NCBI GenBank assembly: GCA_003216435.1
Contig: QCIW01000001.1
Span: forward strand, 1 to 64,000
Origin: Prochlorococcus sp. AG-402-N21
GTDB lineage: Bacteria; Cyanobacteriota; Cyanobacteriia; PCC-6307; Cyanobiaceae
Direction: 5' to 3'
DNA: 64,000 nt
The notes beneath the pieces are model-generated. The model worked only from the letters and a program-made list of their open reading frames with translations. It did not search any database and was not told where the DNA came from. Positions 1 to 64,000 of this stretch are shown here, one piece after another. A program made the translations under genes and the position numbers. Positions within the stretch are counted from its first letter, which is position 1; every line of letters begins with the position of its first letter.

Positions 1-724
1 CAAAAACAAAACACTCCCCTTTCCATCTACTTTCTTCTTGTGGTATTGCCTCTAAATAGCGAAGAATGCCTCCGTGAAGTTGACTTACTCCTTGTAATCC
101 TTTGTCAATCAAAAATGAGGTTGCCTTTTCACAACGTATACCTCCAGTACAAAACATTGCAATTTGCTGTGGTTGAAGATCCTCAACAATAGGCATCAAT
201 GTTTCATCGACCCAGTTCGGGAAGTCCCCAAACGTCTCAGTATGTGGATTTAACGCTCCTTCAAAACTACCAACTGCTATCTCATACTCATTCCTAGTGT
301 CAATAACTAAAGTTTTGGGGTCATCAAGATATTTATTCCAATCACCTGGTTCTATATAGCTACCTGACAAATTTATAGGGTTAACATCATTAATACCCAT
401 AGTGACTATTTCTGCTTTGCGTCGTGCTCTAAAGCGACGAAAAGCTTGCTTACTACAAGAACTATATTTGATATCTAAAGAACTTCCTTCTAAGCCTAAC
501 TCGATTAGTTTCAGTAAAGAATTTACATCTGATGGAGAACCACAAATAGTTCCATTTATTCCTTCCGTAGCAAATAAAACCATTCCTCTAACGCCTAAAT
601 TATTAGCAACTAAAACAACCTCATCAAATAAGGAAGTGATTTCTTCTTGCTTTAAAGACTTAAAACAATAAAAAGCTGCTACTTGGAATTCATAAACTTT
701 CGTTAGTTGATCAGACTTACCCAT
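1..724 (-). CDS. trhO: tRNA uridine(34) hydroxylase, rhodanese family (partial)
   Basis: The protein forms 5-hydroxyuridine at the wobble base of certain tRNAs (known for the TrhO/YceA family). About 241 residues are visible, starting from an ATG at 724 that overlaps the bioB stop by 8 bp. The N-terminal part carries the family block [11 protein letters not shown]. The rhodanese domain contains the catalytic cysteine in [11 protein letters not shown]. The frame stays open to the left edge, so the C-terminus is missing. It is the last visible gene of the lysA-cdaA-uppS-bioB-trhO run and is probably translationally coupled to bioB. Confidence 0.93.
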
Positions 725-1724
725 TTTCACTTAATTTCCAATTAGCCTGCACACCAGCTTGAGACAACAATTCACGATCAGCTTCGACAATAGGATTGCT
801 CGTTGTAAGAAGAGTGTCCCCATAAAAAATCGAATCAGCACCTGCTTGGAGGCACAGGATCTGTGCTTCTCGTCCTAATTGTTCTCGCCCCGCACTTAAA
901 CGAACTCGGCTTTTTGGCATGAGGATTCTTGCTGTAGCAACCATTCTTACCATTTCGAGTGGATCAATCGAATTCATATCTTCTAAAGGTGTACCTTCTA
1001 CCGCTACAAGTGAATTAATGGGAACACTCTCAGGATGAGGATCCATTGTTGCTAATACTCTCAACAATGAAGCTCGATCAACCAATGATTCTCCCATCCC
1101 GATAATGCCTCCACAACAAAGAGTAATCCCTGCGGCTCGAACTCTTTGCAATGTCTCCAATCGATCTTTATAAGTTCGAGTTGTAATTATTCGGTCATAC
1201 TTTTCAGGACTGGTATCTAAATTATGGTTATAGGCTGTCAATCCAGCCTCAGCCAATCGCAATGCTTGCTGATCCGTAAGCATGCCTGCAGTTACACATG
1301 CTTCCAGACCCAACTCGCGCACACCACGAACCATCTGTAGCATTGCGTCAAAAGCCTTACCATCCTTAATCTCCCTCCAAGCCCATCCCATGCAAAAGCG
1401 ATCTGCTCCTGCATCTTTAGCAGCCTTTGCTCTGTCGAGGACTGGTTTAACATTTAGCGGAGCAGTTGCATTTATATCGCTATCGTTATGAATTGATTGA
1501 GGACAATAGGCACAATCCTCTGTACAACCTCCGGTTTTAACACTCAACAAAGAAGCTAGTTGAACTTTATATCCAGGATTAGCTGCCCTGTGCACCGATT
1601 GAGCCTGCCACAAGAGTTCCATTAAAGGTTTTTCAAGTAATTCCTTTATTTCATCTAACGTCCAGTCATAACGAAGGAGAAAAGCTTGATTATCTTGATG
1701 CGTTGGTGGTGCCAGTAATGTCAT
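717..1724 (-). CDS. bioB: Biotin synthase (radical SAM)
   Basis: BioB inserts sulfur into dethiobiotin, the last step of biotin synthesis. The 335 residues match the family length. The radical-SAM cluster motif CTEDCAYC supplies Cys67, Cys71 and Cys74. Further conserved blocks are [10 protein letters not shown] and the GGIIGMGES glycine motif. The gene lies 18 bp downstream of uppS and its stop overlaps the trhO start. An AGGTG-like purine tract sits just upstream of the ATG. No other biotin genes are in the window, so the operon mixes unrelated functions. Confidence 0.97.
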
Positions 1725-1742
1725 AGATTCACCTCCGAGAGA

Positions 1743-2543
1743 TTAAATCTCATAATGTTCAGCATTGTTAGATTCGAGGCCCCCAAAACGCCTTCTTCGG
1801 GACTGATAATCAATTAAAGCCTTTGTTAAAGCAGTTGCATCAAAGTCAGGCCATAAAGTATCAGTTATATGAATCTCAGCATAAGCTAATTGCCAAAGCA
1901 AGAAATTACTTATTCTTCTTTCTCCACTTGTTCTTATAATTAGATCTGGATCTACATTCCCAGCTGTAAACAGTTCTGAAGCGAAAAGATTCTCATCAAT
2001 TTCATCTGGCTTCAGATCACCTTGTACACATTTTTCGGCTAGTTTCTGAGCAGCACTAACCAATTCTCGTCTTCCACCATAATTAGTACAAACATTAAAA
2101 TTAATGCCTTGATTCCTAGAGGTTGAATCTGTAGCTTCTTGGATTAATTCTTTCAATCTATTTGGAAGAGGTGAAAGATCACCTATAAAATTAATTCTTA
2201 CTTGCTCAAGTTTTAAAGATTTAAGTTCACGCTGAAGAACATTTTCAAAAAGACTCATTAAAAAATTGACCTCTTCTCCTGGTCTGGACCAATTCTCTGT
2301 AGAAAATGCATAAACGGTTAAAGCTCCAATTCCCCAATCGCTACAAAGCCTAAGAGTTGTTTTCAGGGCTTCAACTCCAGCTTTATGTCCCATAATCCTT
2401 GGCAATCCTCTCCCTAAAGCCCATCGACCATTCCCATCCATAATTATCGCAAGATGTTGAGGCATGCGAATAGGGTCCAATTCCCTAGGAATTGGGAAAA
2501 ACATTTTTGCCTGATCTGAGCTAATTGACAAAGAGTTCCTCAC
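1743..2543 (-). CDS. uppS: Undecaprenyl diphosphate synthase (cis-prenyltransferase)
   Basis: UppS condenses isopentenyl diphosphate onto an allylic primer to make the C55 lipid carrier for peptidoglycan and other wall polymers. The protein is 266 residues. The diphosphate-binding motif [10 protein letters not shown] puts the catalytic Asp at residue 36. The C-terminal signature [15 protein letters not shown] binds isopentenyl diphosphate. The ATG at 2543 is two bases after the cdaA stop, so the two genes are very likely co-translated. A second ATG at residue 14 could be the real start, because the first residues are not conserved family sequence. This does not affect the identification. Confidence 0.96.
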
Positions 2544-2545
2544 CT

Positions 2546-3448
2546 CTAATTTTCTTTTTTTGTGTCAGGCGCATTGGCACCAATTTGGGGATGTGAAACT
2601 TTTGTTTCAACATTAGATGATGCTGGTGCCGGTGCATTCAGATTACTCAATGAAGTCTTTGAACTTGCAGAAGTCATAGCTGTACCCATTAAATCGTTTA
2701 GCAAATCGAGCAATCTACTACTAGTTATAGGTCTTTCCAATCGACCTTGACTAGCTAAAGAAAGAGTCCCTGTTTCCTCTGAAACGACCACACAAATGCA
2801 TCTATCAAATCTTTCTGTAATTCCTAAAGCGGCCAAATGCCTTGTGCCATATCGGCTAATTCCTTGACGAGACAACGGTAAAATCACGCCGGCAGAAACA
2901 ATTTTATTGCCTTTGATAATTACCGCTCCATCATGAAGAGGTGTATCTGAAGCAAAAAGATTTAACAATAACTCTGTTGAAAGTTGAGCATCAATAGGGA
3001 CACCAGGATAAAGAAAATCCTCTGGTCTTAAATCACTCCCCATATCAACAACAACAAGTGCACCTCTTCTATTTTGAGAAAGACGTCCCGCAGCCTCGGT
3101 TAATTGGGTAACAGTGTTGGACTTTGCCCGAAATTCCCTCTGAGGATTTCCCAACAAAACTGCCAATCGACCTGTACCAAGAAGTTCCATCAATCTTCTT
3201 AATTCTCCCTGCCACAAAATTGCCAAAGAAAGAGAACAAGCCAAAACCAAAGCATCTACAAGTTTTGAAGTTATTGGCAGGTTTGCGAAACGTTGAACAA
3301 ACCAGGCTAATGAAACAAGAAATAAATAACCTCTAAGTAGCCATAGAGTTCTAGATTCCTTAACTCTAGAAAAAAGTAATACTCCTAAAATTGAAGCAAA
3401 CAATATGTCTAAGAAAATACGCAGATTTATAAACCACCAAAAATTCAC
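2546..3448 (-). CDS. cdaA: Diadenylate cyclase (CdaA/DisA_N type), c-di-AMP synthesis
   Basis: The protein makes c-di-AMP from two ATP and is anchored in the membrane. Hydrophobic stretches in the first 80 residues give about three membrane spans, as in CdaA. The DisA_N domain follows at roughly residues 95-250, with the DGA motif at 173-175, GTRHLAALG at 201-209 and SEETG at 223-227. In most characterised enzymes the second motif reads GTRHRAA; here Leu205 replaces the second Arg. The C-terminal 45 residues are Ser/Ala/Pro-rich and look disordered. The gene lies between lysA (29 bp) and uppS (2 bp). A PgpH-like phosphodiesterase elsewhere in the window would degrade the product. Confidence 0.92.
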
Positions 3449-3477
3449 CCCTAAATCCCAACCTATTTTAAATTTAC

Positions 3478-4845
3478 CTAATTTAGGCCAATAAAGCGAT
3501 CTGGAAGCACATCTAATCGCAATAGATCTTCAGGTGTTTCTCTTCGTTGAACAATTTCTGAATGTCCCTTGTTTACAATCACAGCAGCGGGTCTTGGTAT
3601 TCGATTGTAGTTAGAGCTCATTGAAAAATTGTATGCACCTGTTCCAAAAACCCCTAATATTTCTTCACTTCTAGTCTCTGGCAAACAAAAGTCCTTCAAT
3701 AAAACATCTCCAGATTCACAATGCTTTCCTGCAATAGTTACGGTCTGATCAGCATTTTCAATTACCCTATCGACAAGACATGCATGATATGAGGATTGAT
3801 ATGTAATAGGTCTTGGATTATCACTCATTCCTCCATCAACAGAAATATAACTTCTTATACCTGGAATATTTTTTTGAGAACCAATCGTATAAAGAGTAAC
3901 CCCAGCAGAAGCTATAAGAGATCTTCCTGGCTCACACATTAACCTCGGCAATTTAATATCTCTCTTTTTACATTCTTGAACAAGTTTATTAGAAATAGCC
4001 TTAACCCAATCACTTATAGAAGGAGGATCATCAGATTCTATATATCTAACACCAAGTCCTCCTCCTACATTTAAATCTTTGATTGAGTGACCTATTTGCT
4101 TGGCAAGTATTAAAGCATCAACCATAACAGCAACTAAATCTTCATGCGGTTGTAATTCAAATATCTGAGAACCAATATGAGCATGCAATCCGGACAAATT
4201 AGCCCATTTGGAATCAACTAATTTCTTCAATACAGTCTCTAATTGATCAGGATCAAATCCAAATTTACTATCTAAATGGCCCGTTCTTATATATTCATGT
4301 GTATGGCATTCAATTCCAGGTGTAAAGCGCAGCATTAAGTTAACAGAACGATTGATAGTTGGTATTATCTTTTCTAAACGATCAATATCATACTGATTAT
4401 CGATAACTATAGTAACACCATTTTGACATGCAAAATATAACTCTTGATCCGATTTATTGTTTCCATGAAAAACAATTTTCTCAACAGGGACTCCACCATT
4501 TATAGCTGTAAGTAACTCACCTTCTGAAACAGCATCTAGGCCCATTCCTTCTGAAGCTATGAGACTACTCATAATCAAAGAGCTATTTGCTTTTGAGGCA
4601 TATAAGGCCAACGAAGGGCCTGGATAATATTTCTTCAAGGACTCTCTATAAGCAATGCAAGAGGCCCTAATTGTTTCCTCATCAAGCACATAAAGAGGAG
4701 TTCCATACCGTGAAGCAAGCTCACTTAATGTGCATCCACCAATATCAAGTCCACCATTAACGTTAATTTGAGTAGTAATTGGAGATATATTTCTATTAGG
4801 ACTTTTAGAATCCCTAGTACTCTCAAAAAAAGTGCTGTTAGCCAT
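3478..4845 (-). CDS. lysA: Diaminopimelate decarboxylase
   Basis: LysA decarboxylates meso-diaminopimelate to L-lysine using pyridoxal phosphate. In the 455-residue protein the PLP lysine is Lys85 in LYASKANSS. The GGGLGVRY and CEPGRSL blocks bind the cofactor phosphate, and SGDVLLKD and FGTGAYN-type blocks follow. The N-terminal extension of about 40 residues before the barrel is usual in cyanobacteria. It is the first gene of the minus-strand run and lies 59 bp from the divergent rimI, so the promoter for cdaA, uppS and bioB probably lies in that gap. Confidence 0.97.
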   Translation of the reverse strand: MANSTFFESTRDSKSPNRNISPITTQINVNGGLDIGGCTLSELASRYGTPLYVLDEETIRASCIAYRESLKKYYPGPSLALYASKANSSLIMSSLIASEGMGLDAVSEGELLTAINGGVPVEKIVFHGNNKSDQELYFACQNGVTIVIDNQYDIDRLEKIIPTINRSVNLMLRFTPGIECHTHEYIRTGHLDSKFGFDPDQLETVLKKLVDSKWANLSGLHAHIGSQIFELQPHEDLVAVMVDALILAKQIGHSIKDLNVGGGLGVRYIESDDPPSISDWVKAISNKLVQECKKRDIKLPRLMCEPGRSLIASAGVTLYTIGSQKNIPGIRSYISVDGGMSDNPRPITYQSSYHACLVDRVIENADQTVTIAGKHCESGDVLLKDFCLPETRSEEILGVFGTGAYNFSMSSNYNRIPRPAAVIVNKGHSEIVQRRETPEDLLRLDVLPDRFIGLN

Positions 4846-4946
4846 TTAGATAAATGAATAAAAAAAGTCAGAACATCATTAAAAAGATCTAGCAACCTCA
4901 AAGTTTGAAGAAAAAAGACCTAAGTCAAAGAAAAGAATACTTCCAC

Positions 4947-5399
4947 ATGGATGTTATCTCAATTGGTATTGAACATTTAAACCAATGCTTAGCGCTAGAT
5001 AAATTATCCCTCAAAGGTCTTTGGGGAAAATCACAATGGGAAAAAGAACTCGCAGATAAAAGTCGACTTTGTTTTGGGATCTCTTTTAATTCAAACCTTG
5101 TTGGGATTGCCTGCTGCTGGTTGGTTTTAGATGAACTCCAAATAACAGCTATTGCTGTGCATCCTAATAGCAGGAGGCTAGGGGTAGGTGAGAAACTTTT
5201 ATCTCATCTTTTAAAAGAGTCTAGAACTTTGGGTGCAAAAAAAGCATTCTTGGAAGTTAAAAGTTCGAATCTTCCAGCAATATCGCTATATAAAAAAGTG
5301 GGTTTCAAAGAGAATGGATATCGAAGGAAATACTTTAAAGATGGCAGTGATGCTAAATTATTTTTCATGGGTTTAGAGAATAAAAAACAAAGAAAATAA
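4947..5399 (+). CDS. rimI: GNAT acetyltransferase, RimI type
   Basis: RimI proteins acetylate the N-terminal alanine of ribosomal protein S18 and related targets. The GNAT acetyl-CoA site is visible as AVHPNSRRLGVGEKLLSHLL, followed by LEVKSSNLPAISLYKKVGF. I place the start at the ATG at 4947 (MDVISIGIEH, 150 residues), because the alternative ATG at 4905 only adds a polar stretch of 14 residues without family similarity. The gene is divergent from lysA and stands alone before a 180-bp gap leading to clpC. The RimI assignment, as opposed to another GNAT, rests on length and motif order. Confidence 0.87.
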   Translation: MDVISIGIEHLNQCLALDKLSLKGLWGKSQWEKELADKSRLCFGISFNSNLVGIACCWLVLDELQITAIAVHPNSRRLGVGEKLLSHLLKESRTLGAKKAFLEVKSSNLPAISLYKKVGFKENGYRRKYFKDGSDAKLFFMGLENKKQRK

Positions 5400-5451
5400 A
5401 CGAAGCAAATTTGTGCGGATAACCGAACTCATGCCAAATGTTCATAGCGAA

Positions 5452-5484
5452 GATCTCTATTGAGTAATCAACAAATAAGAGATC
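5452..5484. repeat. Inverted repeat in the clpC leader
   Basis: Two perfect 7-base arms (GATCTCT at 5452-5458 and AGAGATC at 5478-5484) flank a 19-base loop, about 100 bp before the clpC ATG. There is no T-run, so it is not an intrinsic terminator. It could be an operator or a leader hairpin, but arms this short can occur by chance. Confidence 0.3.
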
Positions 5485-5581
5485 CAAATTCCACATATAG
5501 ATACAACTAAAGAAACACTACGTTCACAACTACCTCAGAATCCTGATAAGTTAGTTACATATGCATAGGACCTACTGAAAG

Positions 5582-8137
5582 ATGTTTGAGAGGTTCACAG
5601 AAAAGGCCATCAAGGTAATAATGCTTGCCCAAGAGGAAGCTCGACGCCTTGGCCATAATTTTGTAGGAACAGAACAAATCCTTTTAGGTCTTATAGGTGA
5701 AGGGACAGGAGTAGCTGCAAAAGTTCTTAAATCGATGGGTGTAAACCTTAAGGATTCGCGAGTAGAAGTAGAAAAAATTATTGGGAGAGGTTCAGGATTT
5801 GTTGCTGTGGAGATTCCTTTTACTCCAAGGGCTAAACGAGTCCTAGAACTTTCTCTTGAAGAAGCAAGGCAACTCGGTCATAATTACATTGGAACAGAGC
5901 ACCTTTTATTAGGGCTTATAAGAGAAGGTGAAGGAGTAGCCGCAAGGGTTTTAGAGAATTTAGGGGTTGACCTTACAAAAGTCAGGACCCAAGTAATTAG
6001 GATGCTAGGAGAAACTGCAGAAGTAGCCGCGGGAGGAGGCGGAAGTACTTCAAAAGGCTCTGCAAAAACAGCCACTCTCGATGAATTTGGAACTAATCTG
6101 ACAAAACTTGCCAGTGAATCAAAATTAGACCCTGTAGTGGGCAGACACGATGAAATAGATCGTGTTGTACAAATTCTAGGAAGACGAACTAAAAATAACC
6201 CAGTATTAATTGGAGAACCTGGAGTAGGAAAAACTGCTATAGCAGAAGGTCTTGCTCAGAGAATACAACAAGGCGAAATTCCAGATATTCTTGAAGAAAA
6301 AAGAGTACTTACTCTTGATATCGGATTACTTATTGCAGGAACAAAATATCGGGGCGAATTTGAAGAACGCCTTAAGAAGATCATGGAAGAAATCAAAAGT
6401 GCTGGCAACGTAATACTTGTAATTGACGAGGTCCACACACTTATAGGTGCAGGTGCTGCAGAAGGTGCTATTGATGCTGCAAATATACTTAAACCTGCCT
6501 TAGCCAGAGGAGAACTTCAATGTATAGGAGCAACAACATTAGATGAGTATCGTAAACATATTGAAAGAGATGCCGCACTTGAAAGACGTTTTCAACCTGT
6601 AATGATCGGTGAACCTTCAATAGAAGACACGATAGAAATACTTAAAGGACTAAGAGAAAGATATGAACAACATCACAGACTAAAAATTACTGATGAAGCT
6701 CTAAAAGCCGCAGCAAATCTTGGAGATAGATATATCTCGGATAGATTTCTACCTGATAAAGCTATTGACTTAATAGATGAAGCTGGTAGTAGAGTTCGAC
6801 TTCTTAATTCAAAATTGCCTCCAGAAGCAAAAGAAGTTGACAAACAATTAAGACAAGTACAGAAAGAAAAAGAAGAATCTGTAAGAGATCAAGACTTTAA
6901 GAAAGCAGGAGAATTAAGAGAAAAAGAAGTCCAACTTAGAGATGAAATAAGCAAACTACTCCAAGGAAGTAGACAAAATAATGAATCTAAAGATTCAGAA
7001 AAAAATATTGTAGAAAAGACAGAAGTTGATTCAACTTCCAATAATGAAGACACACTTAAATCTCCAATAGTGAGTGAAGAAGACATCGCTCATATTGTTG
7101 CTTCCTGGACTGGTGTACCTGTGCAGAAACTTACTGAAAGCGAGTCAGTGAAACTATTACATATGGAAGAGACTCTTCATCAAAGATTAATAGGCCAAGA
7201 TGAAGCTGTAAAAGCTGTATCAAAAGCAATAAGAAGAGCAAGAGTTGGACTAAAAAATCCAAACAGGCCAATAGCAAGTTTCATATTCTCAGGCCCAACT
7301 GGCGTAGGCAAAACAGAATTAACCAAAGCATTAGCTCAATATTTCTTTGGAAGTGAAGAAGCCATGATTAGGCTTGATATGTCAGAATTTATGGAACGGC
7401 ATACAGTTAGTAAGCTCATTGGTTCTCCTCCAGGTTATGTAGGATTCAATGAGGGAGGCCAATTAACAGAGGCTGTTAGAAGAAGACCTTATACCGTAGT
7501 TTTATTTGATGAAATAGAAAAAGCTCATCCCGATGTTTTCAATCTACTTCTTCAACTTTTGGAAGAAGGTCGTCTTACAGACTCAAAAGGAAGAACCGTA
7601 GATTTTAAAAATACCCTAATAATTATGACTTCGAATATAGGTTCAAAAGTAATTGAAAAAGGTGGTGGCGGTCTAGGCTTCGAATTCTCTGGTGAAAGTG
7701 TAGAGAACAGTCAATACAATAGGATCAAGTCACTAGTTAATGAAGAGCTAAAACAATACTTCAGGCCTGAATTCCTCAATAGATTAGATGAGATAATAGT
7801 TTTCAGACAACTCACCAGAGACGAAGTAAAAGATATAGCAGAAATTATGTTAAGGGAAGTTTTCTCAAGGTTAATAGAGAAAGGAATCAATTTGTCAGTA
7901 TCTGAAGCATTCAAAGAAAGACTTGTAGAGGAAGGTTACAACCCATCTTATGGAGCAAGACCATTGCGTAGAGCAGTAATGAGGTTACTAGAAGATAGTC
8001 TTGCAGAAGAAGTTCTTTCAGGAAGGATTAAAGAAGGTGATAATGCAAAAGTAGATATCGATGAAAACAAAAAAGTTATTGTGAAAGTTATTGAAAAGAA
8101 TAGCCAAAAGCAAGAACTTGCAGGAGCGAGTGTTTAA
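5582..8137 (+). CDS. clpC: ATP-dependent Clp protease ATP-binding subunit ClpC (Hsp100)
   Basis: ClpC is the AAA+ unfoldase that feeds proteins to ClpP/ClpR. It has 851 residues. Two N-domain repeats occupy residues 1-145 ([14 protein letters not shown] and [14 protein letters not shown]). The first AAA+ module has Walker [10 protein letters not shown] at 211-219 and Walker [14 protein letters not shown]-like linker follows ([13 protein letters not shown]), then a polar acidic stretch of about 40 residues. The second AAA+ module has [12 protein letters not shown] and [13 protein letters not shown]. The UVR-like M domain separates it from ClpA and ClpB. A 180-bp leader without a gene precedes the start. 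Confidence 0.98.
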
Positions 8138-8163
8138 ACAAAGCGCGAAAATACTTATCAAAA

Positions 8164-9294
8164 ATGCAATCTAATCAAATAATTTCCTATAATTCAATTT
8201 CTCCAGAAAAAGTATTTCGAGGTAGTCAAGCCTGGGAGCATGGCAAAGAATCAATACCTTTAATATCCCAAAGACCCTTACTTCTAGGAAGAAGCAAAGC
8301 CACATCTCAGATAAGAGCCAAACTATTTAAAGAACTCCACTCTCTTGGCTTAAAACCAGCACAAGCAGAACTAAAGAATGATTGCTGCGAACAAGATCTA
8401 AAAAACATTTCAAAGATTTCACTTCAAAACAACTGTGATTCAATTATTGCTGCAGGAGGAGGAAAGGTTTTAGATGCAGGGAAACTAGTTGCAGATAGAC
8501 TAAATATTCCTTCGATAACAATTCCACTTAGTGCTGCCACATGCGCAGGATGGACTGCTTTATCAAATATTTATTCCCCAAATGGAGCATTCATCAAAGA
8601 TCAATCATTAAAATCATGCCCAAAAATATTAATTTTCGACCATACCCTTGTTAGAAATGCTCCACCGAGAACACTCGCAAGCGGTATAGCTGATGGAATT
8701 GCGAAATGGTATGAGGCCTCTCTAGTTAGCAGTTGCAGCAACGATGGATTTGTTCAACAGGCTGTTCAAATGGCAAGAGTCCTAAGAGACCAGTTATTTA
8801 TAGATGGAGTAGAAGCATTCCAAGACTCGTCTAGCGATTCTTGGATTAGAGTTTCAGAGGCATGCGCTTTAACTGCTGGATTAATAGGTGGCATTGGAGG
8901 CGTTAATTGCCGCACTGCAGCAGCTCATCCAATTCACAATGGTTTCACACAATTAAAATTTTCCAAAGCAGCCTTGCATGGAGAGATAGTAGGCTTTGGA
9001 TTAATTATTCAATTACAACTTGAGGAACTTTATTCAAGTAATAAGTTAGCAAAACAAGCAAAAAAGCAATTAATTAATTTCCTTAATGAACTTAATCTTC
9101 CAATATCAATTGATACATTAGGTTTAGCAGATACATCAGCAACTAATATAAAAAAAGCATGTAATTTTACATGTAATTACCAATCTGAATTCAATAGTCT
9201 TCCATTCTATATAAGCGAAGATATGCTTTATGATTCCATTATAAATACAAAAATACACCATAATGAAAAAAGATATTCAGACATTAAAATCTAA
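8164..9294 (+). CDS. Iron-containing alcohol dehydrogenase, glycerol dehydrogenase-like
   Basis: The 376-residue protein belongs to the GldA branch of the iron/zinc polyol dehydrogenases. The nucleotide-binding motif is AAGGGKVLDAGKL. Metal ligands can be read in GIADGIAKW (Asp), AAHPIHNG (His) and ALHGEIVGFG (His). The family oxidises glycerol to dihydroxyacetone with NAD, but related members use other substrates (for example 3-dehydroquinate or glycerol-1-phosphate synthases), so the substrate is not established. It follows clpC by 26 bp on the same strand. Asn/Lys-rich insertions near the C-terminus are species-level drift. Confidence 0.88.
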   Translation: MQSNQIISYNSISPEKVFRGSQAWEHGKESIPLISQRPLLLGRSKATSQIRAKLFKELHSLGLKPAQAELKNDCCEQDLKNISKISLQNNCDSIIAAGGGKVLDAGKLVADRLNIPSITIPLSAATCAGWTALSNIYSPNGAFIKDQSLKSCPKILIFDHTLVRNAPPRTLASGIADGIAKWYEASLVSSCSNDGFVQQAVQMARVLRDQLFIDGVEAFQDSSSDSWIRVSEACALTAGLIGGIGGVNCRTAAAHPIHNGFTQLKFSKAALHGEIVGFGLIIQLQLEELYSSNKLAKQAKKQLINFLNELNLPISIDTLGLADTSATNIKKACNFTCNYQSEFNSLPFYISEDMLYDSIINTKIHHNEKRYSDIKI

Positions 9295-9324
9295 AGATTA
9301 ATTAGTATAATTACATAAATAAAA

Positions 9325-10224
9325 GTGAGTAAAGAACTAACTTCTCAAGAACAACTAAATCAAATAAAAAACAGTTTAATTGATCCTTTAGCCTGTGAGT
9401 TAGCAAACAAAGTGGAATGGTTATATCTAGAAGGTCTTTCAACTACAACTTCTGAATTATATCCAGTTGCAGTCTTAGGGGAAGGACCTCCATTATTAAT
9501 GCTCCATGGATTTGATAGTTCATTCCTAGAATTCAGAAGAATTTTTAAACTATTAAAGAATAAGAATCAACTAATTATTCCTGATTTATTCGGATTCGGA
9601 TTTTGTCCCAGACCAAATAATGTTGAATATGGACTAGAAAAAATATTAAACCATCTAAATCAATTAATAATAAATTGCTCAAAGAATGAACCTGTAGGCA
9701 TCATAGCGGCATCAATGGGAGGGTCTATAGCATTAGAACTTGCAAGAAGGAAACCAAAAGGAATAAATCAACTTCTACTGCTGGCTCCTGCAGGACTAGC
9801 TAATAGTCAAAAAAAAATACCTTGGCCCCTAGATCAACTTGGAACATGTGTCCTAAGACAACCCTTTGTAAGAAAAAGTCTTTGCCGGCAAGCCTTTGCC
9901 AACCCAAGCAAAAGTGTTGGCAAAGCAGAAGAGGAAATAGCTTCATTACATTTAACTGTCCCTGGATGGCGAAGATCTCTTGCATCTTTTGCTAGAGGTG
10001 GAGGAATATCTAATTTAGGGAAAGCAATTCCGAATCAACCAATAGAAGTTATCTGGGGGAAACAAGACAGAATAATAAAGAAGGAAGAGAGAGAGAAGTC
10101 TATGAAATTGCTAGGCAAAGAGTTAAATGAGATTGATAATTGCGGACATTTACCTCACTTAGATAAACCACAAATAGTTGCAGATTACTGGCAAAGTCTT
10201 CATAAGCATGCAAAGCAATTCTGA
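9325..10224 (+). CDS. Alpha/beta hydrolase fold protein
   Basis: The 299-residue protein starts at a GTG, the first start codon giving an N-terminus in register with the hydrolase fold. The oxyanion strand is LLMLHGFDSS. The nucleophile elbow is AASMGGSIAL, so the serine sits in A-S-M-G-G rather than the canonical G-x-S-x-G. The catalytic histidine lies in NCGHLPHLDKP, and an acid is available in IWGKQDRI. No substrate can be named. The next gene overlaps its end by 17 bp, suggesting co-translation. Confidence 0.88.
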   Translation: MSKELTSQEQLNQIKNSLIDPLACELANKVEWLYLEGLSTTTSELYPVAVLGEGPPLLMLHGFDSSFLEFRRIFKLLKNKNQLIIPDLFGFGFCPRPNNVEYGLEKILNHLNQLIINCSKNEPVGIIAASMGGSIALELARRKPKGINQLLLLAPAGLANSQKKIPWPLDQLGTCVLRQPFVRKSLCRQAFANPSKSVGKAEEEIASLHLTVPGWRRSLASFARGGGISNLGKAIPNQPIEVIWGKQDRIIKKEEREKSMKLLGKELNEIDNCGHLPHLDKPQIVADYWQSLHKHAKQF

Positions 10225-10834
10225 AAAAGGATTTATCTTAAAGATAATAGAGTCTTCCTTGGCGCTATGGATAAGAACTAGATGTAGAAGTATTAACAAA
10301 CTTACTGTAAAAATAAATCCTTCAAATACCTCTATAACTAAAGGTTATATTTCTGAAGTTTTTATAACAGGAAAAGATATAAACTTTCAAAATATACCAA
10401 TAGACTATCTTCAGTTAAGTGGTAAAGAAATTCAAATTAAAGCTAACATCCTCGGCAAAAAGATTTATTTCAATAAAAACTTTATCGTTAAATGGGAAAT
10501 CAATATTTCCAGCAGATCATTAGAAGAATTATTATTGTCAGATCAATGGAATTGGTTAGGAAGTTTAATTTGCCAAAAACTTTTAGGAATGAATCATCTT
10601 GATAAAGTAAAAATTAAAAATGATTACTTAGAGCTTACAGGCTCAAACACAATAACTAGTAATACAAAAATAGATGATTTTAATTTAAATTGTACAAATG
10701 GAGAGTTGATCCTTACAAATAAAAATAGCTCCGGCTCTTTCCAGATTCCTATGGATGAATCTATTTCAATAAAAAATGCGTACCTAAAAAATTGTGTTCT
10801 TAGCGTATTTGGTAAAGCAAAAATATATCAATAG
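10208..10834 (+). CDS. DUF2993 (LmeA-like) family protein
   Basis: The 208-residue protein resembles the DUF2993/LmeA family found across cyanobacteria. The N-terminal block ILKIIESSLALWIRTRCRSI and the repeated beta motifs around VKINPSNTSITKGYISEVFI are the recognisable parts. LmeA itself is a lipid-binding periplasmic protein in actinobacteria; the cyanobacterial role is unknown. I choose the ATG at 10208 because the earlier in-frame ATG at 10178 lies deeper in the upstream hydrolase gene and adds nonconserved residues. The gene ends 5 bp from the convergent cdsA. Confidence 0.75.
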   Translation: MQSNSEKGFILKIIESSLALWIRTRCRSINKLTVKINPSNTSITKGYISEVFITGKDINFQNIPIDYLQLSGKEIQIKANILGKKIYFNKNFIVKWEINISSRSLEELLLSDQWNWLGSLICQKLLGMNHLDKVKIKNDYLELTGSNTITSNTKIDDFNLNCTNGELILTNKNSSGSFQIPMDESISIKNAYLKNCVLSVFGKAKIYQ

Positions 10835-10839
10835 ATGCG

Positions 10840-11730
10840 TCAACTTATTCCACTTGGATAAATAAATATCACGCTATAATAAACGATAACAGGAGTAAAG
10901 AGATAACTGTCTATCCTATCTAAAATCCCGCCATGTCCTGGCAAGGCATCTCCTGAATCCTTAAGGCCTGCATTTCTTTTCATCATTGACTCAGTTAAAT
11001 CTCCTATCAAAGAAAATAGTGACACCAGAAAGGCAAGTAAAAATCCTATCCCCAAATTCATATCAAAGTTGACGCTATAGATCACAACAAATCCAACTAT
11101 TATTGAAAAGATAAGGCCTCCTATAGCTCCTTCAATTGTTTTACTTGGAGAAATAGGGGATAAACGTGTTTTCCCAAAACTTTTACCAATAAAATATGAC
11201 CCAATATCAAAAGCAACTATCATAAAACATGTAATTAGCGTAATTTTCATACCAAACTCTAGGTTCACATAATCAACAACTCCCAAAGGATTAGAACCAT
11301 TAGACAAAGGTAATTCGAATAGGTTTCTTAGTTTCAACCAATGACTTGGCAAGAATCCTAAATAAAACAACCCAAAAATTGATGTGGAAATATCTGATAT
11401 TGATCCCGTTATTGGTTGAAGTAACAACCACCCACATATCGCAGCACCTGACAAAGGAAGAACCGCATCTATTAAGTGATCAGAAACAATACCGTCAATT
11501 CCTAACTGGGTTGTCAAAAGAAGAATCTGGCATGCGACTAATGTTGTTTTGGTAGCAGGTCTGATACCTGTAAATTCAGCCATTCTGAAGAACTCTAGCA
11601 ATGCCAGATGCACAATCACCCCTACAGAAGCTGCGAACCACCAACCACCTAGAGGAACTATTATTAGTCCAAACCCCCCTGCAGCAAGTCCACTCCGAAA
11701 GCGATTATTTAAGAAGCTATAGAGCATCAA
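10840..11730 (-). CDS. cdsA: Phosphatidate cytidylyltransferase (CDP-diglyceride synthase)
   Basis: CdsA converts phosphatidic acid and CTP to CDP-diacylglycerol, the precursor of phosphatidylglycerol, an essential thylakoid lipid. The 296-residue protein has about eight hydrophobic segments. The family signature near the C-terminus is complete: SLIGDLTESMMKRNAGLKD followed by DALPGHGGILDRIDSYLF. Additional conserved sequence is the SPSKTIEGAIGG loop. It lies downstream of the PLP decarboxylase on the same strand with 89 bp between them. Confidence 0.96.
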   Translation of the reverse strand: MMLYSFLNNRFRSGLAAGGFGLIIVPLGGWWFAASVGVIVHLALLEFFRMAEFTGIRPATKTTLVACQILLLTTQLGIDGIVSDHLIDAVLPLSGAAICGWLLLQPITGSISDISTSIFGLFYLGFLPSHWLKLRNLFELPLSNGSNPLGVVDYVNLEFGMKITLITCFMIVAFDIGSYFIGKSFGKTRLSPISPSKTIEGAIGGLIFSIIVGFVVIYSVNFDMNLGIGFLLAFLVSLFSLIGDLTESMMKRNAGLKDSGDALPGHGGILDRIDSYLFTPVIVYYSVIFIYPSGIS

Positions 11731-11819
11731 TAAATAAATTTAAAGTTAAAAAATGGGTTAAATCTAAAGAAAGAATATATCAAAAGGATGTAAAAGGTCT
11801 TCTTAAGATAATCAGAAGT

Positions 11820-13214
11820 TCATGCTAAAACCTTAATTTCAGTAGGTATTTGATCAGGCCATAGATTTCTTTGATCCAAAAGCCAATCTATATGTCCCTT
11901 TTCTATTAGTTCTCCAGGAATAAGCATCGGTATTCCAGGAGGATATGGGCAGATTAAATCTGCAGAGATTTCACCAAGTGCATCTTCTATACCAACTATT
12001 TTTTGACTACTTGTTAGAGCTGATAAACAAGAAATTTCTGGTCTAGAGATTAACGAAAAGGGTGGCGTTGAGAAAGGTGGAAGTATCGGTTTACGAGGGA
12101 AGAATGAGATAAGTTTTTGCCAATTCTTTAGTAAAAGCTTAAACAAATCTCTTTGAGAACCTAGGCCAAGACAAAAAGTCAAAGATCCAGGCTCTGGGAG
12201 TTCCGCCACAATTCCTTTTGCCATCATCCATTCATCGACCTGAAATCCAGTTAAACCTGACTTCGCCGTATGCAAAACCAAACGTAAAGGATCTTGAGTC
12301 TCAACCAAAGGAACCCCATTCTTTTGCAAGTTAGAAAATATTTTCTTAGCTGAACTTATCCGAGAAATTAATTTTCTCTCTCCCTGAGGAGTCTGCCATT
12401 CCCTTAGACTTGCCTCGCAAGAGGCAAGAAGTAAAGAACTAGGACTAGTAGTTTGAAACAAACCAATACTTCTTTCAACAGTCATAGGATCCACCCGATT
12501 TCCCTGTAACCAAAGGACTGCTGTTTGAGAAAGACCAGTGGAGGATTTATGTAAAGAGTGGACAACCAAATCCGCCCTCACCTTTAACCCCGATTTAGGT
12601 AATTCATCCAATCCAAGAACAAAATGACTTCCATGAGACTCGTCAATTATCACAGGCCAATTTTTTGAATGAAGTAGCTCAACTAAAGGAGTGAGATCAA
12701 CTGAATAACCTTGATAAAAAGGATTTACTAAAATCGCTGCTTCAATTTCAAATTTATCTATCTCAAGTTTATCCAAAACTTTTTTCATCCAAGAAACATT
12801 TGGAGGTTGAAAATGGCCTGTATCTGAATTAAATGGCAGGTCGAAAAGAACAGGGGTTATATCACCCAATGCACAAGCCTGAATAACACTTCTATGAACA
12901 TTCCTAGGAGCCAAAACTGCAGATCCAGGTTTTGCAACAGAAAGAATTGCAGATTGCAAAAGTCCTGTGGCCCCATTAACTCCATACCAACAATGATCAA
13001 CATCAAAAGAACGAGCAGAAAATCTTTGGCTATCCGCAACTGCCCCATCAGAGATAAGAGGCCCGCCAAATGAAGGCAACTCGGGCAAATCCCAAATCCC
13101 AGGTCGCCTTTGCAAAAGCTTTTTCAAATCCGTTGGTAAGGCTCTACCCCTACTATGGGAAGGGAAACAAAGGTTTCTAGCTTTATAACCTCTCAAAAAA
13201 GAAGAAATCTGCAT
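11820..13214 (-). CDS. Orn/Lys/Arg decarboxylase family PLP enzyme
   Basis: This is a fold-type I PLP enzyme of the Orn/Lys/Arg decarboxylase family. The 464-residue length fits the short cyanobacterial/Gram-positive forms. The cofactor aspartate region is VIIDESHGSHF and the PLP lysine is in VHSLHKSSTGLSQTA. The N-terminal block includes WYGVNGATGLLQSAIL. A proline-rich segment joins the C-terminal domain, which carries PYPPGIPMLIPGE, a typical family block. Substrate (arginine, lysine or ornithine) cannot be decided from the sequence. It is divergent from the UbiB-like gene. Confidence 0.9.
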   Translation of the reverse strand: MQISSFLRGYKARNLCFPSHSRGRALPTDLKKLLQRRPGIWDLPELPSFGGPLISDGAVADSQRFSARSFDVDHCWYGVNGATGLLQSAILSVAKPGSAVLAPRNVHRSVIQACALGDITPVLFDLPFNSDTGHFQPPNVSWMKKVLDKLEIDKFEIEAAILVNPFYQGYSVDLTPLVELLHSKNWPVIIDESHGSHFVLGLDELPKSGLKVRADLVVHSLHKSSTGLSQTAVLWLQGNRVDPMTVERSIGLFQTTSPSSLLLASCEASLREWQTPQGERKLISRISSAKKIFSNLQKNGVPLVETQDPLRLVLHTAKSGLTGFQVDEWMMAKGIVAELPEPGSLTFCLGLGSQRDLFKLLLKNWQKLISFFPRKPILPPFSTPPFSLISRPEISCLSALTSSQKIVGIEDALGEISADLICPYPPGIPMLIPGELIEKGHIDWLLDQRNLWPDQIPTEIKVLA

Positions 13215-13313
13215 AAATTATTTTTATCTCGTGCAGGTATTTTTTATACAAATCAATTTATTTAGCTGAACATCAAAAACAAGTGTTGATTAACAAGAAC
13301 TTATGATAGGTAA

Positions 13314-14960
13314 ATGGATTATAATTTTAAAAGGGATTTAGCTTGGTTAATTCTGAGGCCTTGGATATGGTTGCCAAGGCTTTTATATATTATTTTCTCG
13401 TTATTATCGCTTGCTATCAGTCTTTTAATACAAGGTTCAAGCAAAAGTATCGATATTCAAAAGAAATTAGCTAAAAAAATCTTCAATACACTTACTGACC
13501 TGGGCCCATGTTTCATAAAAGTTGGTCAAGCGTTATCTACACGACCAGACCTTGTAAGGAGAGACTGGCTCGAGGAACTTACAAACCTACAAGATAATCT
13601 TCCACCATTTGAGCATGATGAAGCAGTCAGAATATTAAACAATGAGTTAGGAGAAAATGCAGAAAATTTATTTGAATATTTTCCTGAGGAACCTATAGCA
13701 TCAGCAAGCCTTGGACAGGTTTACAAGGCCCGTTTATATGGAAATTATTATGTTGCAGTCAAAGTACAAAGGCCAAATTTAAACTTTATTATTAGACGCG
13801 ATTTGGTTTTAGTTAAATTTCTCGGAGTTTTAAGCTCTCCGATATTACCTTTAAACCTCGGTGTAGGACTTGGCGAGATAATAGACGAATTCGGCAAAAG
13901 CTTATTTGAGGAAATTGATTATAAAAAGGAGGCAACGAATGCAAAACGATTTGCGAAATTGTTTGAAGACAATCCAACAGTAACTGTTCCAACAGTAGAA
14001 GATAAACTTTCTACTCATAAAATCCTTACAACAAGTTGGATAGACGGAATAAAACTCAGCAACGAAGAAAACCTAATAAAAAACAAAATAGATCCATCAT
14101 CAATTATTAAAACAGGAGTAATAAGTGGTATTAGACAATTACTAGAATTTGGCTACTTCCATGCAGATCCTCATCCTGGGAATATGTTTGCTTTAAAAGG
14201 AAGCACCGGAGATCTTGGACATCTTGCATATGTAGATTTTGGAATGATGGATAGTATTTCAGATGAAGATAGAATTACTTTAACAAAAGCTATTGTCAAC
14301 TTAATCAATGGTGACTTTAATTCTGTAGCAAATAATTTCCAACACCTTGGATTCTTAAATAGCACGCAAAATTTAGAGCCAATAGTTCCTGTTTTAAAAG
14401 AAGTATTAGGAGGAGCAATTGAGAAAGATGTATTCACCTTCAACTTTAAAGAAATAACAGATAAGTTCTCGCAACTTATGTATGACTATCCTTTTAGAGT
14501 CCCTGCAAGGTTTGCGTTGATAATTCGTGCTGTTATCAGTCAAGAAGGCTTAGCAATTAAATTAGACCCTAAGTTTCAAATTGTTAGTTTAGCCTATCCT
14601 TATGTAGCTAAAAGACTATTAACTTCTGATGAAACTGAGATGTTAGAAATACTCTTACAAGTTCTTTTTGACAAAGAAGGTAGTCTTATGGTTGACAGAT
14701 TAGAAAATCTTTTTGACGTATTAATAGAAGATTCGGAGTCACCAAGTGAAGAACTTATTCCTCTTGCTAAGGCTAGTCTAAAACTATTACTAGGATCAAA
14801 AGGCTCCCAAATAAGAAAAAATCTATTAATGAGCCTAATTAAAAATGATGAAATTAATATTCAGGAAATAAAAGAATTAATTAAGCTAATCAAGAAAACA
14901 TTCAATCCCCAAAAGATCGGAAGTACAATTATTAGGAAACTAAATCCTTTGTATGCCTAA
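13314..14960 (+). CDS. ABC1/UbiB/AarF-family atypical kinase
   Basis: The 548-residue protein has every landmark of the ABC1 (UbiB/ADCK) family. These are the KxGQ motif in FIKVGQALSTRPDLV, the alanine-rich loop ASASLGQVYKARL, the ATP lysine in VAVKVQRP, the catalytic loop YFHADPHPGNMF and the metal site VDFGMM. Family members support quinone synthesis or lipid homeostasis, and in cyanobacteria and plastids several affect plastoquinone or tocopherol metabolism. An N-terminal hydrophobic segment (residues about 15-42) suggests membrane association. The specific partner is unknown. Confidence 0.93.
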   Translation: MDYNFKRDLAWLILRPWIWLPRLLYIIFSLLSLAISLLIQGSSKSIDIQKKLAKKIFNTLTDLGPCFIKVGQALSTRPDLVRRDWLEELTNLQDNLPPFEHDEAVRILNNELGENAENLFEYFPEEPIASASLGQVYKARLYGNYYVAVKVQRPNLNFIIRRDLVLVKFLGVLSSPILPLNLGVGLGEIIDEFGKSLFEEIDYKKEATNAKRFAKLFEDNPTVTVPTVEDKLSTHKILTTSWIDGIKLSNEENLIKNKIDPSSIIKTGVISGIRQLLEFGYFHADPHPGNMFALKGSTGDLGHLAYVDFGMMDSISDEDRITLTKAIVNLINGDFNSVANNFQHLGFLNSTQNLEPIVPVLKEVLGGAIEKDVFTFNFKEITDKFSQLMYDYPFRVPARFALIIRAVISQEGLAIKLDPKFQIVSLAYPYVAKRLLTSDETEMLEILLQVLFDKEGSLMVDRLENLFDVLIEDSESPSEELIPLAKASLKLLLGSKGSQIRKNLLMSLIKNDEINIQEIKELIKLIKKTFNPQKIGSTIIRKLNPLYA

Positions 14961-15007
14961 TTTAATTCCCTCAGAGGAAACAAGAAATATATTCATTATA
15001 AATTAAT

Positions 15008-15736
15008 ATGCAATATAGAATTCAAAAATTAATCTCATTAGCCGGAATAGCATCAAGGAGACGAGCAGAGATGTTAATAGAAAGTGGAAGAGTAAAAATC
15101 AATCACAAAAAAGCTTATATCGGAGATAAAGGTGATCCAGAAAAAGATAATATAACTGTCGATGGAAATGCGCTAAATCTAAAAGTTCCCATTCGAGTTA
15201 TCCTTGTAAATAAACCAAAAGGAATAATTAGCACTTGTCATGATCCTTATGGAAGAAAAACTATTTTAGATCTTCTCCCTACAGAAATGAGGAATGGATT
15301 TTACCCTGTGGGAAGGTTAGATAAAGACAGTAGAGGAGCTATCTTAATTACTAACAATGGAAAATTAACACTTAAACTCACTCATCCTAAATTTCATCAC
15401 AAGAAAACTTATCAAGTTTGGATAAAAGGCATTCCATCAATTCAATCATTAAAGAAATGGGAAGTGGGCATCATGCTAGATAACAAAAAAACATTACCAG
15501 CGAAAGTTGATTTATTAAAGTTATCAAAAAATAAATCAGAAAGTTTATTAAACGTTGTTTTAAGTGAAGGTAGGAAAAGACAAATTCGCCGTATAGCAGA
15601 ACTCCTAGGGCATCCTGTAACTGATTTAAAAAGAATCTCAATAGAAAATATTTGCTTAGATAACCTTAAAGAAGGTTCTTGGAGAGAGCTAAAAGATAAA
15701 GAATGGAATCATCTACTCATTCAAGATATAATTTAA
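15008..15736 (+). CDS. rRNA pseudouridine synthase, RsuA/RluB family
   Basis: The 242-residue protein has an N-terminal S4 RNA-binding domain (RIQKLISLAGIASRRRAEML). The catalytic domain contains the active aspartate in PVGRLDKDSRGAILITNNG and the family block EGRKRQIRR. Order and length match RluB/RsuA, which modify one uridine in 23S or 16S rRNA. Whether this is the 23S (RluB) or 16S (RsuA) enzyme cannot be settled by reading. The next gene starts 2 bp after the stop. Confidence 0.92.
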   Translation: MQYRIQKLISLAGIASRRRAEMLIESGRVKINHKKAYIGDKGDPEKDNITVDGNALNLKVPIRVILVNKPKGIISTCHDPYGRKTILDLLPTEMRNGFYPVGRLDKDSRGAILITNNGKLTLKLTHPKFHHKKTYQVWIKGIPSIQSLKKWEVGIMLDNKKTLPAKVDLLKLSKNKSESLLNVVLSEGRKRQIRRIAELLGHPVTDLKRISIENICLDNLKEGSWRELKDKEWNHLLIQDII

Positions 15737-15738
15737 AT

Positions 15739-16299
15739 ATGGAGCAATTACGCAAGATCTTCAACTATTTTACTAAGCTATCTATAAATGAAGCTGAAAT
15801 TATAAATCCTAAAAAAGATGATGAATTTCATAAAGCATGTCAGCTTTTAAGAAAACAAAGGGAAATTTATCTACTAAGCAGAAAAGAATTATCCCAAAAA
15901 ACAAAAATATCAGTAGCAGTAATCGAGGCAATAGAGAAAGGATGGACAAATAAGTTACCCGAAAAGGCTTTTCTAAAGACAATGTTAGAGATTATAGAAA
16001 TTGAATTATCCATCTCAAAAGGAAGCTTACGTCCTATTCTTAGTAAAGCAAATAATCCAAATGAACTAAAAAAATCAAAAGTTTTCACCCCGGGCAATAT
16101 AGATATCTTTAGGTCTAGGAAAGGAACTTTGATTTATTTTATAATGATTTTTACCAGTATTTTGCTATTAAATAAGCAGCAAGAAAAACTTGCATCAAGT
16201 CATACTATAACGATTAGTCCTCTTAGTATTCACTCATGCTTAGATGCAGAAAAAGAAGCAACACAAGAAGAAGAACAGAAAACAGAAATTAGAAAATAA
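15739..16299 (+). CDS. Short RodZ-like helix-turn-helix membrane protein
   Basis: The 186-residue protein resembles the N-terminal half of RodZ, the cytoskeletal protein linking MreB to the membrane. Residues about 35-100 form a helix-turn-helix with LRKQREIYLLSRKELSQ and SVAVIEAIEKG. One membrane span follows (GTLIYFIMIFTSILLLN). The periplasmic part is only about 45 residues, against more than 100 in typical RodZ. The ATG at 15739, 2 bp after the pseudouridine synthase stop, is preferred over an ATG at 15703 inside that gene. It may also be a different HTH membrane regulator. Confidence 0.68.
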   Translation: MEQLRKIFNYFTKLSINEAEIINPKKDDEFHKACQLLRKQREIYLLSRKELSQKTKISVAVIEAIEKGWTNKLPEKAFLKTMLEIIEIELSISKGSLRPILSKANNPNELKKSKVFTPGNIDIFRSRKGTLIYFIMIFTSILLLNKQQEKLASSHTITISPLSIHSCLDAEKEATQEEEQKTEIRK

Positions 16300-16321
16300 T
16301 CATATGAAAGTCAAATATAAT

Positions 16322-17863
16322 TTAAATAAGTTTAAGCGCATCTTCCTTTTTTCTGCCAAGGGATTTAGCCTTTTGGCTATAAAAAGATAAAGCTTTATTT
16401 AGATTTAAATCAAATGATTTCAAGCGCCAAGACCAATTATTATCTATTGTTCCAGGCTTATTAAACCTTGCATCACTTCCCAGGCACAATAAATCTTGTA
16501 AAGGAGCAACAAATAGTCTTGCATCCGTAGATAAACCCATCTCTATAAACTCCCAACAAGGGGACAAATCCTTGTTTAAAAATCTTGTCGATATAGTCTG
16601 CTTGATTTGTTCATCCAAATCATTCCACCACGAAGATGTTGTGTCGTTGTCATGGGTACCTGTATATACAACCCATTGATTTCCCTTAATGTTCTCTGGT
16701 AAATAGGGATTTTCTGCATTGCCATCAAATGCAAATTGAAGGATTTTCATTCCTGGTAGACGAAAGTGATCTCGTAGATATTCAACTTTTGAAGTAATTA
16801 AACCAAGATCTTCAGCAACCAGTGGAAGTTTCCCTGATTGATCCTTTCTAAATAAATTGAGCATTTCAATCCCTGGGGAAGATAACCAAACTCCTTCTTT
16901 TGCAGTTAAATCATTACCTGCCACAGACCAATATGAATCTAGGGCTCGAAAATGATCCACTCTCAACAAATCAACTTGTTGGAGATGTCTTGAGATTCTG
17001 CTTCTCCACCATCTATATCTAGTTGATTTATGTTTTCTCCATCTATAAACAGGAGTCCCCCATAATTGTCCTGTTTCCGAAAAATAATCTGGAGGTACTC
17101 CACTTTGAGAAAATAGGTCACCTGATTGTAGTATCGAAAAGAGAGAAGTATTACTCCAAACATCTGCACTATTTCTAGAAACGTAAAAAGGTAAATCTCC
17201 AAAGAGTAAGATACCAAGTTCCTTAGCTAAATTTTTTACTCTTGTCCATTGCCTATCAAGATGCCATTGAACCAAAGAATGCTCTAATAAATTATCTTGA
17301 AAATCAACCTTAAAAACATTTAGTGCCCCTTGCGTATAAATAGAAAACCTTGAATGCCAATCCCACCAAGCACTTCCTTGATTTTTATTACGAAGTTCCA
17401 TAAACAATATATGGTCATTTAGCCAAAACTGTTTACTGCACCAATTGTTATATCTTTCGTGTCTTTCTGAGTCTTGATCAACCCAATACTCTCTTAAAAA
17501 CCTTCCAATTAACTTACTCCTAACATTCGCTAAATTAAAATCAACATAGTCATCACTCTGATTCAATTCGCCTGGAAGTTGATCTAATATGGAGGAAGGC
17601 AAGAATCCTTCTTCTATTAAATCATTTACATCAAGGAACCATGGATTAAAGGAAAAACTCGAAGGAGAGCTATATGGCGAACCATTTTCATCAGTAGGTC
17701 CTAGGGGCAAAAATTGCCAAACACCTACTTCATTTTGAGCTAACAATCTCAACCACTCTCTTGCAGGTTCGCCAAAAGATCCGCATACAGGACTATTCGG
17801 AAGAGAGGAAGGATGTAATAAAACTCCTGTCGTTCTAGGTAAATTAGAGTTATATTGTTTCAT
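16322..17863 (-). CDS. malQ: 4-alpha-glucanotransferase (amylomaltase, GH77)
   Basis: MalQ transfers maltooligosaccharide segments during glycogen breakdown. The 513 residues match GH77. The catalytic nucleophile aspartate is in LLRVDHFRALDSYW, the acid/base glutamate in LVAEDLGLIT and the third carboxylate in GTHDNDTTSSWW. The N-terminal GVLLHPSSLPNSPVCGSFG block is typical. It lies convergent to the RodZ-like gene with 22 bp between stops. It works with the GH57 enzyme elsewhere in the window on storage glucans. Confidence 0.97.
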   Translation of the reverse strand: MKQYNSNLPRTTGVLLHPSSLPNSPVCGSFGEPAREWLRLLAQNEVGVWQFLPLGPTDENGSPYSSPSSFSFNPWFLDVNDLIEEGFLPSSILDQLPGELNQSDDYVDFNLANVRSKLIGRFLREYWVDQDSERHERYNNWCSKQFWLNDHILFMELRNKNQGSAWWDWHSRFSIYTQGALNVFKVDFQDNLLEHSLVQWHLDRQWTRVKNLAKELGILLFGDLPFYVSRNSADVWSNTSLFSILQSGDLFSQSGVPPDYFSETGQLWGTPVYRWRKHKSTRYRWWRSRISRHLQQVDLLRVDHFRALDSYWSVAGNDLTAKEGVWLSSPGIEMLNLFRKDQSGKLPLVAEDLGLITSKVEYLRDHFRLPGMKILQFAFDGNAENPYLPENIKGNQWVVYTGTHDNDTTSSWWNDLDEQIKQTISTRFLNKDLSPCWEFIEMGLSTDARLFVAPLQDLLCLGSDARFNKPGTIDNNWSWRLKSFDLNLNKALSFYSQKAKSLGRKKEDALKLI

Positions 17864-17949
17864 TAGACATATAAAACAAAACCTAAAAATAGAAAGAGGT
17901 CTCTTTCTAAATTCGTTCTTATCTCAAATAAATCAACTATTTATCTGTA

Positions 17950-18129
17950 ATGCGACAAGCTTTACAAAAACATCCAGGGAAAAGGCTCCATCAAATCTCC
18001 ATTGGAATTGCTGGCTTTTGGATTATTGGAATTGTTATCAACATCTTTTCAAATTATCCAAATCAATTAATTATCAATAATTTAGAACAAGGAATAGATG
18101 AAAAAATATCAAAGACAAATAAAAATTAA
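17950..18129 (+). CDS. Small single-span membrane protein (59 aa)
   Basis: An ATG at 17950 opens a 59-residue frame with a basic N-terminus (MRQALQKHPGKRLHQ), one hydrophobic segment (GIAGFWIIGIVINIF) and a polar C-terminus. It fills an otherwise empty 290-bp gap between malQ and the next gene. The basic-then-hydrophobic layout is that of a real membrane mini-protein. I do not recognise the family, and coding status rests on composition only. Confidence 0.6.
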   Translation: MRQALQKHPGKRLHQISIGIAGFWIIGIVINIFSNYPNQLIINNLEQGIDEKISKTNKN

Positions 18130-18153
18130 TCACCAAAAGTAAACTCTAATTTA

Positions 18154-18669
18154 CTAAATATTTAGCATTATTCTTCTCCTTTTTAGATTTTCACATGCAA
18201 CTTCAATTTCAGTTTGAACCGAATCAGCTTTTAAATTACCAATTTCATTTTCTTCATTTGGAATCCATCCGCACCAAGGGAGTCCATCCAAAGTTCTTTT
18301 TCCAGCATCCCAACTCCCTCCCAACTGAATAATCCCAATCAAAGGTACTGAAAGTTCCTTACATAGAGCGACATAGGCAGAAGCTACTCCTTGTACTGTT
18401 CCATCAGAGGAAGCTAACGCAAAAAGAATAGTTGGGACTCTCCATGCACCTAAAGCCTCAAGCCAACTTCCACCATCTAATTGTGCTTTAGCAGCATCTC
18501 CTAGAAGTTGAGTTAGACCATCATCATTTTGTATTGAATCTATTAAATTGTTTGGCAAATCCTCAGATGAAAATTGTCGAAATCGTCCCCCCCAAAAACT
18601 AGATAAGGAAAGAGATCCTCTTGACATTTGCGTCTCAGGTAATTCACCTGCTCCAACCAAAAAAGGCAT
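18154..18669 (-). CDS. Conserved hypothetical protein (171 aa)
   Basis: I do not recognise a named family. The protein is 171 residues, soluble, with no signal peptide. It contains an SWLEALGAWRVPTILFALA block, a GVASAYVALCKELSVPLIGI segment and a Trp-rich stretch (GLPWCGWIPN). The Gly/Ala/Trp pattern suggests a compact enzyme-like or binding domain. It is divergent from prs, with 92 bp between the likely starts. Coding is well supported by the length and even composition. Confidence 0.82.
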   Translation of the reverse strand: MPFLVGAGELPETQMSRGSLSLSSFWGGRFRQFSSEDLPNNLIDSIQNDDGLTQLLGDAAKAQLDGGSWLEALGAWRVPTILFALASSDGTVQGVASAYVALCKELSVPLIGIIQLGGSWDAGKRTLDGLPWCGWIPNEENEIGNLKADSVQTEIEVACENLKRRRIMLNI

Positions 18670-18761
18670 AAAGAGATCAGATTACAAAGATAAGGTTATT
18701 AATTAATATGTTCAGTGGCAAGAATAGCTCTACGATAAGGATTAGTTATTTGATCTGCAGC

Positions 18762-19763
18762 GTGACACTGACGAGCTATCTCACTGCTGCCAATGCTGAG
18801 AAACCCAAAGAAAATCACGACACCCAAAGACTACGTCTAATAAGTGGAACCTCAAATCCTTCTTTATCAAAAGAAATAGCATCTTATCTAGGAATCAATG
18901 ACGTTCCACTCGTATCAAAAAGGTTTGCGGATGGAGAACTCTACGTACAAATTCAACAATCAATAAGAGGTTGTGATGTATTTCTTATTCAACCGACCTG
19001 TGCTCCAGTAAATGATAGTTTGATGGAGCTGATGATAATGGTTGATGCCTGTAAAAGGGCTTCCGCGAGGCAAATAACAGCTGTAATTCCTTATTTTGGT
19101 TATGCTAGAGCTGATAGAAAAACAGCCGGAAGAGAGTCCATAACTGCGAAATTAACTGCAAACCTATTAGTAAAATCCGGGGTTGATAGGGTTCTTGCAA
19201 TGGATCTACATTCTGCTCAGATTCAAGGATATTTTGATATTCCATGCGATCACATATATGGTTCTCCAGTTCTTGTTGATTACCTTTCTGCTCAAGATCT
19301 AGGAGAAGTGGTTGTAGTGTCTCCAGATGTAGGGGGAGTAGCAAGAGCAAGAGCTTTTGCTAAACAAATGAACGATGCACCACTTGCAATAATCGACAAG
19401 CGCAGATCAGGTCACAATGTCGCACAAAGCCTTACTGTAATTGGAGAAGTCGCAAATAAAACGGCAATCTTAATTGACGATATGATTGATACTGGAGGGA
19501 CAATTTATTCTGGAGCTGCACTTTTAAAAAAAGAAAAGGCAAATAGAGTTATTGCTTGCGCATCTCATGCAGTTTTCTCACCACCTTCATATGAAAGACT
19601 CTCTGAAGAAGGGCTTTTCGAACAAGTAATAGTTACCAACAGTATCCCAGTTAAAAACAGCCAAGATTTCCCACAGCTAAAAATACTATCTGTAGCAAAT
19701 ATGCTTGGAGAAGCAATTTGGAGAATTCACGAGGAAAGTTCTGTAAGCTCTATGTTTAGATAG
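18762..19763 (+). CDS. prs: Ribose-phosphate pyrophosphokinase
   Basis: Prs makes PRPP from ribose-5-phosphate and ATP for nucleotide, histidine and tryptophan synthesis. Conserved blocks are GTSNPSLSKEIASYLG, KRFADGELYVQIQ, the catalytic KRRSGHN flexible loop and the PRPP-binding ILIDDMIDTGGT. I place the start at a GTG (18762), giving 333 residues beginning MTLTSYLTAANAEK, which matches the usual length. An ATG at 18708 would add 18 residues outside the conserved fold. Confidence 0.95.
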   Translation: MTLTSYLTAANAEKPKENHDTQRLRLISGTSNPSLSKEIASYLGINDVPLVSKRFADGELYVQIQQSIRGCDVFLIQPTCAPVNDSLMELMIMVDACKRASARQITAVIPYFGYARADRKTAGRESITAKLTANLLVKSGVDRVLAMDLHSAQIQGYFDIPCDHIYGSPVLVDYLSAQDLGEVVVVSPDVGGVARARAFAKQMNDAPLAIIDKRRSGHNVAQSLTVIGEVANKTAILIDDMIDTGGTIYSGAALLKKEKANRVIACASHAVFSPPSYERLSEEGLFEQVIVTNSIPVKNSQDFPQLKILSVANMLGEAIWRIHEESSVSSMFR

Positions 19764-19804
19764 TCTAGATATCCTTGTTATGCTAGATGATTTACTTGGA
19801 ATGA

Positions 19805-20272
19805 TTAATTTTCAGTCTTTTTTATATTCTTTAGTATATTTTCAAAATCTTTTTTAGCTTCTTTAGTCACTTGATCAGGGCAAAACTTAATCCCAGATTC
19901 AATAATTTGTAATTGAGCATTTGAATAAAGTTGTTCAGGAGTTAGTTTTCTACCAGGAATTTCCTCAACAAATCCACCGTGATAAGCATAAATAATATCC
20001 TTTAAAATAGATGCCGATATATTCAATGATTCTGGGAAAGCTAGCCCTGCTCTACGAGATTTACAAAAGAAATTCATTGAGATTTGTCTATATAAAAGTG
20101 CTTGCCTTTTTGTGGCAGGAGTTGTACTTATTGGAATATTCTCTTTATCAGATGAAGACTTCTTTTCCGCTTTCAGAGAACCAGGCGATCCAATAAAAAC
20201 AACTGGAAGCATTGTTAATCCGATAACAAAAGACTTTAATAGTAGATTTGAAAGAATTCTCAATTTTTCCAA
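19805..20272 (-). CDS. Exported hypothetical protein
   Basis: The 155-residue protein begins with a signal-peptide-like stretch (residues about 12-34, LLLKSFVIGLTMLPVVFIG) followed by SLKAEK, a plausible cleavage region. The mature part has two cysteines (in NFFCKSRRAG and KFCPDQV) that could pair in the lumen or periplasm. No family is recognised. The gene is divergent from sasA and convergent with prs. Confidence 0.78.
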   Translation of the reverse strand: MEKLRILSNLLLKSFVIGLTMLPVVFIGSPGSLKAEKKSSSDKENIPISTTPATKRQALLYRQISMNFFCKSRRAGLAFPESLNISASILKDIIYAYHGGFVEEIPGRKLTPEQLYSNAQLQIIESGIKFCPDQVTKEAKKDFENILKNIKKTEN

Positions 20273-20403
20273 GGAAATAATGTGTTAAAAATTTCTTATT
20301 ACAAAACAATAACAGCTTCATAATTCCATTATCTTAGCAATGTAGTAAATGTTCTCCATACAACTATATTCATGATCCGAAAATTGCTTCACAATCTCTT
20401 AAG

Positions 20404-20427
20404 ATAAGTCAAGAAATTAAGACTTAT
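20404..20427. promoter_or_regulatory. Inverted repeat just upstream of sasA
   Basis: Perfect 7-base arms ATAAGTC (20404-20410) and GACTTAT (20421-20427) flank a 10-base spacer. The repeat ends 8 bp before the TTG start of sasA. Its position would let it act as an operator or as an mRNA hairpin near the ribosome-binding region. No Shine-Dalgarno motif is obvious there. Confidence 0.4.
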
Positions 20428-20435
20428 TCGATTTT

Positions 20436-21578
20436 TTGGCTGCCAGGGAACTACAACAAAAAAAAGAATTAAAGCTTTTGCTTCTAGCTGGAAAGAACCA
20501 CCTTTCTAGAGGGGATTTGAGAAATTTAATAAAATACCTTAAGGCTGATGAAATTGGATTTAGAGTAAGTCTGCAAGTTTCCGACCCCAGAGATAATCCA
20601 GAAATACTCGAACTACATAGAATAATTGCCATTCCTGCTTTAATAAAACTATCCCCTTCGCCCAAGCAAATTTTTGTAGGGAGCAAGATTTCTGAGCAAC
20701 TAAGAAGCTGGGTACCTCGCTGGCAAGAAGAAGGCTTCGTCAATACATTAGAACTAAACCTAGAGACAGTTGAACTTGATGCCAATAGTCGAACTCAAAA
20801 AGAACTTAGACTGGAAGATGAACTTTTATTTTTGAGGCAAGAAAACGAAAACCTAACTGATCGAATCCAATCTCAAGAACGACTATTGCGAATGGTAGCT
20901 CATGAGTTAAGGACACCATTAACTGCAGCAGGTTTAGCCGCACAAAGTCAAAAGCTAGGTCAAATAAGTATAAAAAAGTTTCAAGACGTTTTAAAAAGAC
21001 GTTTAGAAGAAATCGAGTTACTTTCCAGAGACTTACTTGAAGTTGGGGGAATCAGATGGGAAGCCTTATTCAATCCCCAAAAAATAAGTTTGGCCAATAT
21101 TTCTGCAGAAGTAATTTTGGAATTAGAAAAGCTTTGGCTTAATAGAAAAATAGGGATAAATACTGATATACCAAGTGATTTGCCTTATGTTTTTGCAGAT
21201 CAAAGAAGAATTAGTCAAGTTTTATTGAACTTAATAGAAAATGCACTCAAATATTCAGAAGATGGAGGGAAAATTTCTATAACAATGATTCATCGAACAG
21301 ATCAATGGATCGAAATAAGCGTTTGTGACAATGGTCCTGGTATTCCTCAAGAAGAGCAAAATCGTATTTTTTTAGATCGAGTCCGCCTACCTCAAACCTC
21401 TGATAGGACTTCTGGATTTGGGGTTGGTCTTTCTGTCTGCAGAAGAATAGTGGAGGTACATGGCGGGAGAATTTGGGTGGTCTCAGAATCAAACAAAGGA
21501 GCTTGCTTTTTCTTCACTTTGCCAACTTGGCAAGGCTCAGAGAAGACAGAAGGAACCTTGACGAGTGGTGAGGTTTGA
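20436..21578 (+). CDS. sasA: Circadian clock sensor histidine kinase SasA
   Basis: SasA reads KaiC state and passes phosphate to RpaA, driving daily gene expression. The protein (380 residues from a TTG start) has a KaiB-like thioredoxin-fold domain at residues 10-110 with [18 protein letters not shown] coiled segment follows, then the HisKA box with His156 in [13 protein letters not shown]. The ATPase part has [10 protein letters not shown] (N box), CDNGPGIP (G1) and [11 protein letters not shown] (G2). The N-terminal KaiB-like domain separates it from ordinary histidine kinases. The C-terminal 15 residues are polar. An inverted repeat lies immediately upstream. Confidence 0.95.
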
Positions 21579-21631
21579 CCGTAGTTTCCGAATGTGATCT
21601 TTGTCACAGGTAGATTAAGGTCACAACTCTT

Positions 21632-22185
<554 letters not shown>

Positions 22186-23340
22186 ATGGCTTACTCAGAA
22201 ATAAAAGTAGTCGCAGGGGGACTTGCTCATATACCAATCATTATTGGAGTTTTTTGGTTCATTCAAAAGAAAATCCAATATGGGGGCAAATCTGCATTAT
22301 CAGAAACCTTTTCTAATCAGAGCAATACTTCCAATCCAGCCAAAGTAGCTACATCAGTAAAACCTGTTGCTGCTAATGCACCTGCTGGAATCCCATCAAC
22401 ACCAAAAGCAGCCTCGAAGCCAGCTCCTAAACCTATTGCAAAAAAACCTCATTCGGATGTACCTATAAATACTTACAAACCAAAAGCTCCATTCCTAGGA
22501 CAAGTTACTGAAAATTACTCTGTTCTTAAGGATGGAGCACTAGGTACTGTTCAGCACATAACATTTGACCTTGCGGGAGGAGACCCATTCCTCAAATATG
22601 TAGAAGGACAAAGTATTGGAATAATCCCTGCTGGAGAAGACGCCAAAGGCAAGCCTCATAAGCCAAGGCTATATTCAATAGCAAGTACAAGGCATGGAGA
22701 TGATTACAAAGGCAATACAGTTTCTCTATGCGTGCGACAACTTCAATATGAGAAAGATGGGGAAACCATAAATGGCGTTTGTTCTACTTATTTATGTAAC
22801 CTATCCAAAGGAGATAAGGTCAAAATTAGTGGCCCAGTAGGGAAAGAAATGCTTCTTCCTGAAGAAGAGGATTCAAATATAATTATGTTCGCGACTGGTA
22901 CTGGGATTGCACCTATGAGGGCATATCTTAGAAGAATGTTCGAGCCTAATGAGAGAGAAAAGAACAATTGGAATTTCAAAGGTAAAGCTTGGTTATTTAT
23001 GGGGGCTCCAAAATCAGCAAATCTTTTATATGACGATGATTTTGAGCACTATAAAAAACAGTTCCCCGAAAATCTAATCTATACAAAAGCAATAAGTCGC
23101 GAACAACAAAACACTAAAGGAGGAAGAATGTATATACAAGATAGGGTTTTAGAACATTCCGAAGAAATATTTAATATGATTGAAGATCCAAAAACTCATA
23201 TTTATTTGTGCGGTCTAAAAGGCATGGAACCTGGAATTGATGAAGCAATGACAACAGCTGCTGCTGCAAAAGGTCTTAATTGGTCTGAGCTTAGACCTCA
23301 ATTAAGAAAAGCGGGTAGATGGCATGCTGAAACTTACTAA
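22186..23340 (+). CDS. petH: Ferredoxin-NADP(+) reductase with N-terminal membrane segment
   Basis: PetH transfers electrons from ferredoxin to NADP+ at the end of photosynthetic electron flow. The FAD part has RLYSIASTRHGDD and VCSTYLCNL. The NADP part has FATGTGIAPMRAYLRRMF and the C-terminal GRWHAETY, whose last Tyr stacks on the flavin. In phycobilisome-bearing cyanobacteria a CpcD-like linker domain comes first. Here the first 90 residues are instead a hydrophobic span (VAGGLAHIPIIIGVFWFI) and an Ala/Pro/Lys-rich linker. This fits an organism without phycobilisomes and suggests membrane anchoring. Length is 384 residues. Confidence 0.97.
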   Translation: MAYSEIKVVAGGLAHIPIIIGVFWFIQKKIQYGGKSALSETFSNQSNTSNPAKVATSVKPVAANAPAGIPSTPKAASKPAPKPIAKKPHSDVPINTYKPKAPFLGQVTENYSVLKDGALGTVQHITFDLAGGDPFLKYVEGQSIGIIPAGEDAKGKPHKPRLYSIASTRHGDDYKGNTVSLCVRQLQYEKDGETINGVCSTYLCNLSKGDKVKISGPVGKEMLLPEEEDSNIIMFATGTGIAPMRAYLRRMFEPNEREKNNWNFKGKAWLFMGAPKSANLLYDDDFEHYKKQFPENLIYTKAISREQQNTKGGRMYIQDRVLEHSEEIFNMIEDPKTHIYLCGLKGMEPGIDEAMTTAAAAKGLNWSELRPQLRKAGRWHAETY

Positions 23341-23433
23341 TTAATTTTGGGCATCCCAGAATAAAACATAGATATATCCTGAATTGCTATTTGAATTACT
23401 AGCAAGCAATATCATCGGCTTAAGGAGTTATCA

Positions 23434-24957
23434 ATGAAGATGCCGATCACAAATCCCTTAAGAGTAGATCTACGTCAAGAGCGTGTTATATCTCCACAAT
23501 GTCTAGTTATATTTGGAGCAAGTGGAGATCTAACTCATAGAAAGCTTGTCCCAGCTCTTTTTGAACTATATAAGCAACGTAGGTTGCCAAGTGAATTTGC
23601 TTTACTTGGATGTGCTCGTAGACCTTGGTCTGATGAAGAATTTCGTACAAAAATGTCAGCTGCGCTAGCTGAAAAAATCAAAGAAAACCCTATTGAATGG
23701 GAAGAATTCTCTTCCAATCTTTTCTATGAACCTGTTGATCTTCAATGTCCTGATCATGTTGTGCGTCTTGGGAAAAGGCTAGATGAAATTGATCGTTTAA
23801 AGGCAACTCACGGAAACCGCACTTTTTATCTTTCTGTTTCACCAAAATTTTATGGATCTGGTTGCAAATCACTTGCTTCGGCTGGACTATTAAATGATCC
23901 AAAACGAAGTCGAATTGTTATTGAGAAACCATTTGGTCGCGACTACACCAGCGCGCAAGCACTCAATCAATTAGTCCAAGGTTGCTGCCAAGAAAACCAG
24001 GTTTATAGGATTGATCATTACCTTGGGAAAGAAACAGTGCAAAATATTCTCGTCCTCAGATTTGCTAATACAATTTTCGAACCAATTTGGAATCGGAATT
24101 ACATATCAAGCGTGCAAATCACCAGTTCAGAAACAGTAGGTGTCGAAGATAGAGCGGGCTATTACGAAAGCTCTGGAGCCTTAAGAGACATGGTTCAAAA
24201 TCATATGACGCAAATGCTTGCTCTAACGGCAATGGAGCCTCCTGGACATTTTGACCCAGAAGCAATTCGCAATGAAAAAGCAAAAGTTCTTCAAGCTGCT
24301 CACCTTGCAGATGAAATAGAACCATGGAACTGCTGTGTCCGCGGACAATATGCGAAAGGAGGCAGTATTAACAATCCTTTAAATGGTTACAGAGATGAAC
24401 CTGGAGTAGATCCTACAAGTACAACCGAAACGTACGTTGCGACTAAACTCTTTATAAACAATTGGCGCTGGCAAGGTGTTCCTTTCTTCATTAGGACTGG
24501 AAAGAGACTTGCAAAAAGACTCAGCGAGATAGTTCTCACATTTAGAGAAGCACCTGTACATCTTTTTGATTCCGCTGGTGGGACTCCAACTTCTAATCAA
24601 TTAATTTTACGAATCCAACCTGATGAAGGAGCGGAATTTCGATTTGAAGTTAAATCACCGGGATCTGGAATGCGAAGTCGCCCAGTAGAAATGGAATTCT
24701 CTTATGACGAATCCTTTGGAGAACCTTCTGACGAAGGATATGTGAGACTTTTAGCTGATGCCATGTTGGGAGATCCAACTCTTTTTACCAGAAGCGACGA
24801 AGTAGAAGCCGCCTGGAGACTTTATACACCTTTATTGGAATTAATAGAAGATGTCCCATGGCAACTTCCAATTTATCCATATGAATCTAGAACTTGGGGT
24901 CCAGCAGAAGCAGATGCACTACTTGCTAAAAACAGTCTCTTATGGAGACGACCTTAA
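23434..24957 (+). CDS. zwf: Glucose-6-phosphate 1-dehydrogenase
   Basis: Zwf catalyses the first step of the oxidative pentose-phosphate pathway, the main night-time NADPH source. It has 507 residues, the NADP-binding motif IFGASGDLTHRKLVPALF and the active-site signature RIDHYLGKETVQN. The start ATG at 23434 follows an AAGGAGTTAT-like ribosome site. It is directly followed by opcA (31 bp), the allosteric partner, so the two are one unit. Confidence 0.98.
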   Translation: MKMPITNPLRVDLRQERVISPQCLVIFGASGDLTHRKLVPALFELYKQRRLPSEFALLGCARRPWSDEEFRTKMSAALAEKIKENPIEWEEFSSNLFYEPVDLQCPDHVVRLGKRLDEIDRLKATHGNRTFYLSVSPKFYGSGCKSLASAGLLNDPKRSRIVIEKPFGRDYTSAQALNQLVQGCCQENQVYRIDHYLGKETVQNILVLRFANTIFEPIWNRNYISSVQITSSETVGVEDRAGYYESSGALRDMVQNHMTQMLALTAMEPPGHFDPEAIRNEKAKVLQAAHLADEIEPWNCCVRGQYAKGGSINNPLNGYRDEPGVDPTSTTETYVATKLFINNWRWQGVPFFIRTGKRLAKRLSEIVLTFREAPVHLFDSAGGTPTSNQLILRIQPDEGAEFRFEVKSPGSGMRSRPVEMEFSYDESFGEPSDEGYVRLLADAMLGDPTLFTRSDEVEAAWRLYTPLLELIEDVPWQLPIYPYESRTWGPAEADALLAKNSLLWRRP

Positions 24958-24988
24958 TCAAAACCACCAAATATAAATTCCTATAGCC

Positions 24989-26296
24989 ATGTCCCCTCAA
25001 TTAACAGTACAAACACCTCTCCAACTTCCGCCCTCTGAAATTCCAAGTTATCTTGACCAACTTTGGTCTCATGATAAAAGTGGGAACAAAGGGGCTAATA
25101 CTTTTTCATTACTTATCTGGCAACCTGCATGGATCGAGCAAAAACTTGTAAGAAATGGGACTATCAAAGGTCCTATCATTGGAAATCAACGCGAAGAAAT
25201 AATCGGAGCTGCAAGAAAAACTATTCTAGAAAACAAGCTTCCTCACAGCACTCCTCCATTAGATCAAAGTGTTTATAGCTCTTTACCTAGTAACAAAATC
25301 CTTGAAAAATTTGAAGACTTAAGAGGGCAACATGTCGACACAGCTATTAGTGGATTACAACCAAGGCGTTTAATTACCCTTGCACCAACAATTGAAGAAG
25401 GTAATAAACTTGAGACACTTGTTGCAGCTTATTGTCCACTTCCAGAAGAAGGAGGTGGTAATTCAGCTTGTGGTGATGTTGTTGTTATGCGTGGCGATCT
25501 AATATCTCTGAAAAGTAGTCTAGATATTCTAGAAGAATTAGTACCTGAAGATCTTCCTTCTTGGCTCTGGTGGAATGGAAGCCTAGATGAAGCTCCTGAC
25601 TTACTTGAAAAACTTGCCTTACCAAATCGTAGATTAGTTATTGATACTGCACTAGGTAAGCCTCTCAGATGTCTTGAATTACTTCAAGAAAAATTAGAAG
25701 CTCAAGAAGCTGTAAACGATTTGAATTGGTTGCGACTAAGAGTTTGGAGAGAAACATTAGCAATGGTATTTGATCCTCCACATCGAAGAAATTCGCTAGC
25801 TAATGTTGTCAATATAGATATTGATATAGAAGGAAAGCATCCCGTTCAAGGACTTCTTTTAGCAGCTTGGATCGCAGATAGATTGGGTTGGAAATTGAAA
25901 AATACTACTAGCAAAAAAAATAAACTTATAGAAGCAAAATTCACTCGTACAGATGGCCAAATTGTAACTTTAAGGGTCATGCCATTACCCGTAGGCAACC
26001 CAAGTATTCATCCAGGACAAATAGTAGGACTAAGATTAATTTGCAAACCTGAGAAACAGAAAGAGAATGACATTTGCGTGATACTTGCCTCCGAATCCGG
26101 AGAATGCATGCGTCTTGAGGCAGGTGGGATGGCAAGCATGGAGCTTATTGAACAAGTAGTCCCTAGCCAAATCAACTCGGTTGAGATGGATATAGCTCGT
26201 CTATTGGCCAGTAGTCGAGGTAGCTCAAGTCCTCTACTTGCTGCTGCCACACCAATAGCTTATAAAATACTTAGTTTATTCGAAGGTCCAAAATAG
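24989..26296 (+). CDS. opcA: Glucose-6-phosphate dehydrogenase assembly protein OpcA
   Basis: OpcA binds Zwf and activates it under oxidised (thioredoxin-controlled) conditions in cyanobacteria. The 435-residue protein matches the family in length. It shows the LPSWLWWNGSLDEAPDL block and the WLRLRVWRETLAMVFDPPHR motif. Several cysteines (for example YCPLPEEGGGNSACGD) may be the redox-sensitive ones, but that is inference. It lies between zwf and cobB with short spacers on the same strand. Confidence 0.95.
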   Translation: MSPQLTVQTPLQLPPSEIPSYLDQLWSHDKSGNKGANTFSLLIWQPAWIEQKLVRNGTIKGPIIGNQREEIIGAARKTILENKLPHSTPPLDQSVYSSLPSNKILEKFEDLRGQHVDTAISGLQPRRLITLAPTIEEGNKLETLVAAYCPLPEEGGGNSACGDVVVMRGDLISLKSSLDILEELVPEDLPSWLWWNGSLDEAPDLLEKLALPNRRLVIDTALGKPLRCLELLQEKLEAQEAVNDLNWLRLRVWRETLAMVFDPPHRRNSLANVVNIDIDIEGKHPVQGLLLAAWIADRLGWKLKNTTSKKNKLIEAKFTRTDGQIVTLRVMPLPVGNPSIHPGQIVGLRLICKPEKQKENDICVILASESGECMRLEAGGMASMELIEQVVPSQINSVEMDIARLLASSRGSSSPLLAAATPIAYKILSLFEGPK

Positions 26297-26303
26297 ACCT
26301 TAT

Positions 26304-27719
26304 ATGGCCTGTATTATTGCCGCCCCGTCAAGCAGCAGTGGAAAAACACTCTTAAGCGTTATTCTTTCAGCCTGGGCAAAAAACAATCAGCTCAATTTGC
26401 AACCTTTTAAAATTGGTCCTGATTACTTAGACTCGCAACTACTTACCTCTGTATCACAAAGGTTCTGTAGAAATTTAGATCTAATCCTCTGCAAAGAAAA
26501 ATGGATTAACGAAACATTTTATAAATATGGAGGATTAGCAGATTTAACTTTAATTGAAGGGGTTATGGGCTTATTCGATGGTATTGGCTCCACAAGTAAA
26601 GGGAGTACTGCAGACATAGCAAAACAACTCCAACTTCCAATAGTTTTAACCATTAATGCGCGAGGACAAGCTGCTTCATTAGGTCCATTAGTCAAAGGGT
26701 TTCGCGATCAAGATCCCTCTTTAGAAATTGCAGGAGTAGTTCTTAATCACGTCAATACAGAACGACATAAACTCTTATTGAAAGAAGTCTTAAATTCAAT
26801 AGACGTTAATTTTCTAGGCTCTCTCCCAACAAGAAATGAACTAAAATTACCTAGTAGACATCTTGGTCTTATTCCAGCACAGGAAATTGAGAATCTAGAA
26901 GAACGAATTGGATCATGGCAGCAAATCGCAAACGATAACTTAGATATCTCAATGTTCCGAAAACTACTAAAAGCACCTCAAAGAATTGAAACCTCTATAG
27001 ATCTCACTAAAATCACCAACCATGAGAATGTATCATTTTTAAAGGAATATCCAGTAGCAATAGCAGAAGATAAGGCCTTTCATTTTCGCTATCCAGAAAC
27101 CAAAGAATGCCTAGAAGCCTTAGGGATGCCAACAATAAGTTGGCAAGCTATAGAAAATGAGCCAATACCTAAAGAAGCAAAAGGGTTGATAATTCCAGGA
27201 GGTTTTCCCGAACAATTTGCAGAACAACTCAGTCAATGTTCAAAAAGCATAAATTCAATCAAAGACTTCTATGGAAAATTCCCAATCTATGCCGAATGTG
27301 GTGGAATGTTAATTCTAGGAAAATCATTAACTGATCTAGACGGAAAAGCACACTCAATGACTGGATTACTTCCCTTTAATGCAAGAAAAGGACAACTAAA
27401 AGTTGGATATAGAAAATTGGAAGGATTAACAAATAGTCTTATTTTACGGGAAAAAGACATCCTCTATGGACACGAATTTCATTATTGGGAAACATATCCT
27501 CTTAAGGAAAGAGTCCCTAAACTCGCAATGGCCATTTCGGGGAATAATGCTAATAATTTCACTCATCCTTGGGAGATAAAAGGATGGAATCTGCCTCCAA
27601 GGAAAGAAGGTTGGTGCAACAATCTTCTTCATGCAAGTTGGATTCATCTTCATTGGCCAACGGCAACAAACGTCCCAAAGGCTTGGCTCAGCGCCGTTAT
27701 AAATACAAGTAATAATTAG
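26304..27719 (+). CDS. cobB: Cobyrinate a,c-diamide synthase
   Basis: The enzyme amidates side chains a and c of cobyrinic acid in B12 (pseudocobalamin) synthesis, using glutamine and ATP. The 471-residue protein has the P-loop IAAPSSSSGKTLLSVI, the IGPDYLDSQ and EGVMGLFDGI blocks and a C-terminal class-I glutaminase domain with the nucleophile in YAECGGMLILG. The catalytic histidine is probably in the SWIHLHW segment. It begins 7 bp after opcA and is likely co-transcribed. Confidence 0.96.
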   Translation: MACIIAAPSSSSGKTLLSVILSAWAKNNQLNLQPFKIGPDYLDSQLLTSVSQRFCRNLDLILCKEKWINETFYKYGGLADLTLIEGVMGLFDGIGSTSKGSTADIAKQLQLPIVLTINARGQAASLGPLVKGFRDQDPSLEIAGVVLNHVNTERHKLLLKEVLNSIDVNFLGSLPTRNELKLPSRHLGLIPAQEIENLEERIGSWQQIANDNLDISMFRKLLKAPQRIETSIDLTKITNHENVSFLKEYPVAIAEDKAFHFRYPETKECLEALGMPTISWQAIENEPIPKEAKGLIIPGGFPEQFAEQLSQCSKSINSIKDFYGKFPIYAECGGMLILGKSLTDLDGKAHSMTGLLPFNARKGQLKVGYRKLEGLTNSLILREKDILYGHEFHYWETYPLKERVPKLAMAISGNNANNFTHPWEIKGWNLPPRKEGWCNNLLHASWIHLHWPTATNVPKAWLSAVINTSNN

Positions 27720-27751
27720 GAAAGGGTTTTATATTTCAACAAAAAACGAAT

Positions 27752-29215
27752 TTAACAGGAGGTATTAAATTGGTTTTCCCAAAAGTCCCGAACTGAAGAC
27801 TGAAGAGAGTCTCCGACCAACCAAACCTGATCACTTGCTCGACTTACCGCAACATAAACCAACTGTTTTCTTAAAAATAAGTCTTTAGGCCAAAAAACAT
27901 CAGAAGCAACAAAAACATTTTGGAAAGTACTCCCCTGGCTTCTATGAACAGTCAGGACTGAGGCAGGTCCTACTGAAGCGAACCCATCTCTTATCTGAAA
28001 AAACGTACGCCAAAAATATTTCGCCTCTTTCTTCTCAGATTCTTTTGCCATACTGCTTAGTTTTTTCAAAATATGATCAAGATTCTGCCTAGATTTGCTA
28101 CCTAAACTTGGCAAAAGCCTAAGAGAATAAGAATTATTTAAACATCTTACTTTTGCAACCAATGTTTCGATAAGACAACTCGTATGAACGTGCTCTTCAA
28201 GTCCAAAACAAGAAAGATCACAATCCTCAGTAGCAATATCATCAACAATCATTTCTCTGTTAGATCCAATCAGCATATCTGGCATCTCAAACGTATCTAC
28301 GACATCAGTCGATGCTGCAGACATTATTGCTCTTCTAGCAATTAAAACCTCTCCTGGTAGAACTGGTAATTGATCTGCCATTTCGCCATGAATTGCACGT
28401 CTAGCATGAGGGACTAATCTTTCTAGAACTTTATTGGTATAACAAAGAATTCTTGCTTGATCTGGATTGTCATTATTTGATGCAGACTTTAAAGAAGATT
28501 TAGCTTCATCAAGCCAACTACTCTTATTCAAACTTGCAACTAATCCTGTTGTGGTTTTAAAGGTTGGTGCACAGGGAGGAATAATACAAGGCATTGTCCC
28601 ATCTCTAATAGAACTTGCTAATTTCAAGATAGGTCCTTGATGACGAACAACTTCAGTTAAATGTGCTGAAATTACACGATTCATGGAGAAGACCGAACTT
28701 TGAACTTCTCCTACGGGAGGAAGTTGAGCGGGGTCCCCTACAAAGACAAGACGTGTCTTAGATAACGACGCACATTTAAGCACTATTTCCAAAAGCTTAG
28801 TATCTATCATCGATGACTCGTCTATTACAACCAGAGCCAAATCATCTAAGGATTTAGCTGTCTGATCTGTTTCCTCACAAATCTCTAGATCTCCTTTCCT
28901 TTTTAGTTTCAAACGCAACAATCTATGGATAGTCGATGGATACCAAGTGGGTTTAAGCCCTTCCCCCTCTAAAGCCTTTCGTAAAACCCCTACAGCTTTA
29001 TGAGTAGGTGCTGCAACAGTCCAACAAAGTTTTTTAGCTTCAACCAATTTTAGGAACTTCATTGCCAGAAAAGTTTTACCACTCCCAGCAAAGCCGCTTA
29101 GGAGGAATGGTTCGCTATCTGCTGATTTCTCCATCCATAAATTAAATTTTTCTATTGATTGGCTTTGGTCACGAGTTAATTCTGTTAGGAACTCGATGCT
29201 TGGTGTTTTTATCAC
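27752..29215 (-). CDS. RecD/Dda-like superfamily 1 DNA helicase
   Basis: The 487-residue protein is an SF1B helicase. Motif I is SGFAGSGKTFLAMKFL. The Walker B-like motif II is LVVIDESSMIDTKLLEI, motif III is LVFVGDPAQLPPVGE and the C-terminal UvrD_C_2 block is VLTVHRSQGSTFQNVFVA. It is shorter than RecD2 and closer in size to phage T4 Dda. Its start overlaps the end of the PAP2-like gene by 4 bp. No RecB or RecC is nearby, so it is probably a stand-alone helicase. The exact repair or replication role is unknown. Confidence 0.9.
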   Translation of the reverse strand: MIKTPSIEFLTELTRDQSQSIEKFNLWMEKSADSEPFLLSGFAGSGKTFLAMKFLKLVEAKKLCWTVAAPTHKAVGVLRKALEGEGLKPTWYPSTIHRLLRLKLKRKGDLEICEETDQTAKSLDDLALVVIDESSMIDTKLLEIVLKCASLSKTRLVFVGDPAQLPPVGEVQSSVFSMNRVISAHLTEVVRHQGPILKLASSIRDGTMPCIIPPCAPTFKTTTGLVASLNKSSWLDEAKSSLKSASNNDNPDQARILCYTNKVLERLVPHARRAIHGEMADQLPVLPGEVLIARRAIMSAASTDVVDTFEMPDMLIGSNREMIVDDIATEDCDLSCFGLEEHVHTSCLIETLVAKVRCLNNSYSLRLLPSLGSKSRQNLDHILKKLSSMAKESEKKEAKYFWRTFFQIRDGFASVGPASVLTVHRSQGSTFQNVFVASDVFWPKDLFLRKQLVYVAVSRASDQVWLVGDSLQSSVRDFWENQFNTSC

Positions 29216-29703
29216 CCCAAAATATGATTAATAGTTTGAAGAAAATGTATTGGCGAACCTACAAATACAATGCCTGGCAATGTAATAGCTGGCCCCAAAA
29301 TGCTACCCACTATCACCTCAGTTCGAGTGTGTCCAAGGTTTTCCTTTAACAAGGTTAACGAATTACTCTCTGTCAATTGATTTACCTTTGCCGCAGTTAA
29401 ACCCGCTGATCTCCTAACACCACTAGCGTCATACATAACAATAAAAGCAATAGCTACAGCCATGGCAAAAACAGGGTCATCGAAGCCCAGTTGAAGGCCT
29501 ACTCCTGATGCCGTTCCAGCAACTAAAGCAGAGTGACTCGAAGGCATACCACCCGTTTCAAAAAGAACAGCAGGTCGCCATTTACCATTTTGAATTAATT
29601 CAAAAATTAACTTGGAAAGCTGTGCCAATCCACAGGATATGAGGCCCCAGGTTAAAACTGCATTATCAAAAATATCTAAAAATGTCATTTCCGAAAAATT
29701 CAT
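29212..29703 (-). CDS. Divergent PAP2-family (DUF212) membrane protein
   Basis: The 163-residue membrane protein carries the divergent acid-phosphatase motif [13 protein letters not shown] and the block [16 protein letters not shown] of the DUF212 family. Four to five hydrophobic segments are visible. Members occur in plants and cyanobacteria and are thought to act on phospholipid or prenyl phosphates; no substrate is proven. It overlaps both neighbours by 4 bp (ATGA-type junctions), so crtE, this gene and the helicase are translationally coupled. Adjacency to crtE makes prenyl diphosphate a reasonable guess. Confidence 0.88.
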
Positions 29704-30602
29704 CTATCCCGATTAGTTATGTAATCTGCCAAAGCCAAAAGTGGCTCAGAGTTTTCTTTCCATGGATCAAGTGCTCGTTTTGCCTTATCAACAAGCTTGT
29801 TAGCTCTATCTCTAGACTCCTCTAAGCCTAATAATTTTGGATAAGTAGTCTTGTCTGCAATTAAATCCTTACCTGCTGTTTTACCTAAGACTTCACTACT
29901 GGAAGTTACGTCAAGAATATCGTCGATAATCTGAAAGGCCAATCCAATTCCCTTTGCATAAACATTTAGTGCCTGAAGAAGATCTTGATTCGCTCCTCCA
30001 ATGAGTGCCCCACAGGTAACGCATGCCTTCAATAAAGCCCCTGTTTTATGAAGATGGATATATTCCAAAGTATCAAGATCAACTGCTTTACCTTCACTCT
30101 CTAAATCTACAACCTGCCCGCCAACTAAACCTGGTGCTCCAGCAACTAAAGAAAGCTCTCCGACTACCTTTAAAAGCCGCTCAGGAGGAACCCCTTTAGT
30201 ACGTATTGCCACCATCTCAAAAGCTCTAGTTAGCAATGCATCACCTGCAAGAATGGCTATTGCATCTCCGTAAACCTTGTGATTAGTAGGCCTACCTCGA
30301 CGAAGATCATCATTATCCATTGAAGGAAGATCATCATGGATGAGTGACATGGTATGAATCATCTCTAAAGCGACAGATGTCGGAATGGCTTTTTCCAAGT
30401 CGCCTCCAGCAAGTTCACAAGCTGCTAAACAGAGAATCGGCCTAAGCCTCTTCCCCCCAGCAAGAAGGGAATATCGCATTGAACTCCTTAAGAGCTCAGG
30501 TCTTTCCGGCCCGAGAGAATCATCTAAAGCAGTTTCAATAAGATTTTTTGACTTCTTCAAATATTCAGAAAAGTCAAAGGAAGAAATGACCACTTCAGAC
30601 AT
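29700..30602 (-). CDS. crtE: Geranylgeranyl diphosphate synthase
   Basis: The enzyme makes C20 geranylgeranyl diphosphate, precursor of carotenoids, the chlorophyll phytyl tail and quinones. Of its 300 residues the first Asp-rich motif is [17 protein letters not shown], with small residues upstream as in bacterial GGPP/FPP synthases. The second is [11 protein letters not shown]. Product length cannot be fixed by eye, but pigment demand in cyanobacteria favours GGPP. The gene lies 41 bp downstream of folD on the same strand. Confidence 0.94.
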
Positions 30603-30643
30603 ATAAGAAATCTATTCTAAGAATTCTCTCAGGAGTGAGCACT

Positions 30644-31552
30644 TCATGGGAGAAGATCACCAAAAGTAAATGACAAACCGCAATGATCTTGCCACATACT
30701 CACAGTATTCACTAGAAGCATTGAAACAGTCATTGGCCCAACTCCACCTGGGACAGGAGTGATAGCTCTAACTTTTGAAAAAACATCTTCAAAATCAACG
30801 TCTCCGCAAAGCTTGTAAGGAGAATCTTTACCCAAAGACTGATTTACAGGTACTCGATGTATTCCAACATCAATTACAACAGCATCCTTTTTTACATATT
30901 TAGCATTAATCAAATTTGGTTTCCCTGCTGCCACTATTAACAAATCAGCCTCTTTTGTTAAAGCATCTAAATCTCTTGTTTTTGAATGTGCCACTGTTAC
31001 TGTCGCATTGGCAGCCTGAAGCATTAATGCCATTGGTTGCCCAACTAGAATACTTCTCCCAACTACTACCACTCTTTTCCCTTCTATAGAAATTTCATTA
31101 TTTGCCAGCAAAGCCATAACCCCTGCAGGAGTACACGAGCGGGGTCCTCTTTCGCCTTTTAGTAATTTACCTAAATTCAAAGTATGTAAACCATCTGCAT
31201 CTTTATTAGGATTGATAACCTTTAAAATTTCCTGATCATTAAACCCAGATGGAAGAGGTAATTGCAAAAGAATCCCATCTACACTTTCATTCTCATTTAA
31301 AAGGTTAATTTGGGAGATCAAGTCACTAGTTGAAGCTTTTTCATCAAAATGAAATCCAAAACTTTCCACTCCGATCCTCGAACAAGCTTTTTCTTTATTC
31401 CTTACGTAAACTTCGCTTGCAGGATCATCACCAACTCGAATTACAGCAAGTCCTGGAGGTCTCCCAGCGTTTTCTTCACCTGCCTTAATTTCATGAATAA
31501 GTCTCTGCTCAATTTCACTGGAAAGTTTCTTACCATTAATCTTAAATCCCAT
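30644..31552 (-). CDS. folD: Methylenetetrahydrofolate dehydrogenase / cyclohydrolase
   Basis: FolD is bifunctional and interconverts 5,10-methylene-THF and 10-formyl-THF. It is 302 residues long. The active-site lysine lies in [13 protein letters not shown], the NADP-binding motif is [17 protein letters not shown] and the C-terminal signature is [18 protein letters not shown]. The gene starts 71 bp from the divergent HD-domain protein. Confidence 0.97.
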
Positions 31553-31623
31553 ACAACCAAAATAAACTTAATAACAGCATGAATTCAGTAAATAGCTAGC
31601 GTTATGTTCTGCTTCCAAACTCT

Positions 31624-33723
31624 GTGGCCAAAGTTTTTAGCTTAAAAAATCTATGGAGAAAATGGCTGAGCAGCCAATCTCCAAGACGGTCTGTCATCCG
31701 ATGGAGCAAAGCAGACCGAGCAGGCTTGCTAATGGTATGCCTATTAATTGGAATCATCTCAAGCTATAAATTATTAGCGGTCCCAGAATTGCGTCCCGGA
31801 GATCTTTCTCCCTTCGATGCGATTGCTCCAAAAGAAGATTTAGTTACTGATAGTGATGCTTTACAAAAAAAACGTTCTGAACTCCTTCCTCTAACATTTG
31901 TTCAGGTTATTGATGAGATTGAAACCAAAAGACTTGAAAATAAACTGATTGAACAATTAAAAGATCTTGAAACATTCAAAGAAAGTAATGACCTAGAAAG
32001 AATCAGTTTCAATTTAAACAAAGAAGAAAAGAACTGGCTCAAATCGCAATCCAACGAAGAACAAAACTCCTGGGAAAAGGAACTAATCCTTGTCTCAAAA
32101 AGGATTTTAAGCCAAGGATTAGTAAAAAACCTAGCCTCGGAACAACTAAAAAAATCAGCTATCTTTCAATTATCAACTACTAACAAATATAAAGATCCTG
32201 CTATTTCAGTAGGCAGCCAATTAATTGCAAAAACTTTTAAAAATGAGACAAACCTTAGGCATGATCCAACTAAAAGCCAAAAACTGTTTGAAGAACAAAT
32301 AACAAAACAAGGTATTCCTAAGCATCCCCTAGTAAAAAAAGGCGATGTAATTATTGAAAAAGGTGAGCCAATAACCCAAAAACGTTTTGACTTACTTGCT
32401 CATTTTGGACTTATCAAAAGAAGTCCTAAGCCATTCGAATGGTTTTGCAAGTTTATTGAAGCCCTAGCAGGTTGTGGGGTTTTACTATTAATAATGAGAA
32501 GGGAAAAGCCTCGATTAAAAGCAAGACAAGCACTACTATCTTTAGGATTACTCTTAATAGTTCAAGCAAGCAAAATTTGGTTTGGGGCCGCTGTAAGTCC
32601 TCTAGCAATAATAGTTCCTCCGACTCTGCTTCTTTCACAAGGGATAGGGACAAGTTCGGCCTTAGCATGGATGGCTATTGGAAGTCTTATTTGGCCAGTG
32701 CCTGTTAGTGGTATTGGAGAAGGAAGACTTTTAATTGCATCTAGTGCTTCAGCAATAGTTGCATTACTTGGTGGAAGGATGAGAAGTAGAGCTCAATTGC
32801 TTCAAATTGCAGTATTACTGCCATTCATTGCTTTAAGCGTTGAATGGTTTTTTCTTAGAGGACAATTATTCACTGCCAACATTAATACTGGAAACTTAAT
32901 TGCGAATCCAGAAACCCTTATTTCCGAGGCAATAGTTGTAGGGGCAATGTTGATGTTCACCATTCTTCTTATTCCAATAATAGAGAATGCTTTTGGCCTT
33001 TTAACAAGCACAAGGTTAATGGAATTAGCAGATCAAGAGAGACCATTACTTCGTCGATTATCACAAGAAGCGCCTGGAACCTTTGAACACACTCTGATGA
33101 TTTGTGGTTTAGCGGAAGAAGGAGCGAGAAGCATAGGAGCAGACATCGATCTCATCCGAACAGGGGCTTTATATCATGATGTAGGGAAATTACATGCCCC
33201 AGAATGGTTTATTGAGAACCAAGAAGATGGAATTAACCCTCATGACAAAATAAATGACCCCTTTAAAAGTGCTGAAGTATTGCAAGCACATGTAGATGAA
33301 GGATTAAAACTAGCCAAAAGATACCGTCTTCCTGCTCCGATTGCTGATTTCATTCCTGAACATCAAGGAACTTTAAAAATGGGATACTTTTTACATCAAG
33401 CACGACAAAAAGATTCATCTATTTCAGAAAGTAGATTTAGATATAAAGGACCAACACCCCAATCAAAAGAGACAGCAATTCTTATGCTTGCTGATGGTTG
33501 TGAGGCCGCTCTAAGGTCGCTTGAATCTGGCGCAAATAATGAACAAGCTTGTTTAACAATTCGCAAAATAGTTGAATCTAGAATAAGAGATGGACAACTC
33601 TCCCAAAGTAATCTAACTAGAGCTGAAATCGAATTAGTAGTAAGGGGTTTTGTTAGAGTCTGGAGACGGATGCGACATAGAAGATTGCAATATCCTGTGA
33701 ACAATCAAAATACATTTAATTAA
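31624..33723 (+). CDS. PgpH-like 7TM-HD phosphodiesterase (c-di-AMP)
   Basis: The protein has the 7TMR-HDED architecture of PgpH/YqfF. An N-terminal span (GLLMVCLLIGIISSYKLL) is followed by an extracytoplasmic domain up to about residue 265, then a bundle of membrane helices to about 460. The cytoplasmic HD domain has its metal pair His518-Asp519 in YHDVGK and FEHTLMICGLAEEG before it. In Gram-positives this family hydrolyses c-di-AMP to pApA. Together with CdaA in the window it would complete the c-di-AMP cycle. It starts at GTG and has 699 residues. Annotated activity is by homology only. Confidence 0.9.
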   Translation: MAKVFSLKNLWRKWLSSQSPRRSVIRWSKADRAGLLMVCLLIGIISSYKLLAVPELRPGDLSPFDAIAPKEDLVTDSDALQKKRSELLPLTFVQVIDEIETKRLENKLIEQLKDLETFKESNDLERISFNLNKEEKNWLKSQSNEEQNSWEKELILVSKRILSQGLVKNLASEQLKKSAIFQLSTTNKYKDPAISVGSQLIAKTFKNETNLRHDPTKSQKLFEEQITKQGIPKHPLVKKGDVIIEKGEPITQKRFDLLAHFGLIKRSPKPFEWFCKFIEALAGCGVLLLIMRREKPRLKARQALLSLGLLLIVQASKIWFGAAVSPLAIIVPPTLLLSQGIGTSSALAWMAIGSLIWPVPVSGIGEGRLLIASSASAIVALLGGRMRSRAQLLQIAVLLPFIALSVEWFFLRGQLFTANINTGNLIANPETLISEAIVVGAMLMFTILLIPIIENAFGLLTSTRLMELADQERPLLRRLSQEAPGTFEHTLMICGLAEEGARSIGADIDLIRTGALYHDVGKLHAPEWFIENQEDGINPHDKINDPFKSAEVLQAHVDEGLKLAKRYRLPAPIADFIPEHQGTLKMGYFLHQARQKDSSISESRFRYKGPTPQSKETAILMLADGCEAALRSLESGANNEQACLTIRKIVESRIRDGQLSQSNLTRAEIELVVRGFVRVWRRMRHRRLQYPVNNQNTFN

Positions 33724-33763
33724 TTCTCAAAAACAATAAATAATATCTAAAACCTATTAAATA

Positions 33764-34198
33764 TTAAAGTCTTATTTTTCTATTTCTAGGACTACACCAA
33801 TATATTAATGCAATCAAATTAAGAGCTGCTATTAATAATGATAATCCTCCTAAGCCTAAAAAATCTCCTTGGTTTATTAATCTAACTATTCCGTATGGCA
33901 ATGTACCTGATACCGCCATCGACAATGCAACTATCGACATAATTACTCCCCAACGCCTTTCTGCAAATAGACCAGAAACTGCAACAATTCCAACAATTGA
34001 GGCGGGCCAAGCAAGAAAAATAGCAACCCAAAAATTAGCCTGCTGAAGTGGTGGCCCTGAACGTACAACAAATGCAATAAAAGGAATTGCAACAATATTT
34101 GCAATTAAGCCTAACCAGGCAAATATCCAGTATCCACTCAAACCAAATCTCATCAACAAATAAGTAGCTTTCTCCAAGTTAATCAGATCTCCAGCCAA
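33764..34198 (-). CDS. Conserved membrane protein, four spans
   Basis: The 144-residue protein has four hydrophobic segments (around residues 18-42, 52-75, 80-103 and 118-140) and little else. No domain is recognised. The short loops and a final basic RNRKIRL suggest an N-in/C-in inner or thylakoid membrane protein. It is convergent with the PgpH-like gene, with 40 bp between the stops. Confidence 0.75.
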   Translation of the reverse strand: MAGDLINLEKATYLLMRFGLSGYWIFAWLGLIANIVAIPFIAFVVRSGPPLQQANFWVAIFLAWPASIVGIVAVSGLFAERRWGVIMSIVALSMAVSGTLPYGIVRLINQGDFLGLGGLSLLIAALNLIALIYWCSPRNRKIRL

Positions 34199-34287
34199 TT
34201 ATCAAAGAAATCAAAAGGTTTTAGTCATTGAAATATCTACCTTATATATAGATTTTATAGAAATACAAAATGGAATATTTAGAAGCG

Positions 34288-34587
34288 TTATTCAATCGAA
34301 GAAAGAACACTTGAAACTTTTTCACGGAAAGAATGATTTCGATCAGTTCTAGTATTTATTTTCAAGGTTGAATAAATACGATTAGCTCCCACTCTATGAA
34401 CTTCTGTATGGCAATCTTTAACACATTCAAAAACCTTATCCCAATCTCCCTCTATTGCAGTGCCATTAGGACCTAACTCATAATCAAGATTATGTTTTTC
34501 TATGATTTTCTGGCAAACAGCAATAAAAGGAGATAAAGAAGTCCCTACACCTATTGGAACAAGACAGAAATCTATGCTAACCCACAT
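34288..34587 (-). CDS. MTH1187/UPF0045 (DUF77) family protein
   Basis: The 99-residue protein matches the MTH1187/YqgV family of small ferredoxin-fold proteins, some of which bind thiamine. The conserved pattern VPIGVGTSLSPFIAVCQKII near the N-terminus and YELGPNGTAIEGDWDKVFE are characteristic. The role in cyanobacteria is unknown. It lies between two small unknown genes on the same strand. Confidence 0.87.
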   Translation of the reverse strand: MWVSIDFCLVPIGVGTSLSPFIAVCQKIIEKHNLDYELGPNGTAIEGDWDKVFECVKDCHTEVHRVGANRIYSTLKINTRTDRNHSFREKVSSVLSSIE

Positions 34588-34631
34588 TAGTTTATAAAAA
34601 TAACGAACAATAGTTATCTAGTCTCTAATTA

Positions 34632-34868
34632 TCAAACTGATCGTATAGAGGAAGTATGCGGATAGCAGACTGTTCTCCAAGAACCATTGCTCGTCATTAC
34701 TTCAATCCCTATAGATCTATCACCTAACGAACCATTTACTCCTTGACCTTTGCACCAAATTTCCGCAGCACCTATTGCTGCATCAATTGATTCATAGGGG
34801 GCATCCAATACTTTATGGGGTCTGCCATCCAATCCAATCAGCCTATAAATAGCTTGCTTTAATGCCAT
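34632..34868 (-). CDS. Small conserved protein (78 aa)
   Basis: I do not recognise a family. The protein is 78 residues, soluble, with a compact mixed composition and the blocks YRLIGLDGRPHKVLDAPYES and SNGSWRTVCYP. Balanced composition and the alternating pattern suggest a real small beta-rich domain. It follows leuA in the minus-strand direction, 81 bp downstream. Confidence 0.75.
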   Translation of the reverse strand: MALKQAIYRLIGLDGRPHKVLDAPYESIDAAIGAAEIWCKGQGVNGSLGDRSIGIEVMTSNGSWRTVCYPHTSSIRSV

Positions 34869-34949
34869 AAATATTCTTCAAACTTACTAATCCTATACGA
34901 AGGCCTATAGCTATACACAAGAGTAAAAATTACCTTTTTTTAATCTATT

Positions 34950-36575
34950 TCAAATCGATTTAGAAGTCTGCGCTGAGTTAACAGAATCAACTTGAAGAGG
35001 AAGTCCATATTTCCCTTTTATAGACTTCAACCTATTAAGAGCATTTACATAAGCTTGGGCAGCTGCCACTACAACATCTGTATCAGCTGAGTGGCCTGAA
35101 AAAAGTTTATTCTCATGTCTAAGTCTAATAGTGACTTCACCCAAAGCATCAATTCCTTCTGTAACTGATTTAACTGAAAACTCTATAAGTTCATTAGGAA
35201 TATCAACAAGCGAATCCAAAGCCCTTACCACTGCATCAACAGGGCCAGTACCCAAAGAAACCGCAGTTTTTTCTGTACCATCCTGATCAATAAGACTCAC
35301 TGTCGCTGTTGGCTTAAGAGTGGTTCCACAACTAACTTGAACTAAACGTAATTGAAAAAAAGCTTCAGGTTGTTGAACCTGCTCACTAACAATTGCCTCT
35401 AAGTCTCTATCGGTAATTTCTCTTTTTCTATCTGCTAAGTCTTTAAACCTTGCAAATGCATCATTTAAATCTTCTCTACTTAAATCATAACCAAGTTCTT
35501 CAAGCCTTGCTCTTACAGCACTTCTTCCACTTAATTTTCCAAGCGAAATTTTATTATCCGAAAGCCCAATAGTTTTCGCATCAACTATTTCATAAGTAAG
35601 TCTGTTTTTAAGTACACCATCTTGATGAATGCCAGATTCATGAGCAAAAGCATTTGCTCCAACTATTGCTTTATTAGGTTGAACAATCATTCCAGTTAAA
35701 TTTGAGACCAACCTTGAGGTTTTTGTAATTTCTTCAGTTCTAATAGCTGTAAGAGGGGTAGGAGAGTCAGGTTCCCTTCCAAAAAAAGGATTAAAATATC
35801 TTCTCCTAACATGTAAACCCATAACCAACTCTTCCAAAGCCGCATTACCAGCCCTTTCCCCTATTCCATTAATAGTGCATTCAACTTGTCTAGCTCCATT
35901 CTTTATTGCTTCAAGAAAATTAGCAACTGCAAGACCTAAATCATTATGACCATGGACAGATAAAATTGCCTCATCTATATTCGATACATTTTTATTGATT
36001 CCTATAATTAAACCTCCAAATTCAGAGGGAGTTGTATAACCAACCGTATCAGGAATATTTATAGTTCCAGCACCAGCTTTAATAGCAAGTTGAATAACCT
36101 GATATAGAAAATCAGGATCACTCCTTGCTGCATCCTCACATGAGAATTCAACATCATCTACTAAATTTTTAGCGTATTGGACCATTTCAGGAACTATTTC
36201 CAATATGTCAGCTCTTGATTTTCGAAGCTTATGTTCTAGATGAATATCACTAGTCGCGATAAAGGTATGAATCCTCTTCCTAGGAGCAGGCCCAATAGCT
36301 TCAGCACAAGATTTAATATCAGCTTTTGAAGCACGAGATAATCCACAAATAATTGGTCCTTCTTCTCCTCCTACCACCTCAGCAATCTTTTGAACTGCAG
36401 TAAAATCTCCATGACTAGCAAAAGGAAACCCTGCTTCTATAACATCAACCCCTAACCTTGCAAGTTGTTGAGCAATAGCAAGCTTTTCCTCCAAATTAAG
36501 GCTAGCCCCTGGAGATTGCTCACCATCTCTAAGGGTTGTATCAAAGATCAAAACTCGGCCTGGATCCTTGGCCAT
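34950..36575 (-). CDS. leuA: 2-isopropylmalate synthase
   Basis: LeuA condenses acetyl-CoA with 2-oxoisovalerate in leucine synthesis. The 541-residue protein has the signature [17 protein letters not shown] at the N-terminus, the metal site [14 protein letters not shown] and a C-terminal regulatory LeuA-dimer domain (about residues 395-525) for leucine feedback. A short palindrome lies 23 bp upstream of its ATG (36598-36610). It is divergent from the GH57 gene. Confidence 0.97.
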
Positions 36576-36597
36576 AAATTGAGTCCTAAACGTTATG

Positions 36598-36610
36598 AGT
36601 CAAATTGACT
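36598..36610. promoter_or_regulatory. Short palindrome upstream of leuA
   Basis: AGTCAA and TTGACT form a perfect 6-base palindrome around a single A, 23 bp before the leuA ATG. It could be an operator, but with such short arms in AT-rich DNA it may be chance. Confidence 0.25.
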
Positions 36611-36792
36611 GTATCTGTAAATTCTAATTGATCTTTTGCTGAAGGATAGAATCTATTTAACTTAAATTACTTAAAAAATACCAAATAAAAATCCTAATAA
36701 TTAATATCAATTCCTTTATTTAAAAAAATCTAAGACAAGTACAAAAATTCGATCAATAGCATTCTACAATCAATACTCAGGTACCTCAAAAG

Positions 36793-38355
36793 CTGATTAA
36801 AGGAAAAATAGCACTAGTTCTACATGCTCACTTGCCTTACGTGAGATCAGCCGAACCCGGTTCTCTAGAAGAGGATTGGTTCTTTCAGGCTCTCATGGAG
36901 TGCTATTTACCTCTTTTAAAAACCCTTGAAGAATCATCCTCAGATAAAGAACAAACTCCAAAAATTACAATAAGTCTATCGCCTACTCTTCTTTCTTTAC
37001 TTAATGATCGAGACCTAAAAAATCGTTTTCCAAATTGGCTAAAAACTAGATTAGATCTCTTAACCAATCTTCCAAAGATTTATGATTACGCTAAAGAGCA
37101 TCTAGCTGAAAACATAAAGAGTCAATTAAAACTTTGGAATTTATATGAAGGATGCATTATTAACAGATATATAACTCTCCAAAACTCTGGAGTTGTTGAT
37201 CTATTAACTTGTGCAGCAACCCACGGATATTTGCCGCTTCTAAGAGAAAACCCACAAGCAATAATTGGCCAATTTAAAACAGCAATAAGAGAGCATTCAA
37301 GATTAATTGGATGCAATCCATTAGGAATTTGGCTTCCTGAATGTGCATATTACGAAGGGCTTGATTCGTTAATGTTAGAATCAGGTTTACGTTATGCAGT
37401 ACTCGATGGCCATGGCTTACTGAATGCAAGTCCTAGGCCAAGGTATGGGCTTTACGCTCCTATCTGCAGTAAAAATGGGGTTGCATTTTTTGGGAGAGAT
37501 AGTAAATCAACACTTCCTGTTTGGTCAGCAAACCAAGGTTATCCTGGACACGCAGAATATCGTGAATTTCATAGAGATTTAGGCTGGGATATATCATTAA
37601 ATAAACTCAATCAGATTGGAATAAATGATCACAGGCCATTAGGAATTAAACTTCACAAAGTTACGAGCAAAAACATACCTTTAGACGAAAAGAAGATTTA
37701 TGAGCCTGAAAAAGCAAAGGAAATTGTAAAGAAACATGCAATAGATTATCTTTCAGCAAGAAAAAAACAACTTGATGAGCTTAATAACAAGATCAATATC
37801 TATCCATTACTTGTAGCACCTTTTGACGCTGAGCTTTTTGGACACTGGTGGTTTGAAGGCCCTCTATTTCTTGCTGAACTTTTCAAACAAGCAAAATCAC
37901 AATCAATAGAATTCACTCGTTTAAAAGATGTACTTTCAAATGCCCCGAATCTTCAATTATGTGATCCGTCCCCCTCTAGCTGGGGGCAAGGTGGGTACCA
38001 TAATTATTGGATAAATGAATCGAATTCATGGATTATTCCAGAATGGAATAAAGCATCAAAAGCCATGATAGATAGATGCTCTAAAGGAGTATCAAAAGAG
38101 TCAGACCTAAGACTTCTTCAACAAGCAGCAAGAGAACTTCTTCTTTCTCAATCTTCGGACTGGAGTTTTATTTTAAGAGCAGGGACAACAACAGGTCTCG
38201 CAAAAGATCGGATAAATAGACATTTAAAAAGATTCTGGACTTTAATTGATTCTATAGAAGGTAAGACAAATGTATCTTCAGGAGAATTAGTTAAAATCGA
38301 GAATGAAGATTCATTATTTCCTCTTATTCAAGTTAATGACTGGAGGGAACACTGA
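36793..38355 (+). CDS. GH57 glycoside hydrolase (1,4-alpha-glucan branching type)
   Basis: The protein is a GH57 enzyme, a family that includes glycogen-branching enzymes. Region 1 (HAHLPYV), the block GIWLPECAYYEGL and region 4 (PFDAELFGHWWFEGPLF) are present. A TTG at 36832 would start inside region 1 and drop the HAH residues. The in-frame sequence continues upstream as KGKIALVLHAH to a stop at 36757, without ATG, GTG or TTG. CTG at 36793 (521 residues) or ATT at 36796 are the only near-cognate options that keep the motif. I use CTG, with low certainty on the exact start and high certainty on the family. Confidence 0.88.
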   Translation: MIKGKIALVLHAHLPYVRSAEPGSLEEDWFFQALMECYLPLLKTLEESSSDKEQTPKITISLSPTLLSLLNDRDLKNRFPNWLKTRLDLLTNLPKIYDYAKEHLAENIKSQLKLWNLYEGCIINRYITLQNSGVVDLLTCAATHGYLPLLRENPQAIIGQFKTAIREHSRLIGCNPLGIWLPECAYYEGLDSLMLESGLRYAVLDGHGLLNASPRPRYGLYAPICSKNGVAFFGRDSKSTLPVWSANQGYPGHAEYREFHRDLGWDISLNKLNQIGINDHRPLGIKLHKVTSKNIPLDEKKIYEPEKAKEIVKKHAIDYLSARKKQLDELNNKINIYPLLVAPFDAELFGHWWFEGPLFLAELFKQAKSQSIEFTRLKDVLSNAPNLQLCDPSPSSWGQGGYHNYWINESNSWIIPEWNKASKAMIDRCSKGVSKESDLRLLQQAARELLLSQSSDWSFILRAGTTTGLAKDRINRHLKRFWTLIDSIEGKTNVSSGELVKIENEDSLFPLIQVNDWREH

Positions 38356-38370
38356 GTAAATTTAGATTAA

Positions 38371-39591
38371 TCACAATCCAATCATTCCTAATCTAACTTT
38401 CATTGGAGCCATATAAAACAATCTCAGCATAACAACTATTAACTTAGGTAGCGGAAGTGTATTAGCTAAAAATCCAGACCATTCTTTTTTAGGTAATTTG
38501 AAGAACGCTATAAAAAACTCTCTTAAAAGTTCCTCGTCAAAACTCATTAATCTCTCAAGACCAAATTGATATAAGCGATGGCGTTGTACTAACTCAGGAT
38601 TCCAAAGTACTTTCCAACATCTTTTAGCAAGGGTCAAAGAATCGAGAGGAGGTTTCATCTCAATGGATTCAGCTAATTCTTTTGCCAATGTCGGCGCTCT
38701 ACGGAAAAGAGCTCCGACCATATATCCAGAAGCCGGATGAACCATACTGGCAGACCCTCCAAAAGCAAGAAGAGGCTGATCAAGATAGGGGAGAGGTAAA
38801 TTCATTGGGAAAAGGCAATTTTCTTCATGAATAATTTCTTCAATCTCTATTCCACGGTGAGAAAGCCTTGAATAAAGTCTTTTCTCTAAAATCTTTTTAG
38901 GAAGAGGAGGCGTACAAGCCAAAGAGGTTTCTTCAACAAAAAAAATATCTTGCCCAAAATCCATTGCATATAAGAATGAAGGGGGCTCTCTTAATTCAAC
39001 TTCATTTAAATGATCTGGGCGAAAATCCATTAAAACGAATTGATTTTTGTCTACCGGAGGAGAGCTGAAACGACCCACTATTCCATAAGCAGCCTGTTGA
39101 GCAACTGGCCCTTTATCAGGCCTAAGAATAAAAGGACTTTTATGCCCTACTGCATCTATGACTATTCTTGCTATGTATATATTTCCAGAAATACAAGTAA
39201 CTTCTGTTTCCCTTTTTTTGAATGCAATTTTATCTACTGTTTCTACTTGCCATTTAAGACCCTGACATTTTTCTAACAGTGAGTTTTGCAGTAAAGACTG
39301 ATCAAACAATCCATAATCAAAATCATGACTAACGGGCAAAATACCTTTAGGTTCAAGACCATTTCCAAAATAACTAACAGTATTTGACCATCTATAACCA
39401 AGCAAAGATTCCTTGCCTAAAGATGCTAATTCCTCTGCCCATATTCCATAAGTATTGGCCCAAGGAGTTTCAGGAGAATTAGATGATATAGCATTAACCT
39501 TTAACCCTTGCTGAACCAATTCGGAAGCAATACAAAGTGCTGCCGGACCAGCTCCCATAACTAAAACATCCGCTTTATTATCCAATTTCAA
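38371..39591 (-). CDS. crtL: Lycopene cyclase, FAD-dependent (CrtL type)
   Basis: The enzyme closes the ionone rings of lycopene on the way to beta- or alpha-carotene and zeaxanthin. The 406-residue protein has the dinucleotide motif [17 protein letters not shown] at its start, then the TYGIW block, an FLYAMDF segment and the C-terminal [16 protein letters not shown] motif typical of CrtL. Two CrtL paralogues (beta and epsilon) are known in Prochlorococcus. Position next to gyrA suggests the beta type, but ring specificity is not visible. Its ATG overlaps the gyrA stop by 4 bp. Confidence 0.9.
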
Positions 39592-42215
39592 TCGGAAGGA
39601 ATCTGTTCAATAGCCTTATCTTCATTAGGAGAAGATAATTCTTGTTGACTTACCTGAGCTTCTTCTGAATCATGAGGAACTAAAACCACTTCAGAGAGTC
39701 GATCTCCATTATCTAATTTCTGAATACGTACACCTGTCGCCGCTCTAGATTGCTGCGAAATATTATCTCCACTTGTTCGAACAATAACTCCACGCTCACT
39801 TACCAATAAAAGCTCTTCGCCCGAACCTAAAACTCTCAATCCAACCAACTCATCTCCCTGAATTCTAAATTTCATGGCTCTTAATCCCATACCAGCCCTC
39901 TTCTGAAGTCGAAATTGAGTTACAGGAACTCTTTTACCAAGACCATTTGCAGAAGCGACTAAAACCCAGGGTCCTTCATTAACTACTAATCCAGATTTAT
40001 TTTCAGACGCCTCATCTGGAGTTCGAGCTATTCGATCAGCAAGCTCTACTGGCAGTACATCCATACTTACAAGGGAATCTCCTGAGCGTAGATTCATCGA
40101 TCTGACTCCTCTAGCTGTTCTACCTAAGGGCCTTAACTCTTCATCATTCAACCTGAAATGTATAGTCATTCCAGCCTTCGATCCAATTAGAACGCTATCT
40201 CCTGAAACTGCTAATCGTACCCATATAAGAGCATCTCCCTCCTCAAGACCAATGGCAATAAGACCATTAGCTCTGATTTTACTAAATGCAGATAAAGGAG
40301 TCCTCTTGATAAAGCCTCCTTTGGTAAGCATTAAAAGATAATTATCCTCATCAAAAGAAGTGACTGAAAGCAAGGAAGTAATAGCCTCTTCTCTTGGGAT
40401 AGGAAGAAGTTGAACAATCGGAGTTCCTTTTGCTGATCTACTGCACTGAGGGACTCTATAAGCAGGCAAAGCATAAGAAACTCCTCTATCACTAAAAAGC
40501 AAAAGAGTATCGTGATCATTACAACTAATAAATAACTTAACTTCTTCTTCTCCTTGACTTCTTGTTCCAGCTTTACCTCTAGTTCCTCTACTTGTTGCCT
40601 CAAACTCATTTACAGGCATTCTTTTTAAATAACCTGTCTCTGTTAGCAATACAACTGATCTCTCATTTGCAATTAAATCAATATCTTCAAGACCTGCGCC
40701 AAGATTAAGTATTTCTGTTCTTCTTGGGGCATTAAATTTCTCATACAACTTAGACAACTCATCTTCGATTATCCGAAAAACTCTTTCTTTTCTATTTAAG
40801 ATATCTTTAAAGTCTTTTATTCTAACCAATAAGTCTTCATGTTCTAGCCTTATTTTATCTGATTCTAGGGCTGTCAATCTTCTTAATTGCATCTGCAAGA
40901 TTGCGTCAGATTGAACATCTGTCAGCCCATGATTATCTTTTAATTTTTCTCTTGCATTAGCACTATCAGGAGCAGCTCTAATTAATTCTATTATCGCATC
41001 AAGATTATTTAAGGCCAAAAGCAATCCCAACAATATATGATCTCTTTCTTCAGCCTTATTTAATAAATACCTGGTTCTCTTCTCTACAGTTTCCACTCTA
41101 AATTCAAGAAATACTTTTAACATCTTGCGAAGAGAAAGTGTTAAAGGCTCCCCATTAACAAGAGCAAGCATATTCGCACTAAAATTACTCTGAAGTGGTG
41201 TCAGCTTAAAGAGATTATTTAAAACAACTTGGGGGTAAGCATCTCGCCTTAATTCAACTACGACTCTCATTCCATCACGATCACTTTCGTCACGAATATC
41301 GCTTATCCCTTCAAGTTTCTTATCATTTACCATATCTGCAATTCGCTCTATAAGAGCAGCCTTATTTGTTTGATATGGCAACTCAGTAATAATTACAGCA
41401 TCCCTATCTGGCCTGCCAGGAGATTCAATTGTTTCTATCTCTGCTACACCTCTCATTGTGATTGACCCTCTTCCAGTTGAGTAAGTCTCATTAATTCCAG
41501 TTCGACCAAGAATTTGTCCTCCTGTAGGAAAATCTGGTCCAGTAATTATTCCCATTAACTCTTGGTCAGACAATTCTGAATTTGCAATAAGAGCTTTTAC
41601 ACCTTCAATTAACTCACCAAGATTGTGAGGAGGGATATTGGTGGCCATCCCAACAGCAATGCCAGAAGAACCATTTAGTAAAAGTTGAGGAATCCTCGCT
41701 GGCAATACAGTTGGCTCTTGCTGAGATCCGTCAAAGTTATCAATAAACCCAACTGTCTCAGATTCAATATCCTCTAAAAGGCTTTCAGTTGTAAGAGATT
41801 GCAGCCGGGATTCTGTATATCGCATTGCTGCGGGAGGATCATTATCTATTGACCCAAAATTCCCATGCCCATCTATCAATGGCATCTGCATAGAAAAATC
41901 CTGGGCCATTCGAACCAAGGCGTCATATACAGCGGTATCGCCATGAGGATGGTATTTACCGAGAACTTCTCCCACAACACGTGCACATTTCCTATAAGGC
42001 CTCTCTGGAGTTAAGCCCAGTTCATACATTGCATATAAAATTCTTCTATGCACAGGCTTTAATCCATCTCTTGCGTCAGGCAAAGCTCGCCCGACAATCA
42101 CACTCATCGCATATTCCAAATAGGAACGCGACATTTCATTGCGCAAATCTGTCTGGATGATCCTTTTTTCGGAATCGCCGGAACCCTCGTTATTAGTCCC
42201 GATTGGATCAACCAT
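39588..42215 (-). CDS. gyrA: DNA gyrase subunit A
   Basis: GyrA is the DNA-cutting subunit of gyrase. The breakage-rejoining domain starts with [20 protein letters not shown] and has the catalytic tyrosine in [10 protein letters not shown]. The C-terminal part has beta-pinwheel repeats, including the GyrA box-like segment [17 protein letters not shown] start at the ATG at 42215 ([11 protein letters not shown], 875 residues). The ATG at 42281 would add 22 hydrophobic residues not seen in the family. The last bases overlap crtL. Confidence 0.96.
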
Positions 42216-42314
42216 GTAATAGCTATTTACCAGTCCTAAGAATATCTCGAGAAAGTACAACTGGACACTAATTTTGTCCAAACAATCGCAGTATTCTTAC
42301 TTGATACATATCTC

Positions 42315-42437
42315 ATGTCATATCTCATAGGTTTTCTGAAATCAAAAATACCTACCAAAGTATCCAAAGAAACCTTACTGGAGCTTCTTTTACAAGAAAA
42401 CCAAAAAGGCCAAAGGCATCCCTCAACTCAAAAATAA
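42315..42437 (+). CDS. Possible small protein (40 aa)
   Basis: An ATG-started frame in the gyrA-guaB gap encodes 40 residues with a Leu-rich helix (KETLLELLLQENQKGQRHP). No family is known. It lies in the divergent promoter region, so it may be fortuitous; no ribosome site is evident. Confidence 0.25.
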   Translation: MSYLIGFLKSKIPTKVSKETLLELLLQENQKGQRHPSTQK

Positions 42438-42523
42438 AATCATAAATTTAATCATCTATTCAGAACAATCAATGCTTTTTACTCATCAGTTGGTAGTTTG
42501 ACGGGAACTTATTTGAGCCAAAT

Positions 42524-43687
42524 GTGAATATCCAACTTGGAAAATCTAAATCCGTTCGTCGAGCATATGGAATCGACGAGATAGCGCTAGTACCTGGCGG
42601 TCGAACTATTGACCCTGAAGTTACAGACCCAAGCTGGGAAATCGGAGGCTTTAAAAGAGATATTCCTATCATTGCAAGTGCTATGGATGGGGTTGTTGAT
42701 GTCAACATGGCAGCATCGTTGTCAAGGCTTGGTGCTCTTGGAGTGCTAAATCTCGAAGGTGTCCAAACAAGATATGAAGACCCAACCCCTGTCCTACGTA
42801 AAATCTCAAAAGTAAGTCGAGAGAAATTTGTACCTTTAATGCAAGAAATTTATAGTCAACCGATAAAAAAAGATTTAATAAAAACTCGAATAGAACAAAT
42901 TAAAGCCCTTGGTGGAATTGCCTCAGTTAGCGGAACCCCTTTAGCAGCATTAAATTTCAAAGAAGTTATTGAAGACTCCGGCGCAGATATTTTTTTCCTC
43001 CAGGCTACTGTCGTCTCTACTGATCATATTGGTCCAGAAGGAAGTCCAAAGCTGAATATAGAAGAATTATGCAAAGGAATGAATATTCCGGTAGTTGTTG
43101 GAAACTGTGTTACCTATGAAGTCAGCCTCAAGCTTATGAACGCAGGTGCTGCTGGAATACTTGTAGGTATTGGCCCTGGAGCGGCTTGCACCTCAAGAGG
43201 AGTCCTTGGGGTGGGCATTCCTCAGGCTAGTGCAATTTCGGACTGTTCAGCAGCTAGAAATGACTTTCAAAGACAAACGGGTAAATATATTCCTGTAATA
43301 GCAGATGGAGGGATCATCACAGGAGGTGATATTTGCAAATGCCTGGCATGTGGGGCAGATGCAGTGATGATTGGATCCCCAATTGCCAGAGCTGAAGAAG
43401 CTCCAGGAAATGGATACCACTGGGGTATGGCAACACCAAGTCCTGTTCTGCCGAGGGGAACAAGAATCAAAGTGGGCTCTACAGGAAGTATAGAAAGAAT
43501 ACTTTTAGGCCCAGCTTTATTAGATGATGGAACTCATAATCTTTTAGGTGCCATAAAAACCTCAATGGGCACACTTGGAGCAAAAACTATCAAAGAAATG
43601 CAAGACGTAGAAATTGTAATTGCACCTTCTCTTCTTACAGAAGGAAAGGTTTACCAAAAAGCCCAACAACTAGGGATGGGGAAATAA
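42524..43687 (+). CDS. guaB: IMP dehydrogenase-type protein without CBS domains
   Basis: The protein belongs to the IMPDH/GMPR family, whose IMPDH members make XMP from IMP in guanine nucleotide synthesis. It begins at a GTG (42524) with MNIQLGKSKSVRRAYG. The barrel has ASAMDGVVDVNMAASL near the start, the active-site cysteine region GIGPGAACTSRGVLGVGIP and the phosphate-binding ADGGIITGGDI. At 387 residues it lacks the roughly 120-residue CBS pair of E. coli GuaB; this short form is usual in cyanobacteria. Yfr1 and trxA follow downstream. Confidence 0.93.
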   Translation: MNIQLGKSKSVRRAYGIDEIALVPGGRTIDPEVTDPSWEIGGFKRDIPIIASAMDGVVDVNMAASLSRLGALGVLNLEGVQTRYEDPTPVLRKISKVSREKFVPLMQEIYSQPIKKDLIKTRIEQIKALGGIASVSGTPLAALNFKEVIEDSGADIFFLQATVVSTDHIGPEGSPKLNIEELCKGMNIPVVVGNCVTYEVSLKLMNAGAAGILVGIGPGAACTSRGVLGVGIPQASAISDCSAARNDFQRQTGKYIPVIADGGIITGGDICKCLACGADAVMIGSPIARAEEAPGNGYHWGMATPSPVLPRGTRIKVGSTGSIERILLGPALLDDGTHNLLGAIKTSMGTLGAKTIKEMQDVEIVIAPSLLTEGKVYQKAQQLGMGK

Positions 43688-43730
43688 GACTTTTTTTAGC
43701 TTTACGAGATATCTCTAAATAGATGAGGAG

Positions 43731-43736
43731 TAGACT
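43731..43736 (+). promoter_or_regulatory. Likely -10 element of Yfr1
   Basis: TAGACT lies 6 nt upstream of the first paired base of the Yfr1 5' hairpin, the right distance for a start near 43743. No clear -35 box is seen, as is common in Prochlorococcus. Confidence 0.45.
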
Positions 43737-43742
43737 TTATAC

Positions 43743-43803
43743 GTGTTGGCTTTAAGCCTACACACTCCTCACACACCCTTGCCCGACGTGTTCGGGCTTT
43801 TTG
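43743..43803 (+). ncRNA. yfr1: Cyanobacterial small RNA Yfr1
   Basis: Three parts match Yfr1. A 5' hairpin has arms GTGTTGGC (43743-43750) and GCCTACAC (43756-43763) with one T-T mismatch. The unpaired ultraconserved motif ACTCCTCACAC lies at 43764-43774. A terminator hairpin GCCCGA/TCGGGC follows, ending in a T-rich tract. The place between guaB and trxA is where Yfr1 lies in marine picocyanobacteria. Yfr1 is known to base-pair with outer-membrane protein mRNAs through the CU-rich motif. The exact 5' end is inferred. Confidence 0.93.
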
Positions 43804-43807
43804 TTTT
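43781..43807 (+). terminator. Intrinsic terminator of Yfr1
   Basis: The 6-bp stem GCCCGA (43781-43786) and TCGGGC (43792-43797) encloses a 5-nt loop and runs straight into TTTTTGTTTT. This is a textbook rho-independent terminator and separates the sRNA from trxA. Confidence 0.92.
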
Positions 43808-43906
43808 CTACTCTCCAACAGTCACAGTTCATATAAGTGATGGCAGCATCGCATTTTTCATGCAAAATACTATTTATAAATTATTCTCTAAAAAATTCAA
43901 AAAAAT

Positions 43907-44230
43907 ATGTCAACTGCTCCAGCTGTTACTGATTCGTCTTTTGAGCAGGAAGTACTCAAGAGTGATGTCCCTGTTTTAGTTGATTTCTGGGCTCCATGGT
44001 GTGGCCCTTGTCGCATGGTGGCCCCTATTGTTGAGGAAATATCAAAAGACTTTGAGGGGAAAATCAAAGTCTTCAAATTAAATACTGATGAGAACCCTAA
44101 TGTTGCAAGCCAATATGGGATACGTAGCATCCCAACCTTAATGATTTTCAAGGGAGGTCAAAAAGTGGATACTGTTGTAGGAGCAGTGCCAAAGGCAACT
44201 CTTTCTGGGACAATTTCAAAACATCTTTAA
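43907..44230 (+). CDS. trxA: Thioredoxin (m-type)
   Basis: The 107-residue protein is a classical thioredoxin with the WCGPC active site (Cys32, Cys35), the buried Asp in VLVDFWAPW and the cis-Pro motif SIPTLMIF. In cyanobacteria it couples photosynthetic electron flow to enzymes such as OpcA/Zwf and Calvin-cycle proteins. It has its own promoter region beyond the Yfr1 terminator. Confidence 0.98.
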
Positions 44231-44310
44231 CGCAGTTCAAACTATAAAAAACTAAACTACATACACTGAATAATTAATTCATATAAATAATTAAATATGA
44301 GAAGATTAAA

Positions 44311-44940
44311 GTGTTAACAAATATAGGCATAATTGATTATGGTATGGGTAATCTACACTCAGTTAGTCAAGCCTTTAAAAGGTTAAATACTTCTTTCTCA
44401 ATTGTAAAACAACCTTCTGATTTAAATAAATGTACTGCTTTAGTTTTACCTGGGGTTGGATCATTTGACCCGGCAATGTCTAACCTAAATGAAACAAAAT
44501 TAATTCCGAATATACAAAATTGGGCAAAAGAAGGAAAACCATTCTTAGGAATTTGTCTTGGTCTTCAATTACTTTTTGACACCAGTGAAGAGGGTAAATG
44601 CGAAGGCTTAGGAATAATAAAAGGTAAGGTTAAAAAATTACCAATAAAACCAAGTCAAAGAATCCCTCATATGGGTTGGGGAAACTTAATTGAAGAAAGA
44701 AGTTGCCCTCTATTCAATAAATCAAAAAAACAAAACTGGGTGTACTTTGTTCACTCTTATTCAGCAGAAGTCGCAAATAAAAAAGAACTTTCTGCAACAG
44801 TCCCATACGAAGATTTTAAGATTACAGCAATTGTTTGGAAAGACAATATTGGTGCCTGCCAATTTCATCCTGAGAAATCAGGGAAAGCCGGAGAAAGAAT
44901 GCTATCTAATTGGCTTGATTGGATGGCTAATAATAATTAA
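44311..44940 (+). CDS. hisH: Imidazole glycerol phosphate synthase subunit HisH
   Basis: HisH is the glutamine amidotransferase that delivers ammonia to HisF in histidine synthesis. The 209-residue protein starts at GTG. The nucleophile cysteine is in FLGICLGLQLLFD. The catalytic His-Glu pair is in CQFHPEKSG, and GMGNLHSV is the N-terminal family block. rsmD follows after 10 bp. Confidence 0.97.
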   Translation: MLTNIGIIDYGMGNLHSVSQAFKRLNTSFSIVKQPSDLNKCTALVLPGVGSFDPAMSNLNETKLIPNIQNWAKEGKPFLGICLGLQLLFDTSEEGKCEGLGIIKGKVKKLPIKPSQRIPHMGWGNLIEERSCPLFNKSKKQNWVYFVHSYSAEVANKKELSATVPYEDFKITAIVWKDNIGACQFHPEKSGKAGERMLSNWLDWMANNN

Positions 44941-44950
44941 ATCTTTAAAT

Positions 44951-45604
44951 TTGAAAAATAAATTAAAACTTATCGGGGGCAAGAATCTTTTAAGTCCTAA
45001 AGGCTTAGAAACCAGGCCTACAACTTCAAGAGTAAGAGAATCTATAAGAAATATTCTGAGAGAACGAGTATCCAAATGCAATTGGCTTGATCTCTGTAGT
45101 GGAAGTGGTGTAATGAGTTGCGAAGCCTTACAAATGGGCGCAAGAAGAGTTTTAGCAGTTGAACTCAATAAAGTAACTGCAAGTATTTGCAAATCAAACC
45201 TAATTTCAACTGCTTCAGAATTAGTCAATCCATTTCATCTAGAAGTTATCTGTAATGAAGTTGGAAAAATTTTAAAAAAGGGCTGCAAGAATAATTCACT
45301 TGAATTTATAAAAGAGTTCCCTGCTGAAGATTTTCGCTTTGACTTTGTTTATATAGATCCTCCATATAGATCAAACCTCTATTCAATAATTTTAGAAAAT
45401 CTGCTTCTTGGTAACTGGCTAAGAAAAGATGCAATTGCCATCTGTGAGCACTCAACTCAAGCCTTTCCAAAGATTCCTGATAAATGGTTAAAACTAAGAA
45501 ATAAAACTTATGGCAATACTTGCATTCAATTCCTCACTCCAAATCCGGCATTGCATCACCTCTACGATATTGATTCCAAGCTGCCACAAAAAGGCCAAGG
45601 ATAG
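44951..45604 (+). CDS. rsmD: 16S rRNA (guanine966-N2)-methyltransferase RsmD
   Basis: RsmD methylates G966 of 16S rRNA. The SAM site is [16 protein letters not shown] and the catalytic motif is YIDPPYRSN. The N-terminal [20 protein letters not shown] is a family hallmark. I use the TTG at 44951 (217 residues), 10 bp after hisH. A longer reading frame from 44690 would run far into hisH and has no conserved N-terminus. The last 71 bp overlap petG on the opposite strand, so the tail is probably not important for the fold. Confidence 0.9.
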
Positions 45605-45653
45605 TAATCGGCACTAGACCCAATACAATTCCACAAAGGAGTGGTTCAATCAT
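45534..45653 (-). CDS. petG: Cytochrome b6f complex subunit PetG (39 aa)
   Basis: A 39-residue frame on the minus strand reads [19 protein letters not shown] and continues to [12 protein letters not shown], the unmistakable PetG sequence. It is one membrane helix with a charged tail. PetG is needed for assembly of the cytochrome b6f complex. The gene lies antisense to the 3' end of rsmD and next to the cytochrome gene on the other strand. It is easily missed because of its length. Confidence 0.96.
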
Positions 45654-45760
45654 TTTCTCGCGATCTCGCAGAGTATCAACCACAATTGTTTCATGTCATA
45701 GAAGTTTTTGTGACTGAACCGTCATCAACTGCTGCAGTTCATTCATTCCTCAAGGTAGGC

Positions 45761-46099
45761 ATGATCAGGTTTTTATTGCCTATTTGCCTGATTTTTTGTA
45801 TTTCTACGTTTTTCTGGTTTTTTGGAACCTATCATTCTGATCCTTTCATAAAAGCAACACTTAGTGCAAAAGGGTCCATAGATAAAGGAAATAGGATTTT
45901 CAAAATGAATTGCGTGGGATGCCATGGAATTTCAGCTCAAGGGTTAGTTGGGCCTGACTTGCATTCGGCAACTTCTCGCCTTAGTGACGGTAAAATAATC
46001 AATCAAGTTGTAAAAGGATTAACTCCTCCAATGCCTAGCTTTGAGATTGATTCTCAATCTATGGCTGATTTACTGGCTTATATGCATTCTATAAATTAA
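45761..46099 (+). CDS. cytM: Membrane-anchored c-type cytochrome, likely cytochrome cM
   Basis: The 112-residue protein has an N-terminal membrane anchor (FLLPICLIFCISTFFWFFG) followed by a class-I cytochrome c domain. The heme site is NCVGCH and the likely axial methionine is in PPMPSF. Size and anchor fit cytochrome cM, a low-abundance thylakoid or plasma-membrane cytochrome in cyanobacteria. I choose the ATG at 45761. A GTG at 45641 would extend it over the petG start region with 40 residues that do not look like a leader. Confidence 0.78.
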   Translation: MIRFLLPICLIFCISTFFWFFGTYHSDPFIKATLSAKGSIDKGNRIFKMNCVGCHGISAQGLVGPDLHSATSRLSDGKIINQVVKGLTPPMPSFEIDSQSMADLLAYMHSIN

Positions 46100-46104
46100 A
46101 AACA

Positions 46105-46857
46105 TTGATAGTTCTAAAGCAAAAGCAAATAAATATAGTCCTAGTAGAACCAAAAGGAACGATCAATCTTGGGAGTGTTGCGAGACTATGCGAAAACTTT
46201 GGAGTAAATGAATTAAGACTTGTTTCCCCGAAATGCGACCCTAACGATTCAGAGGCAACAAGAATGGCCGTAAGAGGTCAAAAAATTCTAAAGCAATCAA
46301 CTATCTATAGCTCCCTCCTGGAAGCAATTTCAGACTGTCCTAGAGTCGTTGCAACATGCGGAAGAAAAGATCACGGAGAAATCCCTATTAATTCCCCTAA
46401 AGAAGCTTTGCAATGGGCGATATCAAGCAAAGTGGATGTACCTATTGCAATTATTTTCGGGAGGGAAGATAGAGGACTTACAAATCAAGAACTTTTATTA
46501 GCCAATAAAGTTTTAACACTTCAAACATCTCCTTCATATCCCTCACTTAACCTTTCTCACTCAGTAGCTATTGTTTTACACGAATTAAATCGTTTTAATG
46601 GGAAAGAATCAAAATCAACAATTTCCTCTTCTCATAATCCTGCTTTACCAATACAAATAGATGATTTTATTGAAGATGCAAAAGAACTTTTGTTGGAAAT
46701 TGAATTTCTATTAGATCACACCTCACAGGCACGTATGAACAAATTAAAAATGCTCCTTCAGAGAGCAGAAGTCAGATCAGAAGAAATCCAATTAATGAGA
46801 GGTGTTATCAGACAAGCAAGATGGGCTCTTAACAAAAAAGATTCTACCAATCCTTAA
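46105..46857 (+). CDS. SpoU/TrmH-family RNA methyltransferase (TrmJ-like)
   Basis: The 250-residue protein is a knotted SPOUT methyltransferase. Motif 1 is LVEPKGTINLGSVARLCENF, motif 2 IIFGREDRGLTNQE and motif 3 YPSLNLSHSVAIVLHEL. The arrangement and the C-terminal helical extension fit TrmJ (2'-O-methylation of tRNA position 32). The start is a TTG 5 bp after the cytochrome gene, so the two probably share a transcript. Confidence 0.9.
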   Translation: MIVLKQKQINIVLVEPKGTINLGSVARLCENFGVNELRLVSPKCDPNDSEATRMAVRGQKILKQSTIYSSLLEAISDCPRVVATCGRKDHGEIPINSPKEALQWAISSKVDVPIAIIFGREDRGLTNQELLLANKVLTLQTSPSYPSLNLSHSVAIVLHELNRFNGKESKSTISSSHNPALPIQIDDFIEDAKELLLEIEFLLDHTSQARMNKLKMLLQRAEVRSEEIQLMRGVIRQARWALNKKDSTNP

Positions 46858-46877
46858 TAAAACTGGGATCAAACAAA

Positions 46878-47966
46878 TTGCAAGTTAACCAACAAAATCC
46901 AAAGGGTTTGAAATTGAATAAACATATAAAAACCTTTTTAAATCTATCCCTTTTAGGAATAGGATTAGGAGTTATACTGGGCTCATTCTTCAAGGCAATA
47001 TCTTCTCGACCTCCTGCAGAAAGAAATTTATATTTTGGGAATAGATATCACAATAAGACGTACAAAAAAAATCATGAAGTGAAATTTAATCTATTAAAAT
47101 ATGATAGTGAAATAATCAAACTAAGTAGAAAGTGGTCAGAAATTGCCAATCAAAATAAAGACCTTGAAACAAGTTCTTACATTATCATTCTAAATGAAAA
47201 TAAATTTGCAGCTTATAATTCAGATAAAGTTCTTCCTGCCGCAAGTACAATAAAGATTCCTATCTTAATAATTGCGTTGGAAATGCTTGACAGAGGAGAA
47301 TTAATATTAAATGAACCGATAAGACTTGAGAATGATCTAATTGGAGGCGGAGCTGGATGGATAGCCTATGAACCATTGGGGACAATATTTCCATTCCATG
47401 AATTAGCAAATGAAATGATAAGGATTAGTGATAATACAGCTACCAATTTGTTAATTAGACGTCTAGGTGGAATAGAAGTAATTAATAAAAGAATAAAAGA
47501 AATGGGGCTTAAAAATACTCAAATAAATAATCTTTTACCTGATTTAAAAGGAACAAATACAACTTCAGCTAAAGATCTGGCTCTTTCTATCGCCCTAGCA
47601 GACTCAAATGGGTTTTTAAGTACAAGATCGAGAGATTTATTTAGAGAGATAATGAGCACATCAAACTCAAATAATTTAATTCCAAAAGGAGTTTTAACTG
47701 GACTAGGAGAAAACCAAGGAAATATTGATTACAAATTACTTATAGAAGGATTCAGAATTTATAACAAAACAGGTGACATAGGAATTACATATGCTGATGC
47801 GGCTTTGATCGAAATGCCCGACAATACAAGAGCAGTTGCTGGTTTTATAGTCAAAGGTCCCTTTAATGACATACGTTCTCCAGACCTTATTAGAAGCAAG
47901 GCTAAAGCTATTATTGATATTCTGAACCCTCAATCCACACTAAATTTAGAGAAAAGCACTAATTAA
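46878..47966 (+). CDS. Class A beta-lactamase-like serine hydrolase
   Basis: The 362-residue protein has an N-terminal span (FLNLSLLGIGLGVILGSFF) and the three active-site motifs of the class-A beta-lactamase/transpeptidase fold. These are S-x-x-K in AASTIKIPI, S-D-N in IRISDNTATN and K-T-G in YNKTGDIGI. In picocyanobacteria such proteins are generally taken as wall-related or housekeeping hydrolases rather than resistance enzymes. It starts at TTG with a 20-bp gap after the methyltransferase. Confidence 0.9.
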   Translation: MQVNQQNPKGLKLNKHIKTFLNLSLLGIGLGVILGSFFKAISSRPPAERNLYFGNRYHNKTYKKNHEVKFNLLKYDSEIIKLSRKWSEIANQNKDLETSSYIIILNENKFAAYNSDKVLPAASTIKIPILIIALEMLDRGELILNEPIRLENDLIGGGAGWIAYEPLGTIFPFHELANEMIRISDNTATNLLIRRLGGIEVINKRIKEMGLKNTQINNLLPDLKGTNTTSAKDLALSIALADSNGFLSTRSRDLFREIMSTSNSNNLIPKGVLTGLGENQGNIDYKLLIEGFRIYNKTGDIGITYADAALIEMPDNTRAVAGFIVKGPFNDIRSPDLIRSKAKAIIDILNPQSTLNLEKSTN

Positions 47967-48055
47967 TTTATAATCTTTTTTCTACTTTTTTGAACCCAAA
48001 TAAGACCTAAGTCACCTACTTGTGAAACAATTCAAAACAGCACCAACTTTTAGCC

Positions 48056-49141
48056 GTGAGTTCAACTAGGAAGCGCAGGGTCTTCCCTTTCACCGCAGTG
48101 ATTGGTCAGGAAGAGATGAAATTAGCTCTATTACTCAACGTAATCGACCCTCGAATAGGAGGAGTAATGATTATGGGAGATAGAGGAACTGGGAAAACAA
48201 CAACTATTAGAGCTCTTGCTGATCTACTTCCTGCAATCCCAATAGTCGAAGGAGATCCATATAATAGTTCTCCTTCTGATCCAGATCTTCAGAGCACTGA
48301 AGTTAGAGAGCGCTTAGATAGTGGAGAAAAAATCTCCACATCGGAAACTCAGGTCCCTATGGTGGACTTACCTTTAGGTGCAACAGAAGATCGCCTATGC
48401 GGAACAATCGATATCGAGAAAGCATTAAGCGAGGGTGTCCGTGCTTTTGAGCCAGGTCTTTTAGCTAAAGCAAACAGAGGTTTACTTTATGTAGATGAAG
48501 TCAATCTTCTGGATGATCATTTGGTTGATGTACTTCTTGATTCAGCCGCATCTGGTTGGAACACAGTTGAACGAGAAGGTATCTCAGTAAGACATCCTGC
48601 AAGATTTGTTTTAATTGGTTCAGGGAATCCAGAAGAAGGTGAATTAAGACCACAACTTCTTGATCGATTTGGCATGAGCGTAGAAGTCTGTACAGTTAGA
48701 GAAGCTGAACTTAGGGTTAAAGTTGTAGACCAAAGAACCGCTTTTGATAATGATCCAGAAGGCTTTAGCTCTATAAAACAATCAAGCCAAGATGAATTAC
48801 AAAATAAAGTTATTCAAGCTCAAAATAAACTTAAAGATGTAAACATCGATGAAGATCTTCGCCTAAGGATTTCAGCTGTATGTGGAGAGCTAGATGTAGA
48901 CGGACTTCGTGGAGACATTGTGACGAATAGAGCATCTAGAGCGTTAGCTGCTTTTGAAGGAAGAACTGAAGTTTTAGAAGAAGATATTGCAAGGGTTATC
49001 TCTTGTTCATTAAGACATCGCCTTAGGAAAGATCCCTTAGAGCAAGTTGACTCAGGGGACAGAGTAGTAAAAGCTTTTTGTAAGGTATTTGAAAGAAGCG
49101 AAGAAAGTAGTCTTAAGGATTTCGAATTAGCTTTTAGTTAA
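48056..49141 (+). CDS. chlI: Magnesium chelatase ATPase subunit I
   Basis: ChlI is the AAA+ motor of magnesium chelatase, the first committed step to chlorophyll. It starts at GTG and has 361 residues, with Walker [16 protein letters not shown], the insert with [18 protein letters not shown], Walker [18 protein letters not shown] and the sensor region [20 protein letters not shown]. The partners chlH and chlD are not in the window. ruvC begins 8 bp after. Confidence 0.97.
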
Positions 49142-49149
49142 ACAATCAA

Positions 49150-49614
49150 TTGAAGATTTTAGGTATTGATCCTGGTCTAGCCAGAGTTGGCTACGGAGTA
49201 ATTGAAGCGATCAACAATGAAAAAAGAATGTTGGATTGTGGAATCATTCAAACTAATAAGAACCTTAAAGAAGGTGATCGAATGGTAGAAATATCAGATG
49301 ACTTAAGTGAATTAATAAAAAAATGGGAGCCAGATATTGCTGCTATTGAAAAGTTTTTCTTTTATCGATCAAGTACAACTATTAGCGTGGTGCAAGCAAG
49401 AGGCGTATTAGTTATGACACTTGCTCGACATAAAGTGCCTTTCGTCGAATTTGCTCCAATGCAAATAAAATTAACAGTTGCGGGTTCAGGTAAGGCGAGC
49501 AAATCTGAAGTATTAGCTTGTGTCATGCAAGAACTGAGACTGAATACTCCCCCTAGACCGGATGATGCTTCTGATGCACTAGCAATTGCATTAACCTGCC
49601 TATTCTTAAAATAA
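49150..49614 (+). CDS. ruvC: Holliday junction resolvase RuvC
   Basis: RuvC cuts Holliday junctions. The 154-residue protein starts at TTG with the first catalytic aspartate in [18 protein letters not shown] glutamate lies in [13 protein letters not shown], and the last acid pair is in [13 protein letters not shown]. Length and order match the family. Confidence 0.96.
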
Positions 49615-49655
49615 GATTAATACTGAATTTAATTTAAATAATCAAATAAATCTCC

Positions 49656-50246
49656 ATGAAAAATGATCCCCAAAAAATCGATCTAAGAAAAAAATATCTG
49701 ACATTAAGGGAAAAAGAATTATCAAAGAATAAGTTATTAATTTATCAACAAGTCGAATTATATATTAGGAGAAGATTATCTTCAAAAAACTCAACCAGTA
49801 ATCTTTATACAGGTATTTATTGGCCATTAAATGGAGAAGTAGATCTAAGAGATTTAAAAAGATCTTTAAACTTTCCTATTGCTTTACCTTTTTGCGACAA
49901 AAAGGGAATTCTTCAATATAAAAAGTGGGCTACAAACAATTTACGAAAAGATAATGAAGGAATCCCATCACCAACTGAAGAAGAAAACCTAAAGCCAGAG
50001 GAAATTGGACTTCTATTGATTCCTGCTTTAGCAATTGATCTCAATGGTCAAAGATTAGGCTATGGAGGTGGTTACTTTGACAGGCTAAGAAGTAATCCCA
50101 AATGGCAAGCGATTAAATCTTTAGTAGTTGTCCCCTCTAATTGTATTTCGAAGAAACCTTTTCCTGTGGATTCATGGGACGTCCCTTTTAACTCCTGCAT
50201 AACAGAAAAAGGAACATATGAAATAAACAACGCTCTGACTAGTTAG
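49656..50246 (+). CDS. 5-formyltetrahydrofolate cyclo-ligase
   Basis: The 196-residue enzyme converts 5-formyl-THF to 5,10-methenyl-THF with ATP. The conserved C-terminal motif RLGYGGGYFDRL and the LLIPALAIDLNGQ block are diagnostic. The N-terminus has the expected KIDLRKKYLTLRE helix. It lies between ruvC and sufE on the same strand. Confidence 0.93.
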   Translation: MKNDPQKIDLRKKYLTLREKELSKNKLLIYQQVELYIRRRLSSKNSTSNLYTGIYWPLNGEVDLRDLKRSLNFPIALPFCDKKGILQYKKWATNNLRKDNEGIPSPTEEENLKPEEIGLLLIPALAIDLNGQRLGYGGGYFDRLRSNPKWQAIKSLVVVPSNCISKKPFPVDSWDVPFNSCITEKGTYEINNALTS

Positions 50247-50275
50247 GCTTTATAAAAAAGAACTCATAAAACTAC

Positions 50276-50746
50276 ATGGATGAGACAAAAGGCTCACCAT
50301 CAACCAGCTTCGGAAGCCCTGTTCTGGACAAAATGGTTCAAAGACTTAAATCGACGTCCGACCCCAAAAGACGCTACGAATATGTAATTTGGCTAGGCAA
50401 AAAACTACCTCAACTCTCACAAGAAGATATTTCCGAATCAATCAAGGTCAAAGGTTGTGTTTCTCAGGTTTATGTTAAAGGAGAACTATCAAATGGACTA
50501 ATCTCATGGAAAGGATTCTCTGATGCTTTAATTACAAAAGGCTTGCTAAGCCTGTTAATCCTAGGTCTAGGGAATATGACCCCAGAAGATATATTAGAAA
50601 TAGATGAAAGCTTTATAGGAGAAACCGGTTTAAACAAAAGCCTTACTCCATCAAGATCCAATGGTTTTCTAAATATCTTCCTAAATATGAAATCTCAAGC
50701 ACAAAAACTTTCTAAAAACCCAAGTTCTCTTCAAAATAAATCCTAG
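50276..50746 (+). CDS. sufE: Cysteine desulfuration protein SufE
   Basis: SufE accepts sulfur from SufS for Fe-S cluster assembly. Of 156 residues, the sulfur-carrying cysteine is in VKGCVSQVY. Other family blocks are DPKRRYEYVIWLGKKLP and DALITKGLLSLLILG. hom starts 9 bp after its stop. Confidence 0.95.
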   Translation: MDETKGSPSTSFGSPVLDKMVQRLKSTSDPKRRYEYVIWLGKKLPQLSQEDISESIKVKGCVSQVYVKGELSNGLISWKGFSDALITKGLLSLLILGLGNMTPEDILEIDESFIGETGLNKSLTPSRSNGFLNIFLNMKSQAQKLSKNPSSLQNKS

Positions 50747-50755
50747 GAAAGAAAA

Positions 50756-52090
50756 TTGACTCAAACAAAAATGGAGACAACTATAGGAGTAGGTCTCCTT
50801 GGCCTAGGCACAGTTGGTTGTGGAGTAGTAAAGATTTTGCAGTCCCCTAAAGGAAGGAACCCTTTAGTTTCAAAAATCAACCTGAAACGGGTAGCAATTA
50901 AAAACTTACAAAAAAAAAGAAACCTTTCACTCGACTCCTCAATTTTTACAGATGATCCATTAAAAGTTGTAGAAGATCCTTCTGTTCAAGTAGTTGTAGA
51001 AGTCATGGGAGGACTAGAACCTGCTAGAAGCTTAATTTTAAGAGCAATATCACTAGGGAAATCTGTAGTAACCGCCAACAAGGCCGTTATAGCAAGGTAT
51101 GGAGAAGAGATTGCAGAAGCCGCAAAAAATAATGGTGTTTACGTGTTAATAGAAGCAGCAGTAGGGGGTGGAATCCCAATTATTGAACCATTAAAGCAAT
51201 CTCTAGGTGGGAACCAGATTAGGAAAGTTAGCGGAATCATAAACGGAACAACCAATTACATACTCAGCCGAATGGCAAAAGAAGGAGTGTCTTACCAAAA
51301 TGTCCTAGAAGAGGCTCAGAAACTAGGATATGCAGAAGCGGATCCAGCAGCTGATGTCGAAGGATTAGACGCCGCAGACAAAATTGCTATTTTAAGTTCA
51401 TTAGCTTTTGGAGGATCAGTTTCTCGTTCAGACATATCAACAACAGGTATAAATAAATTGCAAAGCAGAGATATTGAATATGCATCAAGACTAGGTTATT
51501 CAATCAAGCTTCTTGCAATTGCAGAAAATCTTGAAGACTCTGAAAACTCTGGAAATTCATCGATTCCTTTAGCCCTATGGGTTGAGCCCACTTTAGTTCC
51601 AACTCATCATCCTCTTGCAGGTGTCAATGACGTCAACAATGCAATTCTTATTGAAGGTGATCCAATCGGAGAGGTCATGTTTTACGGACCTGGAGCTGGA
51701 GCAGGCCCTACAGCCTCCGCTGTCGTAGCGGATATCCTAAATATCGCAGGGATCAGTACATTAACTACCGCAAAAAATGGAGTAGATCCATTGCTTTCAT
51801 CTGCAAGTTGGAGAGATTGCCATTTAGTAAATACAAATAGAATAATCCAAAAAAATTATCTTCGTTTAATCACAAAAGACTCTCCTGGAGTAATTGGACA
51901 AATAGGGAGTCTTTTTGGAGAAAATAACGTTTCAATTCAATCAATAGTTCAATTTGACGCCACGAATTCTCAAGCAGAGATAGTTGTAATTACTCACAAA
52001 GTAAACAAAGGGTCAATGAAAGACTCTCTCAATAAAATACAACAATTATCAGAAGTGAAAAGTTTAGAGGCTCATTTGGGTTGTTTGTAA
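50756..52090 (+). CDS. hom: Homoserine dehydrogenase
   Basis: Hom reduces aspartate semialdehyde to homoserine for threonine and methionine. The NAD-binding motif is VGLLGLGTVGCGVVKIL. The catalytic region contains SGIINGTTNYILSRM and GYAEADPAADVEGLDAADK. A C-terminal ACT domain (about residues 365-444, LRLITKDSPGVIGQIGSLF) gives feedback control. A TTG at 50756 is used; an ATG five codons later is equally possible. Confidence 0.97.
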   Translation: MTQTKMETTIGVGLLGLGTVGCGVVKILQSPKGRNPLVSKINLKRVAIKNLQKKRNLSLDSSIFTDDPLKVVEDPSVQVVVEVMGGLEPARSLILRAISLGKSVVTANKAVIARYGEEIAEAAKNNGVYVLIEAAVGGGIPIIEPLKQSLGGNQIRKVSGIINGTTNYILSRMAKEGVSYQNVLEEAQKLGYAEADPAADVEGLDAADKIAILSSLAFGGSVSRSDISTTGINKLQSRDIEYASRLGYSIKLLAIAENLEDSENSGNSSIPLALWVEPTLVPTHHPLAGVNDVNNAILIEGDPIGEVMFYGPGAGAGPTASAVVADILNIAGISTLTTAKNGVDPLLSSASWRDCHLVNTNRIIQKNYLRLITKDSPGVIGQIGSLFGENNVSIQSIVQFDATNSQAEIVVITHKVNKGSMKDSLNKIQQLSEVKSLEAHLGCL

Positions 52091-52197
52091 ATGAGGTTAT
52101 ATGTGGCAACTAGCCATAAGTCTTGCTAATTATAAAAAAACATATCTCAATTTTATTTGAGGTTGTCTCTATTATTTGATCTCAAGATTTTATTTCT

Positions 52198-52413
52198 GTG
52201 GCCCAACAACTAGTCACAAATAAGCATTCCAAGGATCAAGGTGATATTCATCAAGGTGATTGTGTAAATATAATCAATGAAAAAAATTTATTCCAAGTTA
52301 TTGGAGTTGATAATATCCACAAGAAATGTTGGGTTAGGGAATGGCCATTACTAACAAATGGTTCTCCTGTCTTCGAAATACCTCTGAGTCAGATTAAATC
52401 GGCGACTTCCTAA
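52198..52413 (+). CDS. Small conserved protein (71 aa)
   Basis: The 71-residue protein begins at GTG. The central stretch HQGDCVNIINEKNLFQVIG followed by CWVREWPLLTNGSPVFEI looks like a small beta-barrel (SH3-like) domain. No named family is recognised. A preceding 107-bp gap contains only a weak TGGC/GCCA hairpin. Confidence 0.72.
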   Translation: MAQQLVTNKHSKDQGDIHQGDCVNIINEKNLFQVIGVDNIHKKCWVREWPLLTNGSPVFEIPLSQIKSATS

Positions 52414-52438
52414 ATCTATCTTTACTTCCAACTTCCTT

Positions 52439-54043
52439 TTGAGATTTTTTATAAACGTAAGCAAATACCTTCTTAATAAAAAGTTTTCAGGAATCTTCTC
52501 ATTAATATTAATCTTAATAAGTCAAATATCCTGTGCACCTTCAAAAGATAATAAAAGAATAGTTATTGCTAGTGCTGGTAAGATTGAGTCAATAGATCCT
52601 GCTCAAGCAAATACTTTAAGATCCCTCCAGCTAATAAGTTCATTAGGAGATCCTCTTTATAGAATTAATTCAAACGGTCTTCTTGAGCCAAGTCTTGCAA
52701 AATCACTTCCTGAAATATCAAATAAAGGATTAACAATAACAATTCCACTTAGAGAAGATGTTTTTTTTCATGATGGAACTAAATTTAATTCCCATGCAAT
52801 GGCATTTAGCCTTAAAAGATTTATTAGGATAGGCACTCAAAATTACGTAATTGCAGGAAGAGTAAAAAAAATAGAGACTCCCAGTGAATATCTAATTAGA
52901 ATTAAATTAAATAAACCTTCCAGTTCAATTAATGGATTATTGACATCAATTAATCTTACTCCTATTTCACCTAAATCGTATGCCGAATATAAAGATAAGT
53001 TCTTAAATAAAAGATTTGTAGGAACTGGTCCATATAAATTAATAAGCTTTCAACCTGAGAAGCAACGTATTGAACCATTCTCAAACTATTGGGGCAAGAA
53101 ACCAAATAACAAAGGGATTGATTATATAAATTTCAGGAATTCATCTTCACTATTTGGTGCTATTCGCAATAAAGAAGCAGATGTACTTTTGTCAAATTCA
53201 ATAGAAGATATTCAGAGCATTGCATTGAACCGTATGGCAAGAAAAGGTGTCTTACAAGAATCAACAGGGCCTGCAATGGAGATTGGTTATCTAACACTAA
53301 AGAGCAACTCTCATCCCTTCAATCAAGAAATTATTAGAAAAGGAATTTCCTATAGCATTAACAGAAAGCTCCTAACCAAAAAAGTAAGTTTTGGATTAAG
53401 AGAACCTTTACGTTCAATTGTCCCTCCCATATTTAAAAAGAATAAATATTCTCATTGGCCTAACTACAATCCTCAAGTTGCTCGACAATATTTCCGGGAA
53501 GCAGGATATTGTGAAAATAAGAAACTACTAGTTCCATTAACTTTTCGTTCAAATGTTCCTGCAGATAAATTATTGGCCCTTACATGGCAAGAACAAGTAA
53601 AGAGAGATCTTGCAGACTGCTTAAACATTCAAATTAATGGCGTTGAATCAACGACTGTATACAAACAATTATCAGATGGTGCTTATCCAGCTGTAATCCT
53701 TGACTGGACTGGTGCATATGCAGATCCTGAGGCTTACCTTTTCCCTCTATTAAGCTGCGACGAAATTAAAAACAAGACCTGTGAAAAAGGTGAATCTGTT
53801 TTCAGTGGTAGCTTCTGGGCATCAAAAACTCTTCAAGAAGCCCTTGAGAAATCGGAAAAGCTCCAAGGCTCTCAGAGATTAGAAAAATTAAATGAAGTAG
53901 AAAAATTTGCTTCTAAAGGTAATGCATATATTCCTATATGGATTGTCAAGCCAAGAGCTTGGGCAAATCTCAATGTAAATACACCTGAATTTGACGGGAG
54001 TGGTCGTGTCCTTTTAGATCGCCTAATGAAACATAAAAAATGA
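52439..54043 (+). CDS. ABC transporter substrate-binding protein, family 5 (peptide/opine type)
   Basis: The 534-residue protein is a family-5 solute-binding protein. It has a TTG start and a hydrophobic leader ending in SQISCAPSK, compatible with a lipoprotein cysteine although the lipobox is imperfect. Family blocks include ASAGKIESIDPAQ, LREDVFFHDGTKF and LKRFIRIG. Ligands of this family are di/oligopeptides, nickel or related compounds; the ligand here is not evident. The permease gene overlaps its end by 4 bp. Confidence 0.9.
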   Translation: MRFFINVSKYLLNKKFSGIFSLILILISQISCAPSKDNKRIVIASAGKIESIDPAQANTLRSLQLISSLGDPLYRINSNGLLEPSLAKSLPEISNKGLTITIPLREDVFFHDGTKFNSHAMAFSLKRFIRIGTQNYVIAGRVKKIETPSEYLIRIKLNKPSSSINGLLTSINLTPISPKSYAEYKDKFLNKRFVGTGPYKLISFQPEKQRIEPFSNYWGKKPNNKGIDYINFRNSSSLFGAIRNKEADVLLSNSIEDIQSIALNRMARKGVLQESTGPAMEIGYLTLKSNSHPFNQEIIRKGISYSINRKLLTKKVSFGLREPLRSIVPPIFKKNKYSHWPNYNPQVARQYFREAGYCENKKLLVPLTFRSNVPADKLLALTWQEQVKRDLADCLNIQINGVESTTVYKQLSDGAYPAVILDWTGAYADPEAYLFPLLSCDEIKNKTCEKGESVFSGSFWASKTLQEALEKSEKLQGSQRLEKLNEVEKFASKGNAYIPIWIVKPRAWANLNVNTPEFDGSGRVLLDRLMKHKK

Positions 54044-55059
54044 ATAGACAAACTGCCCTATTGAGATATGTAGTCTCAAGACTTGCTTTGGCTCCTTTAA
54101 TGATTTGGATCATTGCAAGTATGGTTTTTATACTTTTGAGAATTGCACCTGGTGATCCTGTCGATGCGATTTTAGGTAATCGAGCAAATGAAACTGCAAG
54201 AGAATTACTAAGATCAAAACTTGGGCTAGATCAACCTCTAATTAATCAATATCTAAGTTTTTTAAATAAACTTATACATGGAAACTTTGGTGAATCACTT
54301 AATACTCAAGAACCAGTTAGAGAAATAATTTCAAGAGCTTTGCCTGCAACTCTAGAATTAGCATTCGTTGCGTTAATCATTGCCTCTTTAATTGGTTTGA
54401 TAATTGGTTTAAATGTTATAAAAAAACCAGGTGGGAAAAGAGATTTATTTGGAAGGATCTATGGAATAAGCACTTACGCCCTCCCTCCATTCTGGGCTGC
54501 GATGATAATTCAACTTATTTTTGCAGTATTACTTGGATGGCTTCCAATTGGAGGTCGCTTCCCTGCTAATTTATCAGAACCGGAAGGTAGTGGATTTCTT
54601 TTATTTGATAGTTTAATCAGCGGGAACCTAAACGCATTTCAAGGCACAATTAGACATCTAATATTACCTTCATTCACCCTTGGGGTATTATTAAGTGGAA
54701 TATTTAGCAGGTCTATAAGTATAAACCTAGCAAAAGCTTTAAAAACTGATTTTGTAGAAGCGGCTAAAAGCAGGGGAATAAAAAGCAAAGAAATTATTTT
54801 AAATCATGCATTTCCTAATGCTTTACTTCCAGTACTTACAATAACAGGTTTAACAATTGCATCCTTAATAGGAGGAGCTCTTCTTATTGAAGTTACATTT
54901 TCCTGGCCCGGTATTGCCTTAGGTTTACAAGAAGCAATAAACCAAAGAGATTATCCATTAGTGCAAGGTATCGTTGTTGTTATTGCAACACTAGTTGTAC
55001 TAATAAGTATAAGTATTGATGTATTAATTGCATGTATAGATCCAAGGATTCGATATTAG
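54040..55059 (+). CDS. ABC transporter permease, DppB type
   Basis: The 339-residue protein has six hydrophobic segments and the binding-protein-dependent transport EAA loop (FVEAAKSRGIKSKEIILNHA). The N-terminal MIWIIASMVFILLRIAPGDP segment is typical of DppB. It overlaps the binding-protein gene by 4 bp and the convergent hydrolase gene by 4 bp. No DppC-type second permease or ATPase is adjacent, so the importer's other parts must lie elsewhere. Confidence 0.92.
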   Translation: MNRQTALLRYVVSRLALAPLMIWIIASMVFILLRIAPGDPVDAILGNRANETARELLRSKLGLDQPLINQYLSFLNKLIHGNFGESLNTQEPVREIISRALPATLELAFVALIIASLIGLIIGLNVIKKPGGKRDLFGRIYGISTYALPPFWAAMIIQLIFAVLLGWLPIGGRFPANLSEPEGSGFLLFDSLISGNLNAFQGTIRHLILPSFTLGVLLSGIFSRSISINLAKALKTDFVEAAKSRGIKSKEIILNHAFPNALLPVLTITGLTIASLIGGALLIEVTFSWPGIALGLQEAINQRDYPLVQGIVVVIATLVVLISISIDVLIACIDPRIRY

Positions 55060-56654
55060 TTCTTAATTAAACTTTTTACCAGACTACGATCAAGCAGATG
55101 AAAGCTTATATTATTTCTTTGCATATTTATTTCTGGTTCTAAAGCGTTCTCTTTCTCTAAATTTATTAAAAATCTTGTTATTTCACTCGCTAATAAGTTT
55201 TGAACAGAAATAGGCTCTACTCCCACTAAAGTTTCATCTAATTTGAAGACATCTTCACCAAGGGATTTATTTAACTGATCTTTTACTCGAATTGGAGAAA
55301 AGTGACTAGCACCCTCTATTAACAATACTCTACTATATTTGTTTTTTTTAGTTGCCAAAAGTAAACCCAATTGTTCATAGATTGCGGGTGTTACCAAGTC
55401 AAAAGTTCCACCTGTCAAAAGAAAAGGAATAGTAATATCTACTCTTGAATCTCTAGGCCAAAGCAAACTACCAAAACTATTTATTCCAACAATCGCTGAA
55501 AGAGAGTTAATGTTTTGCCTTTCTGGTAAAGAAAATTCAGCTAATTGACATTGCAAAAGGGCTGAAAGGTTGGTCAGAGAAAACACATTAAGTGCTTTAG
55601 AGCACCTTTCATTCAAATTCTTTTGAGGATCTGCACCAGAAGCAAGAAAAGAAATCAAAGAACCAAGAGAATGGCCCATCAAAATAATTCCTTTCCCCGA
55701 AACTTTTATATCCTCAACTTCAGGGGATTTAAGTACCTCTTTTAGATCTGCTAAACGATTTGGAATAACTTCTAATCCTGGAGCCGGGATTTTACCTTGA
55801 AGCAAATCCTTAACTGATTTCGAATCACTTCCTGGATGCTGGAGAACCACAACTGGCCATCCATAGTTACTAAGACTTCGAGAAAGCCATCTAAAGTGAG
55901 CTTGATCACCTCCTAAACCGGGCATAAAAATTATCAAATTAGATCTAGATTCTGCTTCTTTAGAAGGTGTCCATATCTCTAAAGTTATGTAATCACTTCG
56001 ATGTGGAACTTTAATAGGTAATAACTCAACACTAGATTCTTTTGATATATAAGAAGTTATTTTTTGTTCCTCTGAATTTTTTTTCTTCTCCGATATTGCA
56101 GCTAAATTCGAAACAAGCTTCTGCTGAATTTTTAATTCTCTTCTCCACCCATTCGCAACTTTAACCATCTCATCTAGATCAAGATGAATGACCTCTGAAG
56201 GAATAGCCCTGAATAAATCCAAAACAGTAATTCCTGTTGATGAAAGAAGTAAATTTTCAAAGGTTTTAAATATTTCCGTACCAGAGTTATCATCATCCAA
56301 TTTAATCAAGCTGCCAATTTCATCTAATAATTTTCTTCCAAACCAACTTCGTAAAAGTTCTAGAGCCATCTCATTATCCTTCAAAAAAGGTTCTTGGAGA
56401 AATTTCACCAAGCCTTCTCTACCTTTAAATCCAAGTAAATCCAACCAAGCAGCAATCTCAGAGTCTTTTTTATTTTTCCCTTCAGTCCACTCTTCGAGTT
56501 CCTTAACAGATATGGGGATAGACATGTCTTCAAAATGAACCTCCAATCTTTCTGAAGCATGTAACAAATCAACTCGACTTAATACCAGGCTTAGGCTGCT
56601 TACCAACCCAAAAGCAATTATTCTCTTTAATAAGCGGATTAAACGCAAAGTCAA
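55056..56654 (-). CDS. DUF1400 alpha/beta hydrolase (exported)
   Basis: The 532-residue protein has an N-terminal signal-like segment (IAFGLVSSLSLVLSRVDLL). A DUF1400 region at about residues 35-180 comes before a hydrolase domain. The hydrolase nucleophile elbow is ILMGHSLGSLISF, the oxyanion region LIIFMPGLGGDQ and the histidine EGASHFSPI. This fold occurs in PAF-acetylhydrolase-like and lipase-like proteins, widespread in cyanobacteria and of unknown substrate. It lies convergent with the permease and divergent from the MFS gene. Confidence 0.87.
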   Translation of the reverse strand: MTLRLIRLLKRIIAFGLVSSLSLVLSRVDLLHASERLEVHFEDMSIPISVKELEEWTEGKNKKDSEIAAWLDLLGFKGREGLVKFLQEPFLKDNEMALELLRSWFGRKLLDEIGSLIKLDDDNSGTEIFKTFENLLLSSTGITVLDLFRAIPSEVIHLDLDEMVKVANGWRRELKIQQKLVSNLAAISEKKKNSEEQKITSYISKESSVELLPIKVPHRSDYITLEIWTPSKEAESRSNLIIFMPGLGGDQAHFRWLSRSLSNYGWPVVVLQHPGSDSKSVKDLLQGKIPAPGLEVIPNRLADLKEVLKSPEVEDIKVSGKGIILMGHSLGSLISFLASGADPQKNLNERCSKALNVFSLTNLSALLQCQLAEFSLPERQNINSLSAIVGINSFGSLLWPRDSRVDITIPFLLTGGTFDLVTPAIYEQLGLLLATKKNKYSRVLLIEGASHFSPIRVKDQLNKSLGEDVFKLDETLVGVEPISVQNLLASEITRFLINLEKENALEPEINMQRNNISFHLLDRSLVKSLIKN

Positions 56655-56694
56655 AAAAGAAAAATGGTGGGATCAATTTCCACCCAAACTACGA

Positions 56695-57876
56695 TTGATC
56701 ACCAAAGTTCGCCTTTTTGCTTCAATCGGAGCAGGGGGAGTGCTCTATTTAAGCCCGTTACTTTTCGCCGAGCTAGGCTTTTCCTCTTCTGAAATAGGCT
56801 GGGGCATAACAATTGCTGCTATTTCAGGTTCAATCTCTCGTATTCTCTCAGGTTTTTGCCTAGACAAAGGAATTAGTTTCAATATTCTTCTCAAAGCAGC
56901 TGCAATTATTGCTATTTTTGCCGATTTGTTTTTATTTAACTCTCTTACTTATAAAACATATCTAGAAGGTCAATTTCTACTGGGAGCTTCAGCAGGTATT
57001 TATTGGCCGGCCTCTGAATTAGCAGTTCCAATAACCTGTGGAAATTATCCCTCTAGCAAAGGTTTTGCTCTTGTTCGAAGTGCAGATGCTCTAGGCATAA
57101 GTATTGGATCATTCTTAGGAACAATTGCATCGTGGATTAGTTTTACGAGATTTATCTTTTTAATTGATATTTTCTGTCTAATGGTTCTGATCTACCTATT
57201 GACAAACAAAATATTAAAAGAAGGATATATTCAAACTAATTTAGATATTAACAACGAAGAAGACTTTTTATTTACTAATAATAAGAGCAAAACGACAATT
57301 AAAGCTTTATTGCCAATATTAACTATAAGTATTTTTGCTACTTCAATATTCTCTTTATTACAAAGTGGTTTACCGTTAGATCTAATAAATGGGAGTACTT
57401 ACAGGGGCCCTATCGGAGAAACATTTAGTGGTTTAATTTTATCCCTACAATTAGGCTTAATACTTTTATTCCAATGGCCGATAGGAAACTGGTTAAGCAC
57501 TAAAAATATAGATTTTGGACTAAAATTAAGCTTGCTTTCTCTTAGTATCGGTTGTTTGCTTATAGCATTATCCAGCAGACTAACAAATGGAATCCTTCTC
57601 ATAATTTTTGCACTTTTCTTCATCGCGTTAGGACTTACTGCGTTTCTTCCAACTGCAACGGAAGGAATTATTCAAACATCTACGATCTCTAAAAGAGGAA
57701 TGGCAATGGCTTTGTTCTCACAGTGTTTTGGCCTTAGCTCTATTTTCGCTCCAATTGCATCCGGAAAAATAATAGACATTGTTGGAGATGGGATGTTTAT
57801 TTGGTTATCAATAGGAATAATTTCAATGATGTTAATTCCATTAACAAGCAAAGTTAAGGAAAATTTAATTAATTAA
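56695..57876 (+). CDS. Major facilitator superfamily transporter
   Basis: The 393-residue protein has about twelve hydrophobic segments and MFS-like loop patterns, such as GSISRILSGFCLDKGI after span 2. The start is a TTG at 56695 in the short gap to the divergent hydrolase. The family moves sugars, drugs or organic anions; the substrate is not visible. Confidence 0.86.
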   Translation: MITKVRLFASIGAGGVLYLSPLLFAELGFSSSEIGWGITIAAISGSISRILSGFCLDKGISFNILLKAAAIIAIFADLFLFNSLTYKTYLEGQFLLGASAGIYWPASELAVPITCGNYPSSKGFALVRSADALGISIGSFLGTIASWISFTRFIFLIDIFCLMVLIYLLTNKILKEGYIQTNLDINNEEDFLFTNNKSKTTIKALLPILTISIFATSIFSLLQSGLPLDLINGSTYRGPIGETFSGLILSLQLGLILLFQWPIGNWLSTKNIDFGLKLSLLSLSIGCLLIALSSRLTNGILLIIFALFFIALGLTAFLPTATEGIIQTSTISKRGMAMALFSQCFGLSSIFAPIASGKIIDIVGDGMFIWLSIGIISMMLIPLTSKVKENLIN

Positions 57877-57889
57877 TTTAACTCTGATT

Positions 57890-58246
57890 TTAAATATTAA
57901 ATTCATTTTCACTAATTTCTATAAGACGTCTTTCTCTTAGAAATAGAAATAATGGGGCCGCAAATGCAAAAGCTATCAAGAAAGAGGAATAAACAATCCA
58001 CATATACTTCATCTGAAGCCTTTTTGCTTCATTAACAATCCAAATAGTTATAGCTGATGCTCCTACAAATAAGTCTCTTGATAATGATTCAGAGGCTGGG
58101 TTAATATTAGCTAGTGAAATGAAATCATTAATATTAAAGTTTCCATAAGTCATCATATAATCAATATTAGAAAGAGTAGTTAGTACTGCCCCTGAAATAG
58201 CAAGAGCAAAATAAAGCCAACTCAGGGAATAAGGTGATACTTTCAT
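57890..58246 (-). CDS. DUF2834 membrane protein
   Basis: The 118-residue protein has three to four hydrophobic segments and the DUF2834 pattern ITIWIVNEAKRLQMKYMWIV followed by FAAPLFLFLRERRL. The function of DUF2834 is unknown. It is convergent with the MFS gene, only 13 bp away. Confidence 0.75.
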   Translation of the reverse strand: MKVSPYSLSWLYFALAISGAVLTTLSNIDYMMTYGNFNINDFISLANINPASESLSRDLFVGASAITIWIVNEAKRLQMKYMWIVYSSFLIAFAFAAPLFLFLRERRLIEISENEFNI

Positions 58247-58359
58247 TTTAAAAGAAATCTTTAATTATATAAAGATAGTTGATTCTAGATTGTATTTCTG
58301 TGTAAAGTAAAAATAAATTCTTCAAAATTCAAAAGTTAATAGTTTTATCAAACAAAATT

Positions 58360-59208
58360 ATGAATCTTTTGAGCTTAGACAAATTTAAAAATATTCCCAA
58401 TTTGAAGCTAGCCGTTATTGGTCACGTTGAATGGGTAAGTTTTCTTTCTGTTAAAGAGCTACCAAAATCAGGTCTTATATCCCATGCGAAAGAATATTTA
58501 GAAGAGCCGGCAGGAGGTGGATCTTTGGTGGCTGTTGAGATGCAACAGCTAACTAAAGAACCAGTCCATTTTTTTACCGCTTTAGGGAGAGACCCTATTG
58601 GTGAAAAGTGTTATGAAAGATTAAAAGACCTAGGCCTAAACCTAAACGTTGCTTGGAGGGATACTCAAACAAGAAGAGGAATTAGTTTTGTTGATCCAAA
58701 TGGAGAAAGAGCTATAACAATAATTGGAGATAGACTCCAACCTACATCTAAAGACCTTCTGCCGTGGGATGAATTAGATCAGTTCGATGGTGTCTTTATT
58801 ACTGCTGGCGATTCTCAGTCAATTAACCTATCAAGAAAAGCAAAATTCCTTGCAGCGACCCCAAGAGTTGGCATTGAGGTACTAAACCAATCCCAAGTTC
58901 ACTTAGATCTATTGGTTGGGAGTGGACTCGATCCAGGAGAAAAGTACGACCTCAAAGAAATGGTTCACATACCAAAACTTAGGATTTCTACCAAAGGATC
59001 TGAAGGCGGTGAATCATTTCCTGGTGGTCCTTATCAAGCAATTAAATTAAATTCCAAAGTTGTTGATTCATATGGTTGTGGCGACAAATTTGCAGCAGGT
59101 GTTACTACAGGTCTCGCTGCAAATTGGACATTAGAAAAGTCAATAATCTTAGGAGCTAACTGTGGGGCTAAGTGTGCAACTCACTTTGGGCCTTATCATT
59201 CCATCTAA
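58360..59208 (+). CDS. PfkB-family carbohydrate kinase
   Basis: The 282-residue protein is a ribokinase/PfkB-type sugar or nucleoside kinase. The N-terminal region has an EEPAGGGSLVAVEMQQL block and the C-terminal signature has the catalytic aspartate in VDSYGCGDKFAAGV. A helix carrying ILGANCGAKCATHFGP follows. The exact sugar is unknown. It marks the start of a long run of small genes. Confidence 0.9.
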   Translation: MNLLSLDKFKNIPNLKLAVIGHVEWVSFLSVKELPKSGLISHAKEYLEEPAGGGSLVAVEMQQLTKEPVHFFTALGRDPIGEKCYERLKDLGLNLNVAWRDTQTRRGISFVDPNGERAITIIGDRLQPTSKDLLPWDELDQFDGVFITAGDSQSINLSRKAKFLAATPRVGIEVLNQSQVHLDLLVGSGLDPGEKYDLKEMVHIPKLRISTKGSEGGESFPGGPYQAIKLNSKVVDSYGCGDKFAAGVTTGLAANWTLEKSIILGANCGAKCATHFGPYHSI

Positions 59209-59230
59209 TAAAAAAATTAATCCTAAATAA

Positions 59231-59467
59231 ATGGAAATTAAATCTAATCGCACCAAAAAAGAATTAAAAGGCAACAAAAATGAGGAGTTGAGAGTAAATA
59301 ATCAAATAAAAATCAATCACAATTCAACTTTCTATTTTGTGGTGATAATTTTACTGTTTATCGAATCAGTATATATATTACTTTCAATAGTAAGCAAAGG
59401 AATATTGAAGAAAGAAATTCTTACGAAGAAAAGTAATGTTGGATTTGATATAATTATTAAAAATTAA
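59231..59467 (+). CDS. Small single-span protein (78 aa)
   Basis: The 78-residue frame has a very charged N-terminal half, one membrane span (FYFVVIILLFIESVYILLSI) and a Lys-rich tail. It resembles a tail- or N-anchored mini-protein. No family is recognised and composition is biased by low GC, so coding is moderately supported. A strong hairpin lies 78 bp downstream. Confidence 0.5.
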   Translation: MEIKSNRTKKELKGNKNEELRVNNQIKINHNSTFYFVVIILLFIESVYILLSIVSKGILKKEILTKKSNVGFDIIIKN

Positions 59468-59544
59468 GTACTATATAAGAACAATAATAAATGCTATCTA
59501 GAATGACTCCATCAAATAATCCTGACTTATCTAAATATTTAAAC

Positions 59545-59585
59545 AAAGCATTAAATTAATTGTTTCAGATTTAGTTTAATGCTTT
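59545..59585. terminator. 15-bp-stem hairpin in intergenic DNA
   Basis: Arms at 59545-59559 and 59571-59585 pair in 15 positions with a single G-T wobble around an 11-nt loop. The first 11 bases of each arm (AAAGCATTAAA and TTTAATGCTTT) match perfectly. On the minus strand it is followed by TGTTTAAATATTT, so it may terminate transcription from that side. On the plus strand the trailing T content is weak. It lies between two small plus-strand genes. Confidence 0.55.
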
Positions 59586-59609
59586 AATTAAATTACTTGT
59601 GAAATTTAA

Positions 59610-59978
59610 TTGGTGGCGTTATTTTTATTAATTTCAGGAGGGGTTATTTTATCAATAATAATAAAAGTTATAAAATCCAACAAAAATATCTCCCCTAAAC
59701 AAAGTTTCTTATCGAGATTCAAGACAAGGTTAAACAGCAGAGAAAGACTAAGGGAAAAACTTTCAGAACGATTCTCTAACTCCCTTATGTCGGATCCTGA
59801 ATCAAATATATCAATAGGTTCCTGGTTTAGTGAAGTAGAGCTTAGAGAAAAAGCCGATATCCATAGAGCAAGATTAAATAAATATGGGCGTTCAAGAATG
59901 AATGGTGAAATGCTTTTCCTAGGACCTAAAGGAGGAGTATACAAGTATAATTCTCAGGGCAAAAAAACCTACCTGTAG
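59610..59978 (+). CDS. Small membrane-anchored hypothetical protein (122 aa)
   Basis: The frame begins at TTG (59610; the next codon is GTG) with one membrane span (VALFLLISGGVILSIIIKVI). A basic Arg-rich helix (LRFKTRLNSRERLREKLS-like) follows, then a C-terminal region with FLGPKGGVYKYNSQGK. The conserved-looking end suggests a real gene. No family is recognised. The overlapping minus-strand frame is less protein-like. Confidence 0.7.
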   Translation: MVALFLLISGGVILSIIIKVIKSNKNISPKQSFLSRFKTRLNSRERLREKLSERFSNSLMSDPESNISIGSWFSEVELREKADIHRARLNKYGRSRMNGEMLFLGPKGGVYKYNSQGKKTYL

Positions 59979-60079
59979 TTTCAAATAAAGTGATATAAAT
60001 GATTTTATATTTTATTTAACTTACAAATTATTTAATAAGATTAATTAATAGTTTCAGAGACAAATCCATAGAATGATAA

Positions 60080-60307
60080 TTATGCAGCTTCTTTATATTC
60101 AATAAAATCACGATTGGCCCAATGAATGGATTGCTTATTCGATTTAAAATTCAACTGTTTCTCTTGATCTTTTATAAAATTCTCAGGAATATAACTCTTT
60201 TCTATTTTATCAGAAGAATCTTTTGAAATCTTCTCTCTATAATGTCTAGCAAGTTTTTCTATTGAAAACCCCTCTGCAGCAGGTCTTGGTGGCCAGAATT
60301 TATTCAA
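60080..60307 (-). CDS. Small hypothetical protein (75 aa)
   Basis: A 75-residue soluble frame beginning MNKFWPPRPAAEGFSIEKLA, with a Lys/Ser/Asp-rich middle and IHWANRDFIEYKE near the end. The Pro/Trp-containing N-terminus is unlikely by chance in AT-rich DNA. No domain is recognised. Confidence 0.6.
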   Translation of the reverse strand: MNKFWPPRPAAEGFSIEKLARHYREKISKDSSDKIEKSYIPENFIKDQEKQLNFKSNKQSIHWANRDFIEYKEAA

Positions 60308-60407
60308 ATTATAAATTGATAAGTACCTCTAGAAAAACAAGAAATTTAAAGTCATGCAAGGTCTAAATATGATAAATCTCTTTAGAAGTTCTATTGAGAA
60401 ATCAAAA

Positions 60408-60974
60408 TTATGTACCAGGCATAGCAGGTTTGTAGCCTCCTGAACCACCTTTACACTCAAGGCTTTCCCTAGTACTAACTCCTGTTATTGGATTAGAACC
60501 TTCTGCTATTTCACAAAGCCTCTTTTGATCATCGCTATCAAGAATGGCATATGTAAAATCTGCTCCTTCTATCTTTGCCCCAGCAAAACTACTCCCTGAA
60601 GCAATCATATTTACAAGAACAGCATTCCTAAGATCTGTCTTCTGAAAATTAACTCTATCCGAGAGCGTGTCTGTTAGATCTATTCCATTTAAGTTTGAAC
60701 CTTTGAGATCTGAGAGAGTTAATACCGTTCCGTGAAGATCCACATTACTTAAATTGGCATCTCTTGCGACTGCTCCGGCTATAGAAGATTTGGAAAGGTC
60801 TTGGCCGTGCAAATCAATTCCTGTAATATCCGCTCTCACATAATTAGGGACCTCATCTCCCTCCATAGTTTTTTCGAAAGATGCCCTTGCGCTAGTTGCG
60901 ATTGGCTTAACAAGACAAAGAATTAAGCTCAGGATTACGGCGCAAATTCTTTTTATTCTCAGATCTGATAACAT
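60408..60974 (-). CDS. Exported pentapeptide-repeat protein
   Basis: The 188-residue protein has a signal-like N-terminus (VILSLILCLVKPIATSARA) and a run of pentapeptide repeats. Examples are DLHGQDLSKSSI, NLSNVDLHGTVL, DLKGSNLNGIDL and DLRNAVL. Such repeats form right-handed beta-helices, and similar proteins occur in the thylakoid lumen. The C-terminus has two cysteines (RLCEIAEG and LECKGGSGG) that may pair. The exact role is not known. Confidence 0.86.
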   Translation of the reverse strand: MLSDLRIKRICAVILSLILCLVKPIATSARASFEKTMEGDEVPNYVRADITGIDLHGQDLSKSSIAGAVARDANLSNVDLHGTVLTLSDLKGSNLNGIDLTDTLSDRVNFQKTDLRNAVLVNMIASGSSFAGAKIEGADFTYAILDSDDQKRLCEIAEGSNPITGVSTRESLECKGGSGGYKPAMPGT

Positions 60975-61105
60975 TTTCAGAAAAGTTTTCAGGTTGCTTT
61001 GCTCTAATTAACTTTATTTTATAGATGCACTCCTAGAGAAAGATAGAACCAGTTACTTTTTGTGAGTTAGAAAAGATGATCTTCTTCCAGATGATCCAAA
61101 TAATT

Positions 61106-61303
61106 TCAAAGGGGTCTCCCCGACAAATATTGGTGAAAATCAGTGTTAGTCCAATAGAAACCAACACACACCATTAGCAACAGATTCAATCCAATTAAAA
61201 CTGAAGTCATCATCATTACCTGTGGGCTCCCTTGCTCAAGCTCATCTCTCTGGCTTTCACTCAAAGATAAATACTGGCTTTTCCTCAAAATTTTATGTTT
61301 CAA
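61106..61303 (-). CDS. Small membrane protein (65 aa)
   Basis: The 65-residue frame has a polar N-terminus (SQYLSLSESQRDELEQG), one membrane segment (MMMTSVLIGLNLLLMVCVGF) and a short tail ending in YLSGRPL. Clear amphipathic and hydrophobic division favours a real protein. The family is not recognised. Confidence 0.65.
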   Translation of the reverse strand: MKHKILRKSQYLSLSESQRDELEQGSPQVMMMTSVLIGLNLLLMVCVGFYWTNTDFHQYLSGRPL

Positions 61304-61447
61304 ACCTTACTACTTTAACTAAAATAGATAATTTCCGTGGATTCGATTCCCAAAATATTCGATAATTTCTCAATTTTCTCTCAGGTTTATGCAACATGTT
61401 TGTTTTATGTTTTACTTAGTATCTCAAGTTAAGTCTCAAGTAAAAAA

Positions 61448-61786
61448 ATGCCTCTTGTCAAAATCCAAACATCTTTATCCAAAGTAAATGATGATGAGAA
61501 TTTTTTAAAAGAAATTTCTACTGAGCTTTCAACTTTGACGGGCAAACCAGAAGCTTATGTAATGACACTTTTGCAAACAAATATCCCCATGACTTTCGCT
61601 GGATCTAATGATCCATGCTGTTTTGTAGAAATAAAATCAATAGGTTCACTAAACCCATCTTTAATGACAAAATGTTTTTGCAATCTAATCTCCAGCCACA
61701 CAAATATACCTAGTAACAGAATCTACATAGCTTTTGAAGATGTGAATGCTAGAGAATGGGGATTCAATGGCAATACATTTGGATGA
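61448..61786 (+). CDS. MIF-like tautomerase
   Basis: The 112-residue protein has the fold of macrophage migration inhibitory factor/phenylpyruvate tautomerase. Pro follows the initiator Met (MPLVKIQTS), as needed for catalysis. The blocks GKPEAYVMTLLQTNIPMTF, SLMTKCFCNLISSH and VNAREWGFNGNTFG are typical. MIF homologues are described from marine picocyanobacteria; the physiological substrate is unknown. Confidence 0.93.
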   Translation: MPLVKIQTSLSKVNDDENFLKEISTELSTLTGKPEAYVMTLLQTNIPMTFAGSNDPCCFVEIKSIGSLNPSLMTKCFCNLISSHTNIPSNRIYIAFEDVNAREWGFNGNTFG

Positions 61787-61867
61787 TAGAAGTAAGGTTT
61801 CCTTTTTTAAAAGATAAAACTATTAGCTCAAAATTAATTGCACTAAAAATAGAACTCTATTACTAGG

Positions 61868-61891
61868 CACTTGATTAAACCTAATTAAGTG
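61868..61891. repeat. 10-bp hairpin upstream of the 61.9-kb gene
   Basis: CACTTGATTA and TAATTAAGTG pair in all ten positions (one G-T) around AACC. The hairpin ends 32 bp before the ATG at 61924. It has no T-run after it. It may be a leader structure or the weak end of the tautomerase transcript. Confidence 0.45.
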
Positions 61892-61923
61892 GGATCTTTA
61901 AGAAGGAATGACAAAACTAATTA

Positions 61924-62415
61924 ATGGGCTATCTATTTCTTTTTTTACTGATTTCTATCGGAGTAGTATCAGCTCTCCTAATAATAAACAAAGGGGAGAC
62001 CGCGACTGAAATAAAAAGACTGCTCCTGGAAATCTACGAAAACCTAAAAGATCTCTTTCATAGTCTTAAAAATCTCTTTAACTATCTAAAAAAGCTTTTA
62101 AATGAAAATAAAAGTGAATCAAAGAAAGAAGCTAGTTCTAGTAACTCAGAAAAAAAGGACAAAAATCTTTCCTCTGAAAACCCTCTCGCATCATCTACCA
62201 CTAAAAATATTCAAGATCCCCTTAACCAAGCCCTAGAAAATCCCACTCAAGAAATAAACGCTGTTACTGAAAATATTGAACCACAAAATCTGACCTCTGA
62301 TCCCACTCAAGAAATAAACGCTGTTGAGGAAACTTTTCACCCCTCAGACCAAAATGAAAATAAAGAAGTTGTCGATCAACAAGAAAAAATTGATGATCTA
62401 AAACCTGATGAATAA
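61924..62415 (+). CDS. Membrane-anchored charged protein with internal repeat
   Basis: The 163-residue protein has an N-terminal membrane span (FLFLLISIGVVSALLII), a heptad-like helical segment to about residue 65 (LLLEIYENLKDLFHSLKNLF) and an acidic Gln/Asn/Glu-rich tail. The tail includes a 20-residue repeat (NPTQEINAV and DPTQEINAV units). Low-complexity surface proteins and envelope linkers look like this. No family is recognised. Confidence 0.72.
   Translation: MGYLFLFLLISIGVVSALLIINKGETATEIKRLLLEIYENLKDLFHSLKNLFNYLKKLLNENKSESKKEASSSNSEKKDKNLSSENPLASSTTKNIQDPLNQALENPTQEINAVTENIEPQNLTSDPTQEINAVEETFHPSDQNENKEVVDQQEKIDDLKPDE
62240..62325 (+). repeat. Two-copy 26-bp direct repeat inside a gene
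   Basis: The 26 bases at 62240-62265 and 62300-62325 are identical, exactly 60 bp apart, so the reading frame is kept. They encode PTQEINAV twice. Identity at the DNA level, including third codon positions, points to a recent duplication. Confidence 0.9.
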
Positions 62416-62504
62416 AATTCATTAGACACGAAATTCTGAACAAATCAGATTTATGAAGTAGATTAATAAGGTCATAAATAAGAAAAACAATTCTTCTAAA
62501 TTAA

Positions 62505-62732
62505 ATGGTTGAACTAACATTATTGGCTTTATTAAACTCGATTGGTGATAACTTCTGTAAGTATCGAGCAGAAGGGAATGATAGCTATAAATCATTACTT
62601 CTTTCTTACAGTGATGCAAGTGAAAAGTATGGAGTTAATGAAGTGAAAGGCGTAATAGAAAAATCAAGTAACTTATCAGTTGCAGCCGTTGCGGTAGCGG
62701 TTACAAAATGTCCTCAACATTTATCAAATTAG
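62505..62732 (+). CDS. Small hypothetical protein (75 aa)
   Basis: A 75-residue frame from an ATG, beginning MVELTLLALLNSIGDNFCKY and carrying AAVAVAVTKCPQHLSN near the end. Alternating small and charged residues look like a helical soluble protein. A 65-residue minus-strand frame overlaps it but is Met/His-rich and less convincing. No family is recognised. Confidence 0.55.
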   Translation: MVELTLLALLNSIGDNFCKYRAEGNDSYKSLLLSYSDASEKYGVNEVKGVIEKSSNLSVAAVAVAVTKCPQHLSN

Positions 62733-62753
62733 TTAAAATAAAGTTATTTATTT

Positions 62754-63011
62754 CTACTTTTGACTAGTAATCTCTTCACCATAGATCCATCTTTTTATAT
62801 ATCGCTTCCTATATTTGCTATCAAATGGATCAATTAGGAAATTGGTTAATTTTTCTTCTAATTTCTCGATTTTTTTAGGTTTTATACATAACTGATCCTC
62901 AATAAGAGGATTCTCGTCATTTCGAGATTCAGGGGGATATTCTAATGAATTCGAAGTGCCTTCAACAGAAGCTACTTTATCTTCCATAAATCTATCCATG
63001 AAAATTACCAT
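62754..63011 (-). CDS. Small hypothetical protein (85 aa)
   Basis: The 85-residue protein is strongly charged, with an acidic N-terminal half (LEYPPESRNDENPLIEDQ) and a basic C-terminal helix (KYRKRYIKRWIYGEE). No membrane segment is present. The clean division suggests a real protein, possibly nucleic-acid or partner binding; this is inference only. Confidence 0.6.
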   Translation of the reverse strand: MVIFMDRFMEDKVASVEGTSNSLEYPPESRNDENPLIEDQLCIKPKKIEKLEEKLTNFLIDPFDSKYRKRYIKRWIYGEEITSQK

Positions 63012-63099
63012 TTAACTTTTATCACATTGCGCTGCTTTTAGAGCTAATTGCTTTGCAAGGTTAAATTTTCTAGCTATTAATAGAAGTAGTAAAAAATCA

Positions 63100-63210
63100 A
63101 TGAACTGGGAATATCTAATTGTTCCAACACTAGGGGTAGTGTTATGTCCATTTGCTCTAGCTTATTTCTGGGATCTTATAAGTAAATCAACCAGAAAAAG
63201 ATTTATCTGA
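63100..63210 (+). CDS. Possible small membrane protein (36 aa)
   Basis: An ATG at 63100 opens 36 codons: MNWEYLIVPTLGVVLCPFAL, then AYFWDLISKSTRKRFI. It is one hydrophobic segment with a basic C-terminus, the layout of small photosynthetic or regulatory membrane subunits. A GTAG-containing purine stretch precedes it. I cannot match it to a known subunit. Confidence 0.45.
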   Translation: MNWEYLIVPTLGVVLCPFALAYFWDLISKSTRKRFI

Positions 63211-63287
63211 ACACGTCTTCTTATAGCTTATTAAATCAAAGTTTATATTAAAAGGCCTAGAAGTTAAAACAAAGATTTCTAAGAAGC

Positions 63288-63388
63288 TTATTCTGAGTAT
63301 GAATTCCCACATTTACATTTACCACCTTTCCATTTAGAGCATTTCTCTCTCTTACATTTTTCTTTCTAGGTTTATTCGTAATTTTCAA
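63288..63388 (-). pseudogene. Frameshifted Cys/Lys-rich mini-protein
   Basis: Two overlapping frames give halves of one plausible protein. The first, from a TTG at 63388, reads MKITNKPRKK. After one extra A in the following A-run the frame continues as KCKREKCSKWKGGKCKCGNS, ending at TAA 63288. Without the shift the second half has no start and is preceded by TAG. Four cysteines in CxxxxC and CxC spacing with many lysines resemble small metal-binding peptides. The remaining sequence from 63211 to 63604 has no other gene that I can support. Confidence 0.5.
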
Positions 63389-63493
63389 CAATTACAAGAT
63401 GAATTTTTTCCTATAATTATATCTTCAATTAGATTCTATTGTATTTAAACTAAATAGTTTATTTAAATCAATATTAAAGGCTTCCTAATCAAG

Positions 63494-63516
63494 AAATAAT
63501 TAAAATTTAATTATTT
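63494..63516. repeat. AT-only perfect palindrome
   Basis: An 11-base arm (AAATAATTAAA at 63494-63504) pairs fully with 63506-63516 around one central base. It is pure A/T, so chance and low melting strength must be kept in mind. It lies downstream of the pcb terminator. Confidence 0.35.
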
Positions 63517-63604
63517 AGAATTTCATTAAAAGAACCACCTAAAATCAATGCAAAACTCTTATTTGAAACTACATATTAAGCAATTAACATAAAAACTTAA
63601 ATTT

Positions 63605-63635
63605 CAAAAAAAAACCTCGTCCTAAGACGAGGTTT
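63605..63635 (-). terminator. Intrinsic terminator of pcb
   Basis: CCTCGTC (63615-63621) and GACGAGG (63626-63632) form a 7-bp GC-rich stem, extended by three A-T pairs. On the minus strand it is followed by nine T residues. It ends transcription of the pcb gene, 55 bp after its stop. Confidence 0.94.
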
Positions 63636-63689
63636 GAGAAACTATTTAAATCAATAGAATTGATCTAGCTGCTTTGTAAAAATATTCTC

Positions 63690-64000
63690 TTAAGCAGTAG
63701 TGGTACCTGTCACATTACCAAGAGCATTAGCAACTCGTCTGAAATCAAATCCCATTGCACGCAATGCATGCCAAATATGACCTTGGATAAAGAAAAATCC
63801 AAAATAATAATGGACGTTAGTTATTGCGGCCCTAGTTGAATGTCCCCAAAATGCTGTGCTATCAGAAAGATCACCTGTATCTATCCAATAAGGGGAAATT
63901 CCAAATTTAAAAGCAAGAGGTTCTCCATAGAAGGTCTCAGGATAAACAGTTGTATTAGTTGCACACCAGAAAGCAGCAACTATTGCCATCCAACCAATAC
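63690..64000 (-). CDS. Pcb chlorophyll a/b antenna protein (partial, C-terminal end)
   Basis: The visible 103 residues are the last part of a Pcb (CP43/IsiA-like) light-harvesting protein. The final two membrane helices carry chlorophyll-ligand histidines in TNVHYYFGFFFIQGHIWHAL. The segment before it, ETFYGEPLAFKFGISPYW, is characteristic of the Pcb lumenal loop. The frame is open to the right edge. Which of the several pcb paralogues it is cannot be read from this end. Confidence 0.94.
   Translation of the reverse strand, partial: IGWMAIVAAFWCATNTTVYPETFYGEPLAFKFGISPYWIDTGDLSDSTAFWGHSTRAAITNVHYYFGFFFIQGHIWHALRAMGFDFRRVANALGNVTGTTTA

Follow-up and report, generated by a model that had tools for sequence, protein, structure and literature searches.

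Background

Bfd, the bacterioferritin-associated ferredoxin, is a [2Fe-2S] protein that drives iron release from bacterioferritin (PMC12363616). Cyanobacteria have metallothioneins (BmtA/SmtA), which are activated by Zur in Synechococcus WH8102 (PMC9337993), and ferritins of the SynFtn type (PMC8743623). Prochlorococcus and marine Synechococcus also share PSHCP, a hyper-conserved small protein that is 100% conserved and linked to the ribosome (PMC4215834).

The DNA analysed here (the window, 64,000 nucleotides from a Prochlorococcus draft genome) carries a fragment that is probably a fairly recent pseudogenised copy of a gene for a small four-cysteine protein, truncated at its 5' end and untranslatable; the parent is predicted to bind metal and to be linked to ferritin. 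Like Bfd, this parent is a small protein with four cysteines, its gene usually lies beside a ferritin-type gene and it is possibly under iron-linked control. The cysteines of Bfd are spaced C-x-C-x(31-34)-C-x2-C, whereas the mini-protein has C-x4-C-x7-C-x-C within about 20 residues and not a C-x-C ... C-x2-C arrangement, and the ferritin beside it is of the heme-free type and cannot clearly be called a Bfr. The Pfam/NCBIfam Bfd profile had no match at E <= 1 among 13 intact members. Because two defining features of Bfd are absent, the parent would at most work like Bfd.

With BmtA/SmtA the mini-protein shares its small size and richness in cysteines, its host organisms and a Fur-family-type box upstream, but BmtA/SmtA have about nine or more cysteines, whereas the mini-protein is Lys-rich with four cysteines rather than many, and none of its intact members has a Pfam metallothionein match. 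SynFtn is likely the kind of ferritin (PF00210) encoded next to the mini-protein, and is a counterpart of this neighbour, not of the mini-protein itself. PSHCP is likewise a clade-restricted small protein with no exact function assigned; the four-cysteine family differs from it in varying outside the cysteine core.

A fragment with four cysteine codons behind a stop

On the minus strand of the window, a TAG stop (63368-63366) is immediately followed, in the same frame, by KEKCKREKCSKWKGGKCKCGNSYSE, closed by a TAA at 63290-63288 (tail with stop: 63288..63365). Another in-frame stop, TAA, lies two codons upstream of the TAG, and past the TAG the frame of the tail contains no ATG, GTG or TTG. 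The first cysteine codon begins at 63356, directly behind a run of five A (63361-63357). One frame over, TTG 63388, with a further TTG at 63391, opens a piece on the same strand (63369..63391) that reads M(L)KITNKPRKKNVRERN... or MKITNKPRKKNVRERN.... The initial annotation had given the letters and coordinates of this arrangement (TTG, TAG, tail, TAA) correctly, except for the end of the tail, which is ...CGNSYSE and not ...CGNS.

When the window's own genome was searched with a profile of intact relatives, the tail matched with E = 2.6e-10 (41 bits), and a search of 60 genomes detected DNA matching its Cys part, 78-90% identical, in 13 relatives from its bacterial family. The Cys part of the fragment is not a product of chance: the A-rich region speaks for random cysteine and lysine codons in intergenic DNA, but the profile score and the DNA matches in relatives refute such an origin, which is practically impossible.

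A four-cysteine family of picocyanobacteria

In 13 of 13 relatives an intact short ORF ends with the Cys part, which forms its C-terminus; one example is MSTYIGKSSEEYSKRRVPLATKKKNCKKKKCSKWKGGRCVCGKE. The initial annotation was right in that a real small Cys/Lys gene stands behind the fragment, and this gene belongs to a family. Its refuting condition, absence of intact homologues from related genomes, does not apply: profile A1, built from these 13 relatives, matches 284 of the 400 genomes searched in their bacterial family, including 206 of the 251 good-quality ones. A class-wide search of 291 genomes gave 31 matches, all inside the same bacterial family, and none among the other cyanobacteria sampled there. 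Intact members come from Prochlorococcus, marine Synechococcus and Cyanobium, and the named records bear the labels Prochlorococcus, Synechococcus, Cyanobium and related ones. The parent family is real but uncharacterised and is carried by most of the picocyanobacteria sampled; we found no paper describing the gene in the literature outside subscription journals. A phage origin was rejected, as neither the phage records nor 2.9 million viral contigs contain a relative; PHROGs gave only two single-member matches (E 0.07-0.10).

Intact members are 27-47 amino acids long and have four to six cysteines. They share the motif K-x-C-x4-C-S-x-W-K-G-G-x-C-x-C, with the spacing C-x4-C-x7-C-x-C in all members, and occur in two forms: a longer form A, and a short form B of 27-28 amino acids with few residues before the first cysteine. 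Within the 17-codon core of form A, pN is 0.15 and pS 0.92, a ratio of 0.16 that also reflects free positions and in which the invariance of the cysteines and K/R-G-G is partly built in, as members were chosen by a pattern requiring these residues. A ratio of about 0.16 in the core likewise speaks for the initial annotation, which had named a lack of purifying selection on the cysteine codons as a refuting condition. The 13 intact members have no Pfam/NCBIfam match at E <= 1, searches of solved structures gave chance matches only (E about 2), and AlphaFold2 on 19 relatives returned a model too weak to help (mean pLDDT 62, pTM 0.28).

Intact copies of form A usually adjoin ferritin and a regulator

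The form-A gene of Prochlorococcus is divergent from a ferritin gene and convergent with a gene for an ABC ATPase, and close to it are also a 90-aa ORF of no assigned family and a Crp-family regulator. At L059, form A occupies a 125-bp divergent gap beside a ferritin that matches Pfam PF00210 with 9.9e-28. Flanks of 1.4 kb or more on either side are available for 43 form-A loci, of which 35 have a ferritin neighbour and 41 a Crp-type gene; when all 56 are counted, 18 are without ferritin, many of them with short flanks. The ferritin link survives rearrangement, because the ferritin that form A faces at L061 and L063 is another one (form Ftn2, with 81-82% identity to the reference). At other form-A loci of Synechococcus and Cyanobium the Crp-type gene alone was seen. 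Form-B loci are never with ferritin, and beyond the g79 genus they have no shared context.

In Prochlorococcus, a 15-bp near-palindrome, TGAGAATnAATCTCA or TGATAATGAATATCA, lies 24-38 nt upstream of the form-A start. Its 7-1-7 layout is that of Fur-family sites, and it is present with at most one mismatch at this fixed place in 22 of 27 low-GC form-A loci and in 1 of 11 form-B loci. It is not a proven Fur site, because the flavodoxin (isiB) promoters of nine relatives mostly lack it. Two loci (L094 and L095) have lost the mini-gene and kept ferritin and palindrome; this retention suggests that the palindrome serves the ferritin gene too. Genome G011 has a second Fur-shaped palindrome, TGAGAATAAATATCA (L123:1501-1515), 25 nt before the Crp-family regulator.

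Possible role of the parent protein

From its four cysteines within 16 residues, next to the invariant W-K-G-G and a part rich in Lys, the parent can be pictured as a basic peptide with a single small metal or Fe-S site, at which the cysteines (C-x4-C-x7-C-x-C) could bind Fe, Zn or an Fe-S cluster. The protein may be made when iron status changes and may act on ferritin, moving iron or electrons in or out. Traffic of iron or electrons with ferritin is the most likely role, given the ferritin neighbour and the Fur-shaped box; even so, we propose any ferritin-linked role only tentatively, the odds being somewhat against it. Doubtful, and clearly less probable, is the narrower joint proposal of a Bfd-like role, in which a minimal four-cysteine metal or Fe-S peptide would release or load ferritin iron in picocyanobacteria and would share a Fur-family-type box with the divergent ferritin gene. 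We predict metal binding, regulation and a partnership with ferritin from sequence and gene neighbourhood.

The copy in the window is an ordinary relic and what moderate interest there is lies in the family behind it. Its intact relatives are a lead on iron handling in ocean cyanobacteria, as the family adjoins ferritin and a regulator in organisms whose growth is often limited by iron. If the protein were a ferritin partner, the recovery of iron from ferritin could be tested directly via one tiny gene.

The window copy is probably a broken gene, with no established frameshift

The tail retains all four cysteines, the W and K-G-G; the invariant K two residues ahead of the first cysteine is an E. 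The core C-x4-C-S-x-W-K-G-G-x-C-x-C does not stand in an open frame with a start, as the copy is startless with a stop directly 5' of it. Absent are also the M-x3-IG N-terminus of the family and the upstream 15-bp palindrome, for which the best score is 2 bits, compared with 15.5-24.5 for real sites. Because it is startless and has neither the native N-terminus nor the palindrome, the copy does not have the function of its parent.

In a comparison of the core with that of L004, differences fall on 5.5 of the 8.5 synonymous sites but on only 3.5 of the 42.5 nonsynonymous ones, and this synonymous excess indicates that the core evolved as a coding sequence during most of its past. Under neutral drift, all key residues of the 17-codon core would survive with a probability of 0.32 if divergence is 5% and of 0.095 if it is 10%. 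The retention of every key residue thus weighs against a pseudogene, so that either its decay is recent or the copy kept a use until a short time ago.

The initial annotation had proposed that a single base lost from the A-run (63357..63361, minus strand) splits one gene into two pieces, the first being MKITNKPRKK. This upstream piece, MLKITNKP.. when read from the first TTG, has no detectable homology to intact family members, and its unjoined frame scores 0.6-0.8 bits with the profiles. That the two pieces are one gene is not confirmed: the similarity to intact relatives 5' of the A-run stays at the background level of other offsets, and offset 0 (no frameshift) and offset +1 (one base lost) both reach 0.50 over 15 nt and 0.37 over 40 nt. 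The lost-A reading and a same-frame read-through score 39.0 and 42.6 bits with profile A1, and 38.3 and 37.7 bits with profile A3. As the offsets tie and the profile scores are about equal, a one-base frameshift is not demonstrated as the cause of the split: a stop in frame accounts for the break just as well, and a lost base is neither required nor excluded.

Programmed slippage, ribosomal or transcriptional, at the A-run was another option of the initial annotation for making a metal-binding peptide. A short A-run does lie at the junction and the core behind it is conserved, but the run has only five A, the RNA downstream of it folds worse than shuffled sequences (z = +1.4) and the upstream half is without homology. 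Moreover, every intact relative has the whole protein in a single frame and needs no shift, so that a slippery site with its shift is not conserved in them. Slippage was rejected on these grounds as extremely improbable.

The third option, besides the broken gene, was a base-call error, that is, a gene intact in the cell and broken by sequencing or assembly of a draft in 47 contigs that is 76% complete. Several observations speak for it: the core has all key residues and a strong synonymous bias, and one added base would give RKKKC, fitting the conserved K-K-x-C. However, the joined protein would still start with TTG, lack the N-terminus of the family and the palindrome and lie away from ferritin, and a single-base error is not needed, given that an in-frame stop fits equally. 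We therefore consider this explanation unlikely and regard the broken gene as the best of the three options.

Loss in the genus and position of the window copy

The ferritin locus of the window's genome (contig C2) has a 137-nt gap with no mini-gene and has kept the palindrome as TGAGATTGAATCTCA; the same is true of the ferritin locus of G002, a complete genome of this genus. An intact short paralogue, MPDKKKKKKCKKKKCSAWKGGKCICHG, is present on contig C9 of the window's genome, and this form is found in several other genera as well. In G002, form B has decayed to MSDKKKRKNCTKKKYPAWKGGK*ICHGQ, in which Tyr replaces one Cys and a stop has arisen at another codon. As this decay is found in a complete genome, the loss in the genus is real and not just an error of a draft genome. 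A low-light genus in which the gene is lost or decayed would serve as a natural knockout.

The ferritin/Crp cluster of the window's genome also contains a pcb-type gene (L094:2011-3069, plus strand) that is 57% identical to the pcb gene in the window; this suggests a gene cluster for iron stress that combines light harvesting, a regulator and ferritin.

The fragment lies behind the 3' end of a chlorophyll-binding (pcb/PsbC-like) gene (63690..64000, minus strand), named from its sequence and the first of three tandem copies running past the window. Between the two is a terminator-like hairpin with a T-run (63612..63635, minus strand; 1 found, 0.1 expected). An ORF for a conserved 36-aa hydrophobic microprotein, MNWEYLIVPTLGVVLCPFALAYFWDLISKSTRKRFI (63100..63210, plus strand), serves as synteny anchor; it has no Pfam family, is present in 13 of 40 genomes searched and lies behind pcb in G001 and G002, both of the same genus, as well. 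In neither of these two genomes does the syntenic interval behind pcb contain a copy of the four-cysteine gene. The intergenic DNA is too diverged from that of G002 to place the borders of an insertion.

The empty syntenic site also bears on whether the window piece could be a separate functional paralogue, a short peptide translated from an unconventional start past the TAG. Form-B relatives of 27-28 amino acids, with their few residues before the first cysteine, provide a precedent, but no ATG, GTG or TTG is available in frame and G001 and G002 have no copy at this site, which makes a functional paralogue quite improbable. The best reading of the window copy is a stray, truncated gene whose death is recent.

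Some further features were seen in and around this interval. G001 has a different ORF of 66 amino acids (MSNSLLGENDLKNILF...) between pcb and the microprotein (L100:3298-3498, plus strand), and G002 (L147) has a similar-looking sequence; this piece was not seen in the window's genome. The window encodes a MIF/tautomerase-like protein (61448-61786, plus strand; Pfam MIF, E 1.7e-22), and G001 and G002 have homologues of it at the corresponding syntenic position. The G002 gene syntenic with window 61924-62415 (L147:398-763, minus strand) has a tandem repeat, in which minus-strand SSSTCTGVASVSL is repeated; the window gene is without this repeat in that form. Further away, at 43743-43800 on the plus strand, the window contains Yfr1, a known cyanobacterial small RNA (Rfam RF01116, 57.9 bits).
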